Below, piece after piece: positions 1-64,000 of a stretch of DNA of 64,000 nucleotides; the stretch's first letter is position 1, and each line of letters begins with the position of its first letter. The position numbers and the translations under genes are program-made. The stretch comes from Mycobacterium sp. BK086 (GTDB taxonomy: Bacteria; Actinomycetota; Actinomycetes; Mycobacteriales; Mycobacteriaceae): contig SNWL01000003.1 in assembly GCA_004362315.1 (NCBI GenBank), forward strand, positions 1,488,001 to 1,552,000, written 5' to 3'. Below the pieces are notes generated by a model. That model ran no database searches and was not told where the DNA came from. It saw nothing but the letters and a program-made list of their open reading frames with translations.

Positions 1-302
1 GACTTGGTCTCGGCGCCGCCCGCGCAGTTCACGAGAATGTCGAGCCGTCCGAACTCCGCCATGGTCGTTTCGACCAGGCCTCGGCAGGCATCGGCTGTGG
101 TCACATCGGTGGACACCGCCAGTGCGCGCCGGCCCATCGCCATCACTTCCTTTGCGGTCGACTCGAGCGGATCGGGTCGGCGACCGGCCAAGACGACATC
201 AGCACCGTGCTCGGCCAGCACCAGTGCGGCGCCGCGCCCAATGCCCGTGCCCCCACCGGTGATGACGGCGACCCGGCCATCAAGTGCGAACCGACTCTTC
301 AT
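1..302 (-). CDS. Short-chain dehydrogenase/reductase, N-terminal part (cut by window edge)
   Basis: Reading the minus strand from the ATG at 302 gives about 100 residues of a classical SDR; the rest lies left of position 1. A Rossmann glycine motif (TGGGTGIG) follows the first beta strand at about residues 15-22, and an NCAG motif (the usual NNAG) is near residue 92. SDRs oxidise or reduce alcohol/ketone groups with NAD(P)(H). The catalytic Tyr/Lys are outside the window, so substrate cannot be guessed. The gene is divergent from the P450 at 368 with only 65 bp between starts, so the two probably share the operator region described there. Confidence 0.85.
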   Translation of the reverse strand, partial: MKSRFALDGRVAVITGGGTGIGRGAALVLAEHGADVVLAGRRPDPLESTAKEVMAMGRRALAVSTDVTTADACRGLVETTMAEFGRLDILVNCAGGAETK

Positions 303-330
303 TGCGCTCCCTCGAGTTGTGCAACTGCGT

Positions 331-365
331 TGTACGATCGTATAGCAATGGCATACAGTCGTACA
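331..365. promoter_or_regulatory. Two operator-like sites in the SDR/P450 divergent promoter
   Basis: Site 1 (331-344) reads TGTAC-GATC-GTATA. Site 2 (352-365) reads CATAC-AGTC-GTACA. Their centres are 21 bp apart, two helical turns, on the same DNA face. A better copy, TGTAC-GACT-GTACA, lies at 4803-4816 in the other divergent promoter of this cluster. The pattern suggests a dimeric regulator such as a TetR protein; the regulator gene is not evident in the window. Confidence 0.55.
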
Positions 366-367
366 GC

Positions 368-1555
368 ATGAGCGACCTGTACTACGACCCGTGGGACTTC
401 GACATCGACCTGGATCCCTACCCGACGTACCGGCGGCTGCGTGACGAGTGCCCGGTCTATTACAACGATCGGCACGATTTCTGGGGTGTCAGTCGCTATG
501 CGGATGTGGATGCGGCGCTGAAGGATACGACGCGACTCAGCTCCGCCAAGGGCGACATCCTCGAGGTCGTGATGACGGATCCGGTGATGCCGCCCGGGAT
601 CTTCATCAACGAGGATCCGCCGTTGCACACAATTCACCGCGCGATCGTGTCGCGAGCGTTCACACCGAAGAAGATGCGCGCCATCGAGGACAAGATCCGC
701 GCCTTCTGCGTGGCCTGCCTGGATCCGCTGGTCGGCGGCACTCACTTCGACTTCGTGGAAGACCTGGGCGCCGAACTCCCGATGCGCACCATCGGGATGC
801 TCGCGGGTATCCCTGACGCCGAGCAGCCCGCGGTGCGTGAGCATGCCAATCAGGTTTTGCGCAATGAACCCGGAAAGCCGATGGCGATCAAGAAGGACCG
901 CTATTTCACCGGCGAGATGTTCGGCGAGTACGTCGAATGGCGGGAGAAGAACCCGTCCGACGACCTGATCACCGAACTGCTCAACGTGGAGTTCGACGAT
1001 GAGAACGGGACGACCCGCAAGCTCACCAAGCAGGAGCTGATCGTGTTCCTGGCCGTCGTGGCAGGTGCGGGCGTCGAGACCACCGGCCGACTGTTCGGCT
1101 GGATGGGCAAGGTCCTGGCCGAACATCCTGACCAGCGCAAGGAACTCGCCCAGGATCATTCTCTGATTCCGACCGCGATCGAAGAGCTGCTGCGCTATGA
1201 GCCACCCGGTCCGCATGTGGCGCGCTACGTCACCACCGACGACGTCGCCTTTCAGGGGCAGGTGATTCCGTCGGGCAAGCCCTTGCTGCTCATGCTCGCG
1301 TCCGCCAATCGCGACGAGCGCCACTTCGACGACCCGGACAGATTCGACATTCACCGAAAGCCCGGTGGCCACCTGACATTTGGGCGAGGTGCGCACTTCT
1401 GTGTCGGCTCTCCATTAGCCCGTCTCGAAGGGCGGGTCGCACTCGAGGAAGTTCTCAAACGCTGGCCCGAATGGGACATCGACATGGCCGGCGCACGACG
1501 GTCGCGGACCTCGACGGTGCGCGGCTGGGACAGCATGCCGGCGGTCATCGCCTGA
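368..1555 (+). CDS. Cytochrome P450 monooxygenase
   Basis: Predicted heme-thiolate monooxygenase of 395 residues, the usual size for soluble bacterial P450s. The I-helix oxygen-activation motif AGAGVETT, the K-helix ExxR (EELLR) and the heme-binding loop FGRGAHFCVGSPLAR with the ligand Cys near residue 345 are all present. The ATG at 368 is chosen over an upstream in-frame ATG at 284 because the P450 fold starts right after it (MSDLYYDPWDFD) and the longer form would run across the operators and the neighbouring SDR start. It ends one base before the next SDR, so the two are probably cotranscribed. Substrate is unknown; the context of dehydrogenases suggests oxidation of an alicyclic or steroid/terpenoid-like compound. 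Confidence 0.95.
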   Translation: MSDLYYDPWDFDIDLDPYPTYRRLRDECPVYYNDRHDFWGVSRYADVDAALKDTTRLSSAKGDILEVVMTDPVMPPGIFINEDPPLHTIHRAIVSRAFTPKKMRAIEDKIRAFCVACLDPLVGGTHFDFVEDLGAELPMRTIGMLAGIPDAEQPAVREHANQVLRNEPGKPMAIKKDRYFTGEMFGEYVEWREKNPSDDLITELLNVEFDDENGTTRKLTKQELIVFLAVVAGAGVETTGRLFGWMGKVLAEHPDQRKELAQDHSLIPTAIEELLRYEPPGPHVARYVTTDDVAFQGQVIPSGKPLLLMLASANRDERHFDDPDRFDIHRKPGGHLTFGRGAHFCVGSPLARLEGRVALEEVLKRWPEWDIDMAGARRSRTSTVRGWDSMPAVIA

Positions 1556-1556
1556 C

Positions 1557-2375
1557 ATGGGCGCTTCATCCAATCGGGTCGCCGTCATCACCGGTGCTGC
1601 CCGCGGCCAAGGCCGTAGCCATGCAATCGCGTTGGCCGCCATGGGCATGGACATCATCGCCATCGACCGGTGCGCGGATATCGACTCGATTCCGTACCCG
1701 TTGGCCACCCCCGACGAGCTCGATGAGACAGCGAACCTGATACGTGCAGCCGGAGGGAGGATCACGACGGTGATCGCCGATGTCCGCGACCTGGCCGCAC
1801 TCCAATCTGGAATTGATTCCGGTGTAGCGGAATTCGGTGACATCGATGTCGTGATCGCCAATGCCGGAGTGGTCGGCATGGGCTTGACCGACCCACTCGA
1901 CGGCGCGGTGTTCGACGATATCGTCGGCACCAATCTTCGCGGCGTGTGGCACACGATCGCCGCCACCGCACCGTCGATGATCCGCAAGGGCGGCGGTTCG
2001 ATGGTGCTGATCAGCTCGATGCAGGGTCTGGTCGGGCGCGGCGGCGACGGTAGCGCGGCGATCTTCGCCTACGCCGCGTCCAAACATGGTGTGGTTGGGT
2101 TGATGAGATCGGCGGCGAACGCCTATGCCCAGCAGAATATTCGGGTGAACTCGGTGCACCCCACCGGCGTCGCGACCCCGATGATCTTCAACGAGCACAT
2201 GGCGCGGGTCTTCGAGGCTGACCCCAACGCCAGCGCGATGTCCGGCAACCTGCTACCCGTTCCGTTCGTCGAGCCGGTCGATGTCACCAATGCCGTGCTG
2301 TATCTCATCAGCGACAGTGCGCGGTATGTCACGGGGGTGACGTTGCCGGTCGACGCCGGCTACGGCGTGATGTAA
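1557..2375 (+). CDS. Mycofactocin-coupled SDR-type oxidoreductase
   Basis: 272-residue SDR with TGAARGQG at residues 12-19, IANAG near 100, catalytic Ser154 and YAASK (Tyr172, Lys176). After the second beta strand it has the extra segment IPYPLATPDELDETANLI that marks the mycofactocin-associated SDR subfamily, in which NAD(H) is held tightly and electrons are thought to pass to the peptide-derived cofactor mycofactocin. It starts one base after the P450 stop, so it probably oxidises the alcohol made by that P450. Its last 16 bp overlap the convergent GMC oxidoreductase. No mycofactocin biosynthesis genes are in the window. Confidence 0.9.
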   Translation: MGASSNRVAVITGAARGQGRSHAIALAAMGMDIIAIDRCADIDSIPYPLATPDELDETANLIRAAGGRITTVIADVRDLAALQSGIDSGVAEFGDIDVVIANAGVVGMGLTDPLDGAVFDDIVGTNLRGVWHTIAATAPSMIRKGGGSMVLISSMQGLVGRGGDGSAAIFAYAASKHGVVGLMRSAANAYAQQNIRVNSVHPTGVATPMIFNEHMARVFEADPNASAMSGNLLPVPFVEPVDVTNAVLYLISDSARYVTGVTLPVDAGYGVM

Positions 2376-3955
2376 TCGGCTGCACGCCAGGCCATTGCCA
2401 TCATCGGCCCGTTGAGGTTGCCGGCGACCATGGTGGGCAGGACCGAGCAGTCGACGACCCGCAACCCGTCGATTCCGCGCACTCTGAGCTCGTTGTCGAC
2501 GATGTCGTCGTCGCCGGGGCCCATCGCGCAGCTGCCTGCGGCGTGATAGCCGCAGTAGCCGCCGTCGAACGCGGCCTCGATCAGCTCGTCGTCACTGCGG
2601 ACCCGGGCGCCCGGATACGTCTCGTGACTGATGCGTTGCGCGATGGGTGACTGCTCGAAGATTGTCCGCATCGTGCGTAGCAGGTTGGTCGCGGTCGTCC
2701 GGTCGTAGTCGGTGCCGAGGTAGTTCGGATTGATCCGCAAGGGCGCGTGCGGGTCCCCGGAGGTGATCTCGAGCGAACCCTCCGACGTCGGGCGCAGCAC
2801 CATCCCGAGACACGAAACACCGGCCTGACGCTGAATTTCCACCGGTTCACCGGTGTTGTACGGCGGAATGGTCCACGGGCCCATCATCAGCTGCCCATCG
2901 GGACGATCCAGGCCTGGTTGGGATTTCACGAATGCGACGATGTCGAACGAGGGTGCGGCGAGCGGACCCTTGCGTGTTGCCAAATACCGGATCCCGGTCA
3001 TCGCCTGCGCCAGGCCGCTCGAGAGTTGCCGGTTGTAGCCCAAGTCTTCGTTGAGCTGTAGCCGCAGGGTTGCGCACCGGTGTTCGCGCAGCTTGCGGCC
3101 CACGTTTTCCCGCTCGAGATACACGTGGACACCCGCTGCGCGGAGCACATCCCGTGGTCCGATCCCGGAGAGCTGCAACAGCTTCGGTGTGTTCAGGCTG
3201 CCCATGCTGAGGATGACCTCACGGTTCGCTCGCAGCACGCCGATGCTACCTCGATTGGAGATCTCGACACCGACGGCTCTTCCGTTCTCGAGAACCAGCC
3301 GCTGCACTTCCGCGTGAGTGCGAACGGTGAGATTGGGCCGATGCCTGGCGGGCTTCAGGAACGCGGTGGCCGCACTGACCCGACGACCGTTCTTGATTGT
3401 CGAGGTGGCGTAGCCGATCCGTTCGTCGTCGGATTCGTTGATGTCCACGACTCGCGTCAGGCCCATCGAGGCACCGGCTTCGACCATCTCCTCACACAGC
3501 GGGTCGGGATCTCGTGGAACGGAGACGTGCACAGGTCCACCCGCGCCTCGGACGGGTGATGCGCCCAACTCACTGTCCTCGAATCCCCGGAAAATGGGCA
3601 GGATCTCGTCCCAGCCCCAACCCTTGTTGCCGAGACGTTCCAGACTGTCCCAGTCGGCACGAGCGCCGCGGTTGTAGATCATCCCGTTGATGGAGCTCGA
3701 TCCACCGAGCACCTTGCCGCGCATCCACCGTTCGGAGTGGGGATTCGGGCCGAAGGGCGTGGTTTCGTAGTGCCACATGTGTTTGGCGCTCTCGAAGAGC
3801 ATCCCGGAGCCCTTCGGGACCGCGAACAACGGATTGCGATCGCCCCCACCGGCTTCCAGCAGGAGCACAGTGATGCCGGGGTCTGCGGAAAGCCGGTTGG
3901 CCAGGACACAGCCCGAAGAGCCCGCGCCGGCGATGATGTAGTCGTAACTCGTCAT
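2360..3955 (-). CDS. GMC-family FAD-dependent alcohol dehydrogenase/oxidase
   Basis: 531-residue glucose-methanol-choline oxidoreductase. The FAD-binding GAGSSG is at residues 10-15, the second GMC signature GSSSINGMIYNRG follows near residue 85, and the catalytic pair is His471 (GYHAAGSCAMG) and Asn515 (NLNGP). The start MTSYDY at 3955 is preferred to an upstream ATG at 3991, which would overlap the SDR upstream. It lies 13 bp after the SDR stop at 3969, so the pair forms a two-gene operon. It probably oxidises a primary alcohol or ring alcohol in the same pathway; whether oxygen or another carrier accepts the electrons cannot be told. Confidence 0.92.
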   Translation of the reverse strand: MTSYDYIIAGAGSSGCVLANRLSADPGITVLLLEAGGGDRNPLFAVPKGSGMLFESAKHMWHYETTPFGPNPHSERWMRGKVLGGSSSINGMIYNRGARADWDSLERLGNKGWGWDEILPIFRGFEDSELGASPVRGAGGPVHVSVPRDPDPLCEEMVEAGASMGLTRVVDINESDDERIGYATSTIKNGRRVSAATAFLKPARHRPNLTVRTHAEVQRLVLENGRAVGVEISNRGSIGVLRANREVILSMGSLNTPKLLQLSGIGPRDVLRAAGVHVYLERENVGRKLREHRCATLRLQLNEDLGYNRQLSSGLAQAMTGIRYLATRKGPLAAPSFDIVAFVKSQPGLDRPDGQLMMGPWTIPPYNTGEPVEIQRQAGVSCLGMVLRPTSEGSLEITSGDPHAPLRINPNYLGTDYDRTTATNLLRTMRTIFEQSPIAQRISHETYPGARVRSDDELIEAAFDGGYCGYHAAGSCAMGPGDDDIVDNELRVRGIDGLRVVDCSVLPTMVAGNLNGPMMAMAWRAADYITP

Positions 3956-3968
3956 GGCATCCTGCCGC

Positions 3969-4781
3969 TCAGCGAATCTGGCCCAGTCCACCAGCCACTA
4001 CCAGCGACTCGCCGGTGATGTAGCTGGCTTCTCCGCTCAGCATGAATACGGATGCGTAAGCGATATCCCACGCCGTGGCCTGCCGCCCCAGCGGAAACTG
4101 GATCTGGGAACGGGATTTCACGTGCTCGCTGCCGTAGCGACCGAGCGGGGTGTCGACGGGGCCGGGGATCACGTGGTTGGCGCGGATCCCGCGCGATGCA
4201 CCTTCCAGCGCGACGTGGCGACATACCCCGAACAGCGCCGCTTTCGACGCGTCATAGGCGGGGAACCGGGTCCCTGCCCGCAGGCTCGCCGCCGATCCGA
4301 TGAAGACCATCGAGCCGCCCTCGGCCAGCACTGGCATCGCGGCCCTCGCGATCAGGAAGTGGGACCGGACGTTCAGGGCGAAGAGGTCATCCCAGAGTTC
4401 GGGCGTGGTGCCCGCCAGTCCCTGCCCGGCGCCGAACCCGACGTTGGCAACTGCGCCGTCGAGCCCGCCGAGTCCCTCATGGGCAGCCGTCACCAAGCGC
4501 TCGCATTCGGCAGCGTCTCGGACGTCGGCAACCACTGACAGCGCGGTCGCGCCCTCCTGCCGGCAGAGCTCGGCCGTCCGCTCGGCAGCGTGTTCATCGA
4601 CATCGACGCACGCAACGTCTGCGCCCTCGCGTGCGCACAGCACGGCGATGGCCCGACCGTTACCGATCGGCGCCTCCGCGTCATCGGATGCGCGGGTTCC
4701 GGCGCCGACTACGACAATGCGACGGCCGACCAATCGTCCGCGGCCCGGGGCAATGCCCAATGTCTCGGGGGTGAGCGTCAT
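3969..4781 (-). CDS. SDR family oxidoreductase with an expanded nucleotide-binding loop
   Basis: 270 residues with the SDR core: GSAAS before the active site, YDASK as the catalytic Tyr/Lys, and a C-terminal PGPVDTPL stretch. The glycine motif is unusual: instead of TGxxxGxG it reads GAGTRASDDAEAPIGNG, an insertion of several residues before the final GNG. ATG 4781 is the start because it follows the divergent intergenic region; the longer frame runs into the neighbouring promoter. It is the first gene of the operon with the GMC oxidoreductase and is divergent from the AhpD/CMD gene across the TGTAC operator. Substrate unknown. Confidence 0.88.
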   Translation of the reverse strand: MTLTPETLGIAPGRGRLVGRRIVVVGAGTRASDDAEAPIGNGRAIAVLCAREGADVACVDVDEHAAERTAELCRQEGATALSVVADVRDAAECERLVTAAHEGLGGLDGAVANVGFGAGQGLAGTTPELWDDLFALNVRSHFLIARAAMPVLAEGGSMVFIGSAASLRAGTRFPAYDASKAALFGVCRHVALEGASRGIRANHVIPGPVDTPLGRYGSEHVKSRSQIQFPLGRQATAWDIAYASVFMLSGEASYITGESLVVAGGLGQIR

Positions 4782-4802
4782 GGGAGCACTGTAACCCCGT
4801 GC

Positions 4803-4816
4803 TGTACGACTGTACA
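4803..4816. promoter_or_regulatory. Perfect TGTAC-N4-GTACA inverted repeat (operator)
   Basis: TGTAC (4803-4807) and GTACA (4812-4816) are perfect inverted arms around GACT. The site sits 21 bp from the SDR start and 30 bp from the CMD start. It matches the imperfect pair at 331-365, implying one regulator for the whole 1-5.4 kb cluster. Confidence 0.6.
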
Positions 4817-4846
4817 ACCATCGCGGGTGGGGCGTACGGTCGCCGC

Positions 4847-5443
4847 ATGACGCAACTGCCTCGGTTGAGGCCCCTGCACGTTGACGAGTGGGACGACGAC
4901 GCGCTGGAAGCACTGCGCCAGGCGTTTCCCGCTGGAGTCATCGATCACATCCGAATGTCAGGGCGGGCCCCCAATGTCCTCGCAACGATGCTTCACCACC
5001 CGGCACTCGCGGGACCATTCACCATCTACGGCAATGTGCTGCTGAGGAAACCTGCCATCGGACACCGCAATCGAGAGCTGATGATCCTGCGGGTCGCGTG
5101 GCGCACCGGCGCCGTCTACGAGTGGGTGCACCATGTTCGTCTCGCGGAGCAGTACGACATCAACCACGACGACATCGGCGCGATCGCCGAGGACAGGGCG
5201 TGCGCGACGTGGACGGCGCTGGAACGCGACCTCGTCGGCGCTACCGACGAGATGCTCGACTCCTACCAGGTATCCGACGACACATGGCGACGGCTGGGCG
5301 AACAGCTCAGCGATGAACAGCTGGTCGAGATTCCCTTCGTCGTCGGGACGTACACCTGCTTGGCGATGGCGTTCAACAGCTGGAACCTGCAGGTGGAGAA
5401 TGGTGCTGACCTGCAGGGGATTCCGCTGCCACCGAGAGCCTGA
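4847..5443 (+). CDS. AhpD-like / carboxymuconolactone decarboxylase family protein
   Basis: 198 residues, all-helical alkylhydroperoxidase-D/CMD fold. The conserved block NRELMILRVAWRTGAVYEWVHH contains the family Glu and His residues, but the CxxC peroxidatic pair of true AhpD is absent, so it is closer to the decarboxylase-type or cofactor-less branch. Start ATG 4847 lies 30 bp after the operator. Proteins of this type often accompany catabolic P450/SDR clusters in actinomycetes, but no reaction can be assigned from sequence alone. Confidence 0.85.
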   Translation: MTQLPRLRPLHVDEWDDDALEALRQAFPAGVIDHIRMSGRAPNVLATMLHHPALAGPFTIYGNVLLRKPAIGHRNRELMILRVAWRTGAVYEWVHHVRLAEQYDINHDDIGAIAEDRACATWTALERDLVGATDEMLDSYQVSDDTWRRLGEQLSDEQLVEIPFVVGTYTCLAMAFNSWNLQVENGADLQGIPLPPRA

Positions 5444-5495
5444 CGTGGTGGCGGAGGCGACCGGCCCGGGAAAACATCACCGTGGGATGAACCAC

Positions 5496-5519
5496 GTTTG
5501 AACGAGCCACGACGGGTAA
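5496..5519 (+). promoter_or_regulatory. Possible SigF-type promoter (distal)
   Basis: GTTT (5496-5499), 14-bp spacer, GGGTAA (5514-5519). The mycobacterial SigF pattern as I recall it is GTTT-N15-17-GGGTA, so the spacer is one short. It lies about 200 bp upstream of the CsbD gene in a 283-bp stretch (5444-5726) with no gene that I can see. Confidence 0.35.
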
Positions 5520-5660
5520 CAGCGATTTCACGTCGATGGTCGAAAACCAGGGAGAGCACCGCGAATTACGTTATGCACCTTGATGATTAGTTGCGAGATG
5601 GCACAAGCAGGCGGCTGATCCGCGCCGAAGGCGACCCGCGGGCCGCGGCTACGACCGAGG

Positions 5661-5685
5661 GTTTGGCAGCCGGTAGCCCTGGGAA
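5661..5685 (+). promoter_or_regulatory. Possible SigF-type promoter (proximal) for the CsbD gene
   Basis: GTTT (5661-5664), 16-bp spacer, GGGAA (5681-5685), one base off GGGTA. It would give a 5' UTR of about 35 nt before the ATG at 5727, a better distance than the candidate at 5496. Confidence 0.35.
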
Positions 5686-5726
5686 CTTCGAAGCCACCAC
5701 ACACGTGATTCGAAAGGAACTGTGTC

Positions 5727-5960
5727 ATGGGCGAGAAAAATGGAGCCGCGGAGGGCATCGAAGGTGTCGTCGAGGGCGTGAAGGGCAAGGTCAAAGAGGC
5801 TGTTGGCGCGCTCGCCGGGCGCGACGACCTGCGGCGCGAGGGCGAGGCCCAGCAGGACAAAGCCGACGCTCAACGCGAGGCCGCGAAGAAGGAAGCCGAG
5901 GCCGAGAGCGCACGCGCTGCCGCCAAGGCCAACGAGGAACGCCAAAAGGCCGAGCAGTAA
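5727..5960 (+). CDS. CsbD-family stress protein
   Basis: 77 residues, very polar and charged, nearly free of hydrophobic residues. The N-terminal half (GVVEGVKGKVKEAVGAL, then a DDLRREGEAQQDKAD segment) is the CsbD repeat of general stress proteins; the C-terminal half is an Ala/Glu/Lys-rich helix that is probably a coiled coil or disordered. CsbD proteins are controlled by the general stress sigma factor in Bacillus; the biochemical role is unknown. AGGAACT precedes the ATG. A strong hairpin terminator follows directly, so it is monocistronic. Confidence 0.88.
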   Translation: MGEKNGAAEGIEGVVEGVKGKVKEAVGALAGRDDLRREGEAQQDKADAQREAAKKEAEAESARAAAKANEERQKAEQ

Positions 5961-5967
5961 CACCTCG

Positions 5968-6009
5968 TCAGCAAGGTCCGGCTCCGTACGCGGGGCCGGG
6001 CCTTGCTGA
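5968..6009 (+). terminator. Hairpin terminator after CsbD gene
   Basis: Arms 5969-5982 and 5995-6008 pair over 14 bp (CAGCAAGG with CCTTGCTG, then CCGGC with GCCGG, one G-U wobble) around a 12-nt loop; one more T-A pair closes it. There is no clear U-tract, which is common in mycobacteria. Confidence 0.7.
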
Positions 6010-6026
6010 TGACGTGGCATTGACGG

Positions 6027-6050
6027 GTTTGAAGGGCGCGTGCTTGGGCA
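6027..6050 (+). promoter_or_regulatory. Possible SigF-type promoter for the 6.1-9.1 kb operon
   Basis: GTTT (6027-6030), exactly 15 bp, GGGCA (6046-6050), one base off GGGTA. It begins just after the CsbD terminator and would start transcription about 30 nt before the ATG at 6089. Confidence 0.4.
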
Positions 6051-6088
6051 CTCCGTGCATGTTGCAGTGATGTGGACAGGAGGCAGCT

Positions 6089-6346
6089 ATGCCGAACTCG
6101 TCGATCAAGAACGAGAAGATGTACGAAGATCTGCGCCGCGAAGGGAATTCCAAGGAGAAGGCCGCGCGGATTTCCAATGCCGCCGCGGCTCGCGGAAAAT
6201 CATCCGTTGGACGCAAGGGCGGCAAAGCCGGAAGCTACGATGACTGGACGGTGCCGGAACTCAAGAAGCGCGCCAAAGAGCTTGGTATGTCCGGCTACTC
6301 GAGCCTCACCAAAGACAAGTTGGTAGCCAAGCTCCGCAACCACTGA
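6089..6346 (+). CDS. Small Rho-N/SAP-like domain protein
   Basis: 85 residues, strongly basic. Residues 1-45 carry a conserved actinobacterial segment (NEKMYEDLRREGNSKEKAARISN), followed by a Gly/Lys linker. The last 35 residues form a helix-turn-helix-like Rho termination factor N-terminal motif (WTVPELKKRAKELGM, then LTKDKLVAKLRNH), a fold that binds nucleic acid. It probably binds DNA or RNA under stress. An AGGAGG Shine-Dalgarno precedes the start. It is the first of a tight gene run (next start 8 bp on). Confidence 0.85.
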   Translation: MPNSSIKNEKMYEDLRREGNSKEKAARISNAAAARGKSSVGRKGGKAGSYDDWTVPELKKRAKELGMSGYSSLTKDKLVAKLRNH

Positions 6347-6354
6347 GGTGCGTC

Positions 6355-6723
6355 ATGACAGTCACTTCATTCCAAAACCTGCCGCTTGCCGACCGTGACC
6401 GCAGCTGGGATGGTGACGCGGCCGACAAACGAGTACGCACCTGGGCCGGCGTCTCCGACACTCCCAACGCCAAGTATCGCGATGCCCACGTGTGGTACGA
6501 CGGCGACAAGAAGGACAACTTCACCGCCTACAAGTTACTCATCGCCGATGTGATCGACGGCAAGCTGACCGCAGTGCCCAGAGGTGTCATGGCCGCCGCC
6601 GCAGTGATGGACGGGTCGCGGGGCGGGGTCGACTTGCCGGAGTCGGATATCGACCGCGTGAAAAGCCATCTGGCGAAGTATTACCGGAAGATGGATGACA
6701 CAGCGCCGTGGGACAGGCAATAG
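6355..6723 (+). CDS. Hypothetical protein resembling a phage prohead-protease-associated module
   Basis: 122 residues. The middle and C-terminal part (FTAYKLLIADVIDGKLTAVP, then a GGVDLPESDIDRVKSHLAKYY segment) resembles a short module attached to HK97-type prohead proteases and minor capsid proteins, where it precedes or follows the protease domain. Here it stands alone: no protease catalytic residues and no phage neighbours. It is probably a domesticated or independently used domain of unknown function. It is translationally close to its neighbours, 8 bp after the Rho-N gene and overlapping the next gene by 16 bp. Confidence 0.75.
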   Translation: MTVTSFQNLPLADRDRSWDGDAADKRVRTWAGVSDTPNAKYRDAHVWYDGDKKDNFTAYKLLIADVIDGKLTAVPRGVMAAAAVMDGSRGGVDLPESDIDRVKSHLAKYYRKMDDTAPWDRQ

Positions 6724-7175
6724 CGAGATCACGCCACCCGGCAGGAGTGATCGGTGCGCTGATCCTCCTCGGCGGCCTACTCGCCCTCGTCCTGACATGC
6801 TGTCCGAGCAATCGCGACGGCATGCCAGGCCAACTCGCGACGGCGAAGGAAGAAACGCAGTCGGCCGCACGCTCTGCGGCGCTGGCCGTGCAATTGTGGT
6901 CAGACGGCCAGTCGCCCGGCTCGTTGGCCGCAGTCCAAATCAGCGATGCCCGTGACGAAGTCGTGAAGGCCTACAAGGACATCGCCGAACTGAAGGCGAA
7001 CAACCACATCGATCTGGACCGTCAAAGACTGCTGACCGGCGCCATGACGGGGATGATCGATGATCTCAACGCCGCCTCGGCTTCGCTGCGGGGCGACGCG
7101 CCGACAGGTGATCCCCAGCAGCTCAGGCAGCATCTGCTTTCCCGCGCTGATGCGCTCGAACAGGCCTACCGCTGA
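6708..7175 (+). CDS. Membrane-anchored or exported small protein, unknown function
   Basis: 155 residues from the GTG at 6708, or 142 from the GTG at 6747, which would still contain the whole hydrophobic segment (VIGALILLGGLLALVLTCC). That segment is either a signal anchor or a lipoprotein-like signal. The rest is a soluble, mostly helical domain with heptad-like Ala/Leu spacing. I do not recognise a family. It overlaps the preceding gene by 16 bp and its TGA overlaps the ATG of the NRAMP gene by one base, so translation is coupled through this operon. Confidence 0.75.
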   Translation: MGQAIARSRHPAGVIGALILLGGLLALVLTCCPSNRDGMPGQLATAKEETQSAARSAALAVQLWSDGQSPGSLAAVQISDARDEVVKAYKDIAELKANNHIDLDRQRLLTGAMTGMIDDLNAASASLRGDAPTGDPQQLRQHLLSRADALEQAYR

Positions 7176-8404
7176 TGAAGAAGATCTTCGCTGTCGCGTT
7201 GGGGATTCTCACCGCAATCGGTGGCTTTCTCGACATCGGTGATTTGGTGACCAACGCCGTCGTCGGCTCCCGTTTCGGTCTCGGTCTTGCCTGGGTGGTT
7301 CCGCTGGGAGTGGTGGGAATCTGCCTGTACGCCCAGATGGCCGGTCGGGTAGCCGCCGTCAGCAGTCGCGCGACCTTCGAGATCATCCGCGAGCGTCTCG
7401 GTCCCCGGATCGGAGCAGCCAACCTCAGTGCGTCGTTCTTCATCAACCTGATGACCGTCACCGCCGAGATCGGCGGCGTCGCCCTGGCCCTGCAGCTGGC
7501 GACCGACGTCGGTCCCTTGCTGTGGGTTCCGGTCGCCGCATTCGGCGTCTGGCTGGTGATCTGGCGAGTGCGGTTCTCGCTCATGGAAAACGTCACCGGA
7601 TTGCTGGGCCTGTGCCTCATCGTCTTTGCCGTCGCTGTCTTCGCGCTGCATCCGGATTGGTCGGCGCTCTCCCACCAGGCCTTTGCTCCTGCCATCCCCG
7701 AAAGCGAATCAGCCGCCACCTACTGGTATTTCGCCATCGCACTGTTCGGCGCGGCGATGACGCCCTACGAGGTGTTCTTCTTCTCCTCCGGCGCCCGCGA
7801 AGAGCGCTGGACCACCAAGGATCTCAACACGTCCCGGCTCAATGTGCTCGTCGGATTCCCGCTGGGTGGCATCCTGTCTCTGGCTATTGCGGCATGTGCG
7901 ACGGTGGTTCTGCTGCCTGCGCAAATCGAAGTCACGTCGCTGTCCCAGATCACGATGCCGGTGGTGATGGCCGGCGGCAAACTCGCCCTGGCGTTCGTGA
8001 TCATTGGGATCGTCGCCGCGACATTCGGTGCCGCCTTGGAGACCACACTGTCGGCTGGGTACACGCTTGCTCAGTTCTTCGGCTGGGCGTGGGGCAAATT
8101 CCGCAGGCCGGCCGAGGCGGCACGTTTTCACACTGTCATGCTGGTGACCGTAATCGCCTGTGCCGCGGTGCTGTTCACCGGAGTCGACCCAATCCTGGTG
8201 ACGGAATACTCCGTGGTGTTCTCGGCGATCGCGCTCCCGCTGACTTACCTTCCGATCCTCATCGTCGCCAATGACCCCGAATACATGGGCGATCATGTCA
8301 ACGGCCGCGCGCTCAACATCGCGGGATCGTTCTTTCTCGTCATCATTCTCGCGGCCTCCCTGGCCGCGATTCCGCTGATGATTGTGACAGGAGCGGGCCA
8401 ATGA
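7175..8404 (+). CDS. Divergent NRAMP-family metal transporter
   Basis: 409 residues with about 11 membrane segments, the NRAMP (MntH) fold. The two metal-binding helices are altered: TM1 has FLDIGDLV where canonical MntH has DPGN, and TM6 has MTPYEVFFFSSG where the canonical motif is MPH. The first Asp and the TM6 Met are kept, while the Asn and His are replaced, so metal choice is probably not plain Mn2+/Fe2+. The family exports or imports divalent cations with protons. It is coupled to the preceding gene by a 1-bp overlap and to two PRC-barrel genes downstream, which may form a regulatory cytosolic partner. Confidence 0.85.
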   Translation: MKKIFAVALGILTAIGGFLDIGDLVTNAVVGSRFGLGLAWVVPLGVVGICLYAQMAGRVAAVSSRATFEIIRERLGPRIGAANLSASFFINLMTVTAEIGGVALALQLATDVGPLLWVPVAAFGVWLVIWRVRFSLMENVTGLLGLCLIVFAVAVFALHPDWSALSHQAFAPAIPESESAATYWYFAIALFGAAMTPYEVFFFSSGAREERWTTKDLNTSRLNVLVGFPLGGILSLAIAACATVVLLPAQIEVTSLSQITMPVVMAGGKLALAFVIIGIVAATFGAALETTLSAGYTLAQFFGWAWGKFRRPAEAARFHTVMLVTVIACAAVLFTGVDPILVTEYSVVFSAIALPLTYLPILIVANDPEYMGDHVNGRALNIAGSFFLVIILAASLAAIPLMIVTGAGQ

Positions 8405-8784
8405 CAGTTCAGAGTGGAGAACTGCCAAACGCACCCAGGCCCACCGGCACTCTGATCGATGCGCGCCTGCATCTACTGGATCGGCAGATGCTCGACGCCG
8501 ACGGCACGCCGGTCGGCATCGTCGACGACCTCGAGATAGAAATAGACGACCGGGTGCCGCGCGTCACCGCCATCCTGACCGGGCGAGTCCTCTTCACCCG
8601 CATGTTCGGCGGCCAGCAGCCTCGTTCGCGACTACAAGCCCTGCCCTGGCGGTTGGTCACGAAACTCGATGCGGCGGTGCATCTGAGCCCCGAAGCAGAC
8701 CAGTTCGACGGTCTGTGGATCGAGCACTGGCTGCGTGACCGGCTGATCGCCCGCATCCCGGGAGGCCGGCATGCAGCTCAGTGA
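8401..8784 (+). CDS. PRC-barrel domain protein
   Basis: 127 residues. An N-terminal beta-rich PRC-barrel (about residues 15-60; DARLHLLDRQMLDADGTPVG, then VDDLEIEI) is followed by a short C-terminal helix. PRC barrels bind partner proteins or ligands in the photosynthetic reaction centre H subunit, RimM and metal-transporter-associated proteins. The ATG overlaps the NRAMP stop (ATGA), so the two are made together and may interact. Confidence 0.82.
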   Translation: MTVQSGELPNAPRPTGTLIDARLHLLDRQMLDADGTPVGIVDDLEIEIDDRVPRVTAILTGRVLFTRMFGGQQPRSRLQALPWRLVTKLDAAVHLSPEADQFDGLWIEHWLRDRLIARIPGGRHAAQ

Positions 8785-9109
8785 CCTTCTCGAACTACCT
8801 GTCGTCGACACCTCGGGGAACCAGGTCGGCACCGTCATCGACGTGCGGTTGTGCGTGCCCGGCACGGTCGACGATCATCCTGGCTCGCCCAGCGTATTCG
8901 GGATCATCGTCAGCCCGCATACCCGGTCGTCCTACCTGGGTTACGAACGTCGCAGAGTCACGCAACCGCGGCTCCTGGCCGCGCTGCTGCGCTGGCGTCA
9001 CCGCGGGACTTTCCTGGCCGTCTGGGACGATGTCGCCGACGTCACGGACAATCGGATCCAATTGACAAGCGAGGCAACAAAATATTCCCCACTCCTTGCT
9101 GACGGGTGA
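8771..9109 (+). CDS. Second PRC-barrel domain protein
   Basis: 112 residues with the PRC-barrel opening LLELPVVDTSGNQVGTVIDV, followed by strands and a Trp/Arg-rich helix. It overlaps the previous PRC gene by 14 bp. The pair may form a heterodimeric barrel attached to the NRAMP-like transporter. Last gene of the operon; the convergent isochorismatase remnant ends 11 bp away. Confidence 0.8.
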   Translation: MQLSDLLELPVVDTSGNQVGTVIDVRLCVPGTVDDHPGSPSVFGIIVSPHTRSSYLGYERRRVTQPRLLAALLRWRHRGTFLAVWDDVADVTDNRIQLTSEATKYSPLLADG

Positions 9110-9120
9110 AACGAGCCGCC

Positions 9121-9660
9121 TCACGGGAGACAGCGATCCGCAGGGAGCAGCTCGGCCCGCATGTTGCGTTGCATCATCGTCAGAGCGGCCGCGCCGAGTT
9201 CCGGGTCGATGTGAGCCACCACGTCGGGAGGGACGACAACATCGTAGTGACGCACGTATCCGTCCAGTGCGCTGTACAGGATGCACTGCTCGGTGACTTG
9301 TCCGGTCAACACCAGCGTTCGTGTCTCCAGCCGCCCCAAAAGGTAGTCCAGTGGAGTCGCGTAGAACACGCTGTGGCGTACCTTTGTGAGCATCCGGCTA
9401 CCGGGGGCCGGGATCACCGGCTCGACCAGGTCAGGACGTTCGCCATTGCGGGCCGAATCGACGATCGCGGCGTAGTCGGCAGTGAAGTCGCCGTGGTTGT
9501 CGTTGACGTAGATCAGGTCGACGTCGTCACGGTCGGCCGCCGCCCCGATCAGATGGGTGAGTGGTTCGATGATCGTGGCCACACTGGTCATCAATTGATC
9601 TGCGTCGGGGTGGCGTTAGTCGTTCAGCATGTCGATGACGAGGACCGCGGTATCACTCAT
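9121..9660 (-). pseudogene. Isochorismatase-like cysteine hydrolase interrupted by an in-frame stop
   Basis: From ATG 9660 the frame reads MSDTAVLVIDMLND, then TAA (9618-9616), and continues in the same frame RHPDADQLMTSV to the TGA at 9121. The family consensus at this place is DMLNDYRHPDA, so a Tyr codon (TAC/TAT) has become TAA by one base. Without the stop the protein would be 178 residues with the catalytic triad: Asp10 before the stop, Lys (LTKVRHS) and Cys (TGQVTEQC) after it. Restart at TTG 9594 or ATG 9591 would lack the catalytic Asp. It lies 9 bp after the topoisomerase gene on the same strand. Confidence 0.8.
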
Positions 9661-9669
9661 GATCGGACG

Positions 9670-10722
9670 TCAGGCGGCGCGAGCCGTAGTCGACTCAGAA
9701 GTGCTTCCTGCCTTAGCTATTCGGCGAATCAGCGCGCGGGTGGCCTTCTCCAGGATTTCTTGCGCGGCTCGGGGCGCCCGCGCCCGCTCAGCTCGCTGAA
9801 CCGCTGAGGCAATCGTGTCCCCTTGTGCGTAGCCTGCGACGACCCGGGGGTCGACATAGGAGCCGCGAGCGACTGCGGGAGTGTTACCCAACTCCGCGGA
9901 AACCTCTTTCATCACCCCTGCGGTCGCCCGCTTGATCGCGCGTTCTGAACCTGGCGGGTCGGCGTTGGCAAAGGCTTGGGCGGCAAGGACCGTGCCATGC
10001 CACGTCCGCAGATCTTTCACGCTGTACTGATCTCCGGCGAGCTGCTTGAAGCGGGCGTTGAGATCGTCGGCATGCACCTCCTGCCAGGAGGATCCATTGC
10101 GCCACACCAGAAGTCGGGGTAGGTCGTGGTCGCAGCGCAGTAGGGCTTGAATGGCGCGGACCACGTCCGGGTCCTCGATTTCAAAAGTACGCTGCACGCC
10201 GCTCTTGGCCGGATAGTCGAACGCCACCGAACCCGCGCGGAGGGTGACATGCTCGCGTAGGAGCGTCGCCAGCCCGTACGATTCGTGCTCCTCGGCATAC
10301 TGCTCTCCGCCTGCCCTGAAGTAGCCCCGATCGAGCAGGTGCAGCGCCAATGCCAGCACTCGCTCACGGCTCGAGCCCCGGCGCTCCAGATCGGCCGCGA
10401 CGTCGTCGCGCCACTTCGGCAGCTGTTTGGACAGGTCGAGGACGCGATCGAATTTCTCTTCGGCCCGCTCCTCCTGCCACGCTTGGTGATAGAGATACTG
10501 ACGCCGACCGGCTGCGTCGGTTCCCACAGCCTGGACGTGGCCGTTCGCGTGGGGGCAGATCCACACCTTTTTCCACGCAGGCGGAATCACCAAGTCCTTG
10601 ATCCGGGCCGCCGTCGCCGCGTCGTCGATCCGGCGTCCGTCAGGGTCGTAAAAGGCGAAACCGGAACCATGACGCTTGCGCGTGATCCCCGGTCCACTGA
10701 GCACGCTTCGCCTCAGCCGCAT
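9670..10722 (-). CDS. DNA topoisomerase IB (eukaryote/poxvirus type)
   Basis: 350 residues, typical of bacterial topoisomerase IB. It has the DNA-binding N-terminal domain (GSGFAFYDPDG, VIPPAWKKVWICP) and the catalytic domain with the Arg/Lys residues (DLRTWHGT) and active-site Tyr289 in SYVDPRVV. The enzyme relaxes positive and negative supercoils through a 3'-phosphotyrosine without ATP or metal. Its presence beside stress-type genes suggests use under DNA-damaging or desiccation conditions. A SigF-like promoter is visible about 35 bp upstream. Convergent with the PRC/NRAMP operon. Confidence 0.92.
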   Translation of the reverse strand: MRLRRSVLSGPGITRKRHGSGFAFYDPDGRRIDDAATAARIKDLVIPPAWKKVWICPHANGHVQAVGTDAAGRRQYLYHQAWQEERAEEKFDRVLDLSKQLPKWRDDVAADLERRGSSRERVLALALHLLDRGYFRAGGEQYAEEHESYGLATLLREHVTLRAGSVAFDYPAKSGVQRTFEIEDPDVVRAIQALLRCDHDLPRLLVWRNGSSWQEVHADDLNARFKQLAGDQYSVKDLRTWHGTVLAAQAFANADPPGSERAIKRATAGVMKEVSAELGNTPAVARGSYVDPRVVAGYAQGDTIASAVQRAERARAPRAAQEILEKATRALIRRIAKAGSTSESTTARAA

Positions 10723-10756
10723 CGGGTCCCTCCTTGCACGTGACGCTGACCAGGAG

Positions 10757-10782
10757 TTACCCGTAAATCAACAGATCCACAC
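10757..10782 (-). promoter_or_regulatory. Possible SigF-type promoter for topoisomerase IB
   Basis: On the minus strand GTGT (10782-10779), 16-bp spacer, GGGTAA (10762-10757). The -10 matches the SigF pattern exactly, the -35 has one mismatch. Transcription would begin about 28 nt before the start codon. Confidence 0.35.
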
Positions 10783-10803
10783 CACAGTCCGGCTCAGAAG
10801 CAC

Positions 10804-12492
10804 TCACGCGTCGGGCCGGCGACTGCGCTTGACTCGATACATGGCCTCATCGGCTCGGGAGAGGAGTTGGTCGGCAGCGAGGTCATTGCCGAAGGCACTG
10901 CCGACACTGGCGTCAACCGTCAGTTCGTGGTCGTTGACCGCGAAGGGTGCGGCGAAGACTTCACCGATACGAGCGGTCAGGCCATCCAGCTGCGCTGTGA
11001 AGGAAAGGTGTTCGCGCACAACGACAAACTCGTCACCACCCAGGCGAACAACTGTGTCGCTGTGCCGCACCGCCGAACTCAGACGTCGACCGACCTCGCG
11101 CAGCAGGTCGTCGCCGGCGTCATGACCGAAGGTGTCATTGACTCGCTTGAACCGATCGATGTCGATGAACAACACACCGACGAACGTGCCGGCCGCGCGT
11201 GCCTCGGTGAGCGCATCGCTGAGGCGGCCTTCAAGAACCGTCCGATTGGGCAGTCCCGTCAACGGATCCGTGAGAGCAGCACGTTCGAGTTGCGCGGCGG
11301 CCTTCTTCTGCTCGGTGATGTCGAGGAGCTGCACCAGGAAGTGCGTGATCACGCCGGCCTCGTCGGGTAGACCGATGACGGTATGTAGGCACCAGGCCAC
11401 CGTCCCATCGGGCCTGCGGAAACGGCGCTCGCTCTCGTGATGGCTCAGGGTGCCGGCTCGGACAGCGGCAACGGCGTCGTCACGATCGGATTCATCGTCG
11501 GCCGCGAATTCTCTCAGAGAATGACCTACCAGCTCGTCGGCGCTGCGGCCCAGAATCGTGCACAGTGCGGGGTTGACCCGCGAAAGCATCCCGTCCCACC
11601 TGCGCCACCCGACCCCGATCGTGGCGTAGGTCATGGCCAGCTCGAACATCCGCACCACGGAATCGCGAGCCCGCTCCGCTGTGACACGATCGCTGACATT
11701 GCGATGGGCGGTGATCATCTGCGCAGACCTGTCCTCCTGGCTGGGAAGCACATGCGCGGTGGTCTCGATCCAGCGATAGGAGCCGTCGGCATGGCGCATA
11801 CGCATGGTGAACGTCGGCAGCACCCCGGTCACCGATGCCCGCCATGCCTCTCCGAGCGGACCAAGGTCGTCGGGATGGACGAGATCGATCCCACGGGTGC
11901 CGATCAGCTCGTCAGGGGCAAAACCCAGCACGGTGCCGCAGGCCGGTGATACCCACAAGAACGTGGTGTCCGGCACCCGCTGCCAGGCCACCATGTCGGA
12001 GCTGTGCTCTGCGATCGTCCGAAAGAGGCGCTCCGAATCGCGCAGTTCCAGTGTTCGTAGCCGCTCACCGCCGATCGGTGTGAAGACCGCGACCACCACC
12101 CATGGCGCCGGGTCGTCGTCGCGGAAGACAGGCACGGCGTCGACCTCCAGCCACACGTGATGGCCGACCGCATCACCGCCCGGGAGGTGGATGCCGATGA
12201 TCCGGTTGCGCACCGCCGCACGGGTAGTCAGGGCGACCACCGCGGGGTGCTGAGCACCTTCGACGAATTGACCGGTTTCGTCGACCGCGGCCCACCGCGG
12301 ATCCAGTGACGTACGGCCCCGCATCTCATCGAACTCAAGGCCCAGAATCGCTTGCGCGCGTTCGGATGCCGCGACGATCTCACCGTTTGCGTCCTGCACG
12401 ACGATCCCGGTCTGTGGCGGCAGGTCGACGAATCCCGCCGCCGCGGTCATGGCGTCGATCGACACCTGTACGCCACCGGATTTGCCGTGCAC
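10804..12492 (-). CDS. PAS-PAS-PAS-GGDEF diguanylate cyclase
   Basis: 562 residues from GTG 12492, chosen because GGAAGGG lies about 8 bp upstream and the longer frame would overlap the neighbouring gene; ATG 12450 is an alternative. Three PAS-type sensory regions lie at about residues 20-120, 155-280 and 285-400. The C-terminal GGDEF domain (from about 405) has the intact GGDEF at 485-489 and the inhibitory I-site RHSD five residues before it, so it should make cyclic di-GMP and be product-inhibited. There is no EAL or HD-GYP domain and no membrane segment, so this is a cytosolic sensor; the ligand of the PAS domains is unknown. Confidence 0.92.
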   Translation of the reverse strand: MHGKSGGVQVSIDAMTAAAGFVDLPPQTGIVVQDANGEIVAASERAQAILGLEFDEMRGRTSLDPRWAAVDETGQFVEGAQHPAVVALTTRAAVRNRIIGIHLPGGDAVGHHVWLEVDAVPVFRDDDPAPWVVVAVFTPIGGERLRTLELRDSERLFRTIAEHSSDMVAWQRVPDTTFLWVSPACGTVLGFAPDELIGTRGIDLVHPDDLGPLGEAWRASVTGVLPTFTMRMRHADGSYRWIETTAHVLPSQEDRSAQMITAHRNVSDRVTAERARDSVVRMFELAMTYATIGVGWRRWDGMLSRVNPALCTILGRSADELVGHSLREFAADDESDRDDAVAAVRAGTLSHHESERRFRRPDGTVAWCLHTVIGLPDEAGVITHFLVQLLDITEQKKAAAQLERAALTDPLTGLPNRTVLEGRLSDALTEARAAGTFVGVLFIDIDRFKRVNDTFGHDAGDDLLREVGRRLSSAVRHSDTVVRLGGDEFVVVREHLSFTAQLDGLTARIGEVFAAPFAVNDHELTVDASVGSAFGNDLAADQLLSRADEAMYRVKRSRRPDA

Positions 12493-12568
12493 GAAAATTC
12501 CCTTCCCCCTTGCGCCCCAACCCAGTGTAAATACCCGGTGCCGGGCCGCGGTCAGGAGCAGGGGCCGG

Positions 12569-13630
12569 TCAGCCTGCCTCGGGCCAGCGGTAGGCGCCGA
12601 ATATTTCGGGGACGACAACACCCGGGCGCGCGGCCAGCACATAGGGAATGGCCCGGACCGCCGTCATCGCCGCGGCGAGTTGGCCGCCCGCAACACCTTC
12701 GAGATCGGTCTCGTGGTTGTCGATCGTGAGCTCCAGCCGGATCGGCGGCGCGCCATCGACGATGACGCGGATCAGGAACTGACCGGCCAGAGCGAGGTCC
12801 CAGCCCGGGATGTTCTCGACTGCGGTCCAGTACTCCTCGGCGACCAGAACCGGTGTCCCGTCGCGATAGGCGGACCACGACATGATCTGGCCAACCACCG
12901 ACCCGGCGGGCAGAGTCGCACACGCAACGTCGACGTCATGGGGCAGCGTCGCGGTCCTGACGTCGGTGCGGATCTCGTCGATCCGCAGCCCGAGCACATC
13001 GGCAGTCGCGGCCAGAGATTGCTCGTACTGGATAGAGATCGCTTGGAACAGTGGGGATTCCGCCGTCACATCCTCGGGCAGCTTGCCCATGCCCATGAGG
13101 TCGACGAGCATCTCCCGCGCCGTGATGGCGCGGCAGTCGACGAATTCCTGCACGGTGATTCTGTCGACCCGCCGGGACAGCGCGGTGAGTGAGGTCGCGA
13201 GCCGCTCGAACATGAAGCCGGGATGTTCACCGGCGGCGTGGAATCGGGCACCGGATTGTGCGCACGCCTGCGTGATGCGCTGTTCCACCTCGGGGTCGTA
13301 CGTGGCGAGGTGGTTGTACGACGTCGTCGTGATGACGCTTTTCCCCGAGGCGAGCAGTGCGACGATATCGTCGGTGTTGGTGTTGCCGGGAAAGGCCTTA
13401 CTGGCCGCGTGCAGGACGATATCGGCGTCCAGTGCGAAGATGGCCGCGGCATCGTCGGTTGCCGTGACGCCGGTTGGTGGGCGACCGACGATCTCGCCGG
13501 CGTCGGCGCCGACCTTCGATGCGCCGTAGACGTAGAGCCCGGCCAGCTCGAGGTCTGCCCGATCGATGATCTCGGCGAGCTGCGCCTTGCCCACCGAGCC
13601 GGTCGCCCACTGGATGACCCGGATTGTCAT
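12569..13630 (-). CDS. NAD(P)H-dependent amine/dihydrodipicolinate-reductase-like dehydrogenase
   Basis: 353 residues. The N-terminal Rossmann fold opens with RVIQWATGSVGKAQLAEI, the mark of the 2,4-diaminopentanoate-dehydrogenase/DapB-like family common in mycobacteria. A C-terminal mixed domain ends with a conserved Ala-rich dimer segment. Substrates of the mycobacterial members are unknown, though they often sit next to P450s. It overlaps the upstream binding-protein gene by 4 bp (ATGA) and is the last gene of the operon P450 - dehydrogenase - binding protein - dehydrogenase. It is a paralogue of the gene at 14742. Confidence 0.85.
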   Translation of the reverse strand: MTIRVIQWATGSVGKAQLAEIIDRADLELAGLYVYGASKVGADAGEIVGRPPTGVTATDDAAAIFALDADIVLHAASKAFPGNTNTDDIVALLASGKSVITTTSYNHLATYDPEVEQRITQACAQSGARFHAAGEHPGFMFERLATSLTALSRRVDRITVQEFVDCRAITAREMLVDLMGMGKLPEDVTAESPLFQAISIQYEQSLAATADVLGLRIDEIRTDVRTATLPHDVDVACATLPAGSVVGQIMSWSAYRDGTPVLVAEEYWTAVENIPGWDLALAGQFLIRVIVDGAPPIRLELTIDNHETDLEGVAGGQLAAAMTAVRAIPYVLAARPGVVVPEIFGAYRWPEAG

Positions 13631-14745
13631 GACAGCTCGGGCCGTTCGAGCAGACCTTCGATGGTGCCGTGCATGACGATGGCGCTGGCGTCCGGCAACA
13701 CCCTTCGCGCGACCAGGAATTCGCTTCCCATCCAGCCGTGCCGGATGTACTTGCCAAACCGCAATCGAGTGCCGGGCGCACCGGTCGCCGCGGGAATCAT
13801 CTTGATCCGTTCGAGTGCCTGTTTGACGCCGACGCCGGTCAGTGGTCGCGCATCGGCCAGAGCGATCATCATCAGCCGTCCGACGTCGTAGCAGTACACG
13901 GGGAAGAAATACTCGGGCCGTCGGCCGTGACGCTGCTCGAACCGGTCCAGAAACCGTTGTCCCGTCTGGTTTCTCTCGTCGTATTGATCCAAGCCGATCC
14001 ACCCCGCGAGCTGCTCACGCCACCAGTCGCTGGTCGAGGCGAATTCGAATGCGGTGGTCGTGTAGCGAGGGGGAAGCCACCCGACTTCGGCGAGCGCGTC
14101 GTTCATCCCGGTAATGCCCAGCCCGAAGCCGACGTGGATGATTCCGTCCGGTCGGTCGGCGGCCAGCGTGGCCATGGCGACGCGCTTCTCGGTTTGCACC
14201 TGTGGGATCGCGACTTCGGTGGTGATGGTCAATCCCGCACTGGCACAGGCGACCCGGGTGGTGCGGAGGTATTCGGTTCCGATCAGCGAATCTTCGTAGG
14301 CGACGCCGAGCGTTCGGCAACCGTCCAGTGCCGCGACGGTCGCGATGATGATCGGCTCCTCCTCCATCGACCCGGCCGGCAGACCGAACACCCACTCCCC
14401 CAACATCGTTTCGCTGGCGCCCATCGTGATGCACGCGACTTCGCCGAGGTCTTCGACGTAGCGGCGCAGTGCCGCACCGTTCTCGGAGACCCACGGCCCG
14501 AAGATGACGTGGACGTCTTCCTCGACGAGTTCGAAGAACGCGTCGCGGACCGCGCGGAACGAGCCATTCGGCAGCCCCTGCACGGCTCGCACGACAAACT
14601 CGACCGGGCGCTCCAGCACACCCTGTTCGATGTACTCGTCGGCGACCAATTGCAGTGCCGGCAGGATGTTCTCGTCGAAGGTGCCGTCATCGTCGAGGTA
14701 GTCGATGAGCAGGCCGATCCGGGCCGGTTCGAGTGTCGACGTCAT
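13627..14745 (-). CDS. Type I periplasmic-binding-protein fold without signal peptide
   Basis: 372 residues. The fold is that of branched-chain amino-acid (Leu/Ile/Val) ABC substrate-binding proteins: RIGLLIDYLDDDGTFDENI at the N-terminus, VHVIFGPWVSENG in the first lobe, and a C-terminal receptor-family lobe. There is no signal sequence or lipobox; the first beta strand starts at residue 9, so the protein is cytosolic. No permease or ATPase genes are near. It is locked by 4-bp overlaps between two paralogous dehydrogenases, which suggests a ligand sensor or substrate carrier for that pathway rather than a transporter subunit. Confidence 0.82.
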   Translation of the reverse strand: MTSTLEPARIGLLIDYLDDDGTFDENILPALQLVADEYIEQGVLERPVEFVVRAVQGLPNGSFRAVRDAFFELVEEDVHVIFGPWVSENGAALRRYVEDLGEVACITMGASETMLGEWVFGLPAGSMEEEPIIIATVAALDGCRTLGVAYEDSLIGTEYLRTTRVACASAGLTITTEVAIPQVQTEKRVAMATLAADRPDGIIHVGFGLGITGMNDALAEVGWLPPRYTTTAFEFASTSDWWREQLAGWIGLDQYDERNQTGQRFLDRFEQRHGRRPEYFFPVYCYDVGRLMMIALADARPLTGVGVKQALERIKMIPAATGAPGTRLRFGKYIRHGWMGSEFLVARRVLPDASAIVMHGTIEGLLERPELS

Positions 14746-15785
14746 CGTACGGCTCCCCTGAATTCGAGATCGGCAAGGTCGAAGATCCCCGGCGGCGCCT
14801 GGCGGACGGCCGGGATGGCGTGGACGGCGTGCATGGCCGTTGCCAGACAGCCCATTTCAGTGTGATCCTCGCCCCGGGTACCCAGCACCAGGTTGCAGCG
14901 CAGGGTGGGCGCGCCGCCGAACTCGATCTCGTAGCCTTCGGCGCGGGACCACTGCGGAATGACATCGGGGCTCATCCAGGTCACGTGTTCGACGCCGATC
15001 GTCGTCGAACCGCAATCGGCCCGGACCCCCAGCTTGATCGCACCGACCGTTCCCGCGGGGATCACACCGGACGCGACCTCGAGTTCGCGCTCGGTGACGG
15101 CCGTTTCCCGGTACGGCTCGCAGGACGAGATGGCGAGCCCGAGTGCCTTGGCGATGATCCGCGCGGTGGCCACGAATGCCTGTCCCGCACGCTGCGGATC
15201 ACTCAGGACCGGTGACGTGGCATCCGGTGGATGGCCGTAGCCCATGACGTCGAACATCATCTCGCGGCTGGGATATCCGGCGTAGGAGAGGGATTCGCGA
15301 ACGACAATCTCGTCGCAGCCGGCGGACAGCCGAGACAGGACGGGTACCACCGCCTCACCCCAGAATCCCGGAAACAGGCCGACCCCGAGGAATGAGGCGC
15401 CACCATCGGCGCACGCGGCGGCGATCACGCTCGCCCGGTCTGGATCGAACCCATACACGTCGACGAACGAACTACCGGTGGCGATGACATCGATACCGGT
15501 GCTCAGGAGGTGAGCCACATCCTCGAAGCAGGAATCCGGGTGCCGTTCCACACTACCCATGTAGAGCACGACATCCGGCTTGGCCCTGACGATCTCGTAG
15601 TTGTCGTCGGTGGCCCGGACGCCAGTCCGCGCTCGGCCGGCAAGATCGCCCGCGTCGCGGCCCGACTTCGCCGGGTCGTAGACCCGCACGCCGACGAGTT
15701 CGAGGTCGGTCGAATCGATGACCGCGCGCAGCGCCAGCCGGCCGGTAGCTCCGGTGGCCCATTGCGCCACCCGGGTGATGCTCAC
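14742..15785 (-). CDS. NAD(P)H-dependent amine/dihydrodipicolinate-reductase-like dehydrogenase (paralogue)
   Basis: 347 residues from GTG 15785, which overlaps the P450 stop (GTGA). The Rossmann start (RVAQWATGATGRLALRAVID) and the DLELVGVRVYDPAKSGRDAG region closely parallel the copy at 12569. C-terminal segment EYIEFGG/APTLRCNLVLG-like strands build the substrate domain. Two paralogues in one operon with a P450 suggest two consecutive or alternative reductions/oxidations of a cyclic substrate. Function inferred only from family and context. Confidence 0.85.
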   Translation of the reverse strand: MSITRVAQWATGATGRLALRAVIDSTDLELVGVRVYDPAKSGRDAGDLAGRARTGVRATDDNYEIVRAKPDVVLYMGSVERHPDSCFEDVAHLLSTGIDVIATGSSFVDVYGFDPDRASVIAAACADGGASFLGVGLFPGFWGEAVVPVLSRLSAGCDEIVVRESLSYAGYPSREMMFDVMGYGHPPDATSPVLSDPQRAGQAFVATARIIAKALGLAISSCEPYRETAVTERELEVASGVIPAGTVGAIKLGVRADCGSTTIGVEHVTWMSPDVIPQWSRAEGYEIEFGGAPTLRCNLVLGTRGEDHTEMGCLATAMHAVHAIPAVRQAPPGIFDLADLEFRGAVR

Positions 15786-17002
15786 CGCGACGGCCAGCAC
15801 AGCTGCAGATCCGGCACGAACCGTAACGGCGGCCGGTAGCGGACCTCATACCCCGGACTCAGGGTGTACTCGGGAATCCGACGATGCCACTCACGCAAGG
15901 CGATTCGGAGCTCGCGACGGGCCAGGTGTGAGCCGAGGCAGCGATGTGGGCCCGCGCCGAAGGCGAGGTGACGGTTACCTCGGCGGTCGAAATCGACGGT
16001 GAGTGGATCGGAGAAATCGGCGGGATCGACATTGGCCGCGCCGAGGTTGACGAGCAGGTGGTGGCCCGCCGACACGGTGTGCTCACCCAGAGTGCGTTCC
16101 TCGCGGGCCCAGCGAACCGCCCACGGCACCGGCGTTTCCCAGCGCAGGAGTTCCTCGACGGCGCGCGGAATGACGTCGGGCTGGTCGGATAGCTGCCGCT
16201 GCTGTTCGGCATGCTGAGCGAGGTAGGCCCAAAAGCAGGTGAGGGTGTCGGTCACGGTGTCGAGACCCGCGGTGAGCAGCACGAAACAGATGGACAGCAG
16301 GTCATCGCGCGATACCGGGCCACCGTCGAGACGGGCCTGGGTCAATTCGGTGAGCAGATCGTCACACGGTACGGCCGTTCGTTGGTCCAGAACTGAATCG
16401 AAGTAGGCATAGACATCCTGGGCCGTGCGGCGTTGGATCTCCAGTTTCTCGTCGAGGGTCGACTCGTCGGTGCCGGGGTGTAGGAGCCCGTCGCGCATCG
16501 CGACCAGCGTGTCGAGCTCCTCCCAGGGCAGACCCATCAGGCCGAGAAAGACCGACGACGGGAAGAGTTCGGCGAATTCCGCTGTGAAGTCGCATGATCC
16601 GCGATCGATAAAGGTGTCGATGAAGCGGTTGACGCGCTGCGCGATGTCAGCCTCTTGAGCCTCCATCCGTCGCGGCGAGAACATCGGTTCCAGCAGCGTG
16701 CGAAATCGGGTGTGCTCGGGCGGGTCGATGCCGAGCGGGATCAGGGGCTTGGTTTGCCCTTGCTCGACCAGGTCGGCCGAGGAGAACGTCATCGCGTCGT
16801 TGAGCGCCGCACTGACGAGCGACCGCCGTCCTACCATCACGCTCTTGCCCAACGCCAGCGAACCCTGCTGCGCCAGCCCATGGTTCGCCGACTGCGGTGA
16901 CCGCGAGTCGAGGCCCGCACCGGCGCCGCCGCTGACGAACTGGAATTTCTTCACCGGCCGCTCGGCCCGTACGGCACTTGCCTCCGTCACTGACACTCCC
17001 AT
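15782..17002 (-). CDS. Cytochrome P450 monooxygenase
   Basis: 406 residues. I-helix LTAGLDTVTD, K-helix ExxR (EELLR), and heme loop FGAGPHRCLGSHLAR with the ligand Cys near residue 355 are intact. The N-terminal 50 residues are unusual: the common PYP...LR...P segment of soluble P450s is not obvious, and a Ser/Gln/Gly-rich stretch takes its place. The start ATG at 17002 lies directly beside the first ATCTAGAT operator, so the mRNA leader is very short. First gene of the four-gene minus-strand operon and divergent from the GntR regulator, which probably represses it. Confidence 0.93.
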   Translation of the reverse strand: MGVSVTEASAVRAERPVKKFQFVSGGAGAGLDSRSPQSANHGLAQQGSLALGKSVMVGRRSLVSAALNDAMTFSSADLVEQGQTKPLIPLGIDPPEHTRFRTLLEPMFSPRRMEAQEADIAQRVNRFIDTFIDRGSCDFTAEFAELFPSSVFLGLMGLPWEELDTLVAMRDGLLHPGTDESTLDEKLEIQRRTAQDVYAYFDSVLDQRTAVPCDDLLTELTQARLDGGPVSRDDLLSICFVLLTAGLDTVTDTLTCFWAYLAQHAEQQRQLSDQPDVIPRAVEELLRWETPVPWAVRWAREERTLGEHTVSAGHHLLVNLGAANVDPADFSDPLTVDFDRRGNRHLAFGAGPHRCLGSHLARRELRIALREWHRRIPEYTLSPGYEVRYRPPLRFVPDLQLCWPSR

Positions 17003-17005
17003 CTA

Positions 17006-17052
17006 AATATCTAGATGTATTCGAGCATGGTAGTTTGAAAATATCTAGATGT
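17006..17052. promoter_or_regulatory. Twin operators for the GntR regulator
   Basis: The 13-mer AATATCTAGATGT occurs at 17006-17018 and again at 17040-17052, each built on the 8-bp palindrome ATCTAGAT (17009-17016 and 17043-17050). The copies are 34 bp apart in the 77-bp space between the P450 and GntR starts. Short AT-rich palindromes of this kind are usual for FadR/VanR-type GntR repressors. Confidence 0.7.
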
Positions 17053-17079
17053 TTCCTGATCTGATTCCGAGGCGGCGAC

Positions 17080-17838
17080 GTGACTGCAGGCAGGGCCCAG
17101 GCCACCCAGACCGTCGAGAAGCCCGAACAGATTGCGGCCGAGCTGCGTTCGCAAATCATCAGCGGCGCGCTTGCCGACGGCGCAGCGCTGGGGCGGGAGC
17201 CCGATCTGGTGGAGCGGTTCGGGGTGTCGCGGCCATCGCTGCGGGAAGCGCTGCGGATTCTGGAGACAGAGGGCCTGATCGAAGTGGTCCGCGGAGTCCG
17301 CGGCGGCATCTTCGTCCGCTCCCCCGACGAGCGCATGACCGCGCGGACGGCCGCCATGCTGCTGCGCGCCCAGAACGTCTCGCTCGCCGACGTATTCGAA
17401 GGGCGCTACCTGCTCGAGCCGCCGGCCGCGCGAGCCATCGCGTCCCTCCCCCGTGGCCGGCGGGGGGCGATCGACCAACTCAGAGCATTGATCGCCCGCG
17501 AGGAACAGGTCATCGACGACCACGAGGCGTTCGGCCTGACCAACCACGCGTTCCACCAGGCGCTGGTGGCGCTGGCCGGCAATCAGACGCTGAGCATCGT
17601 CGCGGGAACGCTCGACAAAGTGCTCGCCAGCGCGCTCATCGCGGTCAGCCGCGCCGACAAGAACCTCACCTCGGCCGCGATCCGGCAGCGCGACCTGCGT
17701 TCGCAGCGGCGGCTCGTCGAACTCCTCGACGCGGGCGATGCCGACGGCGCCGAGAAGCATTGGCGTTCCCACATGCAGTACCTCGTGCGCACGATGACGC
17801 GTGCCGCCTCGACGAGCCTGGTCGACCTGTTGCCCTGA
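17080..17838 (+). CDS. GntR-family transcriptional regulator (FadR/FCD type)
   Basis: 252 residues. Winged helix-turn-helix at about residues 10-80 (AAELRSQIISGALADGAALG, RFGVSRPSLREALRILETEG, IEVVRG), then an all-helical FCD ligand domain with conserved metal-site residues in FEGRYLLEPPAARAIA and NHAFHQALV. FCD domains bind small acids through a metal ion. The start is GTG 17080, after GGCGGCG. It is divergent from the P450 operon and the twin palindromes lie between, so autoregulation and control of that operon are likely. The signal molecule is probably a pathway substrate or product. Confidence 0.93.
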   Translation: MTAGRAQATQTVEKPEQIAAELRSQIISGALADGAALGREPDLVERFGVSRPSLREALRILETEGLIEVVRGVRGGIFVRSPDERMTARTAAMLLRAQNVSLADVFEGRYLLEPPAARAIASLPRGRRGAIDQLRALIAREEQVIDDHEAFGLTNHAFHQALVALAGNQTLSIVAGTLDKVLASALIAVSRADKNLTSAAIRQRDLRSQRRLVELLDAGDADGAEKHWRSHMQYLVRTMTRAASTSLVDLLP

Positions 17839-17856
17839 TCGATGGAGAGCTGACGG

Positions 17857-18330
17857 CTACCGCTCGATAGCGGTCACCCGCTCATTCTGGGTATTCGCCG
17901 CGATCTCAGCCATTGTGGACCTCATGTCCGCCATGAGCTCGAACATCTGCTCCTGGTATTCGTCGGAATACTGCGACATCTCGACCAAGTGCTCCATGTC
18001 CCGGATCTCGTCAGCTTCCGCCTTGGTGGCCGCGTCGTACTGAGTCGCCCCCGACGAGATGCCACCGAGGCCCGACATGATCGACCCCGCCCCACCAAAC
18101 CGGGACGGATCGCCCGGGATACGACCGTTGCCGAGGGATGTCGACGTGCCCGACGTCTTGAGCGGCGGAGCGGTCGCGTCGTCATCCACCGATGTCCCAT
18201 CAGCAGACGACGGCCCGGGGGCGGGCGCGCCGGTACCGTCGTCAGCGGTCGCGACTCCGTGACCGATCACGGTGGTCAGTCCGAGGGCGGCGGCCAGCGC
18301 GCAGATCCGCAGGGCATGTAGGGCGTTCAT
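17857..18330 (-). CDS. Exported protein of unknown function
   Basis: 157 residues. A classic signal peptide occupies residues 1-30 (positive start, ICALAAALGLTTVIGHG core, cleavage near ATADD). A Pro/Ser/Thr/Asp-rich disordered segment follows, and the last 65 residues are charged and predicted helical (AATKAEADEIRDMEHLVEMS, then EMFELMADMRSTMAEI-like repeats). The start at 18330 fits the signal peptide; the longer frame to 18477 overlaps the MFS gene. No recognised domain. It lies 22 bp downstream of the MFS gene on the same strand, so it may be cotranscribed. Confidence 0.75.
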   Translation of the reverse strand: MNALHALRICALAAALGLTTVIGHGVATADDGTGAPAPGPSSADGTSVDDDATAPPLKTSGTSTSLGNGRIPGDPSRFGGAGSIMSGLGGISSGATQYDAATKAEADEIRDMEHLVEMSQYSDEYQEQMFELMADMRSTMAEIAANTQNERVTAIER

Positions 18331-18352
18331 GGCCCTGAGTATCCGTCGCCCG

Positions 18353-19573
18353 TTACGCGTCCCGCAGGAAAACCGCGGCCAGCGCCGCCGCGATGCCCGC
18401 CAGCACCAGGATCGTGACAGCGACCGCGGTCCACCCGCGAGCGTCGAATGCCACTCCCCCGAACCAGCCGATGGCACTCGACCCGCCGTAGTAGAAGAGG
18501 TTGTACAGCGACGAGGCTTGAGCCTTGCCGACGGGCGCGGCCTGGCCGGTCCATCCGGCCGCTGTGGAATGCGCTCCGAAGAAGCCGGCCGTGGCGACCA
18601 CTAAACCGATGAGAACCACGAACACGTTGTCACTCAACGTGATTGCGATCCCGATCATCATCACCGCCACGGACGTCAGCAAGATCCGCCTGCGCCCGAA
18701 GCGCGCCGCCTCGGCACCGGCCCGCGACGACGCCCACGTGCCGGCCAGGTAGGCCAGGAACACCAGGCTGACGACGGACGGCGCAAGGTGAAAGGGCGCC
18801 GCGGTCAGGCGGAAGCCGAGGAAGTTGTACAGCGCGACGAAGCCGCCCATCAGTAGGAAGGCCTGCGCGAAGAGCACCAATTGGCGCGGTGTGCGCAGGT
18901 TGGCGGCCAGTCGGTGGGCCAGGTCTCCCTCCGGATTGGTGCCGTGCCGCGACGCGGGGGTGAAGCCGCGCAGCTCGGGCGCCAGCTTCACGAACGCCAT
19001 CGCTGCCAGGCCGCAGATCACCGCGACGGTGAAGACACCGATGCGCCAGCCGGCGAACTCGGCGACCGGGCTGGACACCAGACGGCCGAGCAGGCCCCCG
19101 ATCGTCGTTCCCGCCACGAAGGTGCCCGCGGCCCTGGCGGCGTGCACGGGCTCGACCTCTTCGGTCAGATAGGCCACTGCGATCGCGGGGACACCGCCGA
19201 CAAGGAGGCCCTCGACGAAGCGGCCCGCCATCAGCAGTCCGAACGTCGGCGCGAACGGGAGCAGGATCCCGACGACTGTGGCACCCGAGACGGAGATCGT
19301 GATGGCCTTCACCCGGCCCATGCGATCGGCCAGCGCCGACCACGGGATGACACCGAGCGCCAGACCCGCGGTGGACACCGAAACCACCAGTGCCGCAGTC
19401 GCGGCGCCGATACCGAGGTCGGCCGAGATCAGCGGAAGCACGGCCTGCGGCGAGTAGAGCTGGGCGAACGTTGCGACTCCGGCACAGAACAGCGCCGCCA
19501 ACAGTCGCGCGTAGGCGGTCGATCCGCGGGTGTGCCCAGTCCACACGGGTTGCAGGGACTGGTCAACGGTCAT
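18353..19573 (-). CDS. MFS transporter
   Basis: 406 residues, 12 predicted membrane helices. The loop 2-3 signature DRMGRVKAI and the repeat in the second half (AARFGRRRIL) are standard for the major facilitator superfamily; overall it resembles YnfM-type drug/metabolite exporters. It follows a LysR gene on the same strand with a 105-bp gap that holds an inverted repeat, so it is probably LysR-activated. Substrate unknown. Confidence 0.88.
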   Translation of the reverse strand: MTVDQSLQPVWTGHTRGSTAYARLLAALFCAGVATFAQLYSPQAVLPLISADLGIGAATAALVVSVSTAGLALGVIPWSALADRMGRVKAITISVSGATVVGILLPFAPTFGLLMAGRFVEGLLVGGVPAIAVAYLTEEVEPVHAARAAGTFVAGTTIGGLLGRLVSSPVAEFAGWRIGVFTVAVICGLAAMAFVKLAPELRGFTPASRHGTNPEGDLAHRLAANLRTPRQLVLFAQAFLLMGGFVALYNFLGFRLTAAPFHLAPSVVSLVFLAYLAGTWASSRAGAEAARFGRRRILLTSVAVMMIGIAITLSDNVFVVLIGLVVATAGFFGAHSTAAGWTGQAAPVGKAQASSLYNLFYYGGSSAIGWFGGVAFDARGWTAVAVTILVLAGIAAALAAVFLRDA

Positions 19574-19611
19574 AAAGCCGACAGTAGAAATGGGCTACTG
19601 ATGTGTCCAAT

Positions 19612-19635
19612 GCATGAAACGGCTGACCTTCATGC
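19612..19635. promoter_or_regulatory. LysR-type binding site upstream of the MFS gene
   Basis: GCATGAA (19612-19618) and TTCATGC (19629-19635) form perfect 7-bp inverted arms with a 10-bp spacer. The centre is about 50 bp upstream of the MFS start, a usual recognition-site distance for LysR proteins. Confidence 0.5.
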
Positions 19636-19678
19636 GACTGGCGTATGACTGCAGTTGAGTCGGGACCGCCGAGTGGTG

Positions 19679-20548
19679 CTAGCGGCCGATAAGAAATTCG
19701 ACGAAGCGCTCTGCCGGTGGGCCCAGGGGCCGATCACTCCCCCACGCCACTCCGACCTCGCGTTTGGCCCGGCTGTTCGACAGGGGCACGTGGACTACCC
19801 GTGCATCGGCCGCGTCGCGCGGCACGGGTACCACGGCGACGCCGAATCCGGCTGCCACCAAGCCCTCCATCGTCGGAATCTCCGAGGCCTCGAACACGAT
19901 CTCGGGATCGATACCCGCCTCGGCCCACAAGTCGTCGGTCAACAACCGCAACCCGAGTGGCTTCTCGAGTGCGACGAACGGCTCGTCGGCCGCCGCGGAC
20001 AGGCTCACCCGGCTGCGAGTCGCGAAACGGTGCGCGACCGGCACCGCCAGGCACAGCCGTTCGACGTACAGCCGGTGCCACACAACAGTGGCAGGATCGG
20101 GACGCGGTGAGGTGATGGCGATATCGGCCCCGCCGTCGGCGATTCGTTGCGCGACCTCGTGCGCCGGCCCCTGAAACAGATCGAACGCGATTCGCGGCGC
20201 GGATTCCCGGAAACGCCGAAGCTGCTCGGGCACATACCAGTTGGCCAGCGAGTGCAGGAAAGCCAGCCGCACCCGACCGGTGTCCGGGTCACGCAGCGCG
20301 GCGATCCGGTCGACGGCCGTCTGCACCTCGGCGACGCTGCGGCGGGCGTGCTCGAGCATGATGCGGCCGTACTCGTTGAGGTGAAGCCGACGTCCGACGC
20401 GGTCGAACAGTGGCGCGCCGGCCTTGTCCTCGATCCGGGTCAGGGCACGCGACAGCGTGGGTTGGCTCACCCCCAACTCGGCCGCGGCATCGGTGACATG
20501 TTCGGTTTCGGCCAGCACCACGAACCACTGCAGTTCTTCGAGATGCAC
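19679..20548 (-). CDS. LysR-family transcriptional regulator
   Basis: 289 residues. N-terminal winged helix (EELQWFVVLAETEHVTDAAA, SQPTLSRALTRIEDKAGAPLF) and a C-terminal periplasmic-binding-like effector domain (from about residue 90). The GTG start at 20548 follows the TetR stop by 9 bp, so TetR, LysR and the MFS gene may form one minus-strand unit. Probably controls the MFS exporter next to it; effector unknown. Confidence 0.9.
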   Translation of the reverse strand: MHLEELQWFVVLAETEHVTDAAAELGVSQPTLSRALTRIEDKAGAPLFDRVGRRLHLNEYGRIMLEHARRSVAEVQTAVDRIAALRDPDTGRVRLAFLHSLANWYVPEQLRRFRESAPRIAFDLFQGPAHEVAQRIADGGADIAITSPRPDPATVVWHRLYVERLCLAVPVAHRFATRSRVSLSAAADEPFVALEKPLGLRLLTDDLWAEAGIDPEIVFEASEIPTMEGLVAAGFGVAVVPVPRDAADARVVHVPLSNSRAKREVGVAWGSDRPLGPPAERFVEFLIGR

Positions 20549-20557
20549 GTCTAGACC

Positions 20558-21160
20558 CTAGCCATCTGGTGCGGCACTCACGCCGTCCAGCAGCGCATCC
20601 ACCAATGCCCCGTAACGCTCGAAGGCGTGGTTGTTCGGGATCGGCGCGCTCATCACCTGCAGCAGCAGCGTGCCCATCAACGCGTTGGCGATCGCATCGG
20701 GGTCGGCGTCGGCGCACACCGCGCCGGCGGCCATCGCACGGCGCACCCGATCGACGAGCCCACCGCGCTGCGGCACGCTGAGTTGTTCGTAAAGCGCTTC
20801 GGTGTCACCGGAACTCGCGGCCGCAGCGGCGACCAGTGCGCGGATGAGTTTGGCGTTGGCGGGTTCGGTGATGAATTCGCCGTGCTCGACCAGCCACCGC
20901 AGCAGATCCGCGCGAAGGTTGCCGGTGTCGGGCACTTCGAACGATCCGTCGCGCCCGTAGGCGTCCAACACCGCCTCGGCGACCAGCGGCGCCTTCGACG
21001 CCCAGCGTCGATAAATGCTCTTCTTTCCCACGCGCGCCCGAGCGGCGACGGCATCCATCGACAGCTCGGCGTAGCTGGACTCGACCAGTAGCTCGCGCAC
21101 GGCGTCGAGGATCGCCGCGTCCAGCGAGGCGTCCCTGGGCCGGCCGAGCGGTTGTGCCAT
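20558..21160 (-). CDS. TetR-family transcriptional regulator
   Basis: 200 residues. TetR_N helix-turn-helix at residues 15-60 (ILDAVRELLVESSYAELSMD, ARVGKKSIYRRWASK) and a C-terminal ligand domain of the TetR_C_11-like type. Divergent from the phosphotransferase gene; a perfect 25-bp inverted repeat lies between the two starts and is its probable operator. Confidence 0.92.
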   Translation of the reverse strand: MAQPLGRPRDASLDAAILDAVRELLVESSYAELSMDAVAARARVGKKSIYRRWASKAPLVAEAVLDAYGRDGSFEVPDTGNLRADLLRWLVEHGEFITEPANAKLIRALVAAAAASSGDTEALYEQLSVPQRGGLVDRVRRAMAAGAVCADADPDAIANALMGTLLLQVMSAPIPNNHAFERYGALVDALLDGVSAAPDG

Positions 21161-21222
21161 GTCACGAGCCTAACTTCGCCGATTCATTGCCGATCTGGTT
21201 CGTAGTGCCGTAGGTTACCGCT

Positions 21223-21247
21223 ATTACGACACAAATCGTGTCGTAAT
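21223..21247. promoter_or_regulatory. Perfect 10-bp-arm palindrome, TetR operator
   Basis: ATTACGACAC (21223-21232) and GTGTCGTAAT (21238-21247) are perfect inverted arms around a 5-bp centre. It sits 62 bp from the TetR start and 28 bp before the phosphotransferase start, so it should control both. Confidence 0.75.
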
Positions 21248-21275
21248 GGCACAGTCGCGAGGAGCACACCCGGAG

Positions 21276-22352
21276 ATGAGCACATCTGAATTGTCGGTGC
21301 CCACCGACTTCGCCGAGGTCTCGCCGAGCTGGATGACCCAGGCGTTGGCCGCTCACCATCCCGGCGCCGTCGTCAGCGACGTCGCCATCGACCTTCGCGA
21401 CGACGGCACCAATCGCCGTGCGCGCCTTCGCTTGTCCTACTCCGAGGGCCAGGGCCCGGCGACCGTGTTCGTCAAGGCCGCCGACCCCGACCATAAGGAA
21501 CTCATCCGCATGACCAGCGGCATGTTCCACGAGCCACGCCTGTTCAGCTCCGGGGTGGAGCTTCCCCTGGAACATCCCGCCGTGTACGCCGCGCTGATCG
21601 ACGAGGACGCCTACGACTTCTGCCTCGTCATGGAAGACCTGACCGCGCGGGGTGCGGATCCGCGGGACTCGTTGCGGCCGTTGACAATCGACGAAGCACG
21701 ATCGGGGATGTGCGGACTCGGCCGGATGCACGGACGATACTGGGGATCGCGCGTCATCTCTGAGCCGGCGTTGGGTTGGCTGGAGCCCTTCGAACCGTTC
21801 GACGGATTGCAGTACGCGCCACTGCCCAGTGCGTTGGAACAACTCGACACCAGCACTCCCCCTGAGGTGTTGTCGATGTCGATCGAGCAACTGGTGGAAG
21901 GCACCTGGAAGCCCTACATCCGGACGCTGACCACCTCGCCGCAGACGCTGCTGCACGGCGATCCGCACATCGGCAACACCTACGTCACCCCCGGCGGCGA
22001 GGTCGGATTCCTGGACTGGCAGGTCGCCCGCCGTGGCAACTGGTCACTGGATGTCGGGTACTTCCTGCAGGGCGCACTGACCGTCGAGGACCGCCGCCAG
22101 CACGAACGAGCGCTGTTGGCGGACTATCGCGACGCGCTCGGCTTGCCCGCCGATGAGCTGCCGAGCATGGACGAGATCTGGCTGCGCTACCGCGCGTCGG
22201 TCGCTCATGGGTTGGCGCTGTGGCTGGCCACCGCCAGCAGCGGCGGTGGGCTGTGGCAGCGCCTCGAGGTTGCCGTCGCGCTGGCGCAACGCTATGCCAA
22301 CGCCTACGGCGACCTGGACACCCCGTCGGCGATCGCCGAGATCACGGCGTAA
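21276..22352 (+). CDS. Aminoglycoside-phosphotransferase-fold kinase
   Basis: 358 residues with the APH/choline-kinase fold. The catalytic loop is LLHGDPHIGN and the metal-binding DFG-equivalent is FLDWQVA. ATP-binding strands lie around VFVKAADP. ATG 21276 is preferred; the in-frame ATG at 21246 falls inside the operator palindrome. Mycobacterial members often act on small hydroxylated metabolites or acyl-CoA-linked compounds rather than antibiotics; the substrate here is unknown. TetR-controlled by position. Confidence 0.85.
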   Translation: MSTSELSVPTDFAEVSPSWMTQALAAHHPGAVVSDVAIDLRDDGTNRRARLRLSYSEGQGPATVFVKAADPDHKELIRMTSGMFHEPRLFSSGVELPLEHPAVYAALIDEDAYDFCLVMEDLTARGADPRDSLRPLTIDEARSGMCGLGRMHGRYWGSRVISEPALGWLEPFEPFDGLQYAPLPSALEQLDTSTPPEVLSMSIEQLVEGTWKPYIRTLTTSPQTLLHGDPHIGNTYVTPGGEVGFLDWQVARRGNWSLDVGYFLQGALTVEDRRQHERALLADYRDALGLPADELPSMDEIWLRYRASVAHGLALWLATASSGGGLWQRLEVAVALAQRYANAYGDLDTPSAIAEITA

Positions 22353-22662
22353 CGATCGCGTTCGCCGCCTGCGCCGGAGCCTCCAGCGCCTGGCTGTTGC
22401 GCTGCTCCATCTCGGTGAACCCCTGGGCACTGGTGTGCAGCCCCTGTGCGTGATCGCTCAGGCGAGTGAGCAAGGAGGCTGTGGTGGCCAGCCACTGCTC
22501 GGACAGAGCCGTCATGGCCAGCGCCGATGTCCCCTGCCACCCGACCTGGGCGGCGTCGATCCGGCTGGCGGCCGCGGCATGCTTGACGGCCACATCCTCG
22601 CCGTGACCACTGACCGCGACGCCGGATGCGGCCAGATCTTCGATATTGACCCGAAGCGACAT
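22342..22662 (-). CDS. EspC-like / WXG100-related type VII secretion protein
   Basis: 106 residues, two helices joined by a WxG turn (VGWQGTSA at about residue 41), the shape of ESX substrates; the conserved N-terminus SLRVNIEDL and the second helix with EQW match the EspC/EspF-like (T7SS target) family rather than EsxA/B. These proteins are exported by type VII systems or bind partner hydrolases. Its 5' leader and first codons are nearly identical to those in front of the hydrolase at 35629-37446. It overlaps the convergent kinase gene by 11 bp. Confidence 0.78.
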   Translation of the reverse strand: MSLRVNIEDLAASGVAVSGHGEDVAVKHAAAASRIDAAQVGWQGTSALAMTALSEQWLATTASLLTRLSDHAQGLHTSAQGFTEMEQRNSQALEAPAQAANAIVTP

Positions 22663-22672
22663 ATTCCACCCC

Positions 22673-22705
22673 TCAGACCTGCTGGTTCCTGGATACCAGC
22701 AAAGG
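22673..22705 (-). repeat. Conserved 5' leader element, copy A (hairpin)
   Basis: 33-bp element, identical at 31 of 33 positions to 37481-37513. It contains TGCTGG (22680-22685) and CCAGCA (22696-22701) as inverted arms. Together with the flanking ATGTCGCTTCG start region it is shared with the type VII hydrolase operon, and in both places it ends 10-11 nt before the ATG. Confidence 0.8.
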
Positions 22706-22781
22706 CCGACAGGACGCTAGTCACCTGTCGACGCAGCCGCTAGAGTCCCTGCCGGACCAGGCACTTAACCGGGGGTAGATC

Positions 22782-24197
22782 ATGACGACGAGCGAAGAAG
22801 TCAGGCCCAAGCGTCGCGGCGTCATGCAATCCCTGACCGACGTGTCGGTGAGGTACGTCGAACGCCTGATGCCCGACCCCTATCTGTTCGCGGTCATCCT
22901 GACCGTCATCGTCGCCGCACTGGTCGCGTTTCTGGTGAAGGGCGCCACGCCCGGCGGCATGCTCAAGGCGTGGTACGGCGGCGTGTGGGGACAGCAGAAC
23001 ATCTTCACGTTCGCGTTCCAGATGGTTCTGATCCTCGTCACGGGCTACACGCTGGCCGAGGCGCCGGTGCTCAAGCGCGGCATCGTGTACATCGCAGGCA
23101 AGCCGAAGAATCAGGTTCAGGCCGCCCTGCTCTGCTTCGGGGTGAGCGCCGTGCTGCACCTGTTGAACTGGGGGCTCGGACTGGTCGCCGGGGCCCTGGT
23201 TGCGCGGCAGGTCGCAAAGCGGTTGCCCGACACGCACTTCGGCTATCTCATCGCGGCGTCGTTCATGGGCTTCGTTGTGTGGACGCAGGGGCTCTCGTCG
23301 TCGATCGCGCTGGCCAACACCGACAGCAGCAGCCCAATCAACGTGATTCACAAGATGACTGGGCTCACGGTGCCGCTTTCGGAGACGATCTTCCAGCCGT
23401 ACAGCTGGCTGTCGGTGCTCGTCGTGCTGGCGGTGCTGGCGCTGGCGATCTGGCGGATGGCGCCGTCGAGCACCCTTGCTCCCGATCCTGCAGTGTTCGA
23501 CGAGGAGGAGGGGACGGAGGCTGAGGCCGAACCGCAGGGCAAGAAGACGTTCGCGGAATGGCTGGAAAACCTGTGGATTCTGAACGTCCTGATCTTTGTC
23601 GCGGGCATCGCGTACTTCTGGATCAGTGGTTTCGCGCTGAACATCTCCTCGATGATCATGTTGCTGACGATCACCAGCGCGCTGCTGCACAAAACTCCGA
23701 TCCGGTTCATCCGGGCTTTCACCAGTGCCGCGAAGGTGTCGGGTCCACTGCTGCTGCAGTATCCGTTGTACGGCGGCCTGATCGGCTTGCTCGGATACCA
23801 GGCGACCAAGGACATCAAGCCGCTGCAGACGCTGCTGGCCGAGGCACTTGTGCACGGTGCGTCGGAGTACACGCTGCCGTTCCTGACGTTCGTCGGCTCG
23901 TTGATAATCAGCCTGTTCGTGCCGTCCGGCGGAGGGCACTGGGCCGTGCAGGGCCCGATCGCCGTCGACTCGGCACTGGCGATCGGCCAGCACTCGGAGG
24001 GCTATCTCGGGTTGATGTCGATGGCGGTCGCCGTCGGCGAGGGGGTGGCGAACATGATCCAGCCGTTCTGGTTGCTGCCCCTGCTGGCGATCGCGAAGCT
24101 GAATGTCCGCCAGGTGATGGGTTTTACGATCGTCGCGTTCCTGATCGGGTTCGTTGTGCTGGGCGCCACCATGCTGATTGCGCCGCACGTGATTTAG
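22782..24197 (+). CDS. Short-chain fatty acid transporter, AtoE family
   Basis: 471 residues with about 12 membrane helices. MPDPYLFAVILTVIVA near the start and the long run ending in GANMIQPFWLLPLLAIAKL-like segments are typical of AtoE/short-chain fatty acid permeases, which import acetoacetate, butyrate and related acids by proton symport. A Glu-rich cytosolic loop lies at about residues 235-260. GGGGGTAGATC precedes the ATG. No beta-oxidation genes are adjacent, so it is monocistronic. Confidence 0.88.
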   Translation: MTTSEEVRPKRRGVMQSLTDVSVRYVERLMPDPYLFAVILTVIVAALVAFLVKGATPGGMLKAWYGGVWGQQNIFTFAFQMVLILVTGYTLAEAPVLKRGIVYIAGKPKNQVQAALLCFGVSAVLHLLNWGLGLVAGALVARQVAKRLPDTHFGYLIAASFMGFVVWTQGLSSSIALANTDSSSPINVIHKMTGLTVPLSETIFQPYSWLSVLVVLAVLALAIWRMAPSSTLAPDPAVFDEEEGTEAEAEPQGKKTFAEWLENLWILNVLIFVAGIAYFWISGFALNISSMIMLLTITSALLHKTPIRFIRAFTSAAKVSGPLLLQYPLYGGLIGLLGYQATKDIKPLQTLLAEALVHGASEYTLPFLTFVGSLIISLFVPSGGGHWAVQGPIAVDSALAIGQHSEGYLGLMSMAVAVGEGVANMIQPFWLLPLLAIAKLNVRQVMGFTIVAFLIGFVVLGATMLIAPHVI

Positions 24198-24209
24198 CTG
24201 GATTCGCAC

Positions 24210-24237
24210 CCGTCCGCGGCGCCGTCAGCGCCGAATA
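24210..24237 (+). promoter_or_regulatory. SigK-type promoter of the geranylgeranyl-reductase-like gene
   Basis: CCGTCC (24210-24215), 16-bp spacer, CGAATA (24232-24237). One base off the CCATCC seen at the other sites here. The -10 ends 6 bp before the ATG at 24244, so the transcript would be leaderless. Confidence 0.65.
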
Positions 24238-24243
24238 CCGCAT

Positions 24244-25398
24244 ATGGGCACTCAGCGTTATGACGTGGCGATTGTGGGCGGCGGGCCGGCAGGTTCATCG
24301 GCCGCGTGGCAAGCCGTACAGACCGGAGCGCGGGTGGTCGTCCTGGACAAGGCCGAGTTCCCCCGCGACAAGCCGTGCGGCGATGGTCTGACTGCCCGCG
24401 CGGTCAGTCTTCTTCAGAAGATGGGCTTGGCCGACGAGGTCGACAAGTTCCACCGCGTCAACCGGGCCACGATCTACAGCCCCCATCGGTTGGAGCTGTC
24501 ATTCCCGAGCCGGCCCGGCATGCCCAACCACGGCCACTGCGCCCCACGGCGCGAACTGGACACGCTGCTGCTCGAGAACGCCCGGACAGCGGGCGCCGAG
24601 GTGCGCCAGGGCACCGAGGTCGCCGGCCCGATCCTGGACGGCGACGGCCGAGTGACGGGGGTGACGCTCAAGGATGGTGAGCCGGTTTATGCCGACGCGG
24701 TGATCGCCGCCGACGGCGCCTACTCGCCCGTCAAGCGTGGCCTCGAGCTGACCTCGCGGTACAACGGCTACTCGGCGATCGCGATTCGCGCCGAGATGCC
24801 GGCGAATCGTCCGGACTCCGACTCCCTCGACATCTATCTGAAACTGGCGTTCCAAGGCGACCAACTGCCCGGCTACGGCTGGGTGTTCCCGATGGGCGCG
24901 GGCCGGCTCAACATCGGGCTGGGATACGTCAACAGCTACAAGCGGTGGCACGAGATCAACGTCAGCCAACTCCTGGGCGAGTTCCTCGCGACCCTGCCCC
25001 GCGAGTGGGAGCTGCCCACCGTCGACGAGCTGCGAAAGGACAAGGCAGTGCAGGCCTGGCGACTACCGATGGGCTTCACCGCGTGGCCGCCGTGGCGACC
25101 GGGTGTGGTCTTCGCCGGCGACGCGCTGGGCGCTGCCAGACCGGCGTCGGGTGCCGGGATCTCCAAGGCATTGCAGTCCGGGCTCGCCGCCGGCGAGTGT
25201 GTCATCGCCGCACTCACAAATGGCGGCCCCGACGACTTCACGAACTACGAACAGCGCATCACCGCGACTTGGGGCCGGGAGTACCGCCACGGCAGGCTCT
25301 TTCACCGGCTGGCAGGCATCCCGGCGGTGGCCAACACCGGTCGCCGCGTACTCGACGGCGTGAGTCACGCCAAAATGCGTGTGTCCCTACCCTTCTAA
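24244..25398 (+). CDS. Geranylgeranyl-reductase-family FAD oxidoreductase
   Basis: 384 residues. FAD-binding GxGxxG ([11 protein letters not shown]) at residues 11-21, the family motif [11 protein letters not shown] near residue 40, and the second FAD motif ([20 protein letters not shown]) near residue 290. These flavoproteins saturate isoprenoid double bonds; MenJ of M. tuberculosis hydrogenates menaquinone, and other members reduce polyprenyl lipids. A SigK-type promoter abuts the start codon, placing it with the neighbouring lipid-methylation genes. It overlaps the convergent methyltransferase gene by 4 bp. Confidence 0.88.
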
Positions 25399-26273
25399 GC
25401 AGGCTTGACGAGGGTGAACTGACACACGTCGGTATAGCCGTCGCGAAACAGCTGGGCGCACCCGGTCAGGTAACGCATGTAGCGGTCGTACATCTCTTCT
25501 GACTGCAGCGCGATCGCGTCGTCCTTGCGGGCCGCCAGCGCTGCCGCCCAGATCTCCAGCGTGCGTGCATAGTGCGGCCGCAGTCGCTGAGCGCGCTGCA
25601 GTTCGAAGCCCGCCTTGGCCGCGTGCTCGACAACGGTGCACGGCTTGGGCAGATCACCGCCGGGGAAGATCTCGTCCATGATGAACTTCACGAATCGCAG
25701 GATCGTCATCGTCAGCGGCAGCTCGTTGGCCGCGAACTCTTCATCGGTCGGCTTGATGATGGTGTGCAGCAACATGATCCCGCCGGGCGGCAGCAGCGTG
25801 TACGCGGTCCGGAAGAAATCGTCGTAACGATCGCGACCGAAATGCTCGAAGGCGCCGATGGATACGATCCGGTCGACCGGCTCCTCGAACTGCTCCCAGC
25901 CCTGCAGCAGCACCCGCTTGGAGCGCGTGCTGGAGTTGTGGTCAAGCAATCGCTGCGCACTGGCTTGTTGGTTGCGGCTCAGGGTCAGGCCGATGACGTT
26001 GACGTCAAAACGCTGCACGGCGCGCTTCAGGGTCGCGCCCCAGCCGCACCCGATATCGAGGAGCGTCATGCCCGGCTGCAGCCCCAGCTTGCCCAACGAC
26101 AGATCGATCTTCGCGAGCTGAGCCTGTTCCAGGGTCATGTCGGCACGCTCGAAGTAGGCACAGCTGTAGGTCTGGGTGGGATCCAGGAACAGCCGAAAGA
26201 ACTCGTCGGACAGGTCGTAGTGCGCCTGCACATCGTCGAAATACGGCGCGAGGACGCGGGTTTTGTCCGTCAT
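25395..26273 (-). CDS. Mycolic-acid cyclopropane synthase/methyltransferase family (CmaA/MmaA/PcaA-like)
   Basis: 292 residues, matching the 285-300 of mycolate-modifying enzymes. SAM motif I is [15 protein letters not shown], followed by GLTLSRNQQ and the family motif [17 protein letters not shown]. The N-terminal [19 protein letters not shown] and [17 protein letters not shown] are hallmarks. It adds a methyl or cyclopropane at a double bond of a mycolate chain on the acyl carrier. ATG 26273 sits 7 bp after the -10 of a SigK-type promoter, which fixes the start; a longer frame to 26477 would overlap the divergent gene. Confidence 0.92.
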
Positions 26274-26280
26274 ATATCGG

Positions 26281-26308
26281 TATTCGGCGCCGACGGTCCC
26301 ACGGATGG
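26281..26308 (-). promoter_or_regulatory. SigK-type promoter of the mycolate methyltransferase gene
   Basis: Minus strand: CCATCC (26308-26303), 16-bp spacer, CGAATA (26286-26281). The -10 ends 7 bp before the ATG at 26273. It is arranged back to back with the plus-strand promoter at 26341. Confidence 0.8.
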
Positions 26309-26340
26309 GGCCGGGGCCGTCAATCAAGGGAATCCGCGGC

Positions 26341-26368
26341 CCATCCGGTGGCGTCGCCGCGACGAATC
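26341..26368 (+). promoter_or_regulatory. SigK-type promoter of the FAD-oxidase/ufaA1 operon
   Basis: CCATCC (26341-26346), 16-bp spacer, CGAATC (26363-26368). The -10 ends 6 bp before ATG 26375, predicting a leaderless mRNA and ruling out the upstream ATG at 26348. Confidence 0.85.
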
Positions 26369-26374
26369 GCTTGC

Positions 26375-27679
26375 ATGGGGAACGGAGTTGTCGGTCGGCG
26401 ATCAATCGCCGTGGTGGGTAGTGGAGTGGCCGGTCTGACAGCCGCGTACATGCTGGCGCAGCGCGACCGGGTGACATTGTTCGAGGCTGATACCCGGATG
26501 GGCGGGCACGCGCACACTCATGTCGTCGATCGCGGCGACGGGCAGAGCGTCGCGGTCGACTCCGCGTTTCTGGTGCACAACGACCGGACGTACCCGACGC
26601 TGTGCCGCCTGTTCGACGAACTCGGCATCGCCACCCACGAAACCGAGATGTCGATGTCGGTACGCGCGGACGGAATCGGACTCGAGTACGCGGGCGCGCG
26701 CGGCATCGGTGGGCTGTTCCCGTCGTTGGCGACGGCGACGCGCCCGCAGTACCTGCGCATGCTCACGGAGGTGAAACGGTTTCACCGAACCGCTACCGCG
26801 TTGTTGGCCGGCGAACTCACCGACGACCTCGAAACACTTGGTTCGTTTCTGGGCAGGCACAACTTCTCGCGGTTCTTCGTCACGCACTTCATGACACCGC
26901 TGGTCGCCGCCGTATGGTCCTGCGCCCCGGGAGCGGCAATGGACTATCCGGCCCGCTACCTCTTCAATTTCCTGCACCACCACGGGATGCTGTCGGTGTT
27001 CGGCTCACCGAAATGGCGTACGGTCCAAGGTGGTTCGGCTACCTATGTCAACAAGGTGCTGGAGCGCATCGACGAGGTGCACGCGGGCATGCCGGTTCAT
27101 GCCGTCGAGCGCAATCGGGACGGTGTCGAGGTGACGGCAGGGTGCCTGGGCCCGCGACAGTTCGACTCGGTGGTGGTCGCGACGCATCCCGACCAGGCCC
27201 TGTTGATGCTCGTGAGTCCCACCGATGCCGAACGGCGGGTGTTGGAGGCGATTCCCTACAGCACCAATCACGCACGGCTGCACACCGACGAATCGGTGTT
27301 GCCGCGACGGCGCCGGGCCCGCGCGTCGTGGAATTATCTGGCGACCGACAACCACGACGAGGTGGTGGTCACCTACGACGTCAGCCGGTTGATGGGTATT
27401 GCGGGACCACGACGTTTCCTGGTGACTCTCGGCGACGGGCATCGGATAGATCCGAACCAGGTCGTGGCGGAGATGACGTACGCGCATCCGCTGTATACAC
27501 CGGAATCTGTTGCAGCCGTGCAGCTTCTGCCCACGCTCGGTGATGACCGCGTGGTGTTCGCCGGCGCCTACCACGGGTGGGGATTCCACGAGGACGGCGC
27601 CGCGTCCGGACTGGCCGCGGCGCAACGCCTGGGCGCCCGATGGCCGGTGACCGAAGAGCTGGAGGATGTCGCGTGCTGA
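26375..27679 (+). CDS. FAD-dependent amine-oxidase-like protein (Rv0449c type)
   Basis: 434 residues. The dinucleotide-binding motif [16 protein letters not shown] lies near residue 13, followed by the NAD(P)/FAD-oxidoreductase signature [15 protein letters not shown], and a C-terminal FAD motif around [16 protein letters not shown]. Proteins of this family are always found beside DUF1365 and cyclopropane-synthase genes and are thought to act on modified fatty acyl chains, either as desaturase/reductase or as a helper of the methyl transfer. First gene of a four-gene operon driven by a SigK-type promoter; the next gene overlaps by 7 bp. Confidence 0.87.
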
Positions 27680-28392
27680 TCCCCGCGCTGTATCGGACCC
27701 GCGTCTGGCATCACCGGGCGGCGCCGGTCGAATATTCCTTTCGGCACCGCGGCTATAGCTGGTATGTCGATGTCGACGACCTCCCCAGGCTGCCACGATG
27801 GCTTCGCCCGTTCGCGCGAATCGACCCGCGCGACCACCTTGACGGCCAACCCGGGGACTCGCTGCGTGATCGCGTCGACGCCGTGCTGGCCAGCCGCGGG
27901 CTGAGTGCGAGCGCGGGCAGCGTGACGGCGCTGCTGCAGGCTCGCGTCCTCGGTTATGTGTTCAACCCGCTGAGCCTGTATTGGTGTCACGATGCCGACG
28001 GCACGGTGCAGCACGTAATCGCCGAGGTGCACAACACCTATGGCGGCCGCCACGCGTACGTCGCGAGTGGCGATGGTCAGCTCGCGACCGTGTCCAAAGC
28101 CTTTTACGTATCGCCGTTCAACGATGTTTCGGGCCGCTACCTGATCAACGCTCCGCGCCCGGACAAGACCCTGGAGGTGACGATCACCTTGTTGCGCGAC
28201 GACCAGCCGCCGTTCGTGGCGGCGCTGCGCGGCGATCAACTCCCGGTGAGTACCGCACAGCTGCTACGGCTGCAGCTCATCGCGCCGATAGCTCCGCTTC
28301 GAGGGGCATTGGCGATCCGGCGGCACGGAATTGCACTGTGGCTGCACAAGATTCCGGTGGTACCGCGTCAAGAGAAGGCGGAACTGCGATGA
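27673..28392 (+). CDS. DUF1365 family protein (Rv0448c type)
   Basis: 239 residues from GTG 27673, seven bases inside the previous gene. DUF1365 hallmarks: LYRTRVWHHRAAPVEYSFRH at the start and GYVFNPLSLYWCHD in the middle, then AEVHNTYGGRHAY and VSPFNDVSGRY. The fold and activity are unknown, but it is invariably encoded with a CFA synthase and the FAD-oxidase, so it takes part in the same fatty-acid modification. Its TGA overlaps the next ATG. Confidence 0.88.
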   Translation: MLIPALYRTRVWHHRAAPVEYSFRHRGYSWYVDVDDLPRLPRWLRPFARIDPRDHLDGQPGDSLRDRVDAVLASRGLSASAGSVTALLQARVLGYVFNPLSLYWCHDADGTVQHVIAEVHNTYGGRHAYVASGDGQLATVSKAFYVSPFNDVSGRYLINAPRPDKTLEVTITLLRDDQPPFVAALRGDQLPVSTAQLLRLQLIAPIAPLRGALAIRRHGIALWLHKIPVVPRQEKAELR

Positions 28393-29663
28393 CCCTGGAG
28401 TCCACCGCGATTCCTGGCGGGACGGTCGACGGCACTGCCGGGACAGGAGTACCGCGGGTGCCCCGCGGACCCTTGGCGGCGATGTCGGGTGCGGTGGCTG
28501 CCCGGTTGTTGCGCCGTACCGCGGCGGCACTGCCGCTTCGGTTGTGCTATCCCGACGGCTCGGTGGTCGGCGCTGCCGATCCATCCATGCCGAGTTTTAT
28601 TCTGCACCAACCGGATCGACTGGCCCGGCGGATCGGCGCGAGCGGGTTGATCGGTTTCGGTGAATCCTATATGGCCGGCGAGTGGGATAGTTCGAACCTG
28701 GCCGGCGCACTGACCGTCCTGGCGAGCGGAGTGGCGGATTTGGTGCCGCGCGGACTGCAGCGGCTACGGCCTCTTGTGCTCAGCGGCCAGCCGCGCTCGG
28801 CGCGCAACAGCCCCGCCCAGGCCAGGCGCAATGTGGCTGCGCACTACGACTTGTCCAATGCGATGTTCGCCGAGTTTCTCGACGAGACCATGACGTACTC
28901 GTCCGCGCTGTTCGATCAGCTGCCCGCATCGCGGGAGCACCTTGCCGATGCCCAACGGCGCAAGATCAACCGGCTGCTCGATGCGGCCAAGGTGGGGCCG
29001 GGAAGCCGGGTGCTCGAAATCGGCACTGGCTGGGGCGAATTGTGCGTCCAAGCCGCGGGCCGGGGTGCGACAGTCCATTCGATCACGTTGTCGGCCGAGC
29101 AGCGTCAGCACGCGCTGCAGCGGGTGGCCGCCGCCGGGCTGTCGGACCGCGTCCGGATCGACCTCGCCGACTACCGCGAGGTAGAGGGACGTTACGACGC
29201 CGTGGTGTCGGTCGAGATGATCGAGGCCATCGGGTACTCGTTGTGGCCCGGCTACTTCCGCGCGCTGGACGACCTTGTCACTCCCGGCGGGCGCGTCGCG
29301 ATCCAGGCAATCACCATGCCGCACAACCGGATGCTGGTGAGTCGCAACACTCACACCTGGATCCAGAAGTACATCTTCCCCGGCGGGCTACTGCCCTCGA
29401 CGCAGGCCATCGTGGAGATCACCGAGAGCCAGACTCGGCTGCGAACGATCGACATGGTATCGATGCGCGATCACTACGCCGAGACTCTCCGGCTGTGGCG
29501 GGAGCGGTTCATCGAAAGTCGGGATACGTTGGCGGCATTGGGGTTCGACGCGGTCTTCGCCCGGATGTGGGAGCTTTACCTCGCCTATTCCGAGGCCGGC
29601 TTCCGGGCCGGTTATCTTGATGTGTACCAATGGACCTTCGCCCCTACGGGAGCTCGCCAGTGA
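28389..29663 (+). CDS. ufaA1: Cyclopropane-fatty-acyl-phospholipid synthase-type methyltransferase
   Basis: 424 residues, close to the 427 of M. tuberculosis UfaA1 (Rv0447c), and in the same gene order. N-terminal lipid-binding domain (about 1-130), then the SAM methyltransferase domain: AAHYDLSNAMFAEFLD, MTYSSALFD, motif I RVLEIGTGWGELCVQAA, and VSVEMIEAIG with the bicarbonate-binding Glu. UfaA1 has been reported to convert oleate to tuberculostearic acid. Start ATG 28389 overlaps the previous stop (ATGA). Confidence 0.9.
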   Translation: MTLESTAIPGGTVDGTAGTGVPRVPRGPLAAMSGAVAARLLRRTAAALPLRLCYPDGSVVGAADPSMPSFILHQPDRLARRIGASGLIGFGESYMAGEWDSSNLAGALTVLASGVADLVPRGLQRLRPLVLSGQPRSARNSPAQARRNVAAHYDLSNAMFAEFLDETMTYSSALFDQLPASREHLADAQRRKINRLLDAAKVGPGSRVLEIGTGWGELCVQAAGRGATVHSITLSAEQRQHALQRVAAAGLSDRVRIDLADYREVEGRYDAVVSVEMIEAIGYSLWPGYFRALDDLVTPGGRVAIQAITMPHNRMLVSRNTHTWIQKYIFPGGLLPSTQAIVEITESQTRLRTIDMVSMRDHYAETLRLWRERFIESRDTLAALGFDAVFARMWELYLAYSEAGFRAGYLDVYQWTFAPTGARQ

Positions 29664-30445
29664 ATTTTCTCCTCGTCGCCGCAGCATCGGTGGCCGCGGT
29701 CATCGTGGTCCACGGCGTGACATTCCTGATCGCGCGGCGTATCGGGCGTTACAACATCGTCGACATCACCTGGGGTCTCGGGTTTGTGGCGGTCGCCGCC
29801 GTCGCGGCAGTGGTCGGCACCGGGGACCTGTTTCGCCGTCTGCTGTTGCTGGCGCTGACCGCATTGTGGGGGTTGCGGCTGGCCTGGCACATGTACGTCA
29901 AGATCAAGGGCCACGGCGAAGACCCCCGCTACCGTGACCTGCTGCGCGGAAACTTCGCACCGGGCAACGTCATCCGGAAGATCTTCGGCACCCAGGCCGT
30001 GGCGACGCTGTTCGTCGCACTTCCCCTGATGCTCTCGGCCACGCTGGGCCCGACGCGTTCCGCACGGGTTGTGTTGATGGGCATCGGCGTGGTGGTGTGG
30101 CTGGCCGGCTTGGTGTGCGAGTCCGTGGGCGATCACCAATTGCGGGCGTTCAAGCGGGACCCCGCGAACAAGGGGACAATCATGGACCGGGGGCTGTGGA
30201 GCTGGACACGGCACCCGAACTACTTCGGGGACGCCTGCGTGTGGTGGGGGCTCTGGCTGGTGAGCATCGCAGGCTGGGTTTCGCTGGCGACCGTGGCCAG
30301 CCCCGTGGTGATGACGTACTTCCTGGTGCATGTCACCGGGGCCAGGCTCACCGAAAAGTACATGAGAGACCGGCCGGGGTTTCGCGAATATTGCTCGCGG
30401 ACATCGTATTTTGTGCCGCTGCCACCAAAATCCCGGACCCGGTGA
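29660..30445 (+). CDS. DUF1295 membrane protein, steroid 5-alpha-reductase-like (Rv0446c type)
   Basis: 261 residues, GTG start overlapping the ufaA1 stop (GTGA). About seven membrane helices. The C-terminal RGLWSWTRHPNYFGDACVWW and the GFREYCSRTSYFVPL tail are the NADPH-binding marks of the isoprenylcysteine-methyltransferase/5-alpha-reductase fold. It may reduce a methylene or enoyl intermediate made by the upstream methyltransferase. Last gene of the operon, convergent 3 bp from the second CFA synthase. Confidence 0.87.
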   Translation: MNFLLVAAASVAAVIVVHGVTFLIARRIGRYNIVDITWGLGFVAVAAVAAVVGTGDLFRRLLLLALTALWGLRLAWHMYVKIKGHGEDPRYRDLLRGNFAPGNVIRKIFGTQAVATLFVALPLMLSATLGPTRSARVVLMGIGVVVWLAGLVCESVGDHQLRAFKRDPANKGTIMDRGLWSWTRHPNYFGDACVWWGLWLVSIAGWVSLATVASPVVMTYFLVHVTGARLTEKYMRDRPGFREYCSRTSYFVPLPPKSRTR

Positions 30446-30448
30446 CGT

Positions 30449-31711
30449 CTACATCGACCAGGGCCGACCCCAGGGCATGGCGGCCTCTCCCCCGGCGTCG
30501 GGCTTGACGGCCAGAATCTGGTCCACACCCATCCGGCCCTGTTCGAAGGCCAGCCCGCCACCGACCAGATAGAGCCGCCACACTCGGGCGACCTCCTCAC
30601 CGGCCAGAGCGACGAACTCGTCGTAGCGACGCTCAAAGGTGTCGATCCAGCAGTCGACGGTGCGGACGTAGTGTTCGCGCATGGCCTCGACGTCGCGCAC
30701 CTCGAAACCGGCGTCCTGCAGGTAATTCACGGTCTGCCCCATCGGCCGCATGTGCATGTCAGGCGCGATGTAGGACTCGATGAACGCCCCGCCACCCGGC
30801 GCGGCGTCCGCACCCCGCGACATCTGTTGCAGCACGAGTCGGCCGGTGGGCTTGAGCGACCGGTACAGCATCGCCGCATACGTGCCGTAATTCTCCTCGC
30901 CGACATGCTCGCCCATCTCCACCGAGGCCACCGCGTCGAACGGCTCACTGTCATCAGCGAATTCGCGGTAGTCCTGCAACCCCACGTTGACCCGCCCGGT
31001 CAGACCGCGATCCGCCACTCGGGCGACCACGAAGTCACGCTGCCGCACCGACAGCGTGATGCCGGTGGCGTGCACCCCATAATGCTCCGCGGCGAACAGG
31101 ACCAGTGAGCCCCAGCCGCAGCCTACGTCGAGCAGCCGCATGCCGTCGGTCAGACCGAGTTTGCGGCAGATCAGGTCGAGTTTGGCGGTCTGAGCTTCAT
31201 GCAACGTCTGCCGATCGTCGGTGAAGTAGGCCGACGAGTACGCCATGTGGTCGTCGAGCAGCAGACGATAGAAGTCGTTGGACAGGTCGTAGTGGTGGGC
31301 GATGGCCGCGCGGTCACGCCGTCGGCTGTTCCTGCGGCCTTTCAGCCTGGCTTCGGTGCTCGGCGGCGGTGGCGGCGGGCCCAGCGCCCCGAGCGTGGCC
31401 GCCTGCCGCAGTGCGTCCGCCAGCTTGCGCGCGGTCGGACGAGTGGGCGTCTGGCCGTCCGATCGGCGCCACACCTCACGCAACCCCTCGCCGAGATCCC
31501 CGTCGACGTCGAGATCACCCGCCACAAAGGCGCGCGCAAGACCCAGTTCACCTGGCGCCCACACCAACCTGCGCAAGGCCCGCCGCGACCGGATGACCAG
31601 GACCGGGCCCGCCGGTCCGGCCTCGCTGCCATCCCAGGCCCGGATGCGGACCGGCAGCTCGATATCGAGGGCCGTGCCGACGAGTGACTCCAGGCGCTGC
31701 GCGGTGTTCAC
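30449..31711 (-). CDS. Second cyclopropane-fatty-acyl-phospholipid synthase-type methyltransferase
   Basis: 420 residues, GTG start 31711. N-terminal domain, a Pro-rich linker (about residues 110-118), then the methyltransferase domain: IAHHYDLSNDFYRLLLD, MAYSSAYFTDDRQTLHEAQ, motif I RLLDVGCGWGSLVLFAA, and SVEMGEHVG. It is clearly different from the ufaA1 copy, so it probably acts on another lipid or double-bond position. Its promoter is SigK-type, with the -10 ending 6 bp before the GTG, and it follows rskA by 36 bp on the same strand, so it may also be read from the sigK operon. Confidence 0.9.
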   Translation of the reverse strand: MNTAQRLESLVGTALDIELPVRIRAWDGSEAGPAGPVLVIRSRRALRRLVWAPGELGLARAFVAGDLDVDGDLGEGLREVWRRSDGQTPTRPTARKLADALRQAATLGALGPPPPPPSTEARLKGRRNSRRRDRAAIAHHYDLSNDFYRLLLDDHMAYSSAYFTDDRQTLHEAQTAKLDLICRKLGLTDGMRLLDVGCGWGSLVLFAAEHYGVHATGITLSVRQRDFVVARVADRGLTGRVNVGLQDYREFADDSEPFDAVASVEMGEHVGEENYGTYAAMLYRSLKPTGRLVLQQMSRGADAAPGGGAFIESYIAPDMHMRPMGQTVNYLQDAGFEVRDVEAMREHYVRTVDCWIDTFERRYDEFVALAGEEVARVWRLYLVGGGLAFEQGRMGVDQILAVKPDAGGEAAMPWGRPWSM

Positions 31712-31717
31712 AACCGG

Positions 31718-31745
31718 TATTCGTCGCCGACAGCCTGGCGGATGG
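31718..31745 (-). promoter_or_regulatory. SigK-type promoter of the second CFA synthase
   Basis: Minus strand: CCATCC (31745-31740), 16-bp spacer, CGAATA (31723-31718). The whole promoter fits in the gap between rskA and the GTG at 31711. Confidence 0.8.
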
Positions 31746-31747
31746 CG

Positions 31748-32446
31748 TCAGGTCAAGGACAGCTTGGCGAAGATCTGTCCGGTCGGCTGCGGCGAACCTG
31801 TTCCTGGCTCGACGGTGAACGCGAGCGCGTTGGTGTTGCCGAGATCGGTGAGCACCGCCGTCGTCGACGGCCGCACCGCGTCGCCAGTCATCGTGCCTGC
31901 CGATCTCGGGGTCCCGCCGTCGAGCAGCCACATCTGATAGACCGAGCCGGGCGGGGGCGGTGCGACGTTGTTCATCACCAGCACCCCGGCATTGGTGTCG
32001 CGCGAGTACACGAAGGTTGCCACGCCGCCGGTGGGGATGGCGGCGGTGGTGGTTTGGACGTCGGAGGCCTCGAACACTCGCGCGGCCGTCGGCGTGCTCG
32101 GGGGGCGCAGGACCACGACCGTGCTGAACACGCCGAGCCCGATCACCAATGCCGCGGCGGCCGCGATGAGCGGTCTGCGCCAGGAACGCCGGGGCGCTGC
32201 GGGCCCCGCGGCAACCGCCGCCAGGATCCGCTCCCGCAATTCGGGCGGAGGCTCGACGGCGGTCGCGTCTGACACCAGGGCCATCGTGTCGCGGTAGGCG
32301 CGCACCTCGTCGCGGAAGGCGTTGGCCACAGCCGCGGGCGCGGCGTCGAGATTGCGGTCGATGTCGGCGCGTTGGTGACCGTCGATGGCGCCGAGGGCAT
32401 ACACGCCCGTGAGGTCCATCAGCTCGAAATCCGCGGGGCCGGTCAT
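31748..32446 (-). CDS. rskA: Anti-sigma-K factor
   Basis: 232 residues, the same length as M. tuberculosis RskA as I recall. A cytosolic anti-sigma domain (residues 1-85, [20 protein letters not shown]) is followed by one membrane helix (about 92-113) and an extracytoplasmic RskA domain ([18 protein letters not shown]). It holds SigK at the membrane until regulated proteolysis releases it. The ATG at 32446 overlaps the sigK stop (ATGA), giving coupled 1:1 synthesis. Confidence 0.95.
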
Positions 32447-33006
32447 GACACCCCCAGGCAGTTGCGTAGGCCCCGCAACGCATCTCGGATGCGCGACTTG
32501 ATGGTCGACAGGTTGGCCGACAGCCGCGCCGACACCTCGGGATAGGTGAGTCCGCCGTAGTACGCCAGCTCGATGCACTCGCGCTGAACGTCGGTGAGCG
32601 AGTCGAGGCACTCGACGACGCGGCGGCGATCCTCTCCCCCGATCACCGCGTCGGCGACGTCGTCGCGCGGGCGGTCGATGTTGGCCGCGCCGTAGCGATC
32701 CTCGCGCCGGCGTCCGGCCTCTTCGGAGCGCACCCGCTCGACGGCGCGCCCGTGGGAGACCGTCATCAGCCACGCCATCGCTGAGCCGGCCGCCGGGTCG
32801 TACTTGTCGGCATTGCGCCACACGTGAAGGAAAATGTCTTGGGTGGTTTCCTGGCTGTAGCCCGGATCCCGCAGAATGCGCAGTACCAGCCCGTAGACCC
32901 GCGCTTTGGTCAGATCGTAGAACGTGGCGAAGGCGTCAGCGTCCTGGCCCGCTGTCCGGCCCAGCAATGCCTCGAGCTCGTTGCGCGGCGGCGCCGATCC
33001 GTTCAT
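32443..33006 (-). CDS. sigK: ECF RNA polymerase sigma factor SigK
   Basis: 187 residues, the length of M. tuberculosis SigK, with very similar sequence. Sigma region 2 ([38 protein letters not shown]) and region 4 ([36 protein letters not shown]) are intact. Start ATG 33006 is taken because it gives the conserved N-terminus; the longer frame does not. Its own SigK-type promoter lies 82 bp upstream, so it is autoregulated. In M. tuberculosis SigK drives mpt70/mpt83 and the Rv0449c operon. Confidence 0.96.
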
Positions 33007-33087
33007 CGAGCCATAGCCTAGCCACTCATAGGCTGCCGACCCCACTGATTCGGTCGGCCGAGACCCCAGCCGAACATCCATGACAGA

Positions 33088-33115
33088 GATTCGTCGCCGA
33101 AACGGTCATGGATGG
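33088..33115 (-). promoter_or_regulatory. SigK-type promoter of sigK-rskA
   Basis: Minus strand: CCATCC (33115-33110), 16-bp spacer, CGAATC (33093-33088). Predicted 5' UTR about 75 nt, unlike the leaderless units nearby. Confidence 0.8.
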
Positions 33116-33128
33116 CACCGCGTTGGCG

Positions 33129-33437
33129 CTAAGCGGGCAGCAGGTCGAACGGCGGCGTTCCGACGCCACTGATCATGAGCTGGCCCGACGGGATCTTCTC
33201 GACGAGCCGCACTGCGGCGCTGCGGTTTCCAATCGTCAACTGGGCGTGCTGGCCCGCCACGAAGTCGTCGGGCGCACCGTAGGCGAGACCCTGCCAGTGG
33301 TAGCGCCCGTCGATCGGGCTGAGGTGGCCGGCAAGTCGGACCCGGACCCCGCAGCACACACCGGCGACATCCAGTTCGGCGGCGCCGTCGAAAACGCCGT
33401 TGTCGTCGACGGTCACAGGAACCTGGTCCGCGTCCAC
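33129..33437 (-). CDS. DUF4873 family protein
   Basis: 102 residues, all-beta, without signal peptide. DUF4873 proteins are common in actinobacteria, often beside or fused to flavin monooxygenases and diiron oxygenases. Here it overlaps the AurF-like gene by 25 bp and comes after it, so it is probably an accessory protein of that enzyme. Function unknown. Confidence 0.8.
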   Translation of the reverse strand: MDADQVPVTVDDNGVFDGAAELDVAGVCCGVRVRLAGHLSPIDGRYHWQGLAYGAPDDFVAGQHAQLTIGNRSAAVRLVEKIPSGQLMISGVGTPPFDLLPA

Positions 33438-34336
33438 ATCCGTCGGCTGATCCGGTTCATCAGCCCGATCTCCTCGAGAAACGCTGCCAGCGGGGCGAAT
33501 CCGGCGCGGGTGGTCTCGTGGAAGTACGGATTGGCACGGGCCTCTCGGCGCGCTTCGCGGCCGTCGAGCCCGGCCCGCCGATAGACGGCACGATTGGTGA
33601 ACAGGTAGCGGTAGAACGGTCCGCCTGCGCCGTGGATGGTGGCGAGCAGGAACCGGTTGCGCCGCTTCATCATCGGGACGTCCCGGCGCGCGCCGTCGCG
33701 GGCGAACTGGATGTGGCGCGCTTCCTCGGTGACGTGGATGCGCATGATGCGGCTGACGATCGGCTGCAGTTCGGCGTCGTCGAGGATCTGGCGCTGCAAG
33801 GCGTCGAAGATCTCCTCCCCCACCAACGCCGCGATCCAGAGCACCTGCTTCTGGAACACCAGCGGCAGCGTGTTGATGATCATGCGCTGAAAACGACCGG
33901 GCTGAAACGGCTTTCCGTCGACGGCGGCGATGGCGCGGCCGAACATGACCATGTGCCGGGTCTCGTCACCGAGCTCGGTGAGCGAATAATGGGCGGACGC
34001 CGAGGTGACGTCGGCGTGCATGAGACCGCGAAGCAGCGCCTGATTGAGGATGTTCTCGAACCACACCCCGGCCGACAGCAGGTTGATGAATTCCTGGCGT
34101 GACAGCTCGATCTGCTGCTCGCGGGTCATGCCCGCCCACATCGGCGTGCCGTACAGCGACACGACCCGAGGCGGCAGGAAGAACTTGTCCGGCTGGACCG
34201 GTGTATCCCAGTCGATGTCGACGACGGGAGCGTACGACTTCTTGGCCGAGCCCTTGAGCAGGCGATCGGAGAACTCCTCTCGGCTCGGTGACGTCGTCGT
34301 CCTGGTCGGAGAAGCCTTCGAAAGCGCCGCAGCCAT
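33413..34336 (-). CDS. AurF-like non-heme diiron oxygenase
   Basis: 307 residues, the AurF (p-aminobenzoate N-oxygenase) family size. The ligands are visible: Glu in WFENILNQ, ELGDETRH (ExxH), and VTEEARHIQ (ExxRH). AurF-type enzymes oxidise arylamines to nitro compounds or hydroxylate other substrates using O2; the mycobacterial members have unknown substrates. Start ATG 34336; the longer frame reaches into the operator. Divergent from the TetR gene at 34440 and overlapping the DUF4873 gene. Confidence 0.9.
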   Translation of the reverse strand: MAAALSKASPTRTTTSPSREEFSDRLLKGSAKKSYAPVVDIDWDTPVQPDKFFLPPRVVSLYGTPMWAGMTREQQIELSRQEFINLLSAGVWFENILNQALLRGLMHADVTSASAHYSLTELGDETRHMVMFGRAIAAVDGKPFQPGRFQRMIINTLPLVFQKQVLWIAALVGEEIFDALQRQILDDAELQPIVSRIMRIHVTEEARHIQFARDGARRDVPMMKRRNRFLLATIHGAGGPFYRYLFTNRAVYRRAGLDGREARREARANPYFHETTRAGFAPLAAFLEEIGLMNRISRRMWTRTRFL

Positions 34337-34383
34337 GAGAAGCCTCCTGCTAGTCGCGGGTGTCCTGAGTCGGTGATACCGAA

Positions 34384-34408
34384 GATACATTCAGCGTCTG
34401 TTTGTATC
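34384..34408. promoter_or_regulatory. Inverted repeat between the AurF and TetR genes
   Basis: GATACA (34384-34389) and TGTATC (34403-34408) are inverted arms with a 13-bp spacer, 31 bp before the TetR start. Probable TetR operator for both genes. Confidence 0.5.
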
Positions 34409-34439
34409 AATAGCTCATCGCAGGCTTTAGACTGCAGCG

Positions 34440-35072
34440 ATGAAGCACAGCGGCCTGCTCGCCAAGGCGGTGCAGCGGTTCGGGGCGCCGAGCGCGGAGG
34501 GCAACGCCCAGCGCATCCTCGACGCCGCGCTGAAGCAGTTCGAGCTGTTCGGCATCCGACGCTCGACGGTGGAGGACATCACCCGCCGGTCGGGGCTGGC
34601 CCGCGTCACGCTGTACCGGACCTTCGCCAACAAGGACGCCATCGTCGAGGCGGTTCTGTTGCGGGAACTCGAGCGCTTCCTCTCCGAGCTGGCCGCCGAG
34701 GCCGGCGGCTACCCGACCGCCGAAGACAAGCTGGTCGAAGGATTCGTGTTCACCCTGACGACGATGCGCGACCATGCCCTTCTGCAGCGGTTGCTCGCCA
34801 CCGAGCCCGAAACCGTACTGCCGTTCCTGACCGTCGAGGGCGACAGCGTCGTCCAGACGGCGTCGTCGTTCCTCGCGCATCAACTCGCGGTCGCGCTGCC
34901 CGATGACAAGCGCACGCAGATCGAACTGCTCGAGGTCGCCGAGGTCACCGTGCGGGTGATCGTGTCGTTCGTGCTGACGCCGTCGCAGAATGTCGCGCTC
35001 GGTGACGACGACGCCGCGCGCTCATTCGCACGGCGCTACCTGGTTCCGCCGCTGCTGGGCTTGACGGGCTAG
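34440..35072 (+). CDS. TetR-family transcriptional regulator
   Basis: 210 residues. Helix-turn-helix at about residues 20-65 (ILDAALKQFELFGIRRSTVE, RSGLARVTLYRTFANKDAIV) and a helical C-terminal ligand domain. Divergent from the AurF-like oxygenase with an inverted repeat between, so it likely represses that gene. Its 3' end overlaps the convergent lipoprotein gene by 4 bp. Confidence 0.92.
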   Translation: MKHSGLLAKAVQRFGAPSAEGNAQRILDAALKQFELFGIRRSTVEDITRRSGLARVTLYRTFANKDAIVEAVLLRELERFLSELAAEAGGYPTAEDKLVEGFVFTLTTMRDHALLQRLLATEPETVLPFLTVEGDSVVQTASSFLAHQLAVALPDDKRTQIELLEVAEVTVRVIVSFVLTPSQNVALGDDDAARSFARRYLVPPLLGLTG

Positions 35073-35632
35073 GTCTTCGGCAATCGGCAGCCAGTGCTGC
35101 CGGTCACCAGTGCCGCCTTTTGCGAGCCCAGACGGAGCACTGTCCCAGTGTCGCTGGAGAACTGGACGTCATGATTACCAGGCGCGTCTTTGAAGACCGT
35201 GACCGTCCCCGCATTCAGCGTCTTGGCGGCCTGCAGCGCAATGTCGTACGCCTGTTTCCAATTCGGCTCTGGGATAGGCACATCCGAGAGGTAGCTGGGC
35301 ATCAATATCTCGTTGCCGCCCGATTGCTCATACGGCGGGCTGCAGCCACCGCGGCTTTCTTCGCGACGCCAGGTGAACGCGACCGTCGGTGCTATGGCTG
35401 AGATCTGTTGCCCGACTTGCTCGATCACAGCCGTCAGCGCAGTCTTGGTGTCTTCCAACGACGGCAGCGACGTCAGCGATTGGGCCGCCTGGCTGGCGCG
35501 GGTCGGATCGGTCGGTTGGTAAGGGTTACTCACGTGACATCCTGTTGCTCCTAGGGCGATTGCCATGGCGCAGATAAGTACACCCAGTCGGCGTAGTTGA
35601 CGACGTCGCGGCGACATGGACGAAGACCTCAT
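35069..35632 (-). CDS. LppA-family lipoprotein (LppV-like)
   Basis: 187 residues. A signal peptide with lipobox-type cleavage (ALGATGC, Cys near residue 32) and the LppA family tail TGCRLP. In M. tuberculosis lppV (Rv2796c) is next to the hydrolase Rv2797c, as here. The ATG overlaps the hydrolase stop (35629-35632), so the two are translated together. It is presumably anchored on the outer face of the cytoplasmic membrane, perhaps as a receptor or inhibitor for the exported hydrolase. Confidence 0.85.
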   Translation of the reverse strand: MRSSSMSPRRRQLRRLGVLICAMAIALGATGCHVSNPYQPTDPTRASQAAQSLTSLPSLEDTKTALTAVIEQVGQQISAIAPTVAFTWRREESRGGCSPPYEQSGGNEILMPSYLSDVPIPEPNWKQAYDIALQAAKTLNAGTVTVFKDAPGNHDVQFSSDTGTVLRLGSQKAALVTGSTGCRLPKT

Positions 35633-37446
35633 TTCTGCGGTATCGGTTCAGTGCCGGCAATGACGGCGGCGATGTTGTACCCCGTGGTGTACAGCTGATT
35701 GTTCGGGGCGTCCCAGCGGGGGTAATCGCTGTGGCCGCTGGCTGCGCTGAGGGACCGTCCGTCGGGCACGACGGTCGCCCCGGTTTCCATATGCGTGAAA
35801 TTCGGATTCGTCGCCGGGTTGGGCCCGAAGTTTCCAGTACCAGACAGATCCGCTTGCAGGAGTAGGTTTTCGGCCATCCTGTCGTACGGGGCGGGCAGGA
35901 ACGGCGCGGCGTAATGGAGGATCGGCGGCACGTCGTAGACCTTCTGGATCGGGTCGTCGGGTGTTTCCATCGTGAAGACGTGCCCGGGCTGCAGCCCCAG
36001 CTCTTGCGGAGTCGTGGCCTCGATACCGGGGGAACCGTAGAAGATCGCGTTGTCCACGCCGTGATTGCCGGGCTCTTGCAGTGCCAGCCCGGTGGTCAGC
36101 GAGCCGTAGGAGTGCCCGATGGCGGTCAGGTCGAGCGGGCCGTGGTGGGCGGCCGTGATGCCGTCGTAGAAGCGGGACAGGTCCAGTGCGCCGGCTTTGG
36201 CGACGTCGTCGTGGCTCACCTCGTACGCGCCCGACAGCGAGGCACCGATCTCGTCGGTACCGGGCACCTGCGGTGGGTCATAGCCGATCCAGGCGATCGC
36301 ACTGACCGTTTCACCGTTTCGCCCGGCGAGATCGAGTTGGTTGAGCGCTTCCTGGCGCACATGCATGGCCTCGTCGGTCATGCCACCGATGGCGCCGCGG
36401 ACGGTGGTGTTGAGTCCGGGCGTGGTGACCGAGACATGCGTCGCGTCATCCGGATTGCCGACCGCGATGGCGGCTCTCACCTGGCGGCCGCTCTCGGTGT
36501 CCAGGAGCATCAGCTTGCGGTCCGGACTGACCCTGACCGCATCATCGACCGCCTTCAGATCGGGCAGGTACTTGGCCCGGTTCAGCGCACCGTCGTATTG
36601 CCGTTGCCACGCTTCGTATTTCAGGCGGTTGTCGAAGATCGCCCCCGGTTTGTTGGGTGGCGGAATGTTCTGCCCGTTGGCCCAGTCCGGATGCTGACCT
36701 TTCAGCGCATCCGCTTCGGACTGGGCCGCTTGGGCATTCGTCAGCTGATCGGCGAGGTTGAGTTTGTTGTAGTAGTCGGCGCCGGGAGACAGCTCATCAC
36801 CGGCGGGCATGCCCGGATGGTTGCCGATGTTGTGATCTTGCCCGTAGAGGTAGTCCTTCTGCTGTTTGGACAGGTCTTCCCAATACTTTGCGAACTGTGT
36901 CGGATCGTCGGGCGGCGGCTTATCGGGTATCTCCGGGTGCGGTCCCGTCGGCGGCAGCGGCGTCTTACCGCCGGCCATGTTGATGGCGTTGGCCAGCGCC
37001 ACGTCGACCACGTTCGCATCGGCCACGATCTTGTCCAGTCGCGGCTGCAGCTGCATCTCTTTGAGTTCGGCTTCCATCGGGTTGCGCACCGAGGGGCCGG
37101 GCACCACGGTGCCCGACACCGGGTCGATCTCCATGCCCAGCGCTTCAGCGTCGGCCTTGAGGGTCGCCAGTTCGGACTTGATGCGCTCGATCTCGTCGGC
37201 CGCGTGACGGGCTGCATTGGCTACGGCCTGCGCCTCGTTACCGTGCGCGTCGAGGTCCTTGCGGGTTTGGCCGATCGCCTCCTTGGCGGCTTCGGCAGAC
37301 TCCCCGCCCCAGGTCTGAAACGCCGGCAACGTCGCCAAGCCGTTCGCGGCATCCTTGGCGGCCTGGGCACGGCTGGTCGCGGCGTGGAACACCTCACGCA
37401 CGTCTCCGGCGTTCCAGCGCTCGATGTCTTGCACGGTGAGGGTCAT
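35629..37446 (-). CDS. WXG-like / DUF1023 alpha-beta hydrolase, putative type VII effector (Rv2797c-like)
   Basis: 605 residues. Residues 1-110 are a helical WXG100-like domain (FQTWGGESAEAAKEAI with WG turn), then a Pro-rich linker (about 165-185), then a DUF1023 alpha/beta hydrolase with nucleophile elbow TAIGHSYGSLTTG. No signal peptide. This layout is that of mycobacterial proteins exported by ESX-type systems. The start ATG overlaps the stop of an 8-codon ORF (37443-37469) whose beginning matches the EspC-like gene at 22662. Lipase, esterase or toxin activity is possible. Confidence 0.85.
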   Translation of the reverse strand: MTLTVQDIERWNAGDVREVFHAATSRAQAAKDAANGLATLPAFQTWGGESAEAAKEAIGQTRKDLDAHGNEAQAVANAARHAADEIERIKSELATLKADAEALGMEIDPVSGTVVPGPSVRNPMEAELKEMQLQPRLDKIVADANVVDVALANAINMAGGKTPLPPTGPHPEIPDKPPPDDPTQFAKYWEDLSKQQKDYLYGQDHNIGNHPGMPAGDELSPGADYYNKLNLADQLTNAQAAQSEADALKGQHPDWANGQNIPPPNKPGAIFDNRLKYEAWQRQYDGALNRAKYLPDLKAVDDAVRVSPDRKLMLLDTESGRQVRAAIAVGNPDDATHVSVTTPGLNTTVRGAIGGMTDEAMHVRQEALNQLDLAGRNGETVSAIAWIGYDPPQVPGTDEIGASLSGAYEVSHDDVAKAGALDLSRFYDGITAAHHGPLDLTAIGHSYGSLTTGLALQEPGNHGVDNAIFYGSPGIEATTPQELGLQPGHVFTMETPDDPIQKVYDVPPILHYAAPFLPAPYDRMAENLLLQADLSGTGNFGPNPATNPNFTHMETGATVVPDGRSLSAASGHSDYPRWDAPNNQLYTTGYNIAAVIAGTEPIPQK

Positions 37447-37469
37447 GGCGGCGTGACTCGAAGCGACAT
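37443..37469 (-). other. Eight-codon leader ORF, relic of an EspC-like gene start
   Basis: ATG 37469 reads M-S-L-R-V-T-P-P-stop. The first five residues and most bases equal the start of the EspC-like gene at 22662 (M-S-L-R-V). Its TGA overlaps the hydrolase ATG (ATGA), so it may couple translation. GAAGGGGGACGAG lies directly upstream as ribosome binding site. Either a degenerated partner gene or a functional leader peptide. Confidence 0.6.
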
Positions 37470-37480
37470 CTCGTCCCCCT

Positions 37481-37513
37481 TCAGACCTGCTGGATCATGG
37501 ATACCAGCAAAGG
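37481..37513 (-). repeat. Conserved 5' leader element, copy B (hairpin)
   Basis: 33 bp, 31 identical to 22673-22705, with inverted arms TGCTGG (37488-37493) and CCAGCA (37504-37509). Similarity continues more weakly on the promoter side to about 37530. Located 11 nt before the leader ATG. Confidence 0.8.
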
Positions 37514-37557
37514 GCGCAGGGACGCCAGTGAGACAAGCCGTGCGTTGGCACGAAACT

Positions 37558-38223
37558 TCAGCCCGGGAACTGGGCCAGCCAGTCCGAATCGCCGTCGACC
37601 GGCTGGTCGTTGATCACCACCAGCGGGACACCTGGTTCGGGAAACTGGTGCAGGACAACCAGATTGTTGGCCGCGATGAGATGCGGGTCGAAGCCGATCG
37701 GTAGGCCGATCCGGATGAGGTCTTGGGCCAGCTGAGGCGCACCCACCCGATTGGCGACGTCGGCAAGCTGGTCGTTGCTTGGATCGGTGGACCCACCCTC
37801 TTTGGGTTGAAAGTCCTTCGCATAGATCGCCTCGATGAAGCGCCACGTGACGTCACTCGATCTTGATTGGTCGGCCACTACGTAGGCCGCGTAGATCGCG
37901 CGGCTGTCGTAGGTGCCACTGGCGGAGTACTTGTCGAGAAAATCGACGAACTTCAGGTTGACGCGCAGGGCCCCGTTCTCCAGGCGCCTACCGATCTCGC
38001 CACCCTGAGCCCGCACGAACTTTCCGCTGTACGGGCAGAGTGGATCCACGTAGAGATCGATGTGGCCCAGGGCGTCGGGGTCGCCGATCGAGAGCGCGTC
38101 GCCAGCCGGCATCGCCTGCGCCGCCTGTGCGACCCCGGTCGGCCCGACCATGACCAGCGCCACCAGCAGGCCCACGACAGCCCCGATGGCCCGAAGTGAT
38201 CGGTTCGTCGATCGTGCGCTCAT
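37558..38223 (-). CDS. Exported DsbA-like thioredoxin-fold protein with single active-site Cys
   Basis: 221 residues. Signal peptide (residues 1-35, Ala cleavage near AQAAQA), then a thioredoxin fold with an inserted helical domain as in DsbA. The active-site motif is DPLCPYS, i.e. CxxS instead of CxxC, so only the N-terminal Cys is present, pointing to an isomerase/chaperone or mixed-disulfide role rather than full disulfide formation. The cis-Pro loop is GVPLVVINDQPV. Mycobacteria have several such secreted DsbA homologues. Start ATG 38223 is fixed by the signal peptide. Confidence 0.85.
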   Translation of the reverse strand: MSARSTNRSLRAIGAVVGLLVALVMVGPTGVAQAAQAMPAGDALSIGDPDALGHIDLYVDPLCPYSGKFVRAQGGEIGRRLENGALRVNLKFVDFLDKYSASGTYDSRAIYAAYVVADQSRSSDVTWRFIEAIYAKDFQPKEGGSTDPSNDQLADVANRVGAPQLAQDLIRIGLPIGFDPHLIAANNLVVLHQFPEPGVPLVVINDQPVDGDSDWLAQFPG

Positions 38224-38278
38224 GACGCCATCATGCGCCATCGACGCGGATGCCCGCACCGGGTAAGGGCCCCCTAAA

Positions 38279-38297
38279 TATCGCACGCCATGCGATA
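38279..38297. promoter_or_regulatory. TATCGCA-N5-TGCGATA palindrome
   Basis: TATCGCA (38279-38285) and TGCGATA (38291-38297) are perfect 7-bp inverted arms in the divergent region between the DsbA-like gene and the PEBP gene. Probable operator; regulator unknown. Confidence 0.5.
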
Positions 38298-38363
38298 GAA
38301 CATCGCTGCGCCGAATGTCAGGTTTGAACTGACTGACAGACCCGGCAAGGACAGGGACATCTC

Positions 38364-38891
38364 ATGGACTCCCCGTACGACGCACTCCCCCAGCTACCCA
38401 CCTTCACCCTGAAATCGCGGTCCATCACCGATGGCGAGATGCTCGCCAATCCACAGGTCGGCGGAATCATGGGCGCCGGCGGTCAGGACATCTCCCCGCA
38501 TCTGAGCTGGTCCGGATTTCCCTCGGATACGCACGGGTTCACGGTCAGCGTCTTCGATCCCGACGCGCCGACGGCGTCGGGCTTCTGGCATTGGGCAGTC
38601 GCCAAGATTCCGCCTGACATCACCGAACTCGCCGCCGGTGCCGGTGACGGCGCCCCGGGTCGTCTGCCATCCGGTGCTGTCACGCTGAAGAACGATGCGG
38701 GCTACCGGCGCTATGTGGGCGCCGCGCCGCCCGCCGGCCATGGCCTGCATCGCTATTACGTCGCCGTACACGCCGTCGGCCCCGAACCGCTCGACATCTC
38801 ACCCGATTCGACGCCTGCATACCTGGGATTCACGCTCTTCCGGTCCGCCATCGCGCGCGCGGTCATCCACGGTCTGTACGAGCAGCGCTAA
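38364..38891 (+). CDS. YbhB/YbcL family (PEBP-type) protein
   Basis: 175 residues, the size of Rv2140c. PEBP marks: [14 protein letters not shown] (ligand pocket) and [21 protein letters not shown]. These proteins bind phosphate-like or lipid ligands; the M. tuberculosis homologue was found to bind locostatin. No signal peptide, so cytosolic. It stands 44 bp before the alcohol dehydrogenase operon and may be cotranscribed with it. Confidence 0.9.
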
Positions 38892-38935
38892 CCGTCACCA
38901 CCAGATATCCGTCCGCTATTCGATTGGAGCACAAC

Positions 38936-40006
38936 ATGAAGATGCGAGCCGCGCGTATGCACGGGTACGACCAACCCCTGGAGATCGAAGAGGTTTCCGT
39001 GCCCGATGTCGGGCGCAACCAGGTCTTGATCAAGGTTGCCGCCACCGGGATGTGCCGAAGTGACTACCAACTGTTGGACGGTTACTTCCGCGAAGGCCTT
39101 CCCATCGATTTCCCCTTCATCCCCGGACACGAGGTCGCAGGCACGATCGCCGACATCGGGGCCGACGTCCCCGAATCCGCGGGACTGTCCGAGAACGACC
39201 TGGTGATCGTCGATCCGAACTGGGGCGACGGCATCTGCCGCCAGTGCAACGAAGGCAATCAACAGCTCTGCAGCGACGGACAACTCGTCGGATTCGGCCC
39301 CAACGGGGGTTTCGCCGAATACATGCTGGCGCCCTACGACCACGTCATCAGCATGGCCGGTCAACCCGAGCAGCAGCCGCAGTACCTGGCACCGCTCACC
39401 GACGCCGGTGCCACGCCCTACCGCGGCATGAAGAAGCTGCGGGATGCAGGCAAGCTGGCAGCGGGCCGCACGGTCGTCGTCAACGGAATCGGCGGTCTCG
39501 GTGGGTATGCCGTCCAATATGCCCGGCTCCTCAGCGGCGGGGCCACGGTGTTGGGATTCGCACGCAGTGACGAAAAACTCTCCTTAGCAAGCGAATACGG
39601 TGCTCACCACACGATCAACGTGCGTGACAAGTCCGTCGAGGATGTCCAGAACGCGCTGGAGGACAAGACCGGCCGGCGGACGGTGGACGCGGTTCTCGAC
39701 TGCGCCGGTTCGGCCGACTCGCTGGGTTTGGCCGCCGCCATCCTGGGACCCGAAGGCGCGCTGTCACAGGTCGGTCTGATGGGTGACACTGTCGAACTTC
39801 CGATATTCCCGTTCGTCAGCGGCGAGAAGTCGTACTTCGGATCCTTCTGGGCCAACCACAATGACCTGCAAGAGGTTCTGGCACTCGCCAGCGACGGGCA
39901 GATCAAGCACCACATCACCACCGTGAAACTCGACGACATCAACGACACGTTGCAAGCGTTGGGCCGTGGAGACATCGTCGGCCGCGCGGTCGTGGTCTTC
40001 GACTGA
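38936..40006 (+). CDS. Zinc-dependent alcohol dehydrogenase (MDR family)
   Basis: 356 residues. Catalytic-zinc residues Cys in GMCRSDY and the GHE motif; NAD(P) site VVNGIGGLGGYAVQ. The structural-zinc lobe reads DGICRQCNEGNQQLC: the first of the usual four Cys is Asp, the other three remain, so that site may bind zinc with an Asp ligand or not at all. ATG 38936 is preceded by TTGGAGC. First gene of a close operon with a DJ-1-like protein, an antibiotic-monooxygenase-fold protein and an aldehyde dehydrogenase, which together would oxidise an alcohol to an acid. Confidence 0.92.
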   Translation: MKMRAARMHGYDQPLEIEEVSVPDVGRNQVLIKVAATGMCRSDYQLLDGYFREGLPIDFPFIPGHEVAGTIADIGADVPESAGLSENDLVIVDPNWGDGICRQCNEGNQQLCSDGQLVGFGPNGGFAEYMLAPYDHVISMAGQPEQQPQYLAPLTDAGATPYRGMKKLRDAGKLAAGRTVVVNGIGGLGGYAVQYARLLSGGATVLGFARSDEKLSLASEYGAHHTINVRDKSVEDVQNALEDKTGRRTVDAVLDCAGSADSLGLAAAILGPEGALSQVGLMGDTVELPIFPFVSGEKSYFGSFWANHNDLQEVLALASDGQIKHHITTVKLDDINDTLQALGRGDIVGRAVVVFD

Positions 40007-40036
40007 GTTCATTCTCGACAACAGGAAGGCACACCG

Positions 40037-40714
40037 ATGACCGTCCCCTACGTCCTCGTGGTCGCGACCAACGCCGCCGTGATCGGTCCCCACAAACGAC
40101 CGACAGGATTCTTCTTTCCCGAGATCGCCCACCCCTTCGACGTACTCGACCACGCCGGCGTGGCGGTCGAGTTCGCGTCGCTGGCCGGTGGCAAGCCGCC
40201 CGAAGATGGATTCGATTCCAACGACCCGGTGCAGACTGGTTTCCGCGATTCAAAGGGCTACCAACGACTCTCGCGCAGTCGCCGCCTGGCCGAGGTCGAT
40301 GTGCTGGATTACGACGCCGTCTTCATCCCGGGTGGATTGGGACCCATGGTCGACATCACGGGTAACCCCCACATCCAGGCAATGGTGAAGAGGGCATGGG
40401 ACGCCGGCATGATCGTCAGCGCCGTCTGCCATGGCCCGTCCGCCTTCCTGGGGGTGACTCTCGATGACGGCACACCACTGGTCCGGGGGCGCAAACTCAC
40501 CTCGTTCTCGGCGGCCGAAGAAGATGGGTACGCCGCCGACGACGTGCCGTTCGACCTGGAGAAGGCCCTGCGCGACGAAGGCGCACTCTATGAATCCACC
40601 GATCCGTGGGAGCCCAAACTCGTGGTGGACGGACGCCTGATCACGGGACAGAACCCTCAGTCCGGAACCCTTGTCGGTGAAGCTCTGGTCGACGCCTTAC
40701 GCAGTGGACACTGA
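40037..40714 (+). CDS. DJ-1/PfpI family protein (Hsp31-like)
   Basis: 225 residues. Nucleophile-elbow Cys131 followed by His132 (AVCHGPSAF) and Glu29 (FFFPEIAHPFD) form the triad of the Hsp31/glyoxalase-III branch. Likely detoxifies reactive aldehydes such as methylglyoxal or repairs glycated proteins, which fits an operon that makes an aldehyde. AGGAAGG precedes the ATG. Confidence 0.88.
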   Translation: MTVPYVLVVATNAAVIGPHKRPTGFFFPEIAHPFDVLDHAGVAVEFASLAGGKPPEDGFDSNDPVQTGFRDSKGYQRLSRSRRLAEVDVLDYDAVFIPGGLGPMVDITGNPHIQAMVKRAWDAGMIVSAVCHGPSAFLGVTLDDGTPLVRGRKLTSFSAAEEDGYAADDVPFDLEKALRDEGALYESTDPWEPKLVVDGRLITGQNPQSGTLVGEALVDALRSGH

Positions 40715-40719
40715 TTTCG

Positions 40720-41046
40720 ATGGCCAAACCTGTTGTTACCGTCGCACATTGGCAGTTCTCGGCCGAGTCGCGTGCGACGGTGCTTGCTCTCGTCGGCGAC
40801 CTGGCAGCCCGTTCGTTGGCCGAGCCGGGCTGTATTGGCTACGACGTACTCCAAAGCGTAGATGGTCCACACGATCTCGTACTGGTGGAGCGCTACGCCG
40901 ACCGAGCCGCACTTGAGGCTCATACGAGTTCTCCGCACTATCAGGATCTGGTCGCCGGGCGGATACGTCCTCTGCTGACCGATCGGCAGGTGCACATCCT
41001 TGAGCCCGTTGACCACCGCAGCCGGCCACTCACGAAAGGAGTTTGA
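40720..41046 (+). CDS. Antibiotic biosynthesis monooxygenase (ABM) domain protein
   Basis: 108 residues, a single ferredoxin-like ABM domain (PGCIGYDVLQSVDGPHDLVL, then HTSSPHYQDL). Members act as cofactor-free quinol monooxygenases (YgiN type) or as heme/aldehyde-handling proteins. It starts 5 bp after the DJ-1 stop and ends 2 bp before the aldehyde dehydrogenase start, so it belongs to this operon. Confidence 0.85.
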   Translation: MAKPVVTVAHWQFSAESRATVLALVGDLAARSLAEPGCIGYDVLQSVDGPHDLVLVERYADRAALEAHTSSPHYQDLVAGRIRPLLTDRQVHILEPVDHRSRPLTKGV

Positions 41047-41048
41047 CA

Positions 41049-42452
41049 ATGGCCATCGCGACCACCAGCCCCGTTAGCGGCGAGGTTCTCAAGGCGTTCG
41101 ACGAACTCTCGCCCGAGGAACTCGAGGACAAACTTGCCCGAGCGGCCGCAGCGGCGTCTTCCTATCGGCACACCACAATCGCGCAACGCGCCGACTGGTT
41201 GAACTCGGCGGCCGATGTGCTCGAACGCGATGCCGGCACGGTCAGTGAACTGATCACCACCGAAATCGGCAAGACACTGCGGTCGGCCGCAGATGAAGTC
41301 GGCAAATGTGTTGCCGCGCTGCGGTTCTATGCCGAACACGGAGCGGTGTTCCTAAGTGATGTCAGCCGCGCCGGCAGTGCCGTTGGCGCTCGACTGACGT
41401 ACGTCACCTATCAACCGCTCGGGGTGATTCTGGCGGTGATGCCGTGGAATTTTCCTCTGTGGCAGGCGATGCGATTCGCCGCGCCAGCCCTGACCGCCGG
41501 CAACGTCGGTCTGCTCAAGCACGCCTCCAACGTGCCGCAGACCGCGCTGTACATGGAGCAACTCTTCCGCGAGGCCGGCTTCCCCGAGGATGTGTTCCAG
41601 ACCCTGCTCATTTCCTCCGGAACAGTCGAGCGGGTGCTCCGCGACGACCGAGTGAAGGCGGCCACCTTGACTGGCAGCGAACCCGCGGGACGGTCGGTGG
41701 CCGCGATCGCCGGCGACGAAATCAAAAGATTGGTCCTCGAACTCGGCGGGTCGGACCCGTTCATCGTGATGCCGTCGGCCGACATCGAGCGAGCCGCCGA
41801 CGTCGCCGTCCGGGCACGCACGCTGAACAACGGCCAGTCCTGCGTGAATGCCAAACGCTTCTTCATCCACACTGACATCTACGACGCGTTCCTCGCAGCC
41901 TTCGTGACGAAGATGAAAGCGTTGGTGGTCGGCGATCCGATCGAGCCAGGAACCGATATCGGCCCGCTGGCGACCGAGGCGGGCCGAGAGGACGTCGAGG
42001 CGTACGTGAACGACGCGGTCGACAAAGGAGCCACCGTGCTTACCGGCGGGCAGAGAATCGAACGGCCCGGGTGGTTCTACCCGCCGACTGTGATTACCGA
42101 CGTGACCCGCGAGATGCGAATGTTCGGGGAGGAAGTGTTCGGTCCGGTCGCCCAGGTGTTTCCGGTGTCTTCACTCGCCGAGGCAGTAGATCTGGCCAAC
42201 GAGCACCCGTACGGACTCGGCTCAAATCTCTGGAGCGAGGACGAAGCTGAGCGTGAAACATTCATCCGTGACATCCAATCAGGCATGGCCTTCATCAACG
42301 GCCATACAGCCAGCTATCCCGAGATTCCTTTCGGCGGCATCAAACGCAGCGGCTACGGCCGCGAACTGGCCGACGTGGGAATGAAAGAATTCATGAACGC
42401 CAAGACGGTTTGGGTCGGCGAATCAGCATCCCCGGAGACGTCGAGCCGATAG
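41049..42452 (+). CDS. NAD(P)-dependent aldehyde (succinate-semialdehyde type) dehydrogenase
   Basis: 467 residues, ATG 41049. Catalytic Glu231 (LELGGSDPF) and Cys265 (NNGQSCVNAK) are present, with the oxyanion Asn in MPWNFPLW and the C-terminal PFGGIKRSGYGRE. Sequence type is the GabD-like class that oxidises succinate semialdehyde, but the context points to the aldehyde from the upstream alcohol dehydrogenase. Last gene of the operon, convergent with the LuxR regulator. Confidence 0.92.
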   Translation: MAIATTSPVSGEVLKAFDELSPEELEDKLARAAAAASSYRHTTIAQRADWLNSAADVLERDAGTVSELITTEIGKTLRSAADEVGKCVAALRFYAEHGAVFLSDVSRAGSAVGARLTYVTYQPLGVILAVMPWNFPLWQAMRFAAPALTAGNVGLLKHASNVPQTALYMEQLFREAGFPEDVFQTLLISSGTVERVLRDDRVKAATLTGSEPAGRSVAAIAGDEIKRLVLELGGSDPFIVMPSADIERAADVAVRARTLNNGQSCVNAKRFFIHTDIYDAFLAAFVTKMKALVVGDPIEPGTDIGPLATEAGREDVEAYVNDAVDKGATVLTGGQRIERPGWFYPPTVITDVTREMRMFGEEVFGPVAQVFPVSSLAEAVDLANEHPYGLGSNLWSEDEAERETFIRDIQSGMAFINGHTASYPEIPFGGIKRSGYGRELADVGMKEFMNAKTVWVGESASPETSSR

Positions 42453-42465
42453 CCCGCAATCCAGG

Positions 42466-45315
42466 TCAGCGAAGCTGCGCCGTCTCCGCGTCGTCTCCGC
42501 CCGCCGTCGCCCGAAAAATCCGCCGCAGTTTGTCACGCGAACGAATCCTCAACTTGGCGAAGATGTTTCGCAGATGAGTGTTGACGGTATGCGGCGACAG
42601 AGACAGGTACTCTGCGACCTCACGGTTGGTCGCCCCTTCCGCGACCAGCTCGACGACTCGCCATTCCATCCGGGTCAGGCTTTCCCATCCGGTGCTTTCC
42701 CGCACGCGAACGATCCGACGATGCACACCCAAATCAGCCAACGCACGCGCGACACGACGAGCGTCCGCCGTGCTCTGCGCATGGCTGAACGTGTCGAAGG
42801 CGTCGGACAGGTGAGCTGCGGCGCGTTGAGCATCGCCGTTCTTGGCGAGCGCCACGCCGAGGTCCTCGACTGCGGCCGCGAGGAGCAATGGGCGCTCGCA
42901 TCCGGCGTAGGCGTCCACTGCAGCACCGAGACTGGCGGCGTCGTCATCGAGCAGCGCTCGGGCGTGCATCGACACGGCGGCAAAGAGCGGTATGTCCCTG
43001 TCAGTCTCCAAATTCCGGATCGCCGACGCCACGAGTTCGTGCAATCGACCCCCGTTTGCACCCGCGGCGACCCGAGCCGCGAGCACGGTGTGATCGAGAT
43101 CCAGGGCGAGCAGCGGGGTTCCCAGCAGCTCACCTCCCCGCTCGAAGGCATCCGCGGCGCGCACGGCGTCGCCCTGCTGCCACGCCATGAAAGCCTGCGC
43201 ACCGCAGGCGGCCCGGCGCCGGGCAGGGCCGCGGTCCATCAGATAGTCGGCGGCAAGGCCGGCGATCCTGGCCAAGTTCCGGTCTTCGGTACGGGCGGCC
43301 AACTCGGACAACACGAAAACGTGGATAAGGCCGGACACGCCGTTGTTCATGAATCGGACACCGTCGGGCAGCGACTCCACCGCGCTGCGCGCCTCATCCA
43401 GCTTGCCTTGGATCACCGCGCACATCGCCGTCAAATGCACGAAATTCTGTGCGATGACGGTGTCTTCACCTCGACGTGCCGCATCGACACCACGGTTGAT
43501 TGCTTCTGTCGCGTCCTCCAACCGCCCAAGCGTCAGAGCGACGTTTGCGTGATGGAAGTTCGCGAGATGAGTGACGGCAGTGCCGACGTCGCCGGCCCGG
43601 ATCCGGCTACGCACGTCCGCGAGGGTCGCGAGGCTTTGCGATCCGAAGCCGTTGGCACACTCCACATTGGCCATCGCCAGGCACGCCAGCACCTTGACAC
43701 TGGCGTCGGTGGACGACGCGTTGTGTGCGTCGATGGCCGCAGAGCGGGCACGATCAGTCTGACCGTCCATCATGACGTTGTAGGCCAGCCAGCCCAGATG
43801 CTGTGCACGCGTCTCGGGTGTGATGCCGGTGAGAGCGAGCGACTGCACGTTTTCTTCGGCTCGCTGTCCTGCGACGCGATCGGACAGCTTGGACATGCTC
43901 AGGCGGATCAATGCTTCCCACTCGTCGGGCAGCTCTGCGGCCAGGGAGTCGTCAAATAATCGCCTTGCCTCGCCGTAACGCTGAGCCCGGTTCAGAAGCC
44001 AGATTGATTGTGCGACAACGCTATTTCGCGCGTGATCATCCGAGCGCATGAGCCTCATCGCATGACAACCCATGTCCGCGGCCCGTGACGGATCGGTCCT
44101 GGACAACGATTCCACCGCCGTCAGCAGTATGGCGACCGCTTTGTCATCACCGATGTCGGCACTGCGCGCCAACTGCGGGGCGACCTCCTCGGCCGTTGCG
44201 CCGACACTGAGCAGAACGTCGACCGACTCGCGCTCGAGCGCCCGGCGCACCGCAGCGGGAACCGCATCGCGAGCGGCATGACGCACCAGGTCGTGTTTGA
44301 AGCGCAACCGGTCGCCTGCCTCGCTGAGAAGATCGGCGCGTACCGCTTCCCCGACGAAGTCGATGAGGCTGGACGGATGGCGCTTGACCATCCGGCCCAG
44401 CAAGCCCGCCGAAAAATGATCCGGTAGTACCGCCGCGACGTGAACAAGCTGACGGGTAGCCGGCGAGAGCCGATCGAGTCGCTGCACCATGGTGTCGGTG
44501 AGGCGCCTAGGCACCCGCTCCCCCTCCGTGGACGCTCTGCCGCGGTTGACCCGGACGCGGCCTTCTTCCTCGAGGCCCTGTGTGAGCTCCAATAACAGGA
44601 AGGGGTTGCCGTGCGCCATGGACGTCAGTCGCAACAGATTGTCGTCGAGGTCGGCACTCAGCACGTCGCGCACGATGTCCGCGGCGGCGTCCGCGTCGAG
44701 CGCATCCAGACGAATCCGCCACGCGTCGGACCCCCATCCCGTCACCATCGCCTCGGTGGCGTCTTGCACCATCGGAGCTTTCTCGCCGGACCGCGAAGTC
44801 ATGACCCACGCGATCGGCGAGGACGCCAGATCGCTCATGAGGGCTCGAAAAGCCATCAGCGTGCCGGCGTCTGCCCAGTGGAGGTCGTCGACAAGCACCA
44901 GAAGTGGCGTCTGCGCCGCGGCGGAAGCGATGGCCGAGTGCATTTCGCTGACGAGCCAGTAATGGTTGTCGGGACCAGCGCTGAGCCGCCGCATCGCCTC
45001 GACGTCACCGATCGGAGGTTCAGCGCCGAGGAACGTGGCAAAGAGCAGCGCGAACGGTGCGGCCTGCTGATCCTCGAACGCCTTGCCGAGGAGGGGGCGA
45101 ACGTCGGCGGATAACGCCTTTGCGGCCGCCTCAGACAGGAAGCGTGATTTCCCGATCCCGGGCGGTCCTTCCACCAGCAGGAAGGAACCGATCCCATTCC
45201 TCAAACGGGCGATGACATCGTCGACCACCGCGAGTTCGTCGGACCGACCTCGCAGGGGGAACTCAATGCGGGCAAGGGCACGCCGCGCCGCCTCGTCGCG
45301 TTTGACGGCTGCCAT
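42466..45315 (-). CDS. Large ATP-binding LuxR-family regulator (LAL type)
   Basis: 949 residues from ATG 45315 (AGAGG seven bases before); GTG 45321 is an alternative. Walker A GPPGIGKS at 50-57, Walker B LVLVDDLHWAD near 143, a long TPR-like helical middle, and a C-terminal LuxR helix-turn-helix (LTRMEWRVVELVAEGATNRE, LSPHTVNTHLRNIFAKL). LAL/MalT-type activators bind a small inducer and ATP, then oligomerise on DNA. It faces the end of the alcohol-oxidation operon; whether it controls that operon is not shown. Confidence 0.92.
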   Translation of the reverse strand: MAAVKRDEAARRALARIEFPLRGRSDELAVVDDVIARLRNGIGSFLLVEGPPGIGKSRFLSEAAAKALSADVRPLLGKAFEDQQAAPFALLFATFLGAEPPIGDVEAMRRLSAGPDNHYWLVSEMHSAIASAAAQTPLLVLVDDLHWADAGTLMAFRALMSDLASSPIAWVMTSRSGEKAPMVQDATEAMVTGWGSDAWRIRLDALDADAAADIVRDVLSADLDDNLLRLTSMAHGNPFLLLELTQGLEEEGRVRVNRGRASTEGERVPRRLTDTMVQRLDRLSPATRQLVHVAAVLPDHFSAGLLGRMVKRHPSSLIDFVGEAVRADLLSEAGDRLRFKHDLVRHAARDAVPAAVRRALERESVDVLLSVGATAEEVAPQLARSADIGDDKAVAILLTAVESLSRTDPSRAADMGCHAMRLMRSDDHARNSVVAQSIWLLNRAQRYGEARRLFDDSLAAELPDEWEALIRLSMSKLSDRVAGQRAEENVQSLALTGITPETRAQHLGWLAYNVMMDGQTDRARSAAIDAHNASSTDASVKVLACLAMANVECANGFGSQSLATLADVRSRIRAGDVGTAVTHLANFHHANVALTLGRLEDATEAINRGVDAARRGEDTVIAQNFVHLTAMCAVIQGKLDEARSAVESLPDGVRFMNNGVSGLIHVFVLSELAARTEDRNLARIAGLAADYLMDRGPARRRAACGAQAFMAWQQGDAVRAADAFERGGELLGTPLLALDLDHTVLAARVAAGANGGRLHELVASAIRNLETDRDIPLFAAVSMHARALLDDDAASLGAAVDAYAGCERPLLLAAAVEDLGVALAKNGDAQRAAAHLSDAFDTFSHAQSTADARRVARALADLGVHRRIVRVRESTGWESLTRMEWRVVELVAEGATNREVAEYLSLSPHTVNTHLRNIFAKLRIRSRDKLRRIFRATAGGDDAETAQLR

Positions 45316-45430
45316 GCGCACACCTCTGCGTTCGCGCTCAGCTATCCCACCGATGAGATGCGCCTGAACGTTTCCTGACGATCATCTGGGAGTGGGCTCG
45401 CCCATACAGCAACTTAAATGAGAGGACCCC

Positions 45431-45502
45431 ATGCCTAGTGAATAACTGACTGAATTCGACCGCAACTTCACCGACGTGGCACCTGCCAACGCCGCGCCGT
45501 GA
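45431..45502 (+). other. Short reading frame with strong ribosome site, interrupted by TAA
   Basis: ATG 45431 follows AGAGGA by five bases. It reads M-P-S-E then TAA (45443-45445) and stays open in frame for 18 more codons (L-T-E-F-D-R-N-F-T-D-V-A-P and on) to TGA 45502. One base would turn TAA into a Tyr codon and give a 23-residue peptide. A TGGGCTCGCCCA palindrome (45393-45404) lies upstream. The surrounding 45316-45549 gap holds no other gene I can see. Confidence 0.3.
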
Positions 45503-45549
45503 GCGTCCGGGTCGGCTAATTCCCGGCAAGGTTCCAGGAGCGTCCTTGA

Positions 45550-45981
45550 TCAGCCCGCGCTGCCCCGCACCTCGAGATTGATACCAAGTTCGGCGAGCAG
45601 TCCCCGCACGCGGCCTTCGATGTCGTCTCGAATCGGTCGAACAGCATCGACGGACTGGCCCGCCGGGTCGGCGAGTTCCCAGTTCTCGTAACGCTTACCG
45701 GGGATGTAGGGACACTCGTCGCCGCACCCCATGGTGACGACGACGTGGACGGCGTCGACGTCGTCCATGGTCCAGCGGCGCGGTTGTTCTCCCTCGATAT
45801 CGATGCCCTTTTCGGCCATCGCGGCGACGGCGGCTGGGTTGACTTCACTGGCGGGTTCGGAGCCGCCCGAGTAGACGGTGGCGCGGTCACCGGCGAGATG
45901 TTTGAAAAATCCCATGGCCATCTGCGACCGGCCGGCGTTGTGGGTGCACAGAAACAGAACTGCGGGTTTCGTGTCAGTCAT
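45550..45981 (-). CDS. arsC: Arsenate reductase, low-molecular-weight phosphatase fold
   Basis: 143 residues. The phosphatase loop LCTHNAGRSQMA places the nucleophile Cys at residue 12, and a DPAG loop follows near residue 107. Actinobacterial enzymes of this type transfer arsenate to mycothiol or use thioredoxin to make arsenite, which the neighbouring Acr3 exports. Start ATG 45981 overlaps the acr3 end by 8 bp. Confidence 0.92.
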   Translation of the reverse strand: MTDTKPAVLFLCTHNAGRSQMAMGFFKHLAGDRATVYSGGSEPASEVNPAAVAAMAEKGIDIEGEQPRRWTMDDVDAVHVVVTMGCGDECPYIPGKRYENWELADPAGQSVDAVRPIRDDIEGRVRGLLAELGINLEVRGSAG

Positions 45982-47083
45982 CGCGCGAGAGCTCCTGCGT
46001 TGTGCGGGTGTGGATGTCGGGGAATCGCTTGCGGAGAAAAAGTGACACGTAGACCAGGGCAACGAGAACGGGGACTTCGATGAGCGGGCCGACAACTCCG
46101 GCCAGAGCTTGTCCGGAGGTTGCGCCGTAGGTCGCGATGGCGACGGCGATGGCGAGTTCGAAGTTGTTACCCGCGGCGGTGAAGGCGAGAGTCGTGGTGC
46201 GTTGGTAGCCGAGGCCGAGAGCCGCGCCCAGCACGTATCCGCCGCCCCACATGATGGCAAAGTACGCCAGCAGCGGAACGGCAATGCGAATGACATCGGT
46301 TGGGCGGCTGGTGATTTGGTGCCCCTGGAGCGCGAACAGTATGACGATCGTGAACAGTAGACCGTAGAGCGCCCACGGACCGATCTTGGGCAGGAAGCTC
46401 GACTCGTACCACTGCCGGCCTTTGGCTCGTTCGCCGATCCGTCGCGAAAAATAGCCCGCGACAAGCGGAATGCCCAGGAAGATCAGCACCGATTTGGCGA
46501 TCTGCCACGGGGACGTGCTGATGGTGGTCTGTGCCAGACCCAGCCAACCAGGCAGGACGGACAGATAGAACCAGCCCAGCACGGCGAACATGACGACCTG
46601 GAAGATCGAGTTCAGTGCGACCAGCACGGCAGCTGCTTCGCGGTCACCGCAGGCGAGGTCGTTCCAGATGATGACCATGGCGATGCAACGCGCGAGGCCG
46701 ACGATGATCAAGCCGGTTCGGTATTCGGGCAAGTCGGGCAGGAGAAGCCACGCGAGCGCGAACATCAGCGCCGGACCCAGGACCCAGTTGAGCACCAACG
46801 AACTCAGGAGCAACTTGCGATCTCCGGTGACGGTGTCCAGTCGGTCGTAACGGACTTTGGCCAGCACCGGGTACATCATGATCAGCAGTCCCAGAGCGAT
46901 GGGCAGCGAGATCCCGTCGACTTGGACACGGTCGAGTGCCGTGCTGAGGCCCGGCACCCATCGCCCCAGGAGTAGACCGGCGGCCATGGCGACGCCGATC
47001 CAGACCGGAAGGAACCGGTCCAGGGTGGACAGCTTGCCCACCACCGCGACGTGTTCGTCGCCGGGCGCGGTCGTCTCTGACAT
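45974..47083 (-). CDS. acr3: Acr3-type arsenite efflux transporter
   Basis: 369 residues, ten predicted membrane helices. Acr3 marks: GLARCIAMVIIWNDLACGD with the essential Cys, and TAAGNNFELAIAVAIATYG. Exports arsenite using the proton gradient. ATG 47083 overlaps the upstream cadI/arsI stop. Gene order arsI-acr3-arsC with divergent arsR; M. tuberculosis Rv2641-Rv2643 has a related order but as I recall transcribed in one direction. Confidence 0.94.
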   Translation of the reverse strand: MSETTAPGDEHVAVVGKLSTLDRFLPVWIGVAMAAGLLLGRWVPGLSTALDRVQVDGISLPIALGLLIMMYPVLAKVRYDRLDTVTGDRKLLLSSLVLNWVLGPALMFALAWLLLPDLPEYRTGLIIVGLARCIAMVIIWNDLACGDREAAAVLVALNSIFQVVMFAVLGWFYLSVLPGWLGLAQTTISTSPWQIAKSVLIFLGIPLVAGYFSRRIGERAKGRQWYESSFLPKIGPWALYGLLFTIVILFALQGHQITSRPTDVIRIAVPLLAYFAIMWGGGYVLGAALGLGYQRTTTLAFTAAGNNFELAIAVAIATYGATSGQALAGVVGPLIEVPVLVALVYVSLFLRKRFPDIHTRTTQELSRDD

Positions 47084-47559
47084 CAACAGCAGGAGTTCGC
47101 GGGCGCGGCGTCGGCGGCGGCCGTCCCTCCACAGCACACACCGTTGTCGTTGTCGCGGTCGCCGTCGAGGTGCTGCGGGCTGGTGCCGAAGGTCTCGGAG
47201 TCCGACAGCACCGTGTAGACCTCCCACTTCTCACCGGCAGGCCCGGTCACCCACACCTTGTCCTGCGTGGCGAAGCAGCAGGTGGTGTTCATTTCCTCTT
47301 CGGTGAACAGTCCCTCACCCGCGAGTCGCGCGATCTCAGCGTGCACGGTGTCGCTGGACTCAACTTCCACACCGAGGTGGTTGATCGTGCCGCCCTTGCC
47401 GGGATTTTCCAGCAAGACGAGCTTCAAGGGCGGCTCGACGACTGCGAAGTTGGCGTAGCCCGGTTTCACCTTCGCGGGGGTGGTGTTGAACAGTTTCGAG
47501 TAGAACGTGATCGCTTCATCAAGGTCGTCGACGTTGAGGGCGAGCTGCATGCGGGACAT
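47083..47559 (-). CDS. cadI: ArsI/CadI-family metalloenzyme (vicinal-oxygen-chelate fold)
   Basis: 158 residues. VOC/glyoxalase fold with the paired cysteines of ArsI (NTTCCFATQDKVWVTGP). ArsI is a C-As lyase that removes methyl from trivalent methylarsenicals; CadI of M. tuberculosis (Rv2641) is induced by cadmium. The C-terminal tail adds further Cys pairs (GVCCGG and NSCC), which could bind metal. First gene of the arsenic operon, so the operon may handle organic as well as inorganic arsenic. Confidence 0.92.
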   Translation of the reverse strand: MSRMQLALNVDDLDEAITFYSKLFNTTPAKVKPGYANFAVVEPPLKLVLLENPGKGGTINHLGVEVESSDTVHAEIARLAGEGLFTEEEMNTTCCFATQDKVWVTGPAGEKWEVYTVLSDSETFGTSPQHLDGDRDNDNGVCCGGTAAADAAPANSCC

Positions 47560-47621
47560 GGGAACCTCCGTACCTGTGCGACTTATGTCGAACTTTCGGC
47601 GTACGCCAGAATGCCACCTTT

Positions 47622-47635
47622 TTGATAAATGTCAA
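47622..47635. promoter_or_regulatory. Probable ArsR operator
   Basis: TTGA (47622-47625) and TCAA (47632-47635) are inverted around TAAATG, the AT-rich ArsR/SmtB pattern, in the divergent region between cadI and arsR. Confidence 0.55.
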
Positions 47636-47655
47636 TCTAGTGGCAGACTGGGACC

Positions 47656-48015
47656 GTGCCCAAGACGCTGCCCACCATCGACATGTCGAATCCGGTCTGC
47701 TGCGCTCCGGTCGCCTCCGGCCCGATGAGCGATGACGACGCTCTCGAAGTGGCGCTCCGCCTCAAGGCGCTGGCCGATCCGATGCGGGTGCGGATCATGT
47801 CGATGCTGTTCAGTTCATCGGCAGGCGAAGAGAACAGCGGCGACCTCTCAGCAGCCCTCGGCTTGGGCGAATCGACGGTCAGCCATCACTTGGCGCAGTT
47901 GCGCCGAGCCGGCTTCGTCGTGTCAGATCGCCGCGGAATGAACGTTTTTCACCGCCCCGCCCCCGATGCGCTTGGAGCACTGTGCGCGGTGCTCGACCCG
48001 AAGTGCTGTCGCTGA
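47656..48015 (+). CDS. arsR: ArsR/SmtB-family metalloregulator
   Basis: 119 residues. Winged helix (LKALADPMRVRIMSMLFSS, STVSHHLAQLRRAGFVV). Cys pair at residues 15-16 near the N-terminus and a second pair in the C-terminal KCCR, typical of actinobacterial arsenic or cadmium sensors. GTG 47656 start; ATG 47683 is possible but would keep the Cys pair anyway. Divergent from the arsenic operon and its likely repressor. Confidence 0.92.
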   Translation: MPKTLPTIDMSNPVCCAPVASGPMSDDDALEVALRLKALADPMRVRIMSMLFSSSAGEENSGDLSAALGLGESTVSHHLAQLRRAGFVVSDRRGMNVFHRPAPDALGALCAVLDPKCCR

Positions 48016-48072
48016 GCGGGAAGTGTGGAGCTTTCCCGCTCAGTACCGCTGCCTCCCATGCTTTTTGGGGCA

Positions 48073-48732
48073 CTACTCAATTCCAGCGGTTACCGGCAAG
48101 CCCGCAAGTCGCCATTCGAGCATGCCGTCGTTGAGACGAATTGCGCGTCTGCCGTTCTGATTCAGGAGCCGCACCGCGTCGTAGGCGAAGACGCAGTACT
48201 CGCCTCGGCAGTACACGACGATGTCGCTGTCATCGGGGAGGTCGGTGATTCGTTCGGCGAGCTCATCGACTGGGATCGATATCGCGCCGGGGATATGGCC
48301 GGCGAGATACTCCTCGACCGGACGGACGTCGAGCAACACCACATCACCGTCAGCGGTGATGTGGTCGCGGCCGATCGTCGGCTGCTCGTTTGAGGGCCCG
48401 AGGTAGGCCTCGCGAGCCGGACGGACGGTTGGCTGATGGCTCTCGGCGACTCGGCGTAACAGCGCGAACAGCTGGGCCACATCGGCACCGGCGAGCCGAT
48501 AGAACACCTTCGTGCCGTCGCGCCGGGTGTCGACGAAGCCAGCCTGCTTGAGGGTCTGCAAATGCGCCGAAGCGGTGGTGAGATTCAGGCCGGCAGTCTT
48601 GGCCAACGCATCGACGCTGCGCTCGCCCTGGCCGAGCAGGTCGAGCAACTCCAGCCTGCTGGCGTGCGCGAGCGCCTTACCACTGGCGGCGAACGCCTCG
48701 TAAAGTCGCGTCTTCGCAGGTGAACGCTCCAT
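48073..48732 (-). CDS. ArsR-type regulator fused to a rhodanese domain
   Basis: 219 residues. Winged helix at about 10-90 (HASRLELLDLLGQGERSVDA, ASAHLQTLKQAGFVDTRRDG) and a rhodanese domain at about 110-215 with active loop VVYCRGEYCVFA. The Cys at the active position suggests that it senses persulfide or sulfane sulfur by Cys modification and releases DNA. ATG 48732. Divergent from the MBL-rhodanese gene across a CCATATT palindrome, so it is the likely repressor of that sulfur operon. Confidence 0.9.
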   Translation of the reverse strand: MERSPAKTRLYEAFAASGKALAHASRLELLDLLGQGERSVDALAKTAGLNLTTASAHLQTLKQAGFVDTRRDGTKVFYRLAGADVAQLFALLRRVAESHQPTVRPAREAYLGPSNEQPTIGRDHITADGDVVLLDVRPVEEYLAGHIPGAISIPVDELAERITDLPDDSDIVVYCRGEYCVFAYDAVRLLNQNGRRAIRLNDGMLEWRLAGLPVTAGIE

Positions 48733-48745
48733 AGTTGACCTTTCT

Positions 48746-48766
48746 CCATATTTCCATGGAATATGG
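48746..48766. promoter_or_regulatory. Palindromic operator between the ArsR-rhodanese and MBL-rhodanese genes
   Basis: CCATATT (48746-48752) and AATATGG (48760-48766) are perfect inverted arms around TCCATGG. A second small repeat, GTAC-ACAAT-GTAC, follows at 48766-48778. Confidence 0.65.
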
Positions 48767-48810
48767 TACACAATGTACGGACTGGGCGAGTCGACGAAAC
48801 GGAGACACCC

Positions 48811-50175
48811 GTGAGCTTCACCGATGACCACGTGATTCCGATCGTGGACGAAGGGCTGGGCAACAGCGCCTACCTGGTCGATCTGGGCGACGGACGGGCA
48901 TTGGCGGTGGACGCCAGCCGGGATCTGCGGGCTCTGCGCGCGGCGGCCCAGTGTCGCGGATTGTCGGTCGCGTTTGCGGCAGACACGCACCTGCACGCTG
49001 ATTTCCTTTCTGGCGCAGTGCAACTGCATCGTGACGCTGGTGCAACGATCCTGGCCTCCGCTGCGGGCAACCGGCTGTTCGATCACGTCGGGCTGCGCGA
49101 CAACGATGAAACAGATCTCGGCGGGTTGCGGCTACGGACGTTGTCGACACCGGGCCACACCGACGAGCATGTGTCGTTCCTGCTCCTCGACGGCGATCGA
49201 CAGGTCGGCGTCTTCACCGGTGGATCCTTGATCGTCGGTTCGGCGGCACGCACCGACCTGCTCGGGCCGGAGCGCGCCGCCGAACTCGCGCGAGCGCAGT
49301 TTCATTCGCTGCACCGGCTCGCGACACTGCCTGACGACGTCGCGGTCTGGCCGACCCACGGTGCAGGGTCGTTCTGCTCGGCGCCGCCCGGCGCCGACCG
49401 AATCAGCACCATCGGAGCCGAGAAGGCCACCAATCCGTTGATGAGCGCCCCAGATGAAGACACATTCGCGCACCAACTCCTGGCGAGCCTCGGCACCTAC
49501 CCTGACTACTTCCGCCGTCTCGGTGAGATCAATCGCCGCGGCCCCGGGGTCCTGACCGGTGAGCCCTTCTTGCCCGCGCTGACGCCCAAGGACATCGACG
49601 ATGTCCTTGTCAATGGCGGCTGTGTCGTCGACGTCCGGGCGGCTGCGGCGTTCGCGAAGGGTCACGTGCCTGGCGCTTTGTCCATCCCGCTGCGTGGACA
49701 GTTCGCGACGTGGCTGGGCTGGCTGGTCCCAGCCTCCACTCCCCTGGTATTCGTCCTCGATGAGGACCAATCCGTGGGCGAAATTGTCTGGCAGGCAATG
49801 AAAATCGGCCACGAACAGTTGGTGGGGCAGCTTGCGGGTGGAATGGCCGCCTGGCGGGCAGAGGATCGGCCAGAGGAGCATCTGACGTTTGCCCGCGCCG
49901 AGACGTTGCCAGAATCGACGTACCTGGACGTGCGCCAGGATGCGGAGTTCGCAGCGGGACATGTCGACGGCGCGCTGCACATCGAACTCGGCGCGCTGGG
50001 CGATCACAGTTCTGCGGTACCTGACGGTGCGGTCATCGCGTGCGGACATGGCGAACGAGCCATGACGGCGGCCAGTGTCTTACAGCGGCACGGCGTGCAG
50101 GATCTTGCAGTGCTCGACGGCGGACCATCTGACTATGCAGAGACGCATGGCCGCGCCATCAAGACCGGCTGCTGA
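48811..50175 (+). CDS. MBL-fold persulfide dioxygenase fused to two rhodanese domains (CstB-like)
   Basis: 454 residues from GTG 48811 (GGAG seven bases before). Metallo-beta-lactamase domain 1-245 with DTHLHADFLSG (His60, His62, Asp64; Phe where MBL enzymes usually have His, as in CstB relatives) and TPGHTDEH. First rhodanese (about 270-355) has no Cys in its active loop (VLDEDQ); the second (about 365-450) has it (ACGHGERA). This is the arrangement of CstB, which turns persulfides into thiosulfate. Followed 2 bp later by an MFS gene. Confidence 0.9.
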   Translation: MSFTDDHVIPIVDEGLGNSAYLVDLGDGRALAVDASRDLRALRAAAQCRGLSVAFAADTHLHADFLSGAVQLHRDAGATILASAAGNRLFDHVGLRDNDETDLGGLRLRTLSTPGHTDEHVSFLLLDGDRQVGVFTGGSLIVGSAARTDLLGPERAAELARAQFHSLHRLATLPDDVAVWPTHGAGSFCSAPPGADRISTIGAEKATNPLMSAPDEDTFAHQLLASLGTYPDYFRRLGEINRRGPGVLTGEPFLPALTPKDIDDVLVNGGCVVDVRAAAAFAKGHVPGALSIPLRGQFATWLGWLVPASTPLVFVLDEDQSVGEIVWQAMKIGHEQLVGQLAGGMAAWRAEDRPEEHLTFARAETLPESTYLDVRQDAEFAAGHVDGALHIELGALGDHSSAVPDGAVIACGHGERAMTAASVLQRHGVQDLAVLDGGPSDYAETHGRAIKTGC

Positions 50176-50177
50176 CG

Positions 50178-51440
50178 GTGCCGGCTGAGTCGACGCGCTA
50201 CCCGGCAGTCCGGCTGGGTCTGCGGGAAAATCTCTGGCAATTCATCTTTTTGGTCATCGTCAACGTCTGCGTTGGTGGGCTGGTGGGCCTGGAGCGCACC
50301 ACCGTGCCGCTCATCGGCGCGCAGGTGTTCGGGTTGGCCGACGACCTGGCCGTGTTCTCATTCATCATCGCCTTCGGTGTGACGAAGGCCTTGACGAATC
50401 TGGCCGCCGGGGCGCTCACCGCCCGATTCCGGCGCAAGCAACTGCTGTTGGCAGGCTGGGTGGTCGGGATTCCTGTGCCGTTTCTTCTGGCGTGGGCCCC
50501 GACATGGGGGTGGATTGTGGCAGCGAACGTTCTCCTGGGTTTGAATCAGGGGCTGGCATGGTCGATGACGGTCAACATGAAGATCGATCTGGTCGGTCCG
50601 GCCCGGCGCGGTTTGGCCACTGGGCTCAACGAGGCGGCGGGATACGTCGCGGTCGGCGCCACGGCGCTGCTCACCGGGTATCTGGCCACCGTGTACGGAC
50701 TGCGTCCTGCGCCCGAGCTGATCGGCGTGGTTTTTGTCGTTGCCGGACTTGGTTTGTCGTTGGTGGTGCGCGATACCGCCCAACACGTCGCCTTGGAATT
50801 GGCGCAGCACCCGAAACCACAGGCAGCTACTGACCATCGGTTGGCGGCGACCTTCGTGCGGACCACGTGGACCAACCGAAGTCTCCGTGGTGCCAGCCAG
50901 GCAGGCTTGGTCAACAATCTCAACGACGGCCTCACCTGGGGCGTGTTTCCGCTGTTGTTCACCGATCACGGACTCGGGTTGGCCGCCGTCGGCCTTATCA
51001 AGGGTCTCTACCCGCTGCTGTGGGGCCTTATCCAGATCCCCACCGGCCATTTGGCTGATCGCATCGGCCGCAAGCCGCTCATTGTCAGTGGAATGTTGGT
51101 GCAGGCAGCCGGATTCGTGATCGCGCTCGTTCTGCTGCACTGGCCTTTGCTGGCCGGAATTCTTTCGGCGATTGCCCTCGGTATCGGCACCGCCATGGTG
51201 TACCCCGCACTGATCGCAGTCGTCTCCGATCACGCCCACCCCAGCTGGCGCCCCAATGCCCTTGGTACCTACCGGTTCTGGCGCGATGCCGGCTATGCGA
51301 TCGGCGCCCTGGTCGCCGGTGTCATCGCCGATGCTATGGGGTTGAACGCCGCGGTCGCCGCCGCCGCGGTTCTCACCGCGGCATCCGGACTGTTGGCCGC
51401 ATACTGGATCAGCGACTACCGGCCCCAAGGTGCCCCATGA
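50178..51440 (+). CDS. MFS transporter
   Basis: 420 residues, 12 membrane helices, GTG start two bases after the MBL-rhodanese stop. Motif A is ARFRRKQLL and its second-half match is DRIGRKPLI. The gene position inside the ArsR-rhodanese-controlled operon suggests a sulfur-compound exporter, but MFS sequences do not reveal the substrate. Its stop overlaps the next MFS start. Confidence 0.9.
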   Translation: MPAESTRYPAVRLGLRENLWQFIFLVIVNVCVGGLVGLERTTVPLIGAQVFGLADDLAVFSFIIAFGVTKALTNLAAGALTARFRRKQLLLAGWVVGIPVPFLLAWAPTWGWIVAANVLLGLNQGLAWSMTVNMKIDLVGPARRGLATGLNEAAGYVAVGATALLTGYLATVYGLRPAPELIGVVFVVAGLGLSLVVRDTAQHVALELAQHPKPQAATDHRLAATFVRTTWTNRSLRGASQAGLVNNLNDGLTWGVFPLLFTDHGLGLAAVGLIKGLYPLLWGLIQIPTGHLADRIGRKPLIVSGMLVQAAGFVIALVLLHWPLLAGILSAIALGIGTAMVYPALIAVVSDHAHPSWRPNALGTYRFWRDAGYAIGALVAGVIADAMGLNAAVAAAAVLTAASGLLAAYWISDYRPQGAP

Positions 51441-52675
51441 CTCGGACTGTCGACGACCCCACTATCGTTGCCGTTCAACGGCGGTCGTTGTGGGTTCTCG
51501 TTGTCGCGCAGGTTTTCTCCGGTGCGGGTCTGGCCGCAGGTGTCACTGTCGGGGCGCTGTTGGCCCAAGACATGTTGGGTTCGACCGGCCTGGCCGGTCT
51601 GCCAAGCGCGTTGTTCACCATAGGATCTGCCGCGGCCTCCGTCGGCGTCGGGAATGTGTCTCAGCGCATCGGTCGGCGTCCCGGTTTGGCGGCCGGCTAT
51701 GCGACGGGCGCCGTCGGAAGTGTCGGCGTCGTCGTAGCGGCGGTGTTCGACAACGTGGCGCTGCTGTTCGCCGCTCTTCTGATCTACGGCGCCGGTACCG
51801 CCACCAATCTGCAGGCCCGGTACGCCGGGGCTGATCTCGCCCATCCTGACCATCGGGCCAGAGCCATCAGTACGGTGTTGGTGGCCACCACCGTGGGTGC
51901 CGTCGTTGGGCCGAATCTCGTTGGCACGCTGGGCAACATGGCCAACACCGTCGGCATACCCCGCTTGGCCGGCCCTTTCCTCCTCGCAGCCCTGGCGTAC
52001 GGCTGCGCCGCCGTGGTGATCGTGATGTTCTTGCGCCCCGATCCCCTGATACTTGCGGCGGAGATCAGCGTCGACGAGTACGGCGAGAGCGGCGATCTCG
52101 ACCGGCCGGCCCACCTCGGGAGACGGGCGGTGTTGGCGGGCACCACCGTTATGGTGCTCACCCAGTTCGTGATGGTGGCGATCATGACCATGACGCCGGT
52201 GCACATGCAGGCCCATCACCACAGTCTCGACGCCGCAGGACTTGTCATTTCGGTTCACATCGCGTCGATGTACCTGCCCTCACCGCTGTCGGGGATACTC
52301 GTCGACCGGATGGGGCCGGCCAAGGTCGGCATGCTTGCCGCGGTCGTCCTGGCTGCGGCGGGCCTCACTGCCAGCCTTGTGCCAGCCGAATCGATCGTCG
52401 GGCTCGCGGTAGCCCTCGGCCTACTCGGCTTCGGCTGGAGCCTCGGGCTGGTCTCGGGGACCACGACGATCACCGACAACGCCCCGGTCGACCGGCGCGC
52501 GAAAGTTCAAGGCGCAGCTGATCTCTTCATCGCGATCGCTGGTGCTGCAGGCGGACTCGGCTCGGGACTCGTGATGGCTCAGGCTAGTTACGGCGTCCTG
52601 GCGCTCACCGGGGCTGGTCTCGCGGTGGTCATCGTCCCGGCACTCGTAGCGGCCAGGGAACGCCGCACCGAATAG
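51437..52675 (+). CDS. MFS transporter (second)
   Basis: 412 residues, 12 membrane helices; ATG 51437 overlaps the preceding stop (ATGA). Motif SQRIGRRPGLAAG and in the second half LVDRMGPAKVG. It differs clearly from the first copy, so it is not a duplicate. Two tandem, coupled MFS proteins could export different ligands or form a hetero-pair. Confidence 0.9.
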   Translation: MTRTVDDPTIVAVQRRSLWVLVVAQVFSGAGLAAGVTVGALLAQDMLGSTGLAGLPSALFTIGSAAASVGVGNVSQRIGRRPGLAAGYATGAVGSVGVVVAAVFDNVALLFAALLIYGAGTATNLQARYAGADLAHPDHRARAISTVLVATTVGAVVGPNLVGTLGNMANTVGIPRLAGPFLLAALAYGCAAVVIVMFLRPDPLILAAEISVDEYGESGDLDRPAHLGRRAVLAGTTVMVLTQFVMVAIMTMTPVHMQAHHHSLDAAGLVISVHIASMYLPSPLSGILVDRMGPAKVGMLAAVVLAAAGLTASLVPAESIVGLAVALGLLGFGWSLGLVSGTTTITDNAPVDRRAKVQGAADLFIAIAGAAGGLGSGLVMAQASYGVLALTGAGLAVVIVPALVAARERRTE

Positions 52676-52809
52676 CCCGTGAGTCTCGCCCGGCCTTAGC
52701 GCATACCGGCCAGCACCCCGATGGCGGCGAGTGCATCGAGTGTAGCGGCCGAGTCCGGCGGGACGCCTCGTCGCGCAGAAACATCCCGCCTAACGCAGCA
52801 GGGCGCCAA

Positions 52810-53436
52810 TCACATTCGTTCCGCCAGGCGTGCAACCCCCGGGCCACTGAGTTCGTCAAGAGCCGCGCGACGACCGGTCATCGCCATCAGAAGCGCTTCG
52901 CCGGTGCCCACAATTTCTGGACCGGCGCCGTGCTGCCAGGTGACATCGGTTGCTTCCAGCCTCAGCCCCTTGATTCGCCGTCCCGCTCCCAACCGTGGGT
53001 TCCCGGGCACGAGTGGCAAGACACGTTCGAGTCGCTCTATCGGAACGGTCCGCGGACGGGAGAGCGCACGCCGGATGTCCTGATGGTGAATCAATCCGTC
53101 CACCAGGCCGATCATCCCGCCGAAGCCCGCCGTCAGCCCCTTGGGGCGAAGGTGAGCGCCCAGACAGGCCAGCAGATCCTCCGGTGACATCGCCGCGAAC
53201 TCCTCCACTCCCACGTCATTGGCGCGAATGATCCGCCCCTTGGCGAAGCGCTTGACAAGACCCAAGAAACCGAGCTCGTCGTAGCTGATAATATGGGCGA
53301 CAACATCTTTCACCGTCCAGCGCTCACAGAGGCTGGGCGCCCGCCAATCCCCCGGCGCCAAGGTGCGAAGAAACGCTGCAAGGTCGGAACGCTCGTCGAA
53401 AGCCAAGTCCATCAAGGACTTCTCGCTTGCCGTCAT
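52810..53436 (-). CDS. Maleylpyruvate-isomerase-family mycothiol-dependent enzyme (DinB-like)
   Basis: 208 residues, four-helix DinB/MDMPI fold: TVKDVVAHIISYDELGF near the N-terminus supplies the first metal His, and GLIHHQDIRRAL the others. Many actinobacterial homologues are mycothiol-dependent transferases of unknown substrate. ATG 53436 overlaps the preceding SRPBCC stop (ATGA). Third gene of the ArsR-SRPBCC operon. The 134 bp after it holds nothing I can recognise. Confidence 0.88.
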   Translation of the reverse strand: MTASEKSLMDLAFDERSDLAAFLRTLAPGDWRAPSLCERWTVKDVVAHIISYDELGFLGLVKRFAKGRIIRANDVGVEEFAAMSPEDLLACLGAHLRPKGLTAGFGGMIGLVDGLIHHQDIRRALSRPRTVPIERLERVLPLVPGNPRLGAGRRIKGLRLEATDVTWQHGAGPEIVGTGEALLMAMTGRRAALDELSGPGVARLAERM

Positions 53437-53912
53437 CGTGAGGCCTCGACGACATCCTCGTAGCGCCGCAGGTACAGCGGCCAGCCGGCGTCGCCATCAA
53501 CCCCGTCGACAACACTTTCCCAACCGCTCCCGTGACGTTCCAGATGGCGATGCTCCAATTCGACGCGGGTGGTCGTGTCGGATTCCGCGACGAACCGCAC
53601 CTCGACCTCGCTCGCCCTAGCCGGATCAGATTCGAGCTGCCAGGTCGGCCCGATGTCCCAGGAGAACACCACGCGTGACGGCGGTTCGTAGACGAGGACA
53701 CGCGCCCATTCGCACCGACTGCCGTCCACACCGCGGTCGTAGATGTGGCCGCCGACGCGCGGCTCGAACACTGTCTCGGCAATGGGTACGGACAGCAGGT
53801 TGTGCTCGCGCGGTTTGATGGCGTCGAATCGATCGACGAACAACGCGAACGCCCGGTCAACACCGGCACGCACAACAACCGTCTTCCGTATTGGCTTCGC
53901 TGTTGACGTCAT
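53433..53912 (-). CDS. SRPBCC (AHSA1-like) domain protein
   Basis: 159 residues, one helix-grip START/AHSA1 fold. N-terminal VRAGVDRAFALFVDRFD, middle FEPRVGGHIYDRGVDG, C-terminal helix GWPLYLRRYEDVV. Such proteins bind hydrophobic ligands and are often encoded directly after an ArsR gene, as here; they are thought to bind or modify the ligand sensed by the repressor. Confidence 0.88.
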   Translation of the reverse strand: MTSTAKPIRKTVVVRAGVDRAFALFVDRFDAIKPREHNLLSVPIAETVFEPRVGGHIYDRGVDGSRCEWARVLVYEPPSRVVFSWDIGPTWQLESDPARASEVEVRFVAESDTTTRVELEHRHLERHGSGWESVVDGVDGDAGWPLYLRRYEDVVEASR

Positions 53913-54229
53913 CCGCTCCGCCCATCTTCCTCGACTATCAACTTGAAGGCGTCTAAAGCCTTATCCCAGAACACATCGAGCTCAGCCCGCAACGCCTCGA
54001 CACCCTTGGGATCAACGTGGTAAACCCGCCGGGTGCCTACAGCCCGGTCCCGCACCAGCCCAGCGCATTTCAATATTTTCAGGTGTTGCGAAACCGCCGG
54101 TCTGCTCACCGGCAGACCGTCGGCCAGCTCGCCGACCGCCAACGGGCCGTCGGCGAGGCGCTTGAAGATCGCCCGCCGAGTGCCGTCCGCCAGGGCCGCC
54201 CACGGGTCGTCAGTATCGTAAGTCAACAC
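53909..54229 (-). CDS. ArsR-family transcriptional regulator (SRPBCC-associated)
   Basis: 106 residues, GTG start 54229. Winged helix (LADGTRRAIFKRLADGPLAV, SRPAVSQHLKILKCAGLVRD). No metal-binding Cys pair of the CadC/ArsR sort, so it probably senses something other than metal. An 8-bp-arm palindrome lies directly in front of the start. It heads a three-gene operon with the SRPBCC and maleylpyruvate-isomerase-like genes. Confidence 0.9.
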   Translation of the reverse strand: MLTYDTDDPWAALADGTRRAIFKRLADGPLAVGELADGLPVSRPAVSQHLKILKCAGLVRDRAVGTRRVYHVDPKGVEALRAELDVFWDKALDAFKLIVEEDGRSG

Positions 54230-54232
54230 TAA

Positions 54233-54252
54233 CGGTAAGTATAGACTTACCG
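54233..54252. promoter_or_regulatory. Perfect palindrome at the ArsR start (operator)
   Basis: CGGTAAGT (54233-54240) and ACTTACCG (54245-54252) are perfect inverted arms with a 4-bp spacer, 3 bp upstream of the GTG at 54229, so a bound repressor would block the start of its own operon. The stretch 54253-54428 has no gene I can identify. Confidence 0.75.
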
Positions 54253-54428
54253 ATGGCGACTAGCGCAAGACCCGCGTCTTCGACCGTCGTGTAGGTGCCG
54301 AAGAGGTTCAATGACTGTCGGCGCGTGGTTTCCGCGCGGGATACCTGCCCACCCCACCTGGCGTCGGCGCATAGAGCCAAGGCGTCCAGGCAACTCGTTA
54401 GCTTTGCGAAAGTTCCCATCGGGATAGA

Positions 54429-54462
54429 AAACGGCCCCCGGAGGATTCTCCGGGGGCCGTTT
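54429..54462 (-). terminator. Rho-independent terminator of the initiator tRNA gene
   Basis: Perfect 15-bp stem (54429-54443 with 54448-54462) and a 4-nt loop, GC-rich, followed on the minus strand by a T-rich tail. It ends 4 bp after the tRNA. Confidence 0.9.
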
Positions 54463-54466
54463 CCGC

Positions 54467-54543
54467 TAGTAGCGGGGACAGGATTCGAACCTGCGACCTC
54501 TGGGTTATGAGCCCAGCGAGCTACCGAGCTGCTCCACCCCGCG
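54467..54543 (-). tRNA. Initiator tRNA-fMet (anticodon CAT)
   Basis: Read on the minus strand the 77-nt sequence folds as a cloverleaf with anticodon CAT. The anticodon stem has three consecutive G-C pairs (GGG-CTCATAA-CCC), the mark of initiator tRNAs. Acceptor arm CGCGGGG pairs with CCCCGCT except for a C1-U72 mismatch; a weak 1-72 pair is typical of initiators. The 3' end reads ACTA, so CCA is not encoded. T-loop GGTTCGAATCC is standard. Confidence 0.95.
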
Positions 54544-54680
54544 TCGGTGAACGCAACGTTACCGGTCGTCGAGCAGCGCATCCAAATCGGCAGCTCAACG
54601 CCACAATCACACCCGTTGTGCGGCGAAACTCACGGCTATTTACTTGCGTCTGGCGGCCGAAGTCGACAGGCTCGTTGGAG

Positions 54681-55322
54681 ATGAAACGACAACACGCCAC
54701 CCGCATCGCCGCGATCGGGATGATCGCCGCCGTCGCCCTCGGGGCGACCGCCTGCGACAACGAATCCGGCGTCAACACAGGCAAACCCGCCGCGTCGATC
54801 CCCGCGCTGCCCGGAGTGTCCGTACCCGCCACGACGACCACGAGCACCAAGCCGGCCGCCGCCCCCGTCGACTACACCCGACTCCTGCTGCAAGCCCGCG
54901 ACGTCTCCACGACCGGCGACGCCTACATCGCCGAGCCCGCGACCCCCAACCCCGACAGCCGCCCCGGCGCCGAGGTTCTCATTGTGAATCAGGAGCAGAC
55001 CAAGGCGATCAGCATCCTGATCGTGGCGCTGGACAACCCGGCGGCCGGACCGTCAGCCCTCGCCGAGGCGCAGGCCGGCCTGGCCAAGTCGGTGAATCCC
55101 GGTCCGGCGCAGCCCTCGATCGTGGGCACCGGCGGCACCGTCGTCTCGGGCAACTCCCCCGACGGCACCAAGTCGGTGACGGTGCTGCTGTTCACCGAGG
55201 GCTCCACACTGGCAAGGGTCGAATTCGACGGCCTGCCCGGCCAGCCCGCGGACGCCAACTTCGTCACCAACGTCGGGCAGAAACAGGCCATCGCCCTGCG
55301 CGTCGGACAGCCCACGCCCTAG
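54681..55322 (+). CDS. Lipoprotein of unknown function
   Basis: 213 residues. ATG 54681 follows TTGGAG. Signal peptide with lipobox (LGATAC; Cys near residue 25), then a Ser/Thr/Pro-rich linker (residues 35-65) and a compact domain with the strands [11 protein letters not shown] and [18 protein letters not shown]. No recognised family. Convergent with RNase Z, overlapping by 4 bp. Confidence 0.83.
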
Positions 55323-56230
55323 CGCCGCGCAGGCACCGGCACGCGCATCAGATCCTCGGCCACCACGATGTCGCCGGAGAACACCGCGGCGGCCTCATCC
55401 AAGTACCGCCCGGCCGCATCGACGTACCGCTGTGAGAAGTGCGTCAGCACCAGCGTGCGCACCCCGCAGTCAGCCGCCACCTGAGCCGCCTGGCGAGCCG
55501 TCAGATGCCCGTACTGATGCGCCAGGTCTTCATCCTCGGCCAGGAACGTCGCCTCGATCACCAACATGTCGGCGCCGTCGGCCAATTCGTACACGCCGTC
55601 GCACAACCGGGTGTCCATCACGAACGCGAACCGCTGGCCGCGGCGCAACTCACTGACCTGCTCGACGTCAACGACCTGCTCCCCCACCCTGAGCACGCCG
55701 GCCCGATCGAGCTCACCCACAGAAGGCCCACTGATCCCGAAGCGGGACAACAACTCCGGGATGAAGCGCCGGCCGTCCGGCTCGAGCAACCGGTAGCCGA
55801 ACACATCGGTCGAATGCTCCAGCGCCCGCGCCTCCAGCACACCGAACGCCCCGGCCGCAACTACGCCAGAGGCTGAGATCGGCTCCTCCCGCACGTCGAC
55901 GTTGTCCCAGAAGATCGACGCGTGCCGCAGCCGGGCGAAGTACTCCTGGCCGGAGGCCGGAAAGTGAGCGACAAGAGGATGACTCACCCGATCCAGTGAT
56001 GCGCGCTGAATGATCCCCGGCACGCCCAAGCAGTGATCGCCGTGAAAGTGCGTGAGGCACAGCCGGTTTACCGCACTGCTGGCGACACCGGCCAGCGTCA
56101 TCTGCCGCTGGGTTCCCTCGCCGGGATCGAAGAGCAGCCCGTCGTCATCCCAGCGCAGCAGATAGCCGTTGTGGTTGCGGTAGCGCGTCGGCACCTGGCT
56201 TGCGGTGCCGAGCACAACCAACTCACGCAT
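55319..56230 (-). CDS. rnz: Ribonuclease Z family metallohydrolase
   Basis: 303 residues, MBL fold with THFHGDH (His61-His66), FVMDTRLCD and the downstream [12 protein letters not shown] and [10 protein letters not shown] motifs of tRNase Z. It would remove the 3' trailer of tRNA precursors, a needed step in this organism because the nearby tRNA has no encoded CCA. Length is close to the roughly 280-300 residues of actinobacterial RNase Z (Rv2407). Confidence 0.9.
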
Positions 56231-56242
56231 GCCGGCACCCGG

Positions 56243-59239
56243 CTATTTAGTCGACTCGTACTTCTTGAAGGCGTCGTCGAGGCGCTGGAGCGCATCGCCG
56301 TATTCGGCGAAGTTGCCGTTCTTTTGGGCTTCCTGCACGGCGCCCAGCGCGGTCTCGACATCCTGCAGCGCGGCCGCCTTGGGACCCGACAGCGTGGTCG
56401 GCACACCCGCAGGCGGCACCGCCGCAATCGGCGTCGGCACCTCCGGCGCGCTTCCCGGTACCGGGGCTGGGGCTGCCGGTGGACGCGCGCCCGGCGGCTG
56501 GCCGCCCGGCGGAGTCGCAGGTGCGGGACCGGTCGCCGTCGCGCCCGCGCCGGCACCGAAAATGCCGTCCAGCGCCGCACTGACGGTCGGACCGTAGCCG
56601 ACCTTGTCGTTGTACATCATCGCCACGCGGATCAAGCGTGGATACGACGATGCCGCATCACTACTGCCCGGCGAGGCATACACCGGCGACACATAGATCA
56701 GGCCGCCCTGCCCGACCGGAAGGGTGAGCAGATTGCCCCAGCGTATTCGGTTCTGGTTGTCCCGGCCGATGACACCGAGGTCCTGACTGACCGCGGTGTC
56801 GGTACTGATCGCGTTGAACGCCAGCTTCGGACCGTTGACCTGACCAGGAATCGTCAGCACCGTGATCTTGCCGTAGGTGTCGGGATCCGAACTCGCACTG
56901 ATATAGGCCGCCAGGAAGTCACGACGGAACCGGTTCATCGCCGAAGTCAGCTGGAATGATGCCGAATCATCATTGCGGGCAAGGTCTTTGGCGACGATGT
57001 AGTACGGCGGTTGATAACTGCTCGCGGTCGGGTTGGGATCCAGCGGCACGTCCCAGAAATCCGAGGTGGAGAAGAACGTCACCGGGTCGTCGACGTGATA
57101 CTTGGCCAGCAGCATCCGCTGGACCTTGAACAGATCCTCCGGATAGCGCAGGTGCGCAGCAAGATCCGGCGAGATTTCGCTCTTCGGCTTCACCGTTCCC
57201 GGGAACACCGCCATCCACGCCTTCAGCACCGGGTCGGACTCGTCCTGGGCATACAGTGTCACGGTGCCGTCGTAGGCGTCGACGGTGGCCTTGACCGAGT
57301 TACGGATGTAGGACACCTGCTTGTCCGGCGCCAGCCGGTTGACCGCCACCTCGGTGGAGTCCGCGGTGGCCGACGACAACGACGTCAGCTCCGAGTACGG
57401 ATAGTTGTCCAGCGTGGTGTAGCCGTCGATGACCCACACCATCTTCTTGTTGACGATCGCCGGGTACACGGTGCTGTCGGTGGTCAGCCACGGCGCCACC
57501 GCCTCGACGCGTTGCGCCGGATCTCGGTTGAACAGAATCTTGCTGTTGGAGCCGATCACGTTGGAGAACAAGAAGTTCCGCTCGGCGAACTTGGCGGCGA
57601 ACACCGTACGGGCCAGCCAGTTGCCGATCGGGACACCACCGCTGCCGGTGTAGGTGTAGTTCTTGGTCTCGGTGTTGGTCTCGTAGTCGTACTCGCGGTC
57701 GTTGCCGTTCTTGCCGACGATCGCGTAGTCGGCCGAGGTGTTGGAGATGACCGGACCGAAGTAGACCCGCGGCTGATCCAGCGGGGCGGGACCCGGCGAG
57801 ACGACGCTGCCGTTGGCGCCGACGACGCTGGCCAGGAACTCCGGATAGCCGCCGTTCTGGTTGGGGTCGTTGGCAATTCCGCGCACCGTGTTGGCCGGCG
57901 AGGCGATGAACCCGTTGCCGTGGGTATAGACGGTGTGCCGGTTGATCCAATCCCGCTGGTTGTCGATCAGGCGGTCCGGGTTGAGTTCACGTGCGGCGAC
58001 GACATAGTCACGCAGGTCGCCGTCGGGACCCTGATAGCGGTCGATCGACAGCTGGTCGGGGAAGTAGTAGAAGTTCTTGCCCTGCTGGAACTGGGTGAAC
58101 GCCGGGCTGATGATCGTCGGGTCGAGTACCCGGATGTTCGACGTGGTCGCCCGATCCGACGCCACCTGCTGCGCGGTGGCCGGTGCGTTTCCGGTGTAGT
58201 CGCGATAGTTGACGTGGTCGTTGGTCAGTCCGTAGGCCTGCCTGGTCGCGACGATACTGCGACTGATGTATTCGCTTTCCTTCTGCGCCGCATTGGGTTT
58301 GACGCTGATCTGCTCGACCACCAGCGGCCAGCCGGCGCCCACGATCAGCGAACTCAGCAGCAACAGCACCAGGCCGATCGCGGGAATCCGCAAGTCGCGC
58401 AATACCAGTGCCGAGAACACCGCGGCCGCACAGATCAAGGCGATGGCCATCAGGATCAGCTTGGCCGGCAGCACCGCGTTGATATCGGTGTAGCCCGCAC
58501 CCGTGAACGGCTTACCGCCGCGGGTGTGGCTCAGCAGCTCATAGCGGTCGAACCAGTACGCGACAGCCTTGAGCACCACCAGCGTGCCGATCAACGCGAT
58601 CAGCTGGATTCGCGCCGGGCGGCTCAAAGCACCACTGCGGCCGGCGAGCCGGATCCCGCCGAAGATGTAGTGGCTGATCAGATTCGCCAGGAACGCCAGG
58701 AACACCGCGACGAACAGATACGACAGCACCAACCGGTAGAACGGCAGATCGAATGCGTAGAAGCCGAGGTCCTTGCCGAACTGCGGGTCGGTGATTCCGA
58801 AGTCCCCGCCGTGCAGGAACAGCTGGATCCGCGGCCAGTAACTCTGCGCGACAAAGCCGGCGAAGAAGCCGATCACCGCGGGCACCCCGATACCGAACAG
58901 CTTCAGCCGGGCCATCACCGCGGTGCGGTAGCGCGCCACCGGATCGTTGGGCCCCGCGGTCGGCACGAATACCGGCCGGGTTCGGTAGGCCAGTGCCAGC
59001 CCGGCGAACACGATTGCCCCGACCAGCACACCGGCGACCAGGAATACGACTATTTCGGTGAGCACCTTTGTGGTGAACACCGAGCGGTAGCCCAGCTCGC
59101 CGAACCACAACCACTCCACGTACTTATCGACGAGGCGTGGTCCCACCAACAACAGCAGTACGACCGCGAGCGCAACACCGATAAGAATCCGGCTGCGCCG
59201 AGTCAGCTTCGGCATCCGGGCGCCGGGCCGCATACTCAC
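56243..59239 (-). CDS. UPF0182 large membrane protein (Rv3193c homologue)
   Basis: 998 residues from GTG 59239 (ATG 59233 also possible). Seven predicted membrane helices in residues 1-320, then a large extracytoplasmic domain and a Pro/Ala-rich tail (about 905-960). Very similar to M. tuberculosis Rv3193c. The family is unknown in function; the conserved neighbour is the PDZ-protease Rv3194c. Probably part of the cell envelope. Confidence 0.93.
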
Positions 59240-59342
59240 CTGTCAGGCTCCTGGGTCTTGTCGGGCGGCCGCGCCGCGCCGTTGCAGCAATACGGCCACA
59301 ACTCTACGCATCGCGACAGGGGTTCTGTCCTGCGGCGACGCG

Positions 59343-60365
59343 TCAACAGCTGGGCGGACGGCCGCCGGAGGTCAACGTGTGCAGGGCGTCGACGGCACCG
59401 GTCAAGGTGTCCACCTTGACCAGCTCCATATCGTCGTCGCGCATCGACGTGGCCTCATCGCAGTTGTCGGCGGGCACCAGGAACACCGAAGCCCCGGCTT
59501 CCTGGGCTGCCAGCATCTTGTGGGTGATGCCGCCGATCGGGCCGACCTTGCCGTCCTCGTTGATCGTTCCCGTGCCCGCGATGAACTTCGATCCGTTGAG
59601 GTCACCGGTGGTGAGCTTGTCGATGACGGCCAGGCTGAACATCAGTCCCGCCGACGGCCCGCCGATGTTGGCCAGGTTGAAATCGATGCTGAACGGCGCC
59701 CACGGCGCGTCCAGGACAGCCACCCCGAGATAGCCGTATTCGCGGTCGGCGTTGGTGCCCAACGTGATCCGCGCCGTGCCGGGTGGGGCGTTCTTGCGGC
59801 GGTAGTCGATGACGATCTCCTGGCCCGGCTTGGTGGCCTTGAGCAACCCGGTGAACTCGGCGATGTTCGCTACCGGCTTACCGTCGACGGCGTCGATCGC
59901 GTCGCCGTCCTTCAACTTCCCCGCCGACGGGCCGGGGTCGTTGACCTTGGCCGCCACCACTGCCTTCGGGTATTTCAGGTAACCCAGAGCGGCGTACTGG
60001 GCACTGTCCTCGGAGTTCTTGAAATCGGCGTCCTGATCCTTCTCGACGTCCTCGCGCGACTTGTCCGGCGGGAACACCAGATCGCGGGGAACCAGCTGCT
60101 CGCGGCCCGACACCCACAGCGTCAGCGCCTGGCCCAACGTCAGGCCGTCGCGCTGAGCGACGGTCGTCATGTTCAGGTGCCCCGAGGTGGGATGGGTGTC
60201 GATGCCGTTGATGGCCACCACCTGCTTGCCGTCGACCTCGCCGAGCGTGTCGAACGTCGGCCCGGGGCCCAGCGAGACAAAGGGCACCGTCACGACCGCC
60301 AGCAGCACGCCGAAGACGACGATCGGCACGAGCGCCGTCATCAGCGTCAGAATCCGCCTGTTCAC
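59343..60365 (-). CDS. PDZ-domain Lon-type membrane protease (Rv3194c homologue)
   Basis: 340 residues, GTG start 60365, the length of Rv3194c. One membrane helix (residues 9-30), a PDZ domain (about 130-215) and a Lon-type Ser-Lys catalytic domain: Ser in GGPSAGLMFSLAV and Lys in GTINEDGKVGPIGGI(THK). Anchored with the protease outside. Separated by 103 bp from the downstream UPF0182 gene on the same strand; divergent from the zincin gene. Confidence 0.92.
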   Translation of the reverse strand: MNRRILTLMTALVPIVVFGVLLAVVTVPFVSLGPGPTFDTLGEVDGKQVVAINGIDTHPTSGHLNMTTVAQRDGLTLGQALTLWVSGREQLVPRDLVFPPDKSREDVEKDQDADFKNSEDSAQYAALGYLKYPKAVVAAKVNDPGPSAGKLKDGDAIDAVDGKPVANIAEFTGLLKATKPGQEIVIDYRRKNAPPGTARITLGTNADREYGYLGVAVLDAPWAPFSIDFNLANIGGPSAGLMFSLAVIDKLTTGDLNGSKFIAGTGTINEDGKVGPIGGITHKMLAAQEAGASVFLVPADNCDEATSMRDDDMELVKVDTLTGAVDALHTLTSGGRPPSC

Positions 60366-60461
60366 GCCGCCAAGACTAGACGGAGTCCATTGAAGGCCCG
60401 GTTCACTGACAGCGTGATCGCCAATTCGCCGACCACGACGCCGGGTGAGTACGGTTGAGAC

Positions 60462-61847
60462 ATGGCTGACCTGCCCTTTGGCTTCTCCTCGGGAGACGAC
60501 CCCGACAAAGACAAGCCGAAAAAGGACCCCAACTCCGGCCCCGCTGACCCGTTCGGCTTCAGCGGCGGCGACTTCAACATGGCTGACCTCGGCCAGATCT
60601 TCACCAAGCTGGGCCAGATGTTCAGCGGCGCAGGCAACCCGATGGGCGGTGGTTCGTCCGGCCCGGTCAACTACGACCTGGCCCGCCAGCTCGCGTCGAG
60701 CTCCATCGGTTTCGTCGCGCCGATCCCGGCCGCCACCAGCTCGGCCATCGCCGACGCCGTGCACCTGGCCGACACCTGGCTCGACGGCGCGACCGCGCTG
60801 CCCGCCGGGGCGACCAAGGCCGTCGCCTGGACGCCCAACGAGTGGGTGGACAGCACGCTGGACACCTGGAAGCGGTTGTGCGATCCGATGGCCGAGCAGA
60901 TCGGCTCGGTGTGGGCGTCGTCGCTGCCCGAGGAAGCCAAGGCGATGGCCGGTCCCCTGCTGGCGATGATGACCCAGATGGGCGGCATGGCGTTCGGCTC
61001 GCAGCTGGGCCAGGCGCTCGGCAAGCTGTCCCGCGAGGTGCTCACGTCGACCGACATCGGGCTTCCGTTGGGCCCCAAGGGTGTCGCGGCGCTGATGCCC
61101 GAAGCCATCGAAGCGCTATCCGAGGGTCTCGAGCAGCCGCGCAGCGAGATCCTCACGTTCCTGGCCGCCCGCGAGGCGGCCCACCACCGGTTGTTCAGCC
61201 ATGTCCCGTGGCTGTCCAGCCAGCTGCTCAACGCCGTCGAGGCGTACGCCAAGGGCATGAAGATCGACATGAGCGGGATCGAGGAGCTAGCCCAGGGCTT
61301 CAACCCGGCCGCCCTTGCCGACCCCGCCGCCATGGAACAGCTGCTCAGCCAGGGCATGTTCGAGCCCAAAGCCACCCCCGAGCAAACCGCCGCGCTCGAG
61401 CGGCTGGAAACCCTGCTCGCGCTGATCGAGGGCTGGGTGCAGACCGTGGTCACCGGTGCTCTCGGCGACCGCATTCCGGGCACGGCCGCCCTGTCGGAGA
61501 TGTTGCGCCGCCGCCGGGCCACCGCCGGCCCGGCCGAGCAGACCTTCGCGACGCTGGTCGGCTTGGAACTGCGGCCCCGCAAGATGCGCGAAGCCGCCGT
61601 GCTGTGGGAGCGGCTGACCGACGCCGTCGGCATCGACGCCCGTGACGGTGTCTGGCAACACCCCGACCTGCTGCCCAGCTCCGCGGATCTCGACGAGCCG
61701 GCCGGGTTCATCGACCGGATCATCGGCGGTGACACCAGCGGCCTGGACATCGACGCCGCGATCGAGGAATTCCAGAAGTCGACGGAGTCCGGAGAGGACG
61801 ACAAAAAGGCTGGGCCCGACGACAACGACGGGCCTGTGGATAGCTGA
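60462..61847 (+). CDS. Zincin_2/DUF2342 family zinc-dependent protease-like protein (Rv3195 homologue)
   Basis: 461 residues. The N-terminal 75 residues are Gly/Asp/Phe-rich and disordered. The core carries the zinc-site REAAHHRLFSHVPWL, a variant of HExxH. Homologues are annotated as zinc-dependent metalloproteases or coenzyme F420 biosynthesis-associated proteins. Role in mycobacteria unknown. Gene order with Rv3196 and Rv3197 is kept. Confidence 0.9.
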   Translation: MADLPFGFSSGDDPDKDKPKKDPNSGPADPFGFSGGDFNMADLGQIFTKLGQMFSGAGNPMGGGSSGPVNYDLARQLASSSIGFVAPIPAATSSAIADAVHLADTWLDGATALPAGATKAVAWTPNEWVDSTLDTWKRLCDPMAEQIGSVWASSLPEEAKAMAGPLLAMMTQMGGMAFGSQLGQALGKLSREVLTSTDIGLPLGPKGVAALMPEAIEALSEGLEQPRSEILTFLAAREAAHHRLFSHVPWLSSQLLNAVEAYAKGMKIDMSGIEELAQGFNPAALADPAAMEQLLSQGMFEPKATPEQTAALERLETLLALIEGWVQTVVTGALGDRIPGTAALSEMLRRRRATAGPAEQTFATLVGLELRPRKMREAAVLWERLTDAVGIDARDGVWQHPDLLPSSADLDEPAGFIDRIIGGDTSGLDIDAAIEEFQKSTESGEDDKKAGPDDNDGPVDS

Positions 61848-61882
61848 GCCGCGCGGCGCCCTCGTGGTGCCACAGTCGGCGG

Positions 61883-62719
61883 GTGAGCCGGCTTTATGCG
61901 CTGGACCCGGCGATGCCGGTGCTGCTGCGACCCGACGGCGCGGTGCAGGTGGGCTGGGATCCCCGTCGGGCCGTGTTGGTCCGACCCCCTGACGGCGCGA
62001 CACCGTCCGCACTGGCCGCGCTGCTGCGCGGCATGCAAGTGCCGCTCGGCAGGGCCGACCTCCATCGGCTGGCCATCACTCACGGACTGGCCGGCCACGT
62101 CGAACAGATCCTGGAAGCCCTGGTCAGCAGGGGTGTGGTCCGGGACCGGGCCCGCAGGCCGGCTGCCCGAGCACTGTCGATCCGGGTGCACGGCTGCGGC
62201 CCGCTGACCGACCTACTGGTCGAGGCGTTGCAGCGCAGCGGGGCGCGGATCGCGCAGACCAGCCACTCCAACGCTTCGGTGTCGGCGGCGAGCGCGGACA
62301 TGGTGGTGCTCAGCGACTACCTGGTCGCCGACCCACGGCTGGTCCGGGATCTGCACACCGCCGGCGTCCCGCACCTGCCGGTGCGGGTGCGTGACGGCAC
62401 CGGGCTGGTCGGCCCACTGGTGATCCCCGGGGTCACGAGTTGTCTGGCCTGCGCCGACCTGCACCGCACCGACCGCGACGGCGCGTGGCCCGCGGTGGCC
62501 GCCCAGCTACGTGACGTGATCGGCAACGCCGACCGTCCGACCGTGTTGGCAACCGTTGCTGTCGCGCTGGGCCAGCTACAGCGCATCATCACCGCTGTTC
62601 GTGGGCAGGAAGCTGCCGGGGCGCCGCCGGCCACGCTGAACACCACCCTGCAAGTCGACGTGAACAGCAACACGATCTCGGCTCGTCGCTGGTCACGACA
62701 TCCGAACTGCCAATGCTGA
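61883..62719 (+). CDS. Rv3196-like protein, ThiF/cyclodehydratase-related
   Basis: 278 residues, GTG start. N-terminal winged region and a Rossmann-like domain (IRVHGCGPLTDLLVEALQ) like E1/ThiF or TOMM cyclodehydratase partner proteins. Cys pairs near CLACADLHRTD and at the very end (HPNCQC) could bind zinc. No precursor peptide or YcaO gene is in sight. Function unknown. Confidence 0.85.
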   Translation: MSRLYALDPAMPVLLRPDGAVQVGWDPRRAVLVRPPDGATPSALAALLRGMQVPLGRADLHRLAITHGLAGHVEQILEALVSRGVVRDRARRPAARALSIRVHGCGPLTDLLVEALQRSGARIAQTSHSNASVSAASADMVVLSDYLVADPRLVRDLHTAGVPHLPVRVRDGTGLVGPLVIPGVTSCLACADLHRTDRDGAWPAVAAQLRDVIGNADRPTVLATVAVALGQLQRIITAVRGQEAAGAPPATLNTTLQVDVNSNTISARRWSRHPNCQC

Positions 62720-62762
62720 CATCGGTGGTTGCCAGAAGAGGTTCGTCAGGGATGATGGTCTC

Positions 62763-64000
62763 GTGGCAGACATCAAGCGCGGCCGTGCGGCCCGCAACGT
62801 CAAGCTGGCGACCATCCCGGTCGGTTTCGCCGGCCGGGCGGCGCTGGGCTTCGGCAAACGGCTGACCGGCAAGTCGAAAGACGAGGTCCAGGCCGAGCTG
62901 TTGGAGAAGGCCGCCAACCAGTTGTTCACCGTGCTCGGCGAGCTCAAGGGCGGCGCCATGAAGGTGGGCCAGGCGCTGTCGGTGATGGAAGCCGCGATCC
63001 CCGCGGAGTTCGGCGAGCCGTACCGCGAGGCCCTGACCAAACTGCAGAAGGACGCCCCGCCGCTGCCCGCGGCCAAGGTGCACCGAGTGCTCGACGGCCA
63101 GCTCGGCACCAAGTGGCGTGAGCGCTTCACCTCATTCGACGACACCCCGGTGGCCTCGGCCAGCATCGGCCAGGTGCACAAGGGTGTGTGGTCGGACGGC
63201 CGCGAGGTCGCGGTCAAGATCCAGTACCCCGGCGCCGACGAAGCCTTGCGCGCCGACCTGAAGACCATGCAGCGCTTGGTCAGTGTGTTCAAACAGCTGG
63301 CCCCCGGCGCCGACGTGCAGGGTGTCGTCGACGAGCTCATCGAACGCACCGAGATGGAGCTGGACTACCGGCTGGAGGCCGACAACCAGCGCGCGTTCGC
63401 CAAGGCCTACGAGGGACATCCGCATTTCGTCGTGCCGCACGTGGTGGCCAGCGCCCCGAAGGTGATGATCACCGAGTGGATCGACGGCGTGCCGATGGCG
63501 CAGATCATCCGCGAGGGCACGCCCGACGAGCGAGACCTTTGCGGCACAAGGCTTATCGAGCTGACCTTCGATGCGCCGTCGCGGCTCGGCATGATGCACG
63601 GCGACGCACATCCGGGGAATTTCATGATGCTGCCCGACGGCCGGATGGGTGTCATCGACTTCGGCGCGGTCGGCCCGCTGCCCGACGGCTTGCCCATCGA
63701 GATCGGCCAGATCATCTGTCTGGCCCGTGACAAGAACTACGACGAATTGCTGCCCACCATGGAGCGGGTCGGCTTCATCCAAAAGGGTGAGCAGGTGTCG
63801 GCGAATGAAATCGACGACATGCTGCGTCAGTACGTGGAGCCGATCGAGGTCGAGGTGTTCCACTACACCCGCCGGTGGCTGCAGAAGATGGCCGCGGCGA
63901 ACATGAATGTCTCGGCGGCACAGATCAAGACGGCCCGGTCGATGGATCTGCCGGCCAAGCTGGCGATTCCGCTGCGGGTGATCGCATCGACGGTGGCGAT
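62763..64000 (+). CDS. ABC1/UbiB-family atypical kinase (Rv3197 homologue), C-terminus beyond the window
   Basis: First 412 residues of an expected ~450. GTG 62763 start. Family motifs: KxGQ (MKVGQALS), ASIGQVHKG, VAVKIQYPG Lys, HGDAHPGNF catalytic loop and VIDFGAVG metal loop. ABC1 kinases bind ATP and act on lipid or quinone biosynthesis. In mycobacteria Rv3197 lies next to whiB7, which should be just beyond the right edge. Confidence 0.9.
   Translation, partial: MADIKRGRAARNVKLATIPVGFAGRAALGFGKRLTGKSKDEVQAELLEKAANQLFTVLGELKGGAMKVGQALSVMEAAIPAEFGEPYREALTKLQKDAPPLPAAKVHRVLDGQLGTKWRERFTSFDDTPVASASIGQVHKGVWSDGREVAVKIQYPGADEALRADLKTMQRLVSVFKQLAPGADVQGVVDELIERTEMELDYRLEADNQRAFAKAYEGHPHFVVPHVVASAPKVMITEWIDGVPMAQIIREGTPDERDLCGTRLIELTFDAPSRLGMMHGDAHPGNFMMLPDGRMGVIDFGAVGPLPDGLPIEIGQIICLARDKNYDELLPTMERVGFIQKGEQVSANEIDDMLRQYVEPIEVEVFHYTRRWLQKMAAANMNVSAAQIKTARSMDLPAKLAIPLRVIASTVA

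Follow-up and report, generated by a model that had tools for sequence, protein, structure and literature searches.

A probable rearranged SigK-RskA regulon with putative leaderless promoters in a mycobacterium near Mycolicibacterium sphagni

Are the lipid-modification genes that surround a sigma factor gene in this environmental mycobacterium, a relative of Mycolicibacterium sphagni, controlled by that sigma factor, and are their messages leaderless? The window, i.e., the whole stretch of 64 kb analysed, was searched with the pattern CCRTCC-N16-CGAAT, which we take, from its context, to be the SigK consensus. Exactly five matches were found against 0.09 expected, none of 100 shuffles of the window reaching five; all five sites with a 16-bp spacer listed in the original prediction were thus recovered. 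They form the near-identical promoter heads of five transcription units: reductase; mycolate-type methyltransferase; amox-DUF1365-cfa1-DUF1295; CfaB-like; and sigK-rskA. Judged from the DNA, the block is most probably (roughly 85%) a SigK-RskA regulon in rearranged form with five SigK-promoted units.

The first unit, on the plus strand, has the promoter CCGTCC-N16-CGAATA (24210..24237), the -10 element of which ends 6 nt ahead of the ATG at 24244, and encodes an FAD-dependent enzyme of the geranylgeranyl reductase family (24244..25398; TIGR02032, 208.4 bits, cut-off 158.8), which scores 189.5 bits with the model for menaquinone reductase MenJ, under the MenJ cut-off of 700. The second, on the minus strand, encodes a methyltransferase of the mycolic-acid cyclopropane synthase family (25395..26273; NF040660, 482.8 bits, cut-off 390), its promoter CCATCC-N16-CGAATA (26281..26308) lying 7 nt from the ATG at 26273. 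The third, on the plus strand, is a four-gene operon with the promoter CCATCC-N16-CGAATC (26341..26368), 6 nt from the ATG at 26375. It comprises amox, for a flavin amine oxidase family protein (26375..27679; PF01593; family of RSP1091/UfaD), a gene for a DUF1365 protein (27673..28392; PF07103, 6.4e-63; the domain of UfaO), cfa1, for the cyclopropane-fatty-acid synthase family enzyme of the conserved operon (28389..29663; PF02353 and operon homologues), and a gene for a DUF1295 membrane-type protein (29660..30445; PF06966). The promoters of the second and third units form a divergent pair.

The two remaining units are on the minus strand. The CfaB-like gene (30449..31711; PF02353) specifies a second cyclopropane-fatty-acid synthase family enzyme, extra to the usual operon, which scores 309 bits with NF040703 (under the cut-off of 650); with a threshold of E ≤ 1e-100, homologues are present in 13 genomes out of 118, its own included; the promoter CCATCC-N16-CGAATA (31718..31745) ends 6 nt ahead of the GTG at 31711. 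This promoter is situated directly past the rskA stop codon. The fifth promoter, CCATCC-N16-CGAATC (33088..33115), ends 6 nt ahead of an ATG at 33081 that opens a long sigK frame of 212 amino acids (32443..33081), followed by rskA (31748..32446).

The identification of the regulator genes as sigK and rskA agrees with curated models: the sigma factor matches the SigK model NF007228 with 283.1 bits (cut-off 226), and the product of the adjoining gene, the anti-SigK, matches PF10099 and PF22618 above the gathering score. The SigK-RskA pair, the enzyme operon and an mpt83-like target are shared with the regulon of the M. tuberculosis complex and other mycobacteria, as is the type of site. The enzyme operon is homologous to Rv0449c-Rv0446c. 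In its usual form, amox-DUF1365-cfa-DUF1295-sigK-rskA, that operon is continuous; here it is broken up, the enzyme genes being inverted and detached from sigK-rskA, with a SigK site directly ahead of sigK and three extra enzymes each provided with its own. The original prediction had counted two additional enzymes; there are three (reductase 24244, methyltransferase 25395-26273 and CfaB-like 30449-31711), since the Cfa that belongs to the usual operon is encoded at 28389.

A scan of the entire genome (6.93 Mb), as the original prediction had suggested, gave 20 matches to the pattern and none to its reversed control. One might argue that the motif is chance sequence in GC-rich DNA and no promoter at all: approximately 10 matches would be expected genome-wide at the shuffle rate of the window, and at eight of the 15 matches elsewhere in the genome no reading frame of at least 100 codons begins within 60 nt. 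That reading is very improbable, however, as five sites occur within 9 kb, all ahead of genes at equal spacing, and are kept in relatives; we rejected it on the window count and on the strict leaderless pattern, found in 64 of 118 genomes with a reversed control in none. A scan for the sigma-70 consensus found one site, with 0.8 expected.

Outside the block, the scan yielded one credible sixth SigK site (C1:824094), ahead of an mpt83-like lipoprotein gene, so that an mpt83-like gene, like the enzyme operon, is preceded by a SigK-type site. Among the 30 best mpt83-like loci of a search across the genus, 18 carry a SigK site.

The spacing between -10 element and start codon recurs widely. In the genus sample, 71 of 101 mycobacterial sigK loci hold 82 such promoters, and for 70 of the 82, which are not independent events since the loci are related, an open in-frame ATG, GTG or TTG lies 6-7 nt past the -10 element. 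At offset 6, ATG or GTG occurs 68 times, 61 of them in frame and open; at offset 4, it occurs 44 times and never in frame. By gene, the in-frame start is found for amox in 33/33, DUF1365 in 26/30, CfaB in 3/3, sigK in 5/9, the methyltransferase in 2/5 and the reductase in 1/2. The other 12 promoters have no in-frame start at that distance; in L300 (the same genome as L150) and G043, the +6 ATG ahead of the reductase is out of the reductase frame. No motif was recovered at 30 of the 97 loci sampled; in seven of these 30, amox is present and preceded by over 5 kb of DNA.

Both predictions, control by SigK and leaderless starts, are well supported by comparison, because SigK and RskA are identified and the motif with a start at 6-7 nt recurs ahead of the homologous operon in many mycobacteria. 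Four of the promoters had been proposed to be leaderless; the spacing of 6-7 nt stands at those four, and the count proves one short if sigK starts at 33081, the in-frame ATG at +6, by which all five may be leaderless. The claim that leaderless translation is the rule would hold for the enzyme genes only and fails for the mpt83-like targets: the SigK site of the gene in this genome has no start at +6 or +7, and in the 18 loci with a site the first in-frame start is never at 6-7 nt, lying 48-68 nt away in 10 of them. Leaderless mRNAs are common in mycobacteria (PMC3898074), and efficient translation of leaders 0-3 nt long is described in M. marinum (PMC8022548); the main texts of these two start-site papers, the former on M. 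tuberculosis, do not mention SigK.

Mechanistically, RskA would hold SigK inactive until a signal frees it. Freed SigK would start transcription at, or 1-2 nt from, the start codon, and ribosomes would load the leaderless messages without a Shine-Dalgarno sequence. The predicted role of the enzymes is to remodel the fatty acids of the membrane by methylation, desaturation and oxidation, and sigK-rskA would amplify itself through its own SigK promoter. The spacing rule would, moreover, propose start codons for SigK operons throughout the genus.

The sites are kept in a clade of five that includes this genome, with the -35 element read as CCNTCY: ahead of sigK in 5/5, of the reductase in 4/4 with a reductase match, of the methyltransferase in 3/3, of CfaB in 3/3 with the gene start and of amox in 2/2 with the full gene. 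The -35 ahead of sigK is CCGTCT or CCATCT in two members, and that ahead of the reductase CCGTCT in one. We rejected the reductase and CfaB-like genes as genus-wide SigK targets on the scarcity of sites: with the clade relatives counted apart, a SigK site is present at two of the best 30 reductase loci (this genome and G043) and at one of 15 CfaB loci (this genome). The bases before the -10 element, GCTC in many operon promoters and GCGA or GCGC here, were considered as a sign of changed sigma specificity; we dropped this link because mpt83 promoters of other genomes, inspected by eye, also have GCGC-type ends.

The promoter immediately upstream of sigK in M. tuberculosis is not under SigK control; autoregulation of sigK there operates through Rv0449cp (PMC7509140). 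What, then, would a SigK promoter directly ahead of sigK produce? From the family start at 33006, sigK encodes 187 amino acids; from the +6 ATG at 33081, the protein is 25 residues longer, and the NF007228 match begins at residue 30 of this long form. One answer, to which we give somewhat less than even odds, is a second, N-terminally extended isoform of 212 amino acids from a leaderless message, the 187-aa form coming from a basal promoter. TAGGCT (33015..33020, minus strand), the candidate -10 element of the latter, lies 8 nt ahead of the family start and probably supplies basal short SigK: of the 101 loci, 87 have TANNNT, which looks like a basal promoter, 7-8 nt ahead of a sigK start that is in frame, compared with 10 of 101 in an out-of-frame control. 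The SigK-type promoter precedes an in-frame upstream start, open to sigK, in 5/5 clade members; the extensions are 25, 29, 29, 29 and 39 codons long, so that the indels have preserved the frame. A GTG at +6 is likewise in frame in a second lineage (L133, L134, L174), 40 codons ahead of the family start in L133 and L174. There is, moreover, a precedent in Streptomyces coelicolor, where two sigR promoters give sigmaR and sigmaR-prime, the latter with 55 extra residues and made from the SigR-dependent promoter (PMC4921905). The two systems are alike in having two promoters (predicted here), the upstream, sigma-dependent one leading to the longer sigma factor, and differ in that the longer form of SigK is predicted to come from a leaderless message and that the anti-sigma factor is of another family, RskA.

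Against the extended isoform, the frame is present at just five of the nine SigK sites directly ahead of sigK in the genus sample. A truncated remnant of DUF1365 accounts for the out-of-frame site in L105; those in L059, L101 and L114 are also out of frame. Selection on the extension at the protein level is not clear either: in these short extensions pN is not clearly below pS (pN/pS of 0.08/0.00, 0.16/0.13 and 0.14/0.13 in the clade; 0.14/0.23 for L133-L174), compared with a pN of 0.01-0.03 in the sigK body, and the conserved stretch may partly persist as promoter DNA.

One report describes the SigK signal as unknown (PMC7509140); the accompanying genes hint at light or at oxidative membrane damage. 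At the family level, the block resembles the furan fatty acid pathway in grouping genes for a flavin amine oxidase, a DUF1365 protein and a SAM methyltransferase. By family only, amox corresponds to UfaD, the DUF1365 protein to UfaO, and the Cfa-type enzymes are UfaM candidates; the best Pseudomonas syringae match of RSP_1091 is named a flavin-containing amine oxidase (PMC5507510), and UfaO homologues have DUF1365 (PMC7380195). We tentatively suggest, at odds slightly lower than for the isoform, that the regulon responds to damage by photo-oxidation or singlet oxygen, that amox-DUF1365-cfa are responsible for furan or related fatty acids, and that SigK-RskA plays in mycobacteria the part that sigmaE-ChrR has in Rhodobacter. 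In four examples taken from 125 matching records, the same gene string adjoins a sigma factor and ChrR on an Azospirillum plasmid, follows a photolyase gene on a Salinivibrio plasmid, precedes sigK and an anti-sigma gene on a Tsukamurella plasmid, and occurs with no sigma gene in view in a Rhodococcus record. A photolyase motif follows the mpt83-like gene on the same strand in 15 of the best 30 loci (nine with both site and photolyase), and the photolyase of this genome is confirmed by Pfam. In M. kansasii, mpk83, mpk70 and phrB increase on exposure to light (PMC9861118), RskA is lowered by UV in an actinobacterium (PMC8965627), and RpoE and ChrR of R. capsulatus resemble SigK and RskA of M. 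tuberculosis (34 and 25 per cent) more closely than they do the R. sphaeroides pair (24 and 13 per cent; PMC7074977).

The sigmaE-ChrR core regulon of R. sphaeroides (ufaM, ufaD, ufaO, photolyase) is similar in that genes for a flavin amine oxidase, a DUF1365 protein and a Cfa-type enzyme are assigned, here by prediction, to an ECF sigma factor, and in a photolyase tied to another target of the same factor. However, the anti-sigma factor here matches RskA models, not ChrR, and both product and signal are predicted. In the four clade relatives (L328-L331), the best mpt83-like gene is not preceded by a SigK site and has no photolyase motif close to it, and among the matches listed in a literature search for mycobacteria and furan fatty acid, no title or abstract focused on both. 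UfaA1 of M. tuberculosis we take to be the cfa1 homologue. It reportedly produces 10-methylstearic acid in vitro (PMC5660069), and the sigK operon is not among the genes that the M. kansasii table lists as induced by light (PMC9861118). The full scheme, in which SigK-RskA is the sigmaE-ChrR counterpart, light or singlet oxygen elicits furan-type fatty acids and mpt83-photolyase DNA repair, and the M. sphagni clade amplifies the response via leaderless extended SigK, is unlikely in its entirety. Were the regulon a leaderless photo-oxidative lipid-remodelling response, the SigK signal would be directly testable in environmental species.

The strict leaderless pattern would also be a means to find further SigK targets: it picks dipZ-like genes in L231, L235 and L239, with DsbD-type transmembrane and thioredoxin domains, and dipZ is described as having a SigK-dependent promoter (PMC9861118).

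The pattern CCRTCC-N16-CGAAT occurs five times in the window against 0.09 expected: at 24210 (plus strand; before a reductase gene), 26308 (minus; methyltransferase), 26341 (plus; the operon of amox, a flavin amine-oxidase gene), 31745 (minus; CfaB-like, a second, extra Cfa-family enzyme) and 33115 (minus; sigK), the very positions of the original prediction. The whole-genome scan which the prediction had proposed yielded 20 matches in strain BK086, and none with the reversed-pattern control; the clustering of five within 9 kb is not due to chance. Besides SigK and RskA, curated models identified a geranylgeranyl-reductase-family enzyme, a mycolic-acid methyltransferase and a flavin amine oxidase, together with DUF1365, DUF1295 and another two enzymes of the Cfa family. 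The reading of the block as a putative SigK regulon is well supported by sequence comparison, and we infer the regulon's transcription, signal and product. A short-chain fatty acid transporter gene (22782–24197, plus strand) lies immediately upstream of the reductase promoter; clade member L298 (see below) has one too. A CCATCC-N16-CGAAC site occurs at 42685–42723 (plus strand), with an ATG 8 nt downstream.

At the five sites, the −10 hexamer is followed by the start codon after 6, 7, 6, 6 and 6 nt, the leaderless spacing that had been predicted for four of them. SigK homologues are present in 97 of 118 genomes of the genus, including BK086. One region per SigK match outside BK086 gave 97 loci from 96 genomes (one gave two); with L148–L150 and the window, 101 loci were surveyed for promoters. 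Among the 82 promoters found before homologous genes (in 71 of 101 loci), 70 have an open in-frame start 6–7 nt past the −10, counts that cover related sequences: amox 33/33, DUF1365 26/30, CfaB 3/3, sigK 5/9, methyltransferase 2/5 and reductase 1/2. ATG or GTG at offset 6 is in frame in 61 of 68 cases, and at offset 4 in none of 44. Thirty of the 97 loci gave no promoter, seven of which hold amox with >5 kb upstream. The strict leaderless pattern matched in 64 of 118 genomes (reversed control, 0/118), including before three dipZ-like genes (DsbD-type transmembrane plus thioredoxin domains). A literature search, mostly of listings, found no paper on leaderless SigK promoters in mycobacteria. 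The main paper cited for the evolution of the SigK regulon, Veyrier 2008, may already contain parts of these findings.

The predicted leaderless rule would hold for the enzyme genes, but not for mpt83-like genes: a SigK site was found at 18 of the best 30 such loci from the genus search, and the first in-frame start lies at 6–7 nt in none of these 18 (48–68 nt in 10, 2–29 nt in 8). In BK086, a sixth site precedes an mpt83-like fasciclin-domain lipoprotein gene (Pfam; C1:824162), with its ATG 40 nt past the −10, behind AAGGGAG; an in-frame GTG is also present at offset 4.

The sampled loci show a usual gene order: wherever amox was matched (38 of the 97 loci), it precedes sigK in the same orientation, and 79 loci have one or more of amox, DUF1365, cfa1 (the operon's Cfa-family enzyme) and DUF1295 so placed. 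In the window, this string is on the opposite strand, detached from sigK. Three loci (L137–L139) share with the window a methyltransferase gene divergent from amox and SigK sites facing both genes; in these three, the methyltransferase start is ~107–113 nt from its site. Among named relatives, the SigK of M. sphagni ENV482 and that of a Mycobacterium MAG are nearest (91%), followed by that of M. sphagni ATCC 33027 (83%). Judged by a SigK match at E ≤ 1e-95, five of 396 genus genomes, BK086 among them, form a clade. The block is full in BK086; L300 is without the methyltransferase, L298 lacks amox to CfaB, and several genes of L297 and L299 show partial matches only. All five keep sigK-rskA with its own promoter. 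In L299 (G172:C1:247000–266900) and L297, where the reductase, methyltransferase, amox or CfaB matches are partial and sigK-rskA is full, the enzyme block seems to be decaying with the regulator retained. In clade member L330 (G184:C22, near 150253), a SigK-type site resembling those before sigK in L133 and L134 lies on the strand opposite to the mpt83-like gene; no sigK frame was found behind it.

The start counted for the fifth site is an in-frame ATG (33081), 25 codons before the family-fitting ATG (33006); in the longer protein, the SigK model aligns from residue 30 on. A SigK-type promoter yielding an extended isoform beside the short form, as with sigR, is conceivable at somewhat under even odds: an ATG in frame with sigK is open 6 nt past the site in all five clade members (−35 CCRTCT in two; extensions of 25, 29, 29, 29 and 39 codons), but pN is not clearly below pS within the extension, and the frame is present at just five of the nine SigK sites directly before sigK. 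The literature search, mostly of listings, found no paper on a long mycobacterial SigK. In 87 of 101 loci, TANNNT (TAGGCT 75 times) is followed at 7–8 nt by an in-frame sigK start; for out-of-frame starts at 6–9 nt, the figure is 10 of 101. This conserved element (33015–33020, minus strand, in the window) would fit a candidate basal promoter; a promoter just before sigK, not SigK-regulated, has been reported (PMC7509140), and the pair of SigK-type site and TANNNT resembles the two promoters described for sigR (PMC4921905).

The enzymes recall the furan-fatty-acid proteins of the Rhodobacter sphaeroides σE–ChrR regulon: UfaO homologues contain DUF1365 (PMC7380195), and the P. syringae match of RSP_1091 (UfaD) is a flavin-containing amine oxidase (PMC5507510). 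RpoE–ChrR of R. capsulatus is said to resemble SigK–RskA (PMC7074977). On the other side, UfaA1 reportedly makes 10-methylstearic acid in vitro (PMC5660069). The same search, mostly of listings, found no paper on furan fatty acids as a mycobacterial SigK product. In the four plasmid records compared, out of 125 matching, the amox-DUF1365-Cfa string adjoins a sigma factor and ChrR (Azospirillum), follows a photolyase gene (Salinivibrio), precedes sigK (Tsukamurella) or has no sigma gene within the region viewed (Rhodococcus). The enzyme families, gene context, the R. capsulatus resemblance and the light data offer leads, not proof, towards a photo-oxidative signal. In M. kansasii, mpk83, mpk70 and phrB are light-induced, and the sigK operon is absent from the light-induction table (PMC9861118). 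A photolyase motif follows the mpt83-like gene in 15 of the best 30 loci of the genus search, but the four clade relatives (L328–L331) have none there; in BK086, C1:824094–824824 carries the SigK site and mpt83-like gene, then photolyase (Pfam; L301 10891–12231, L336).
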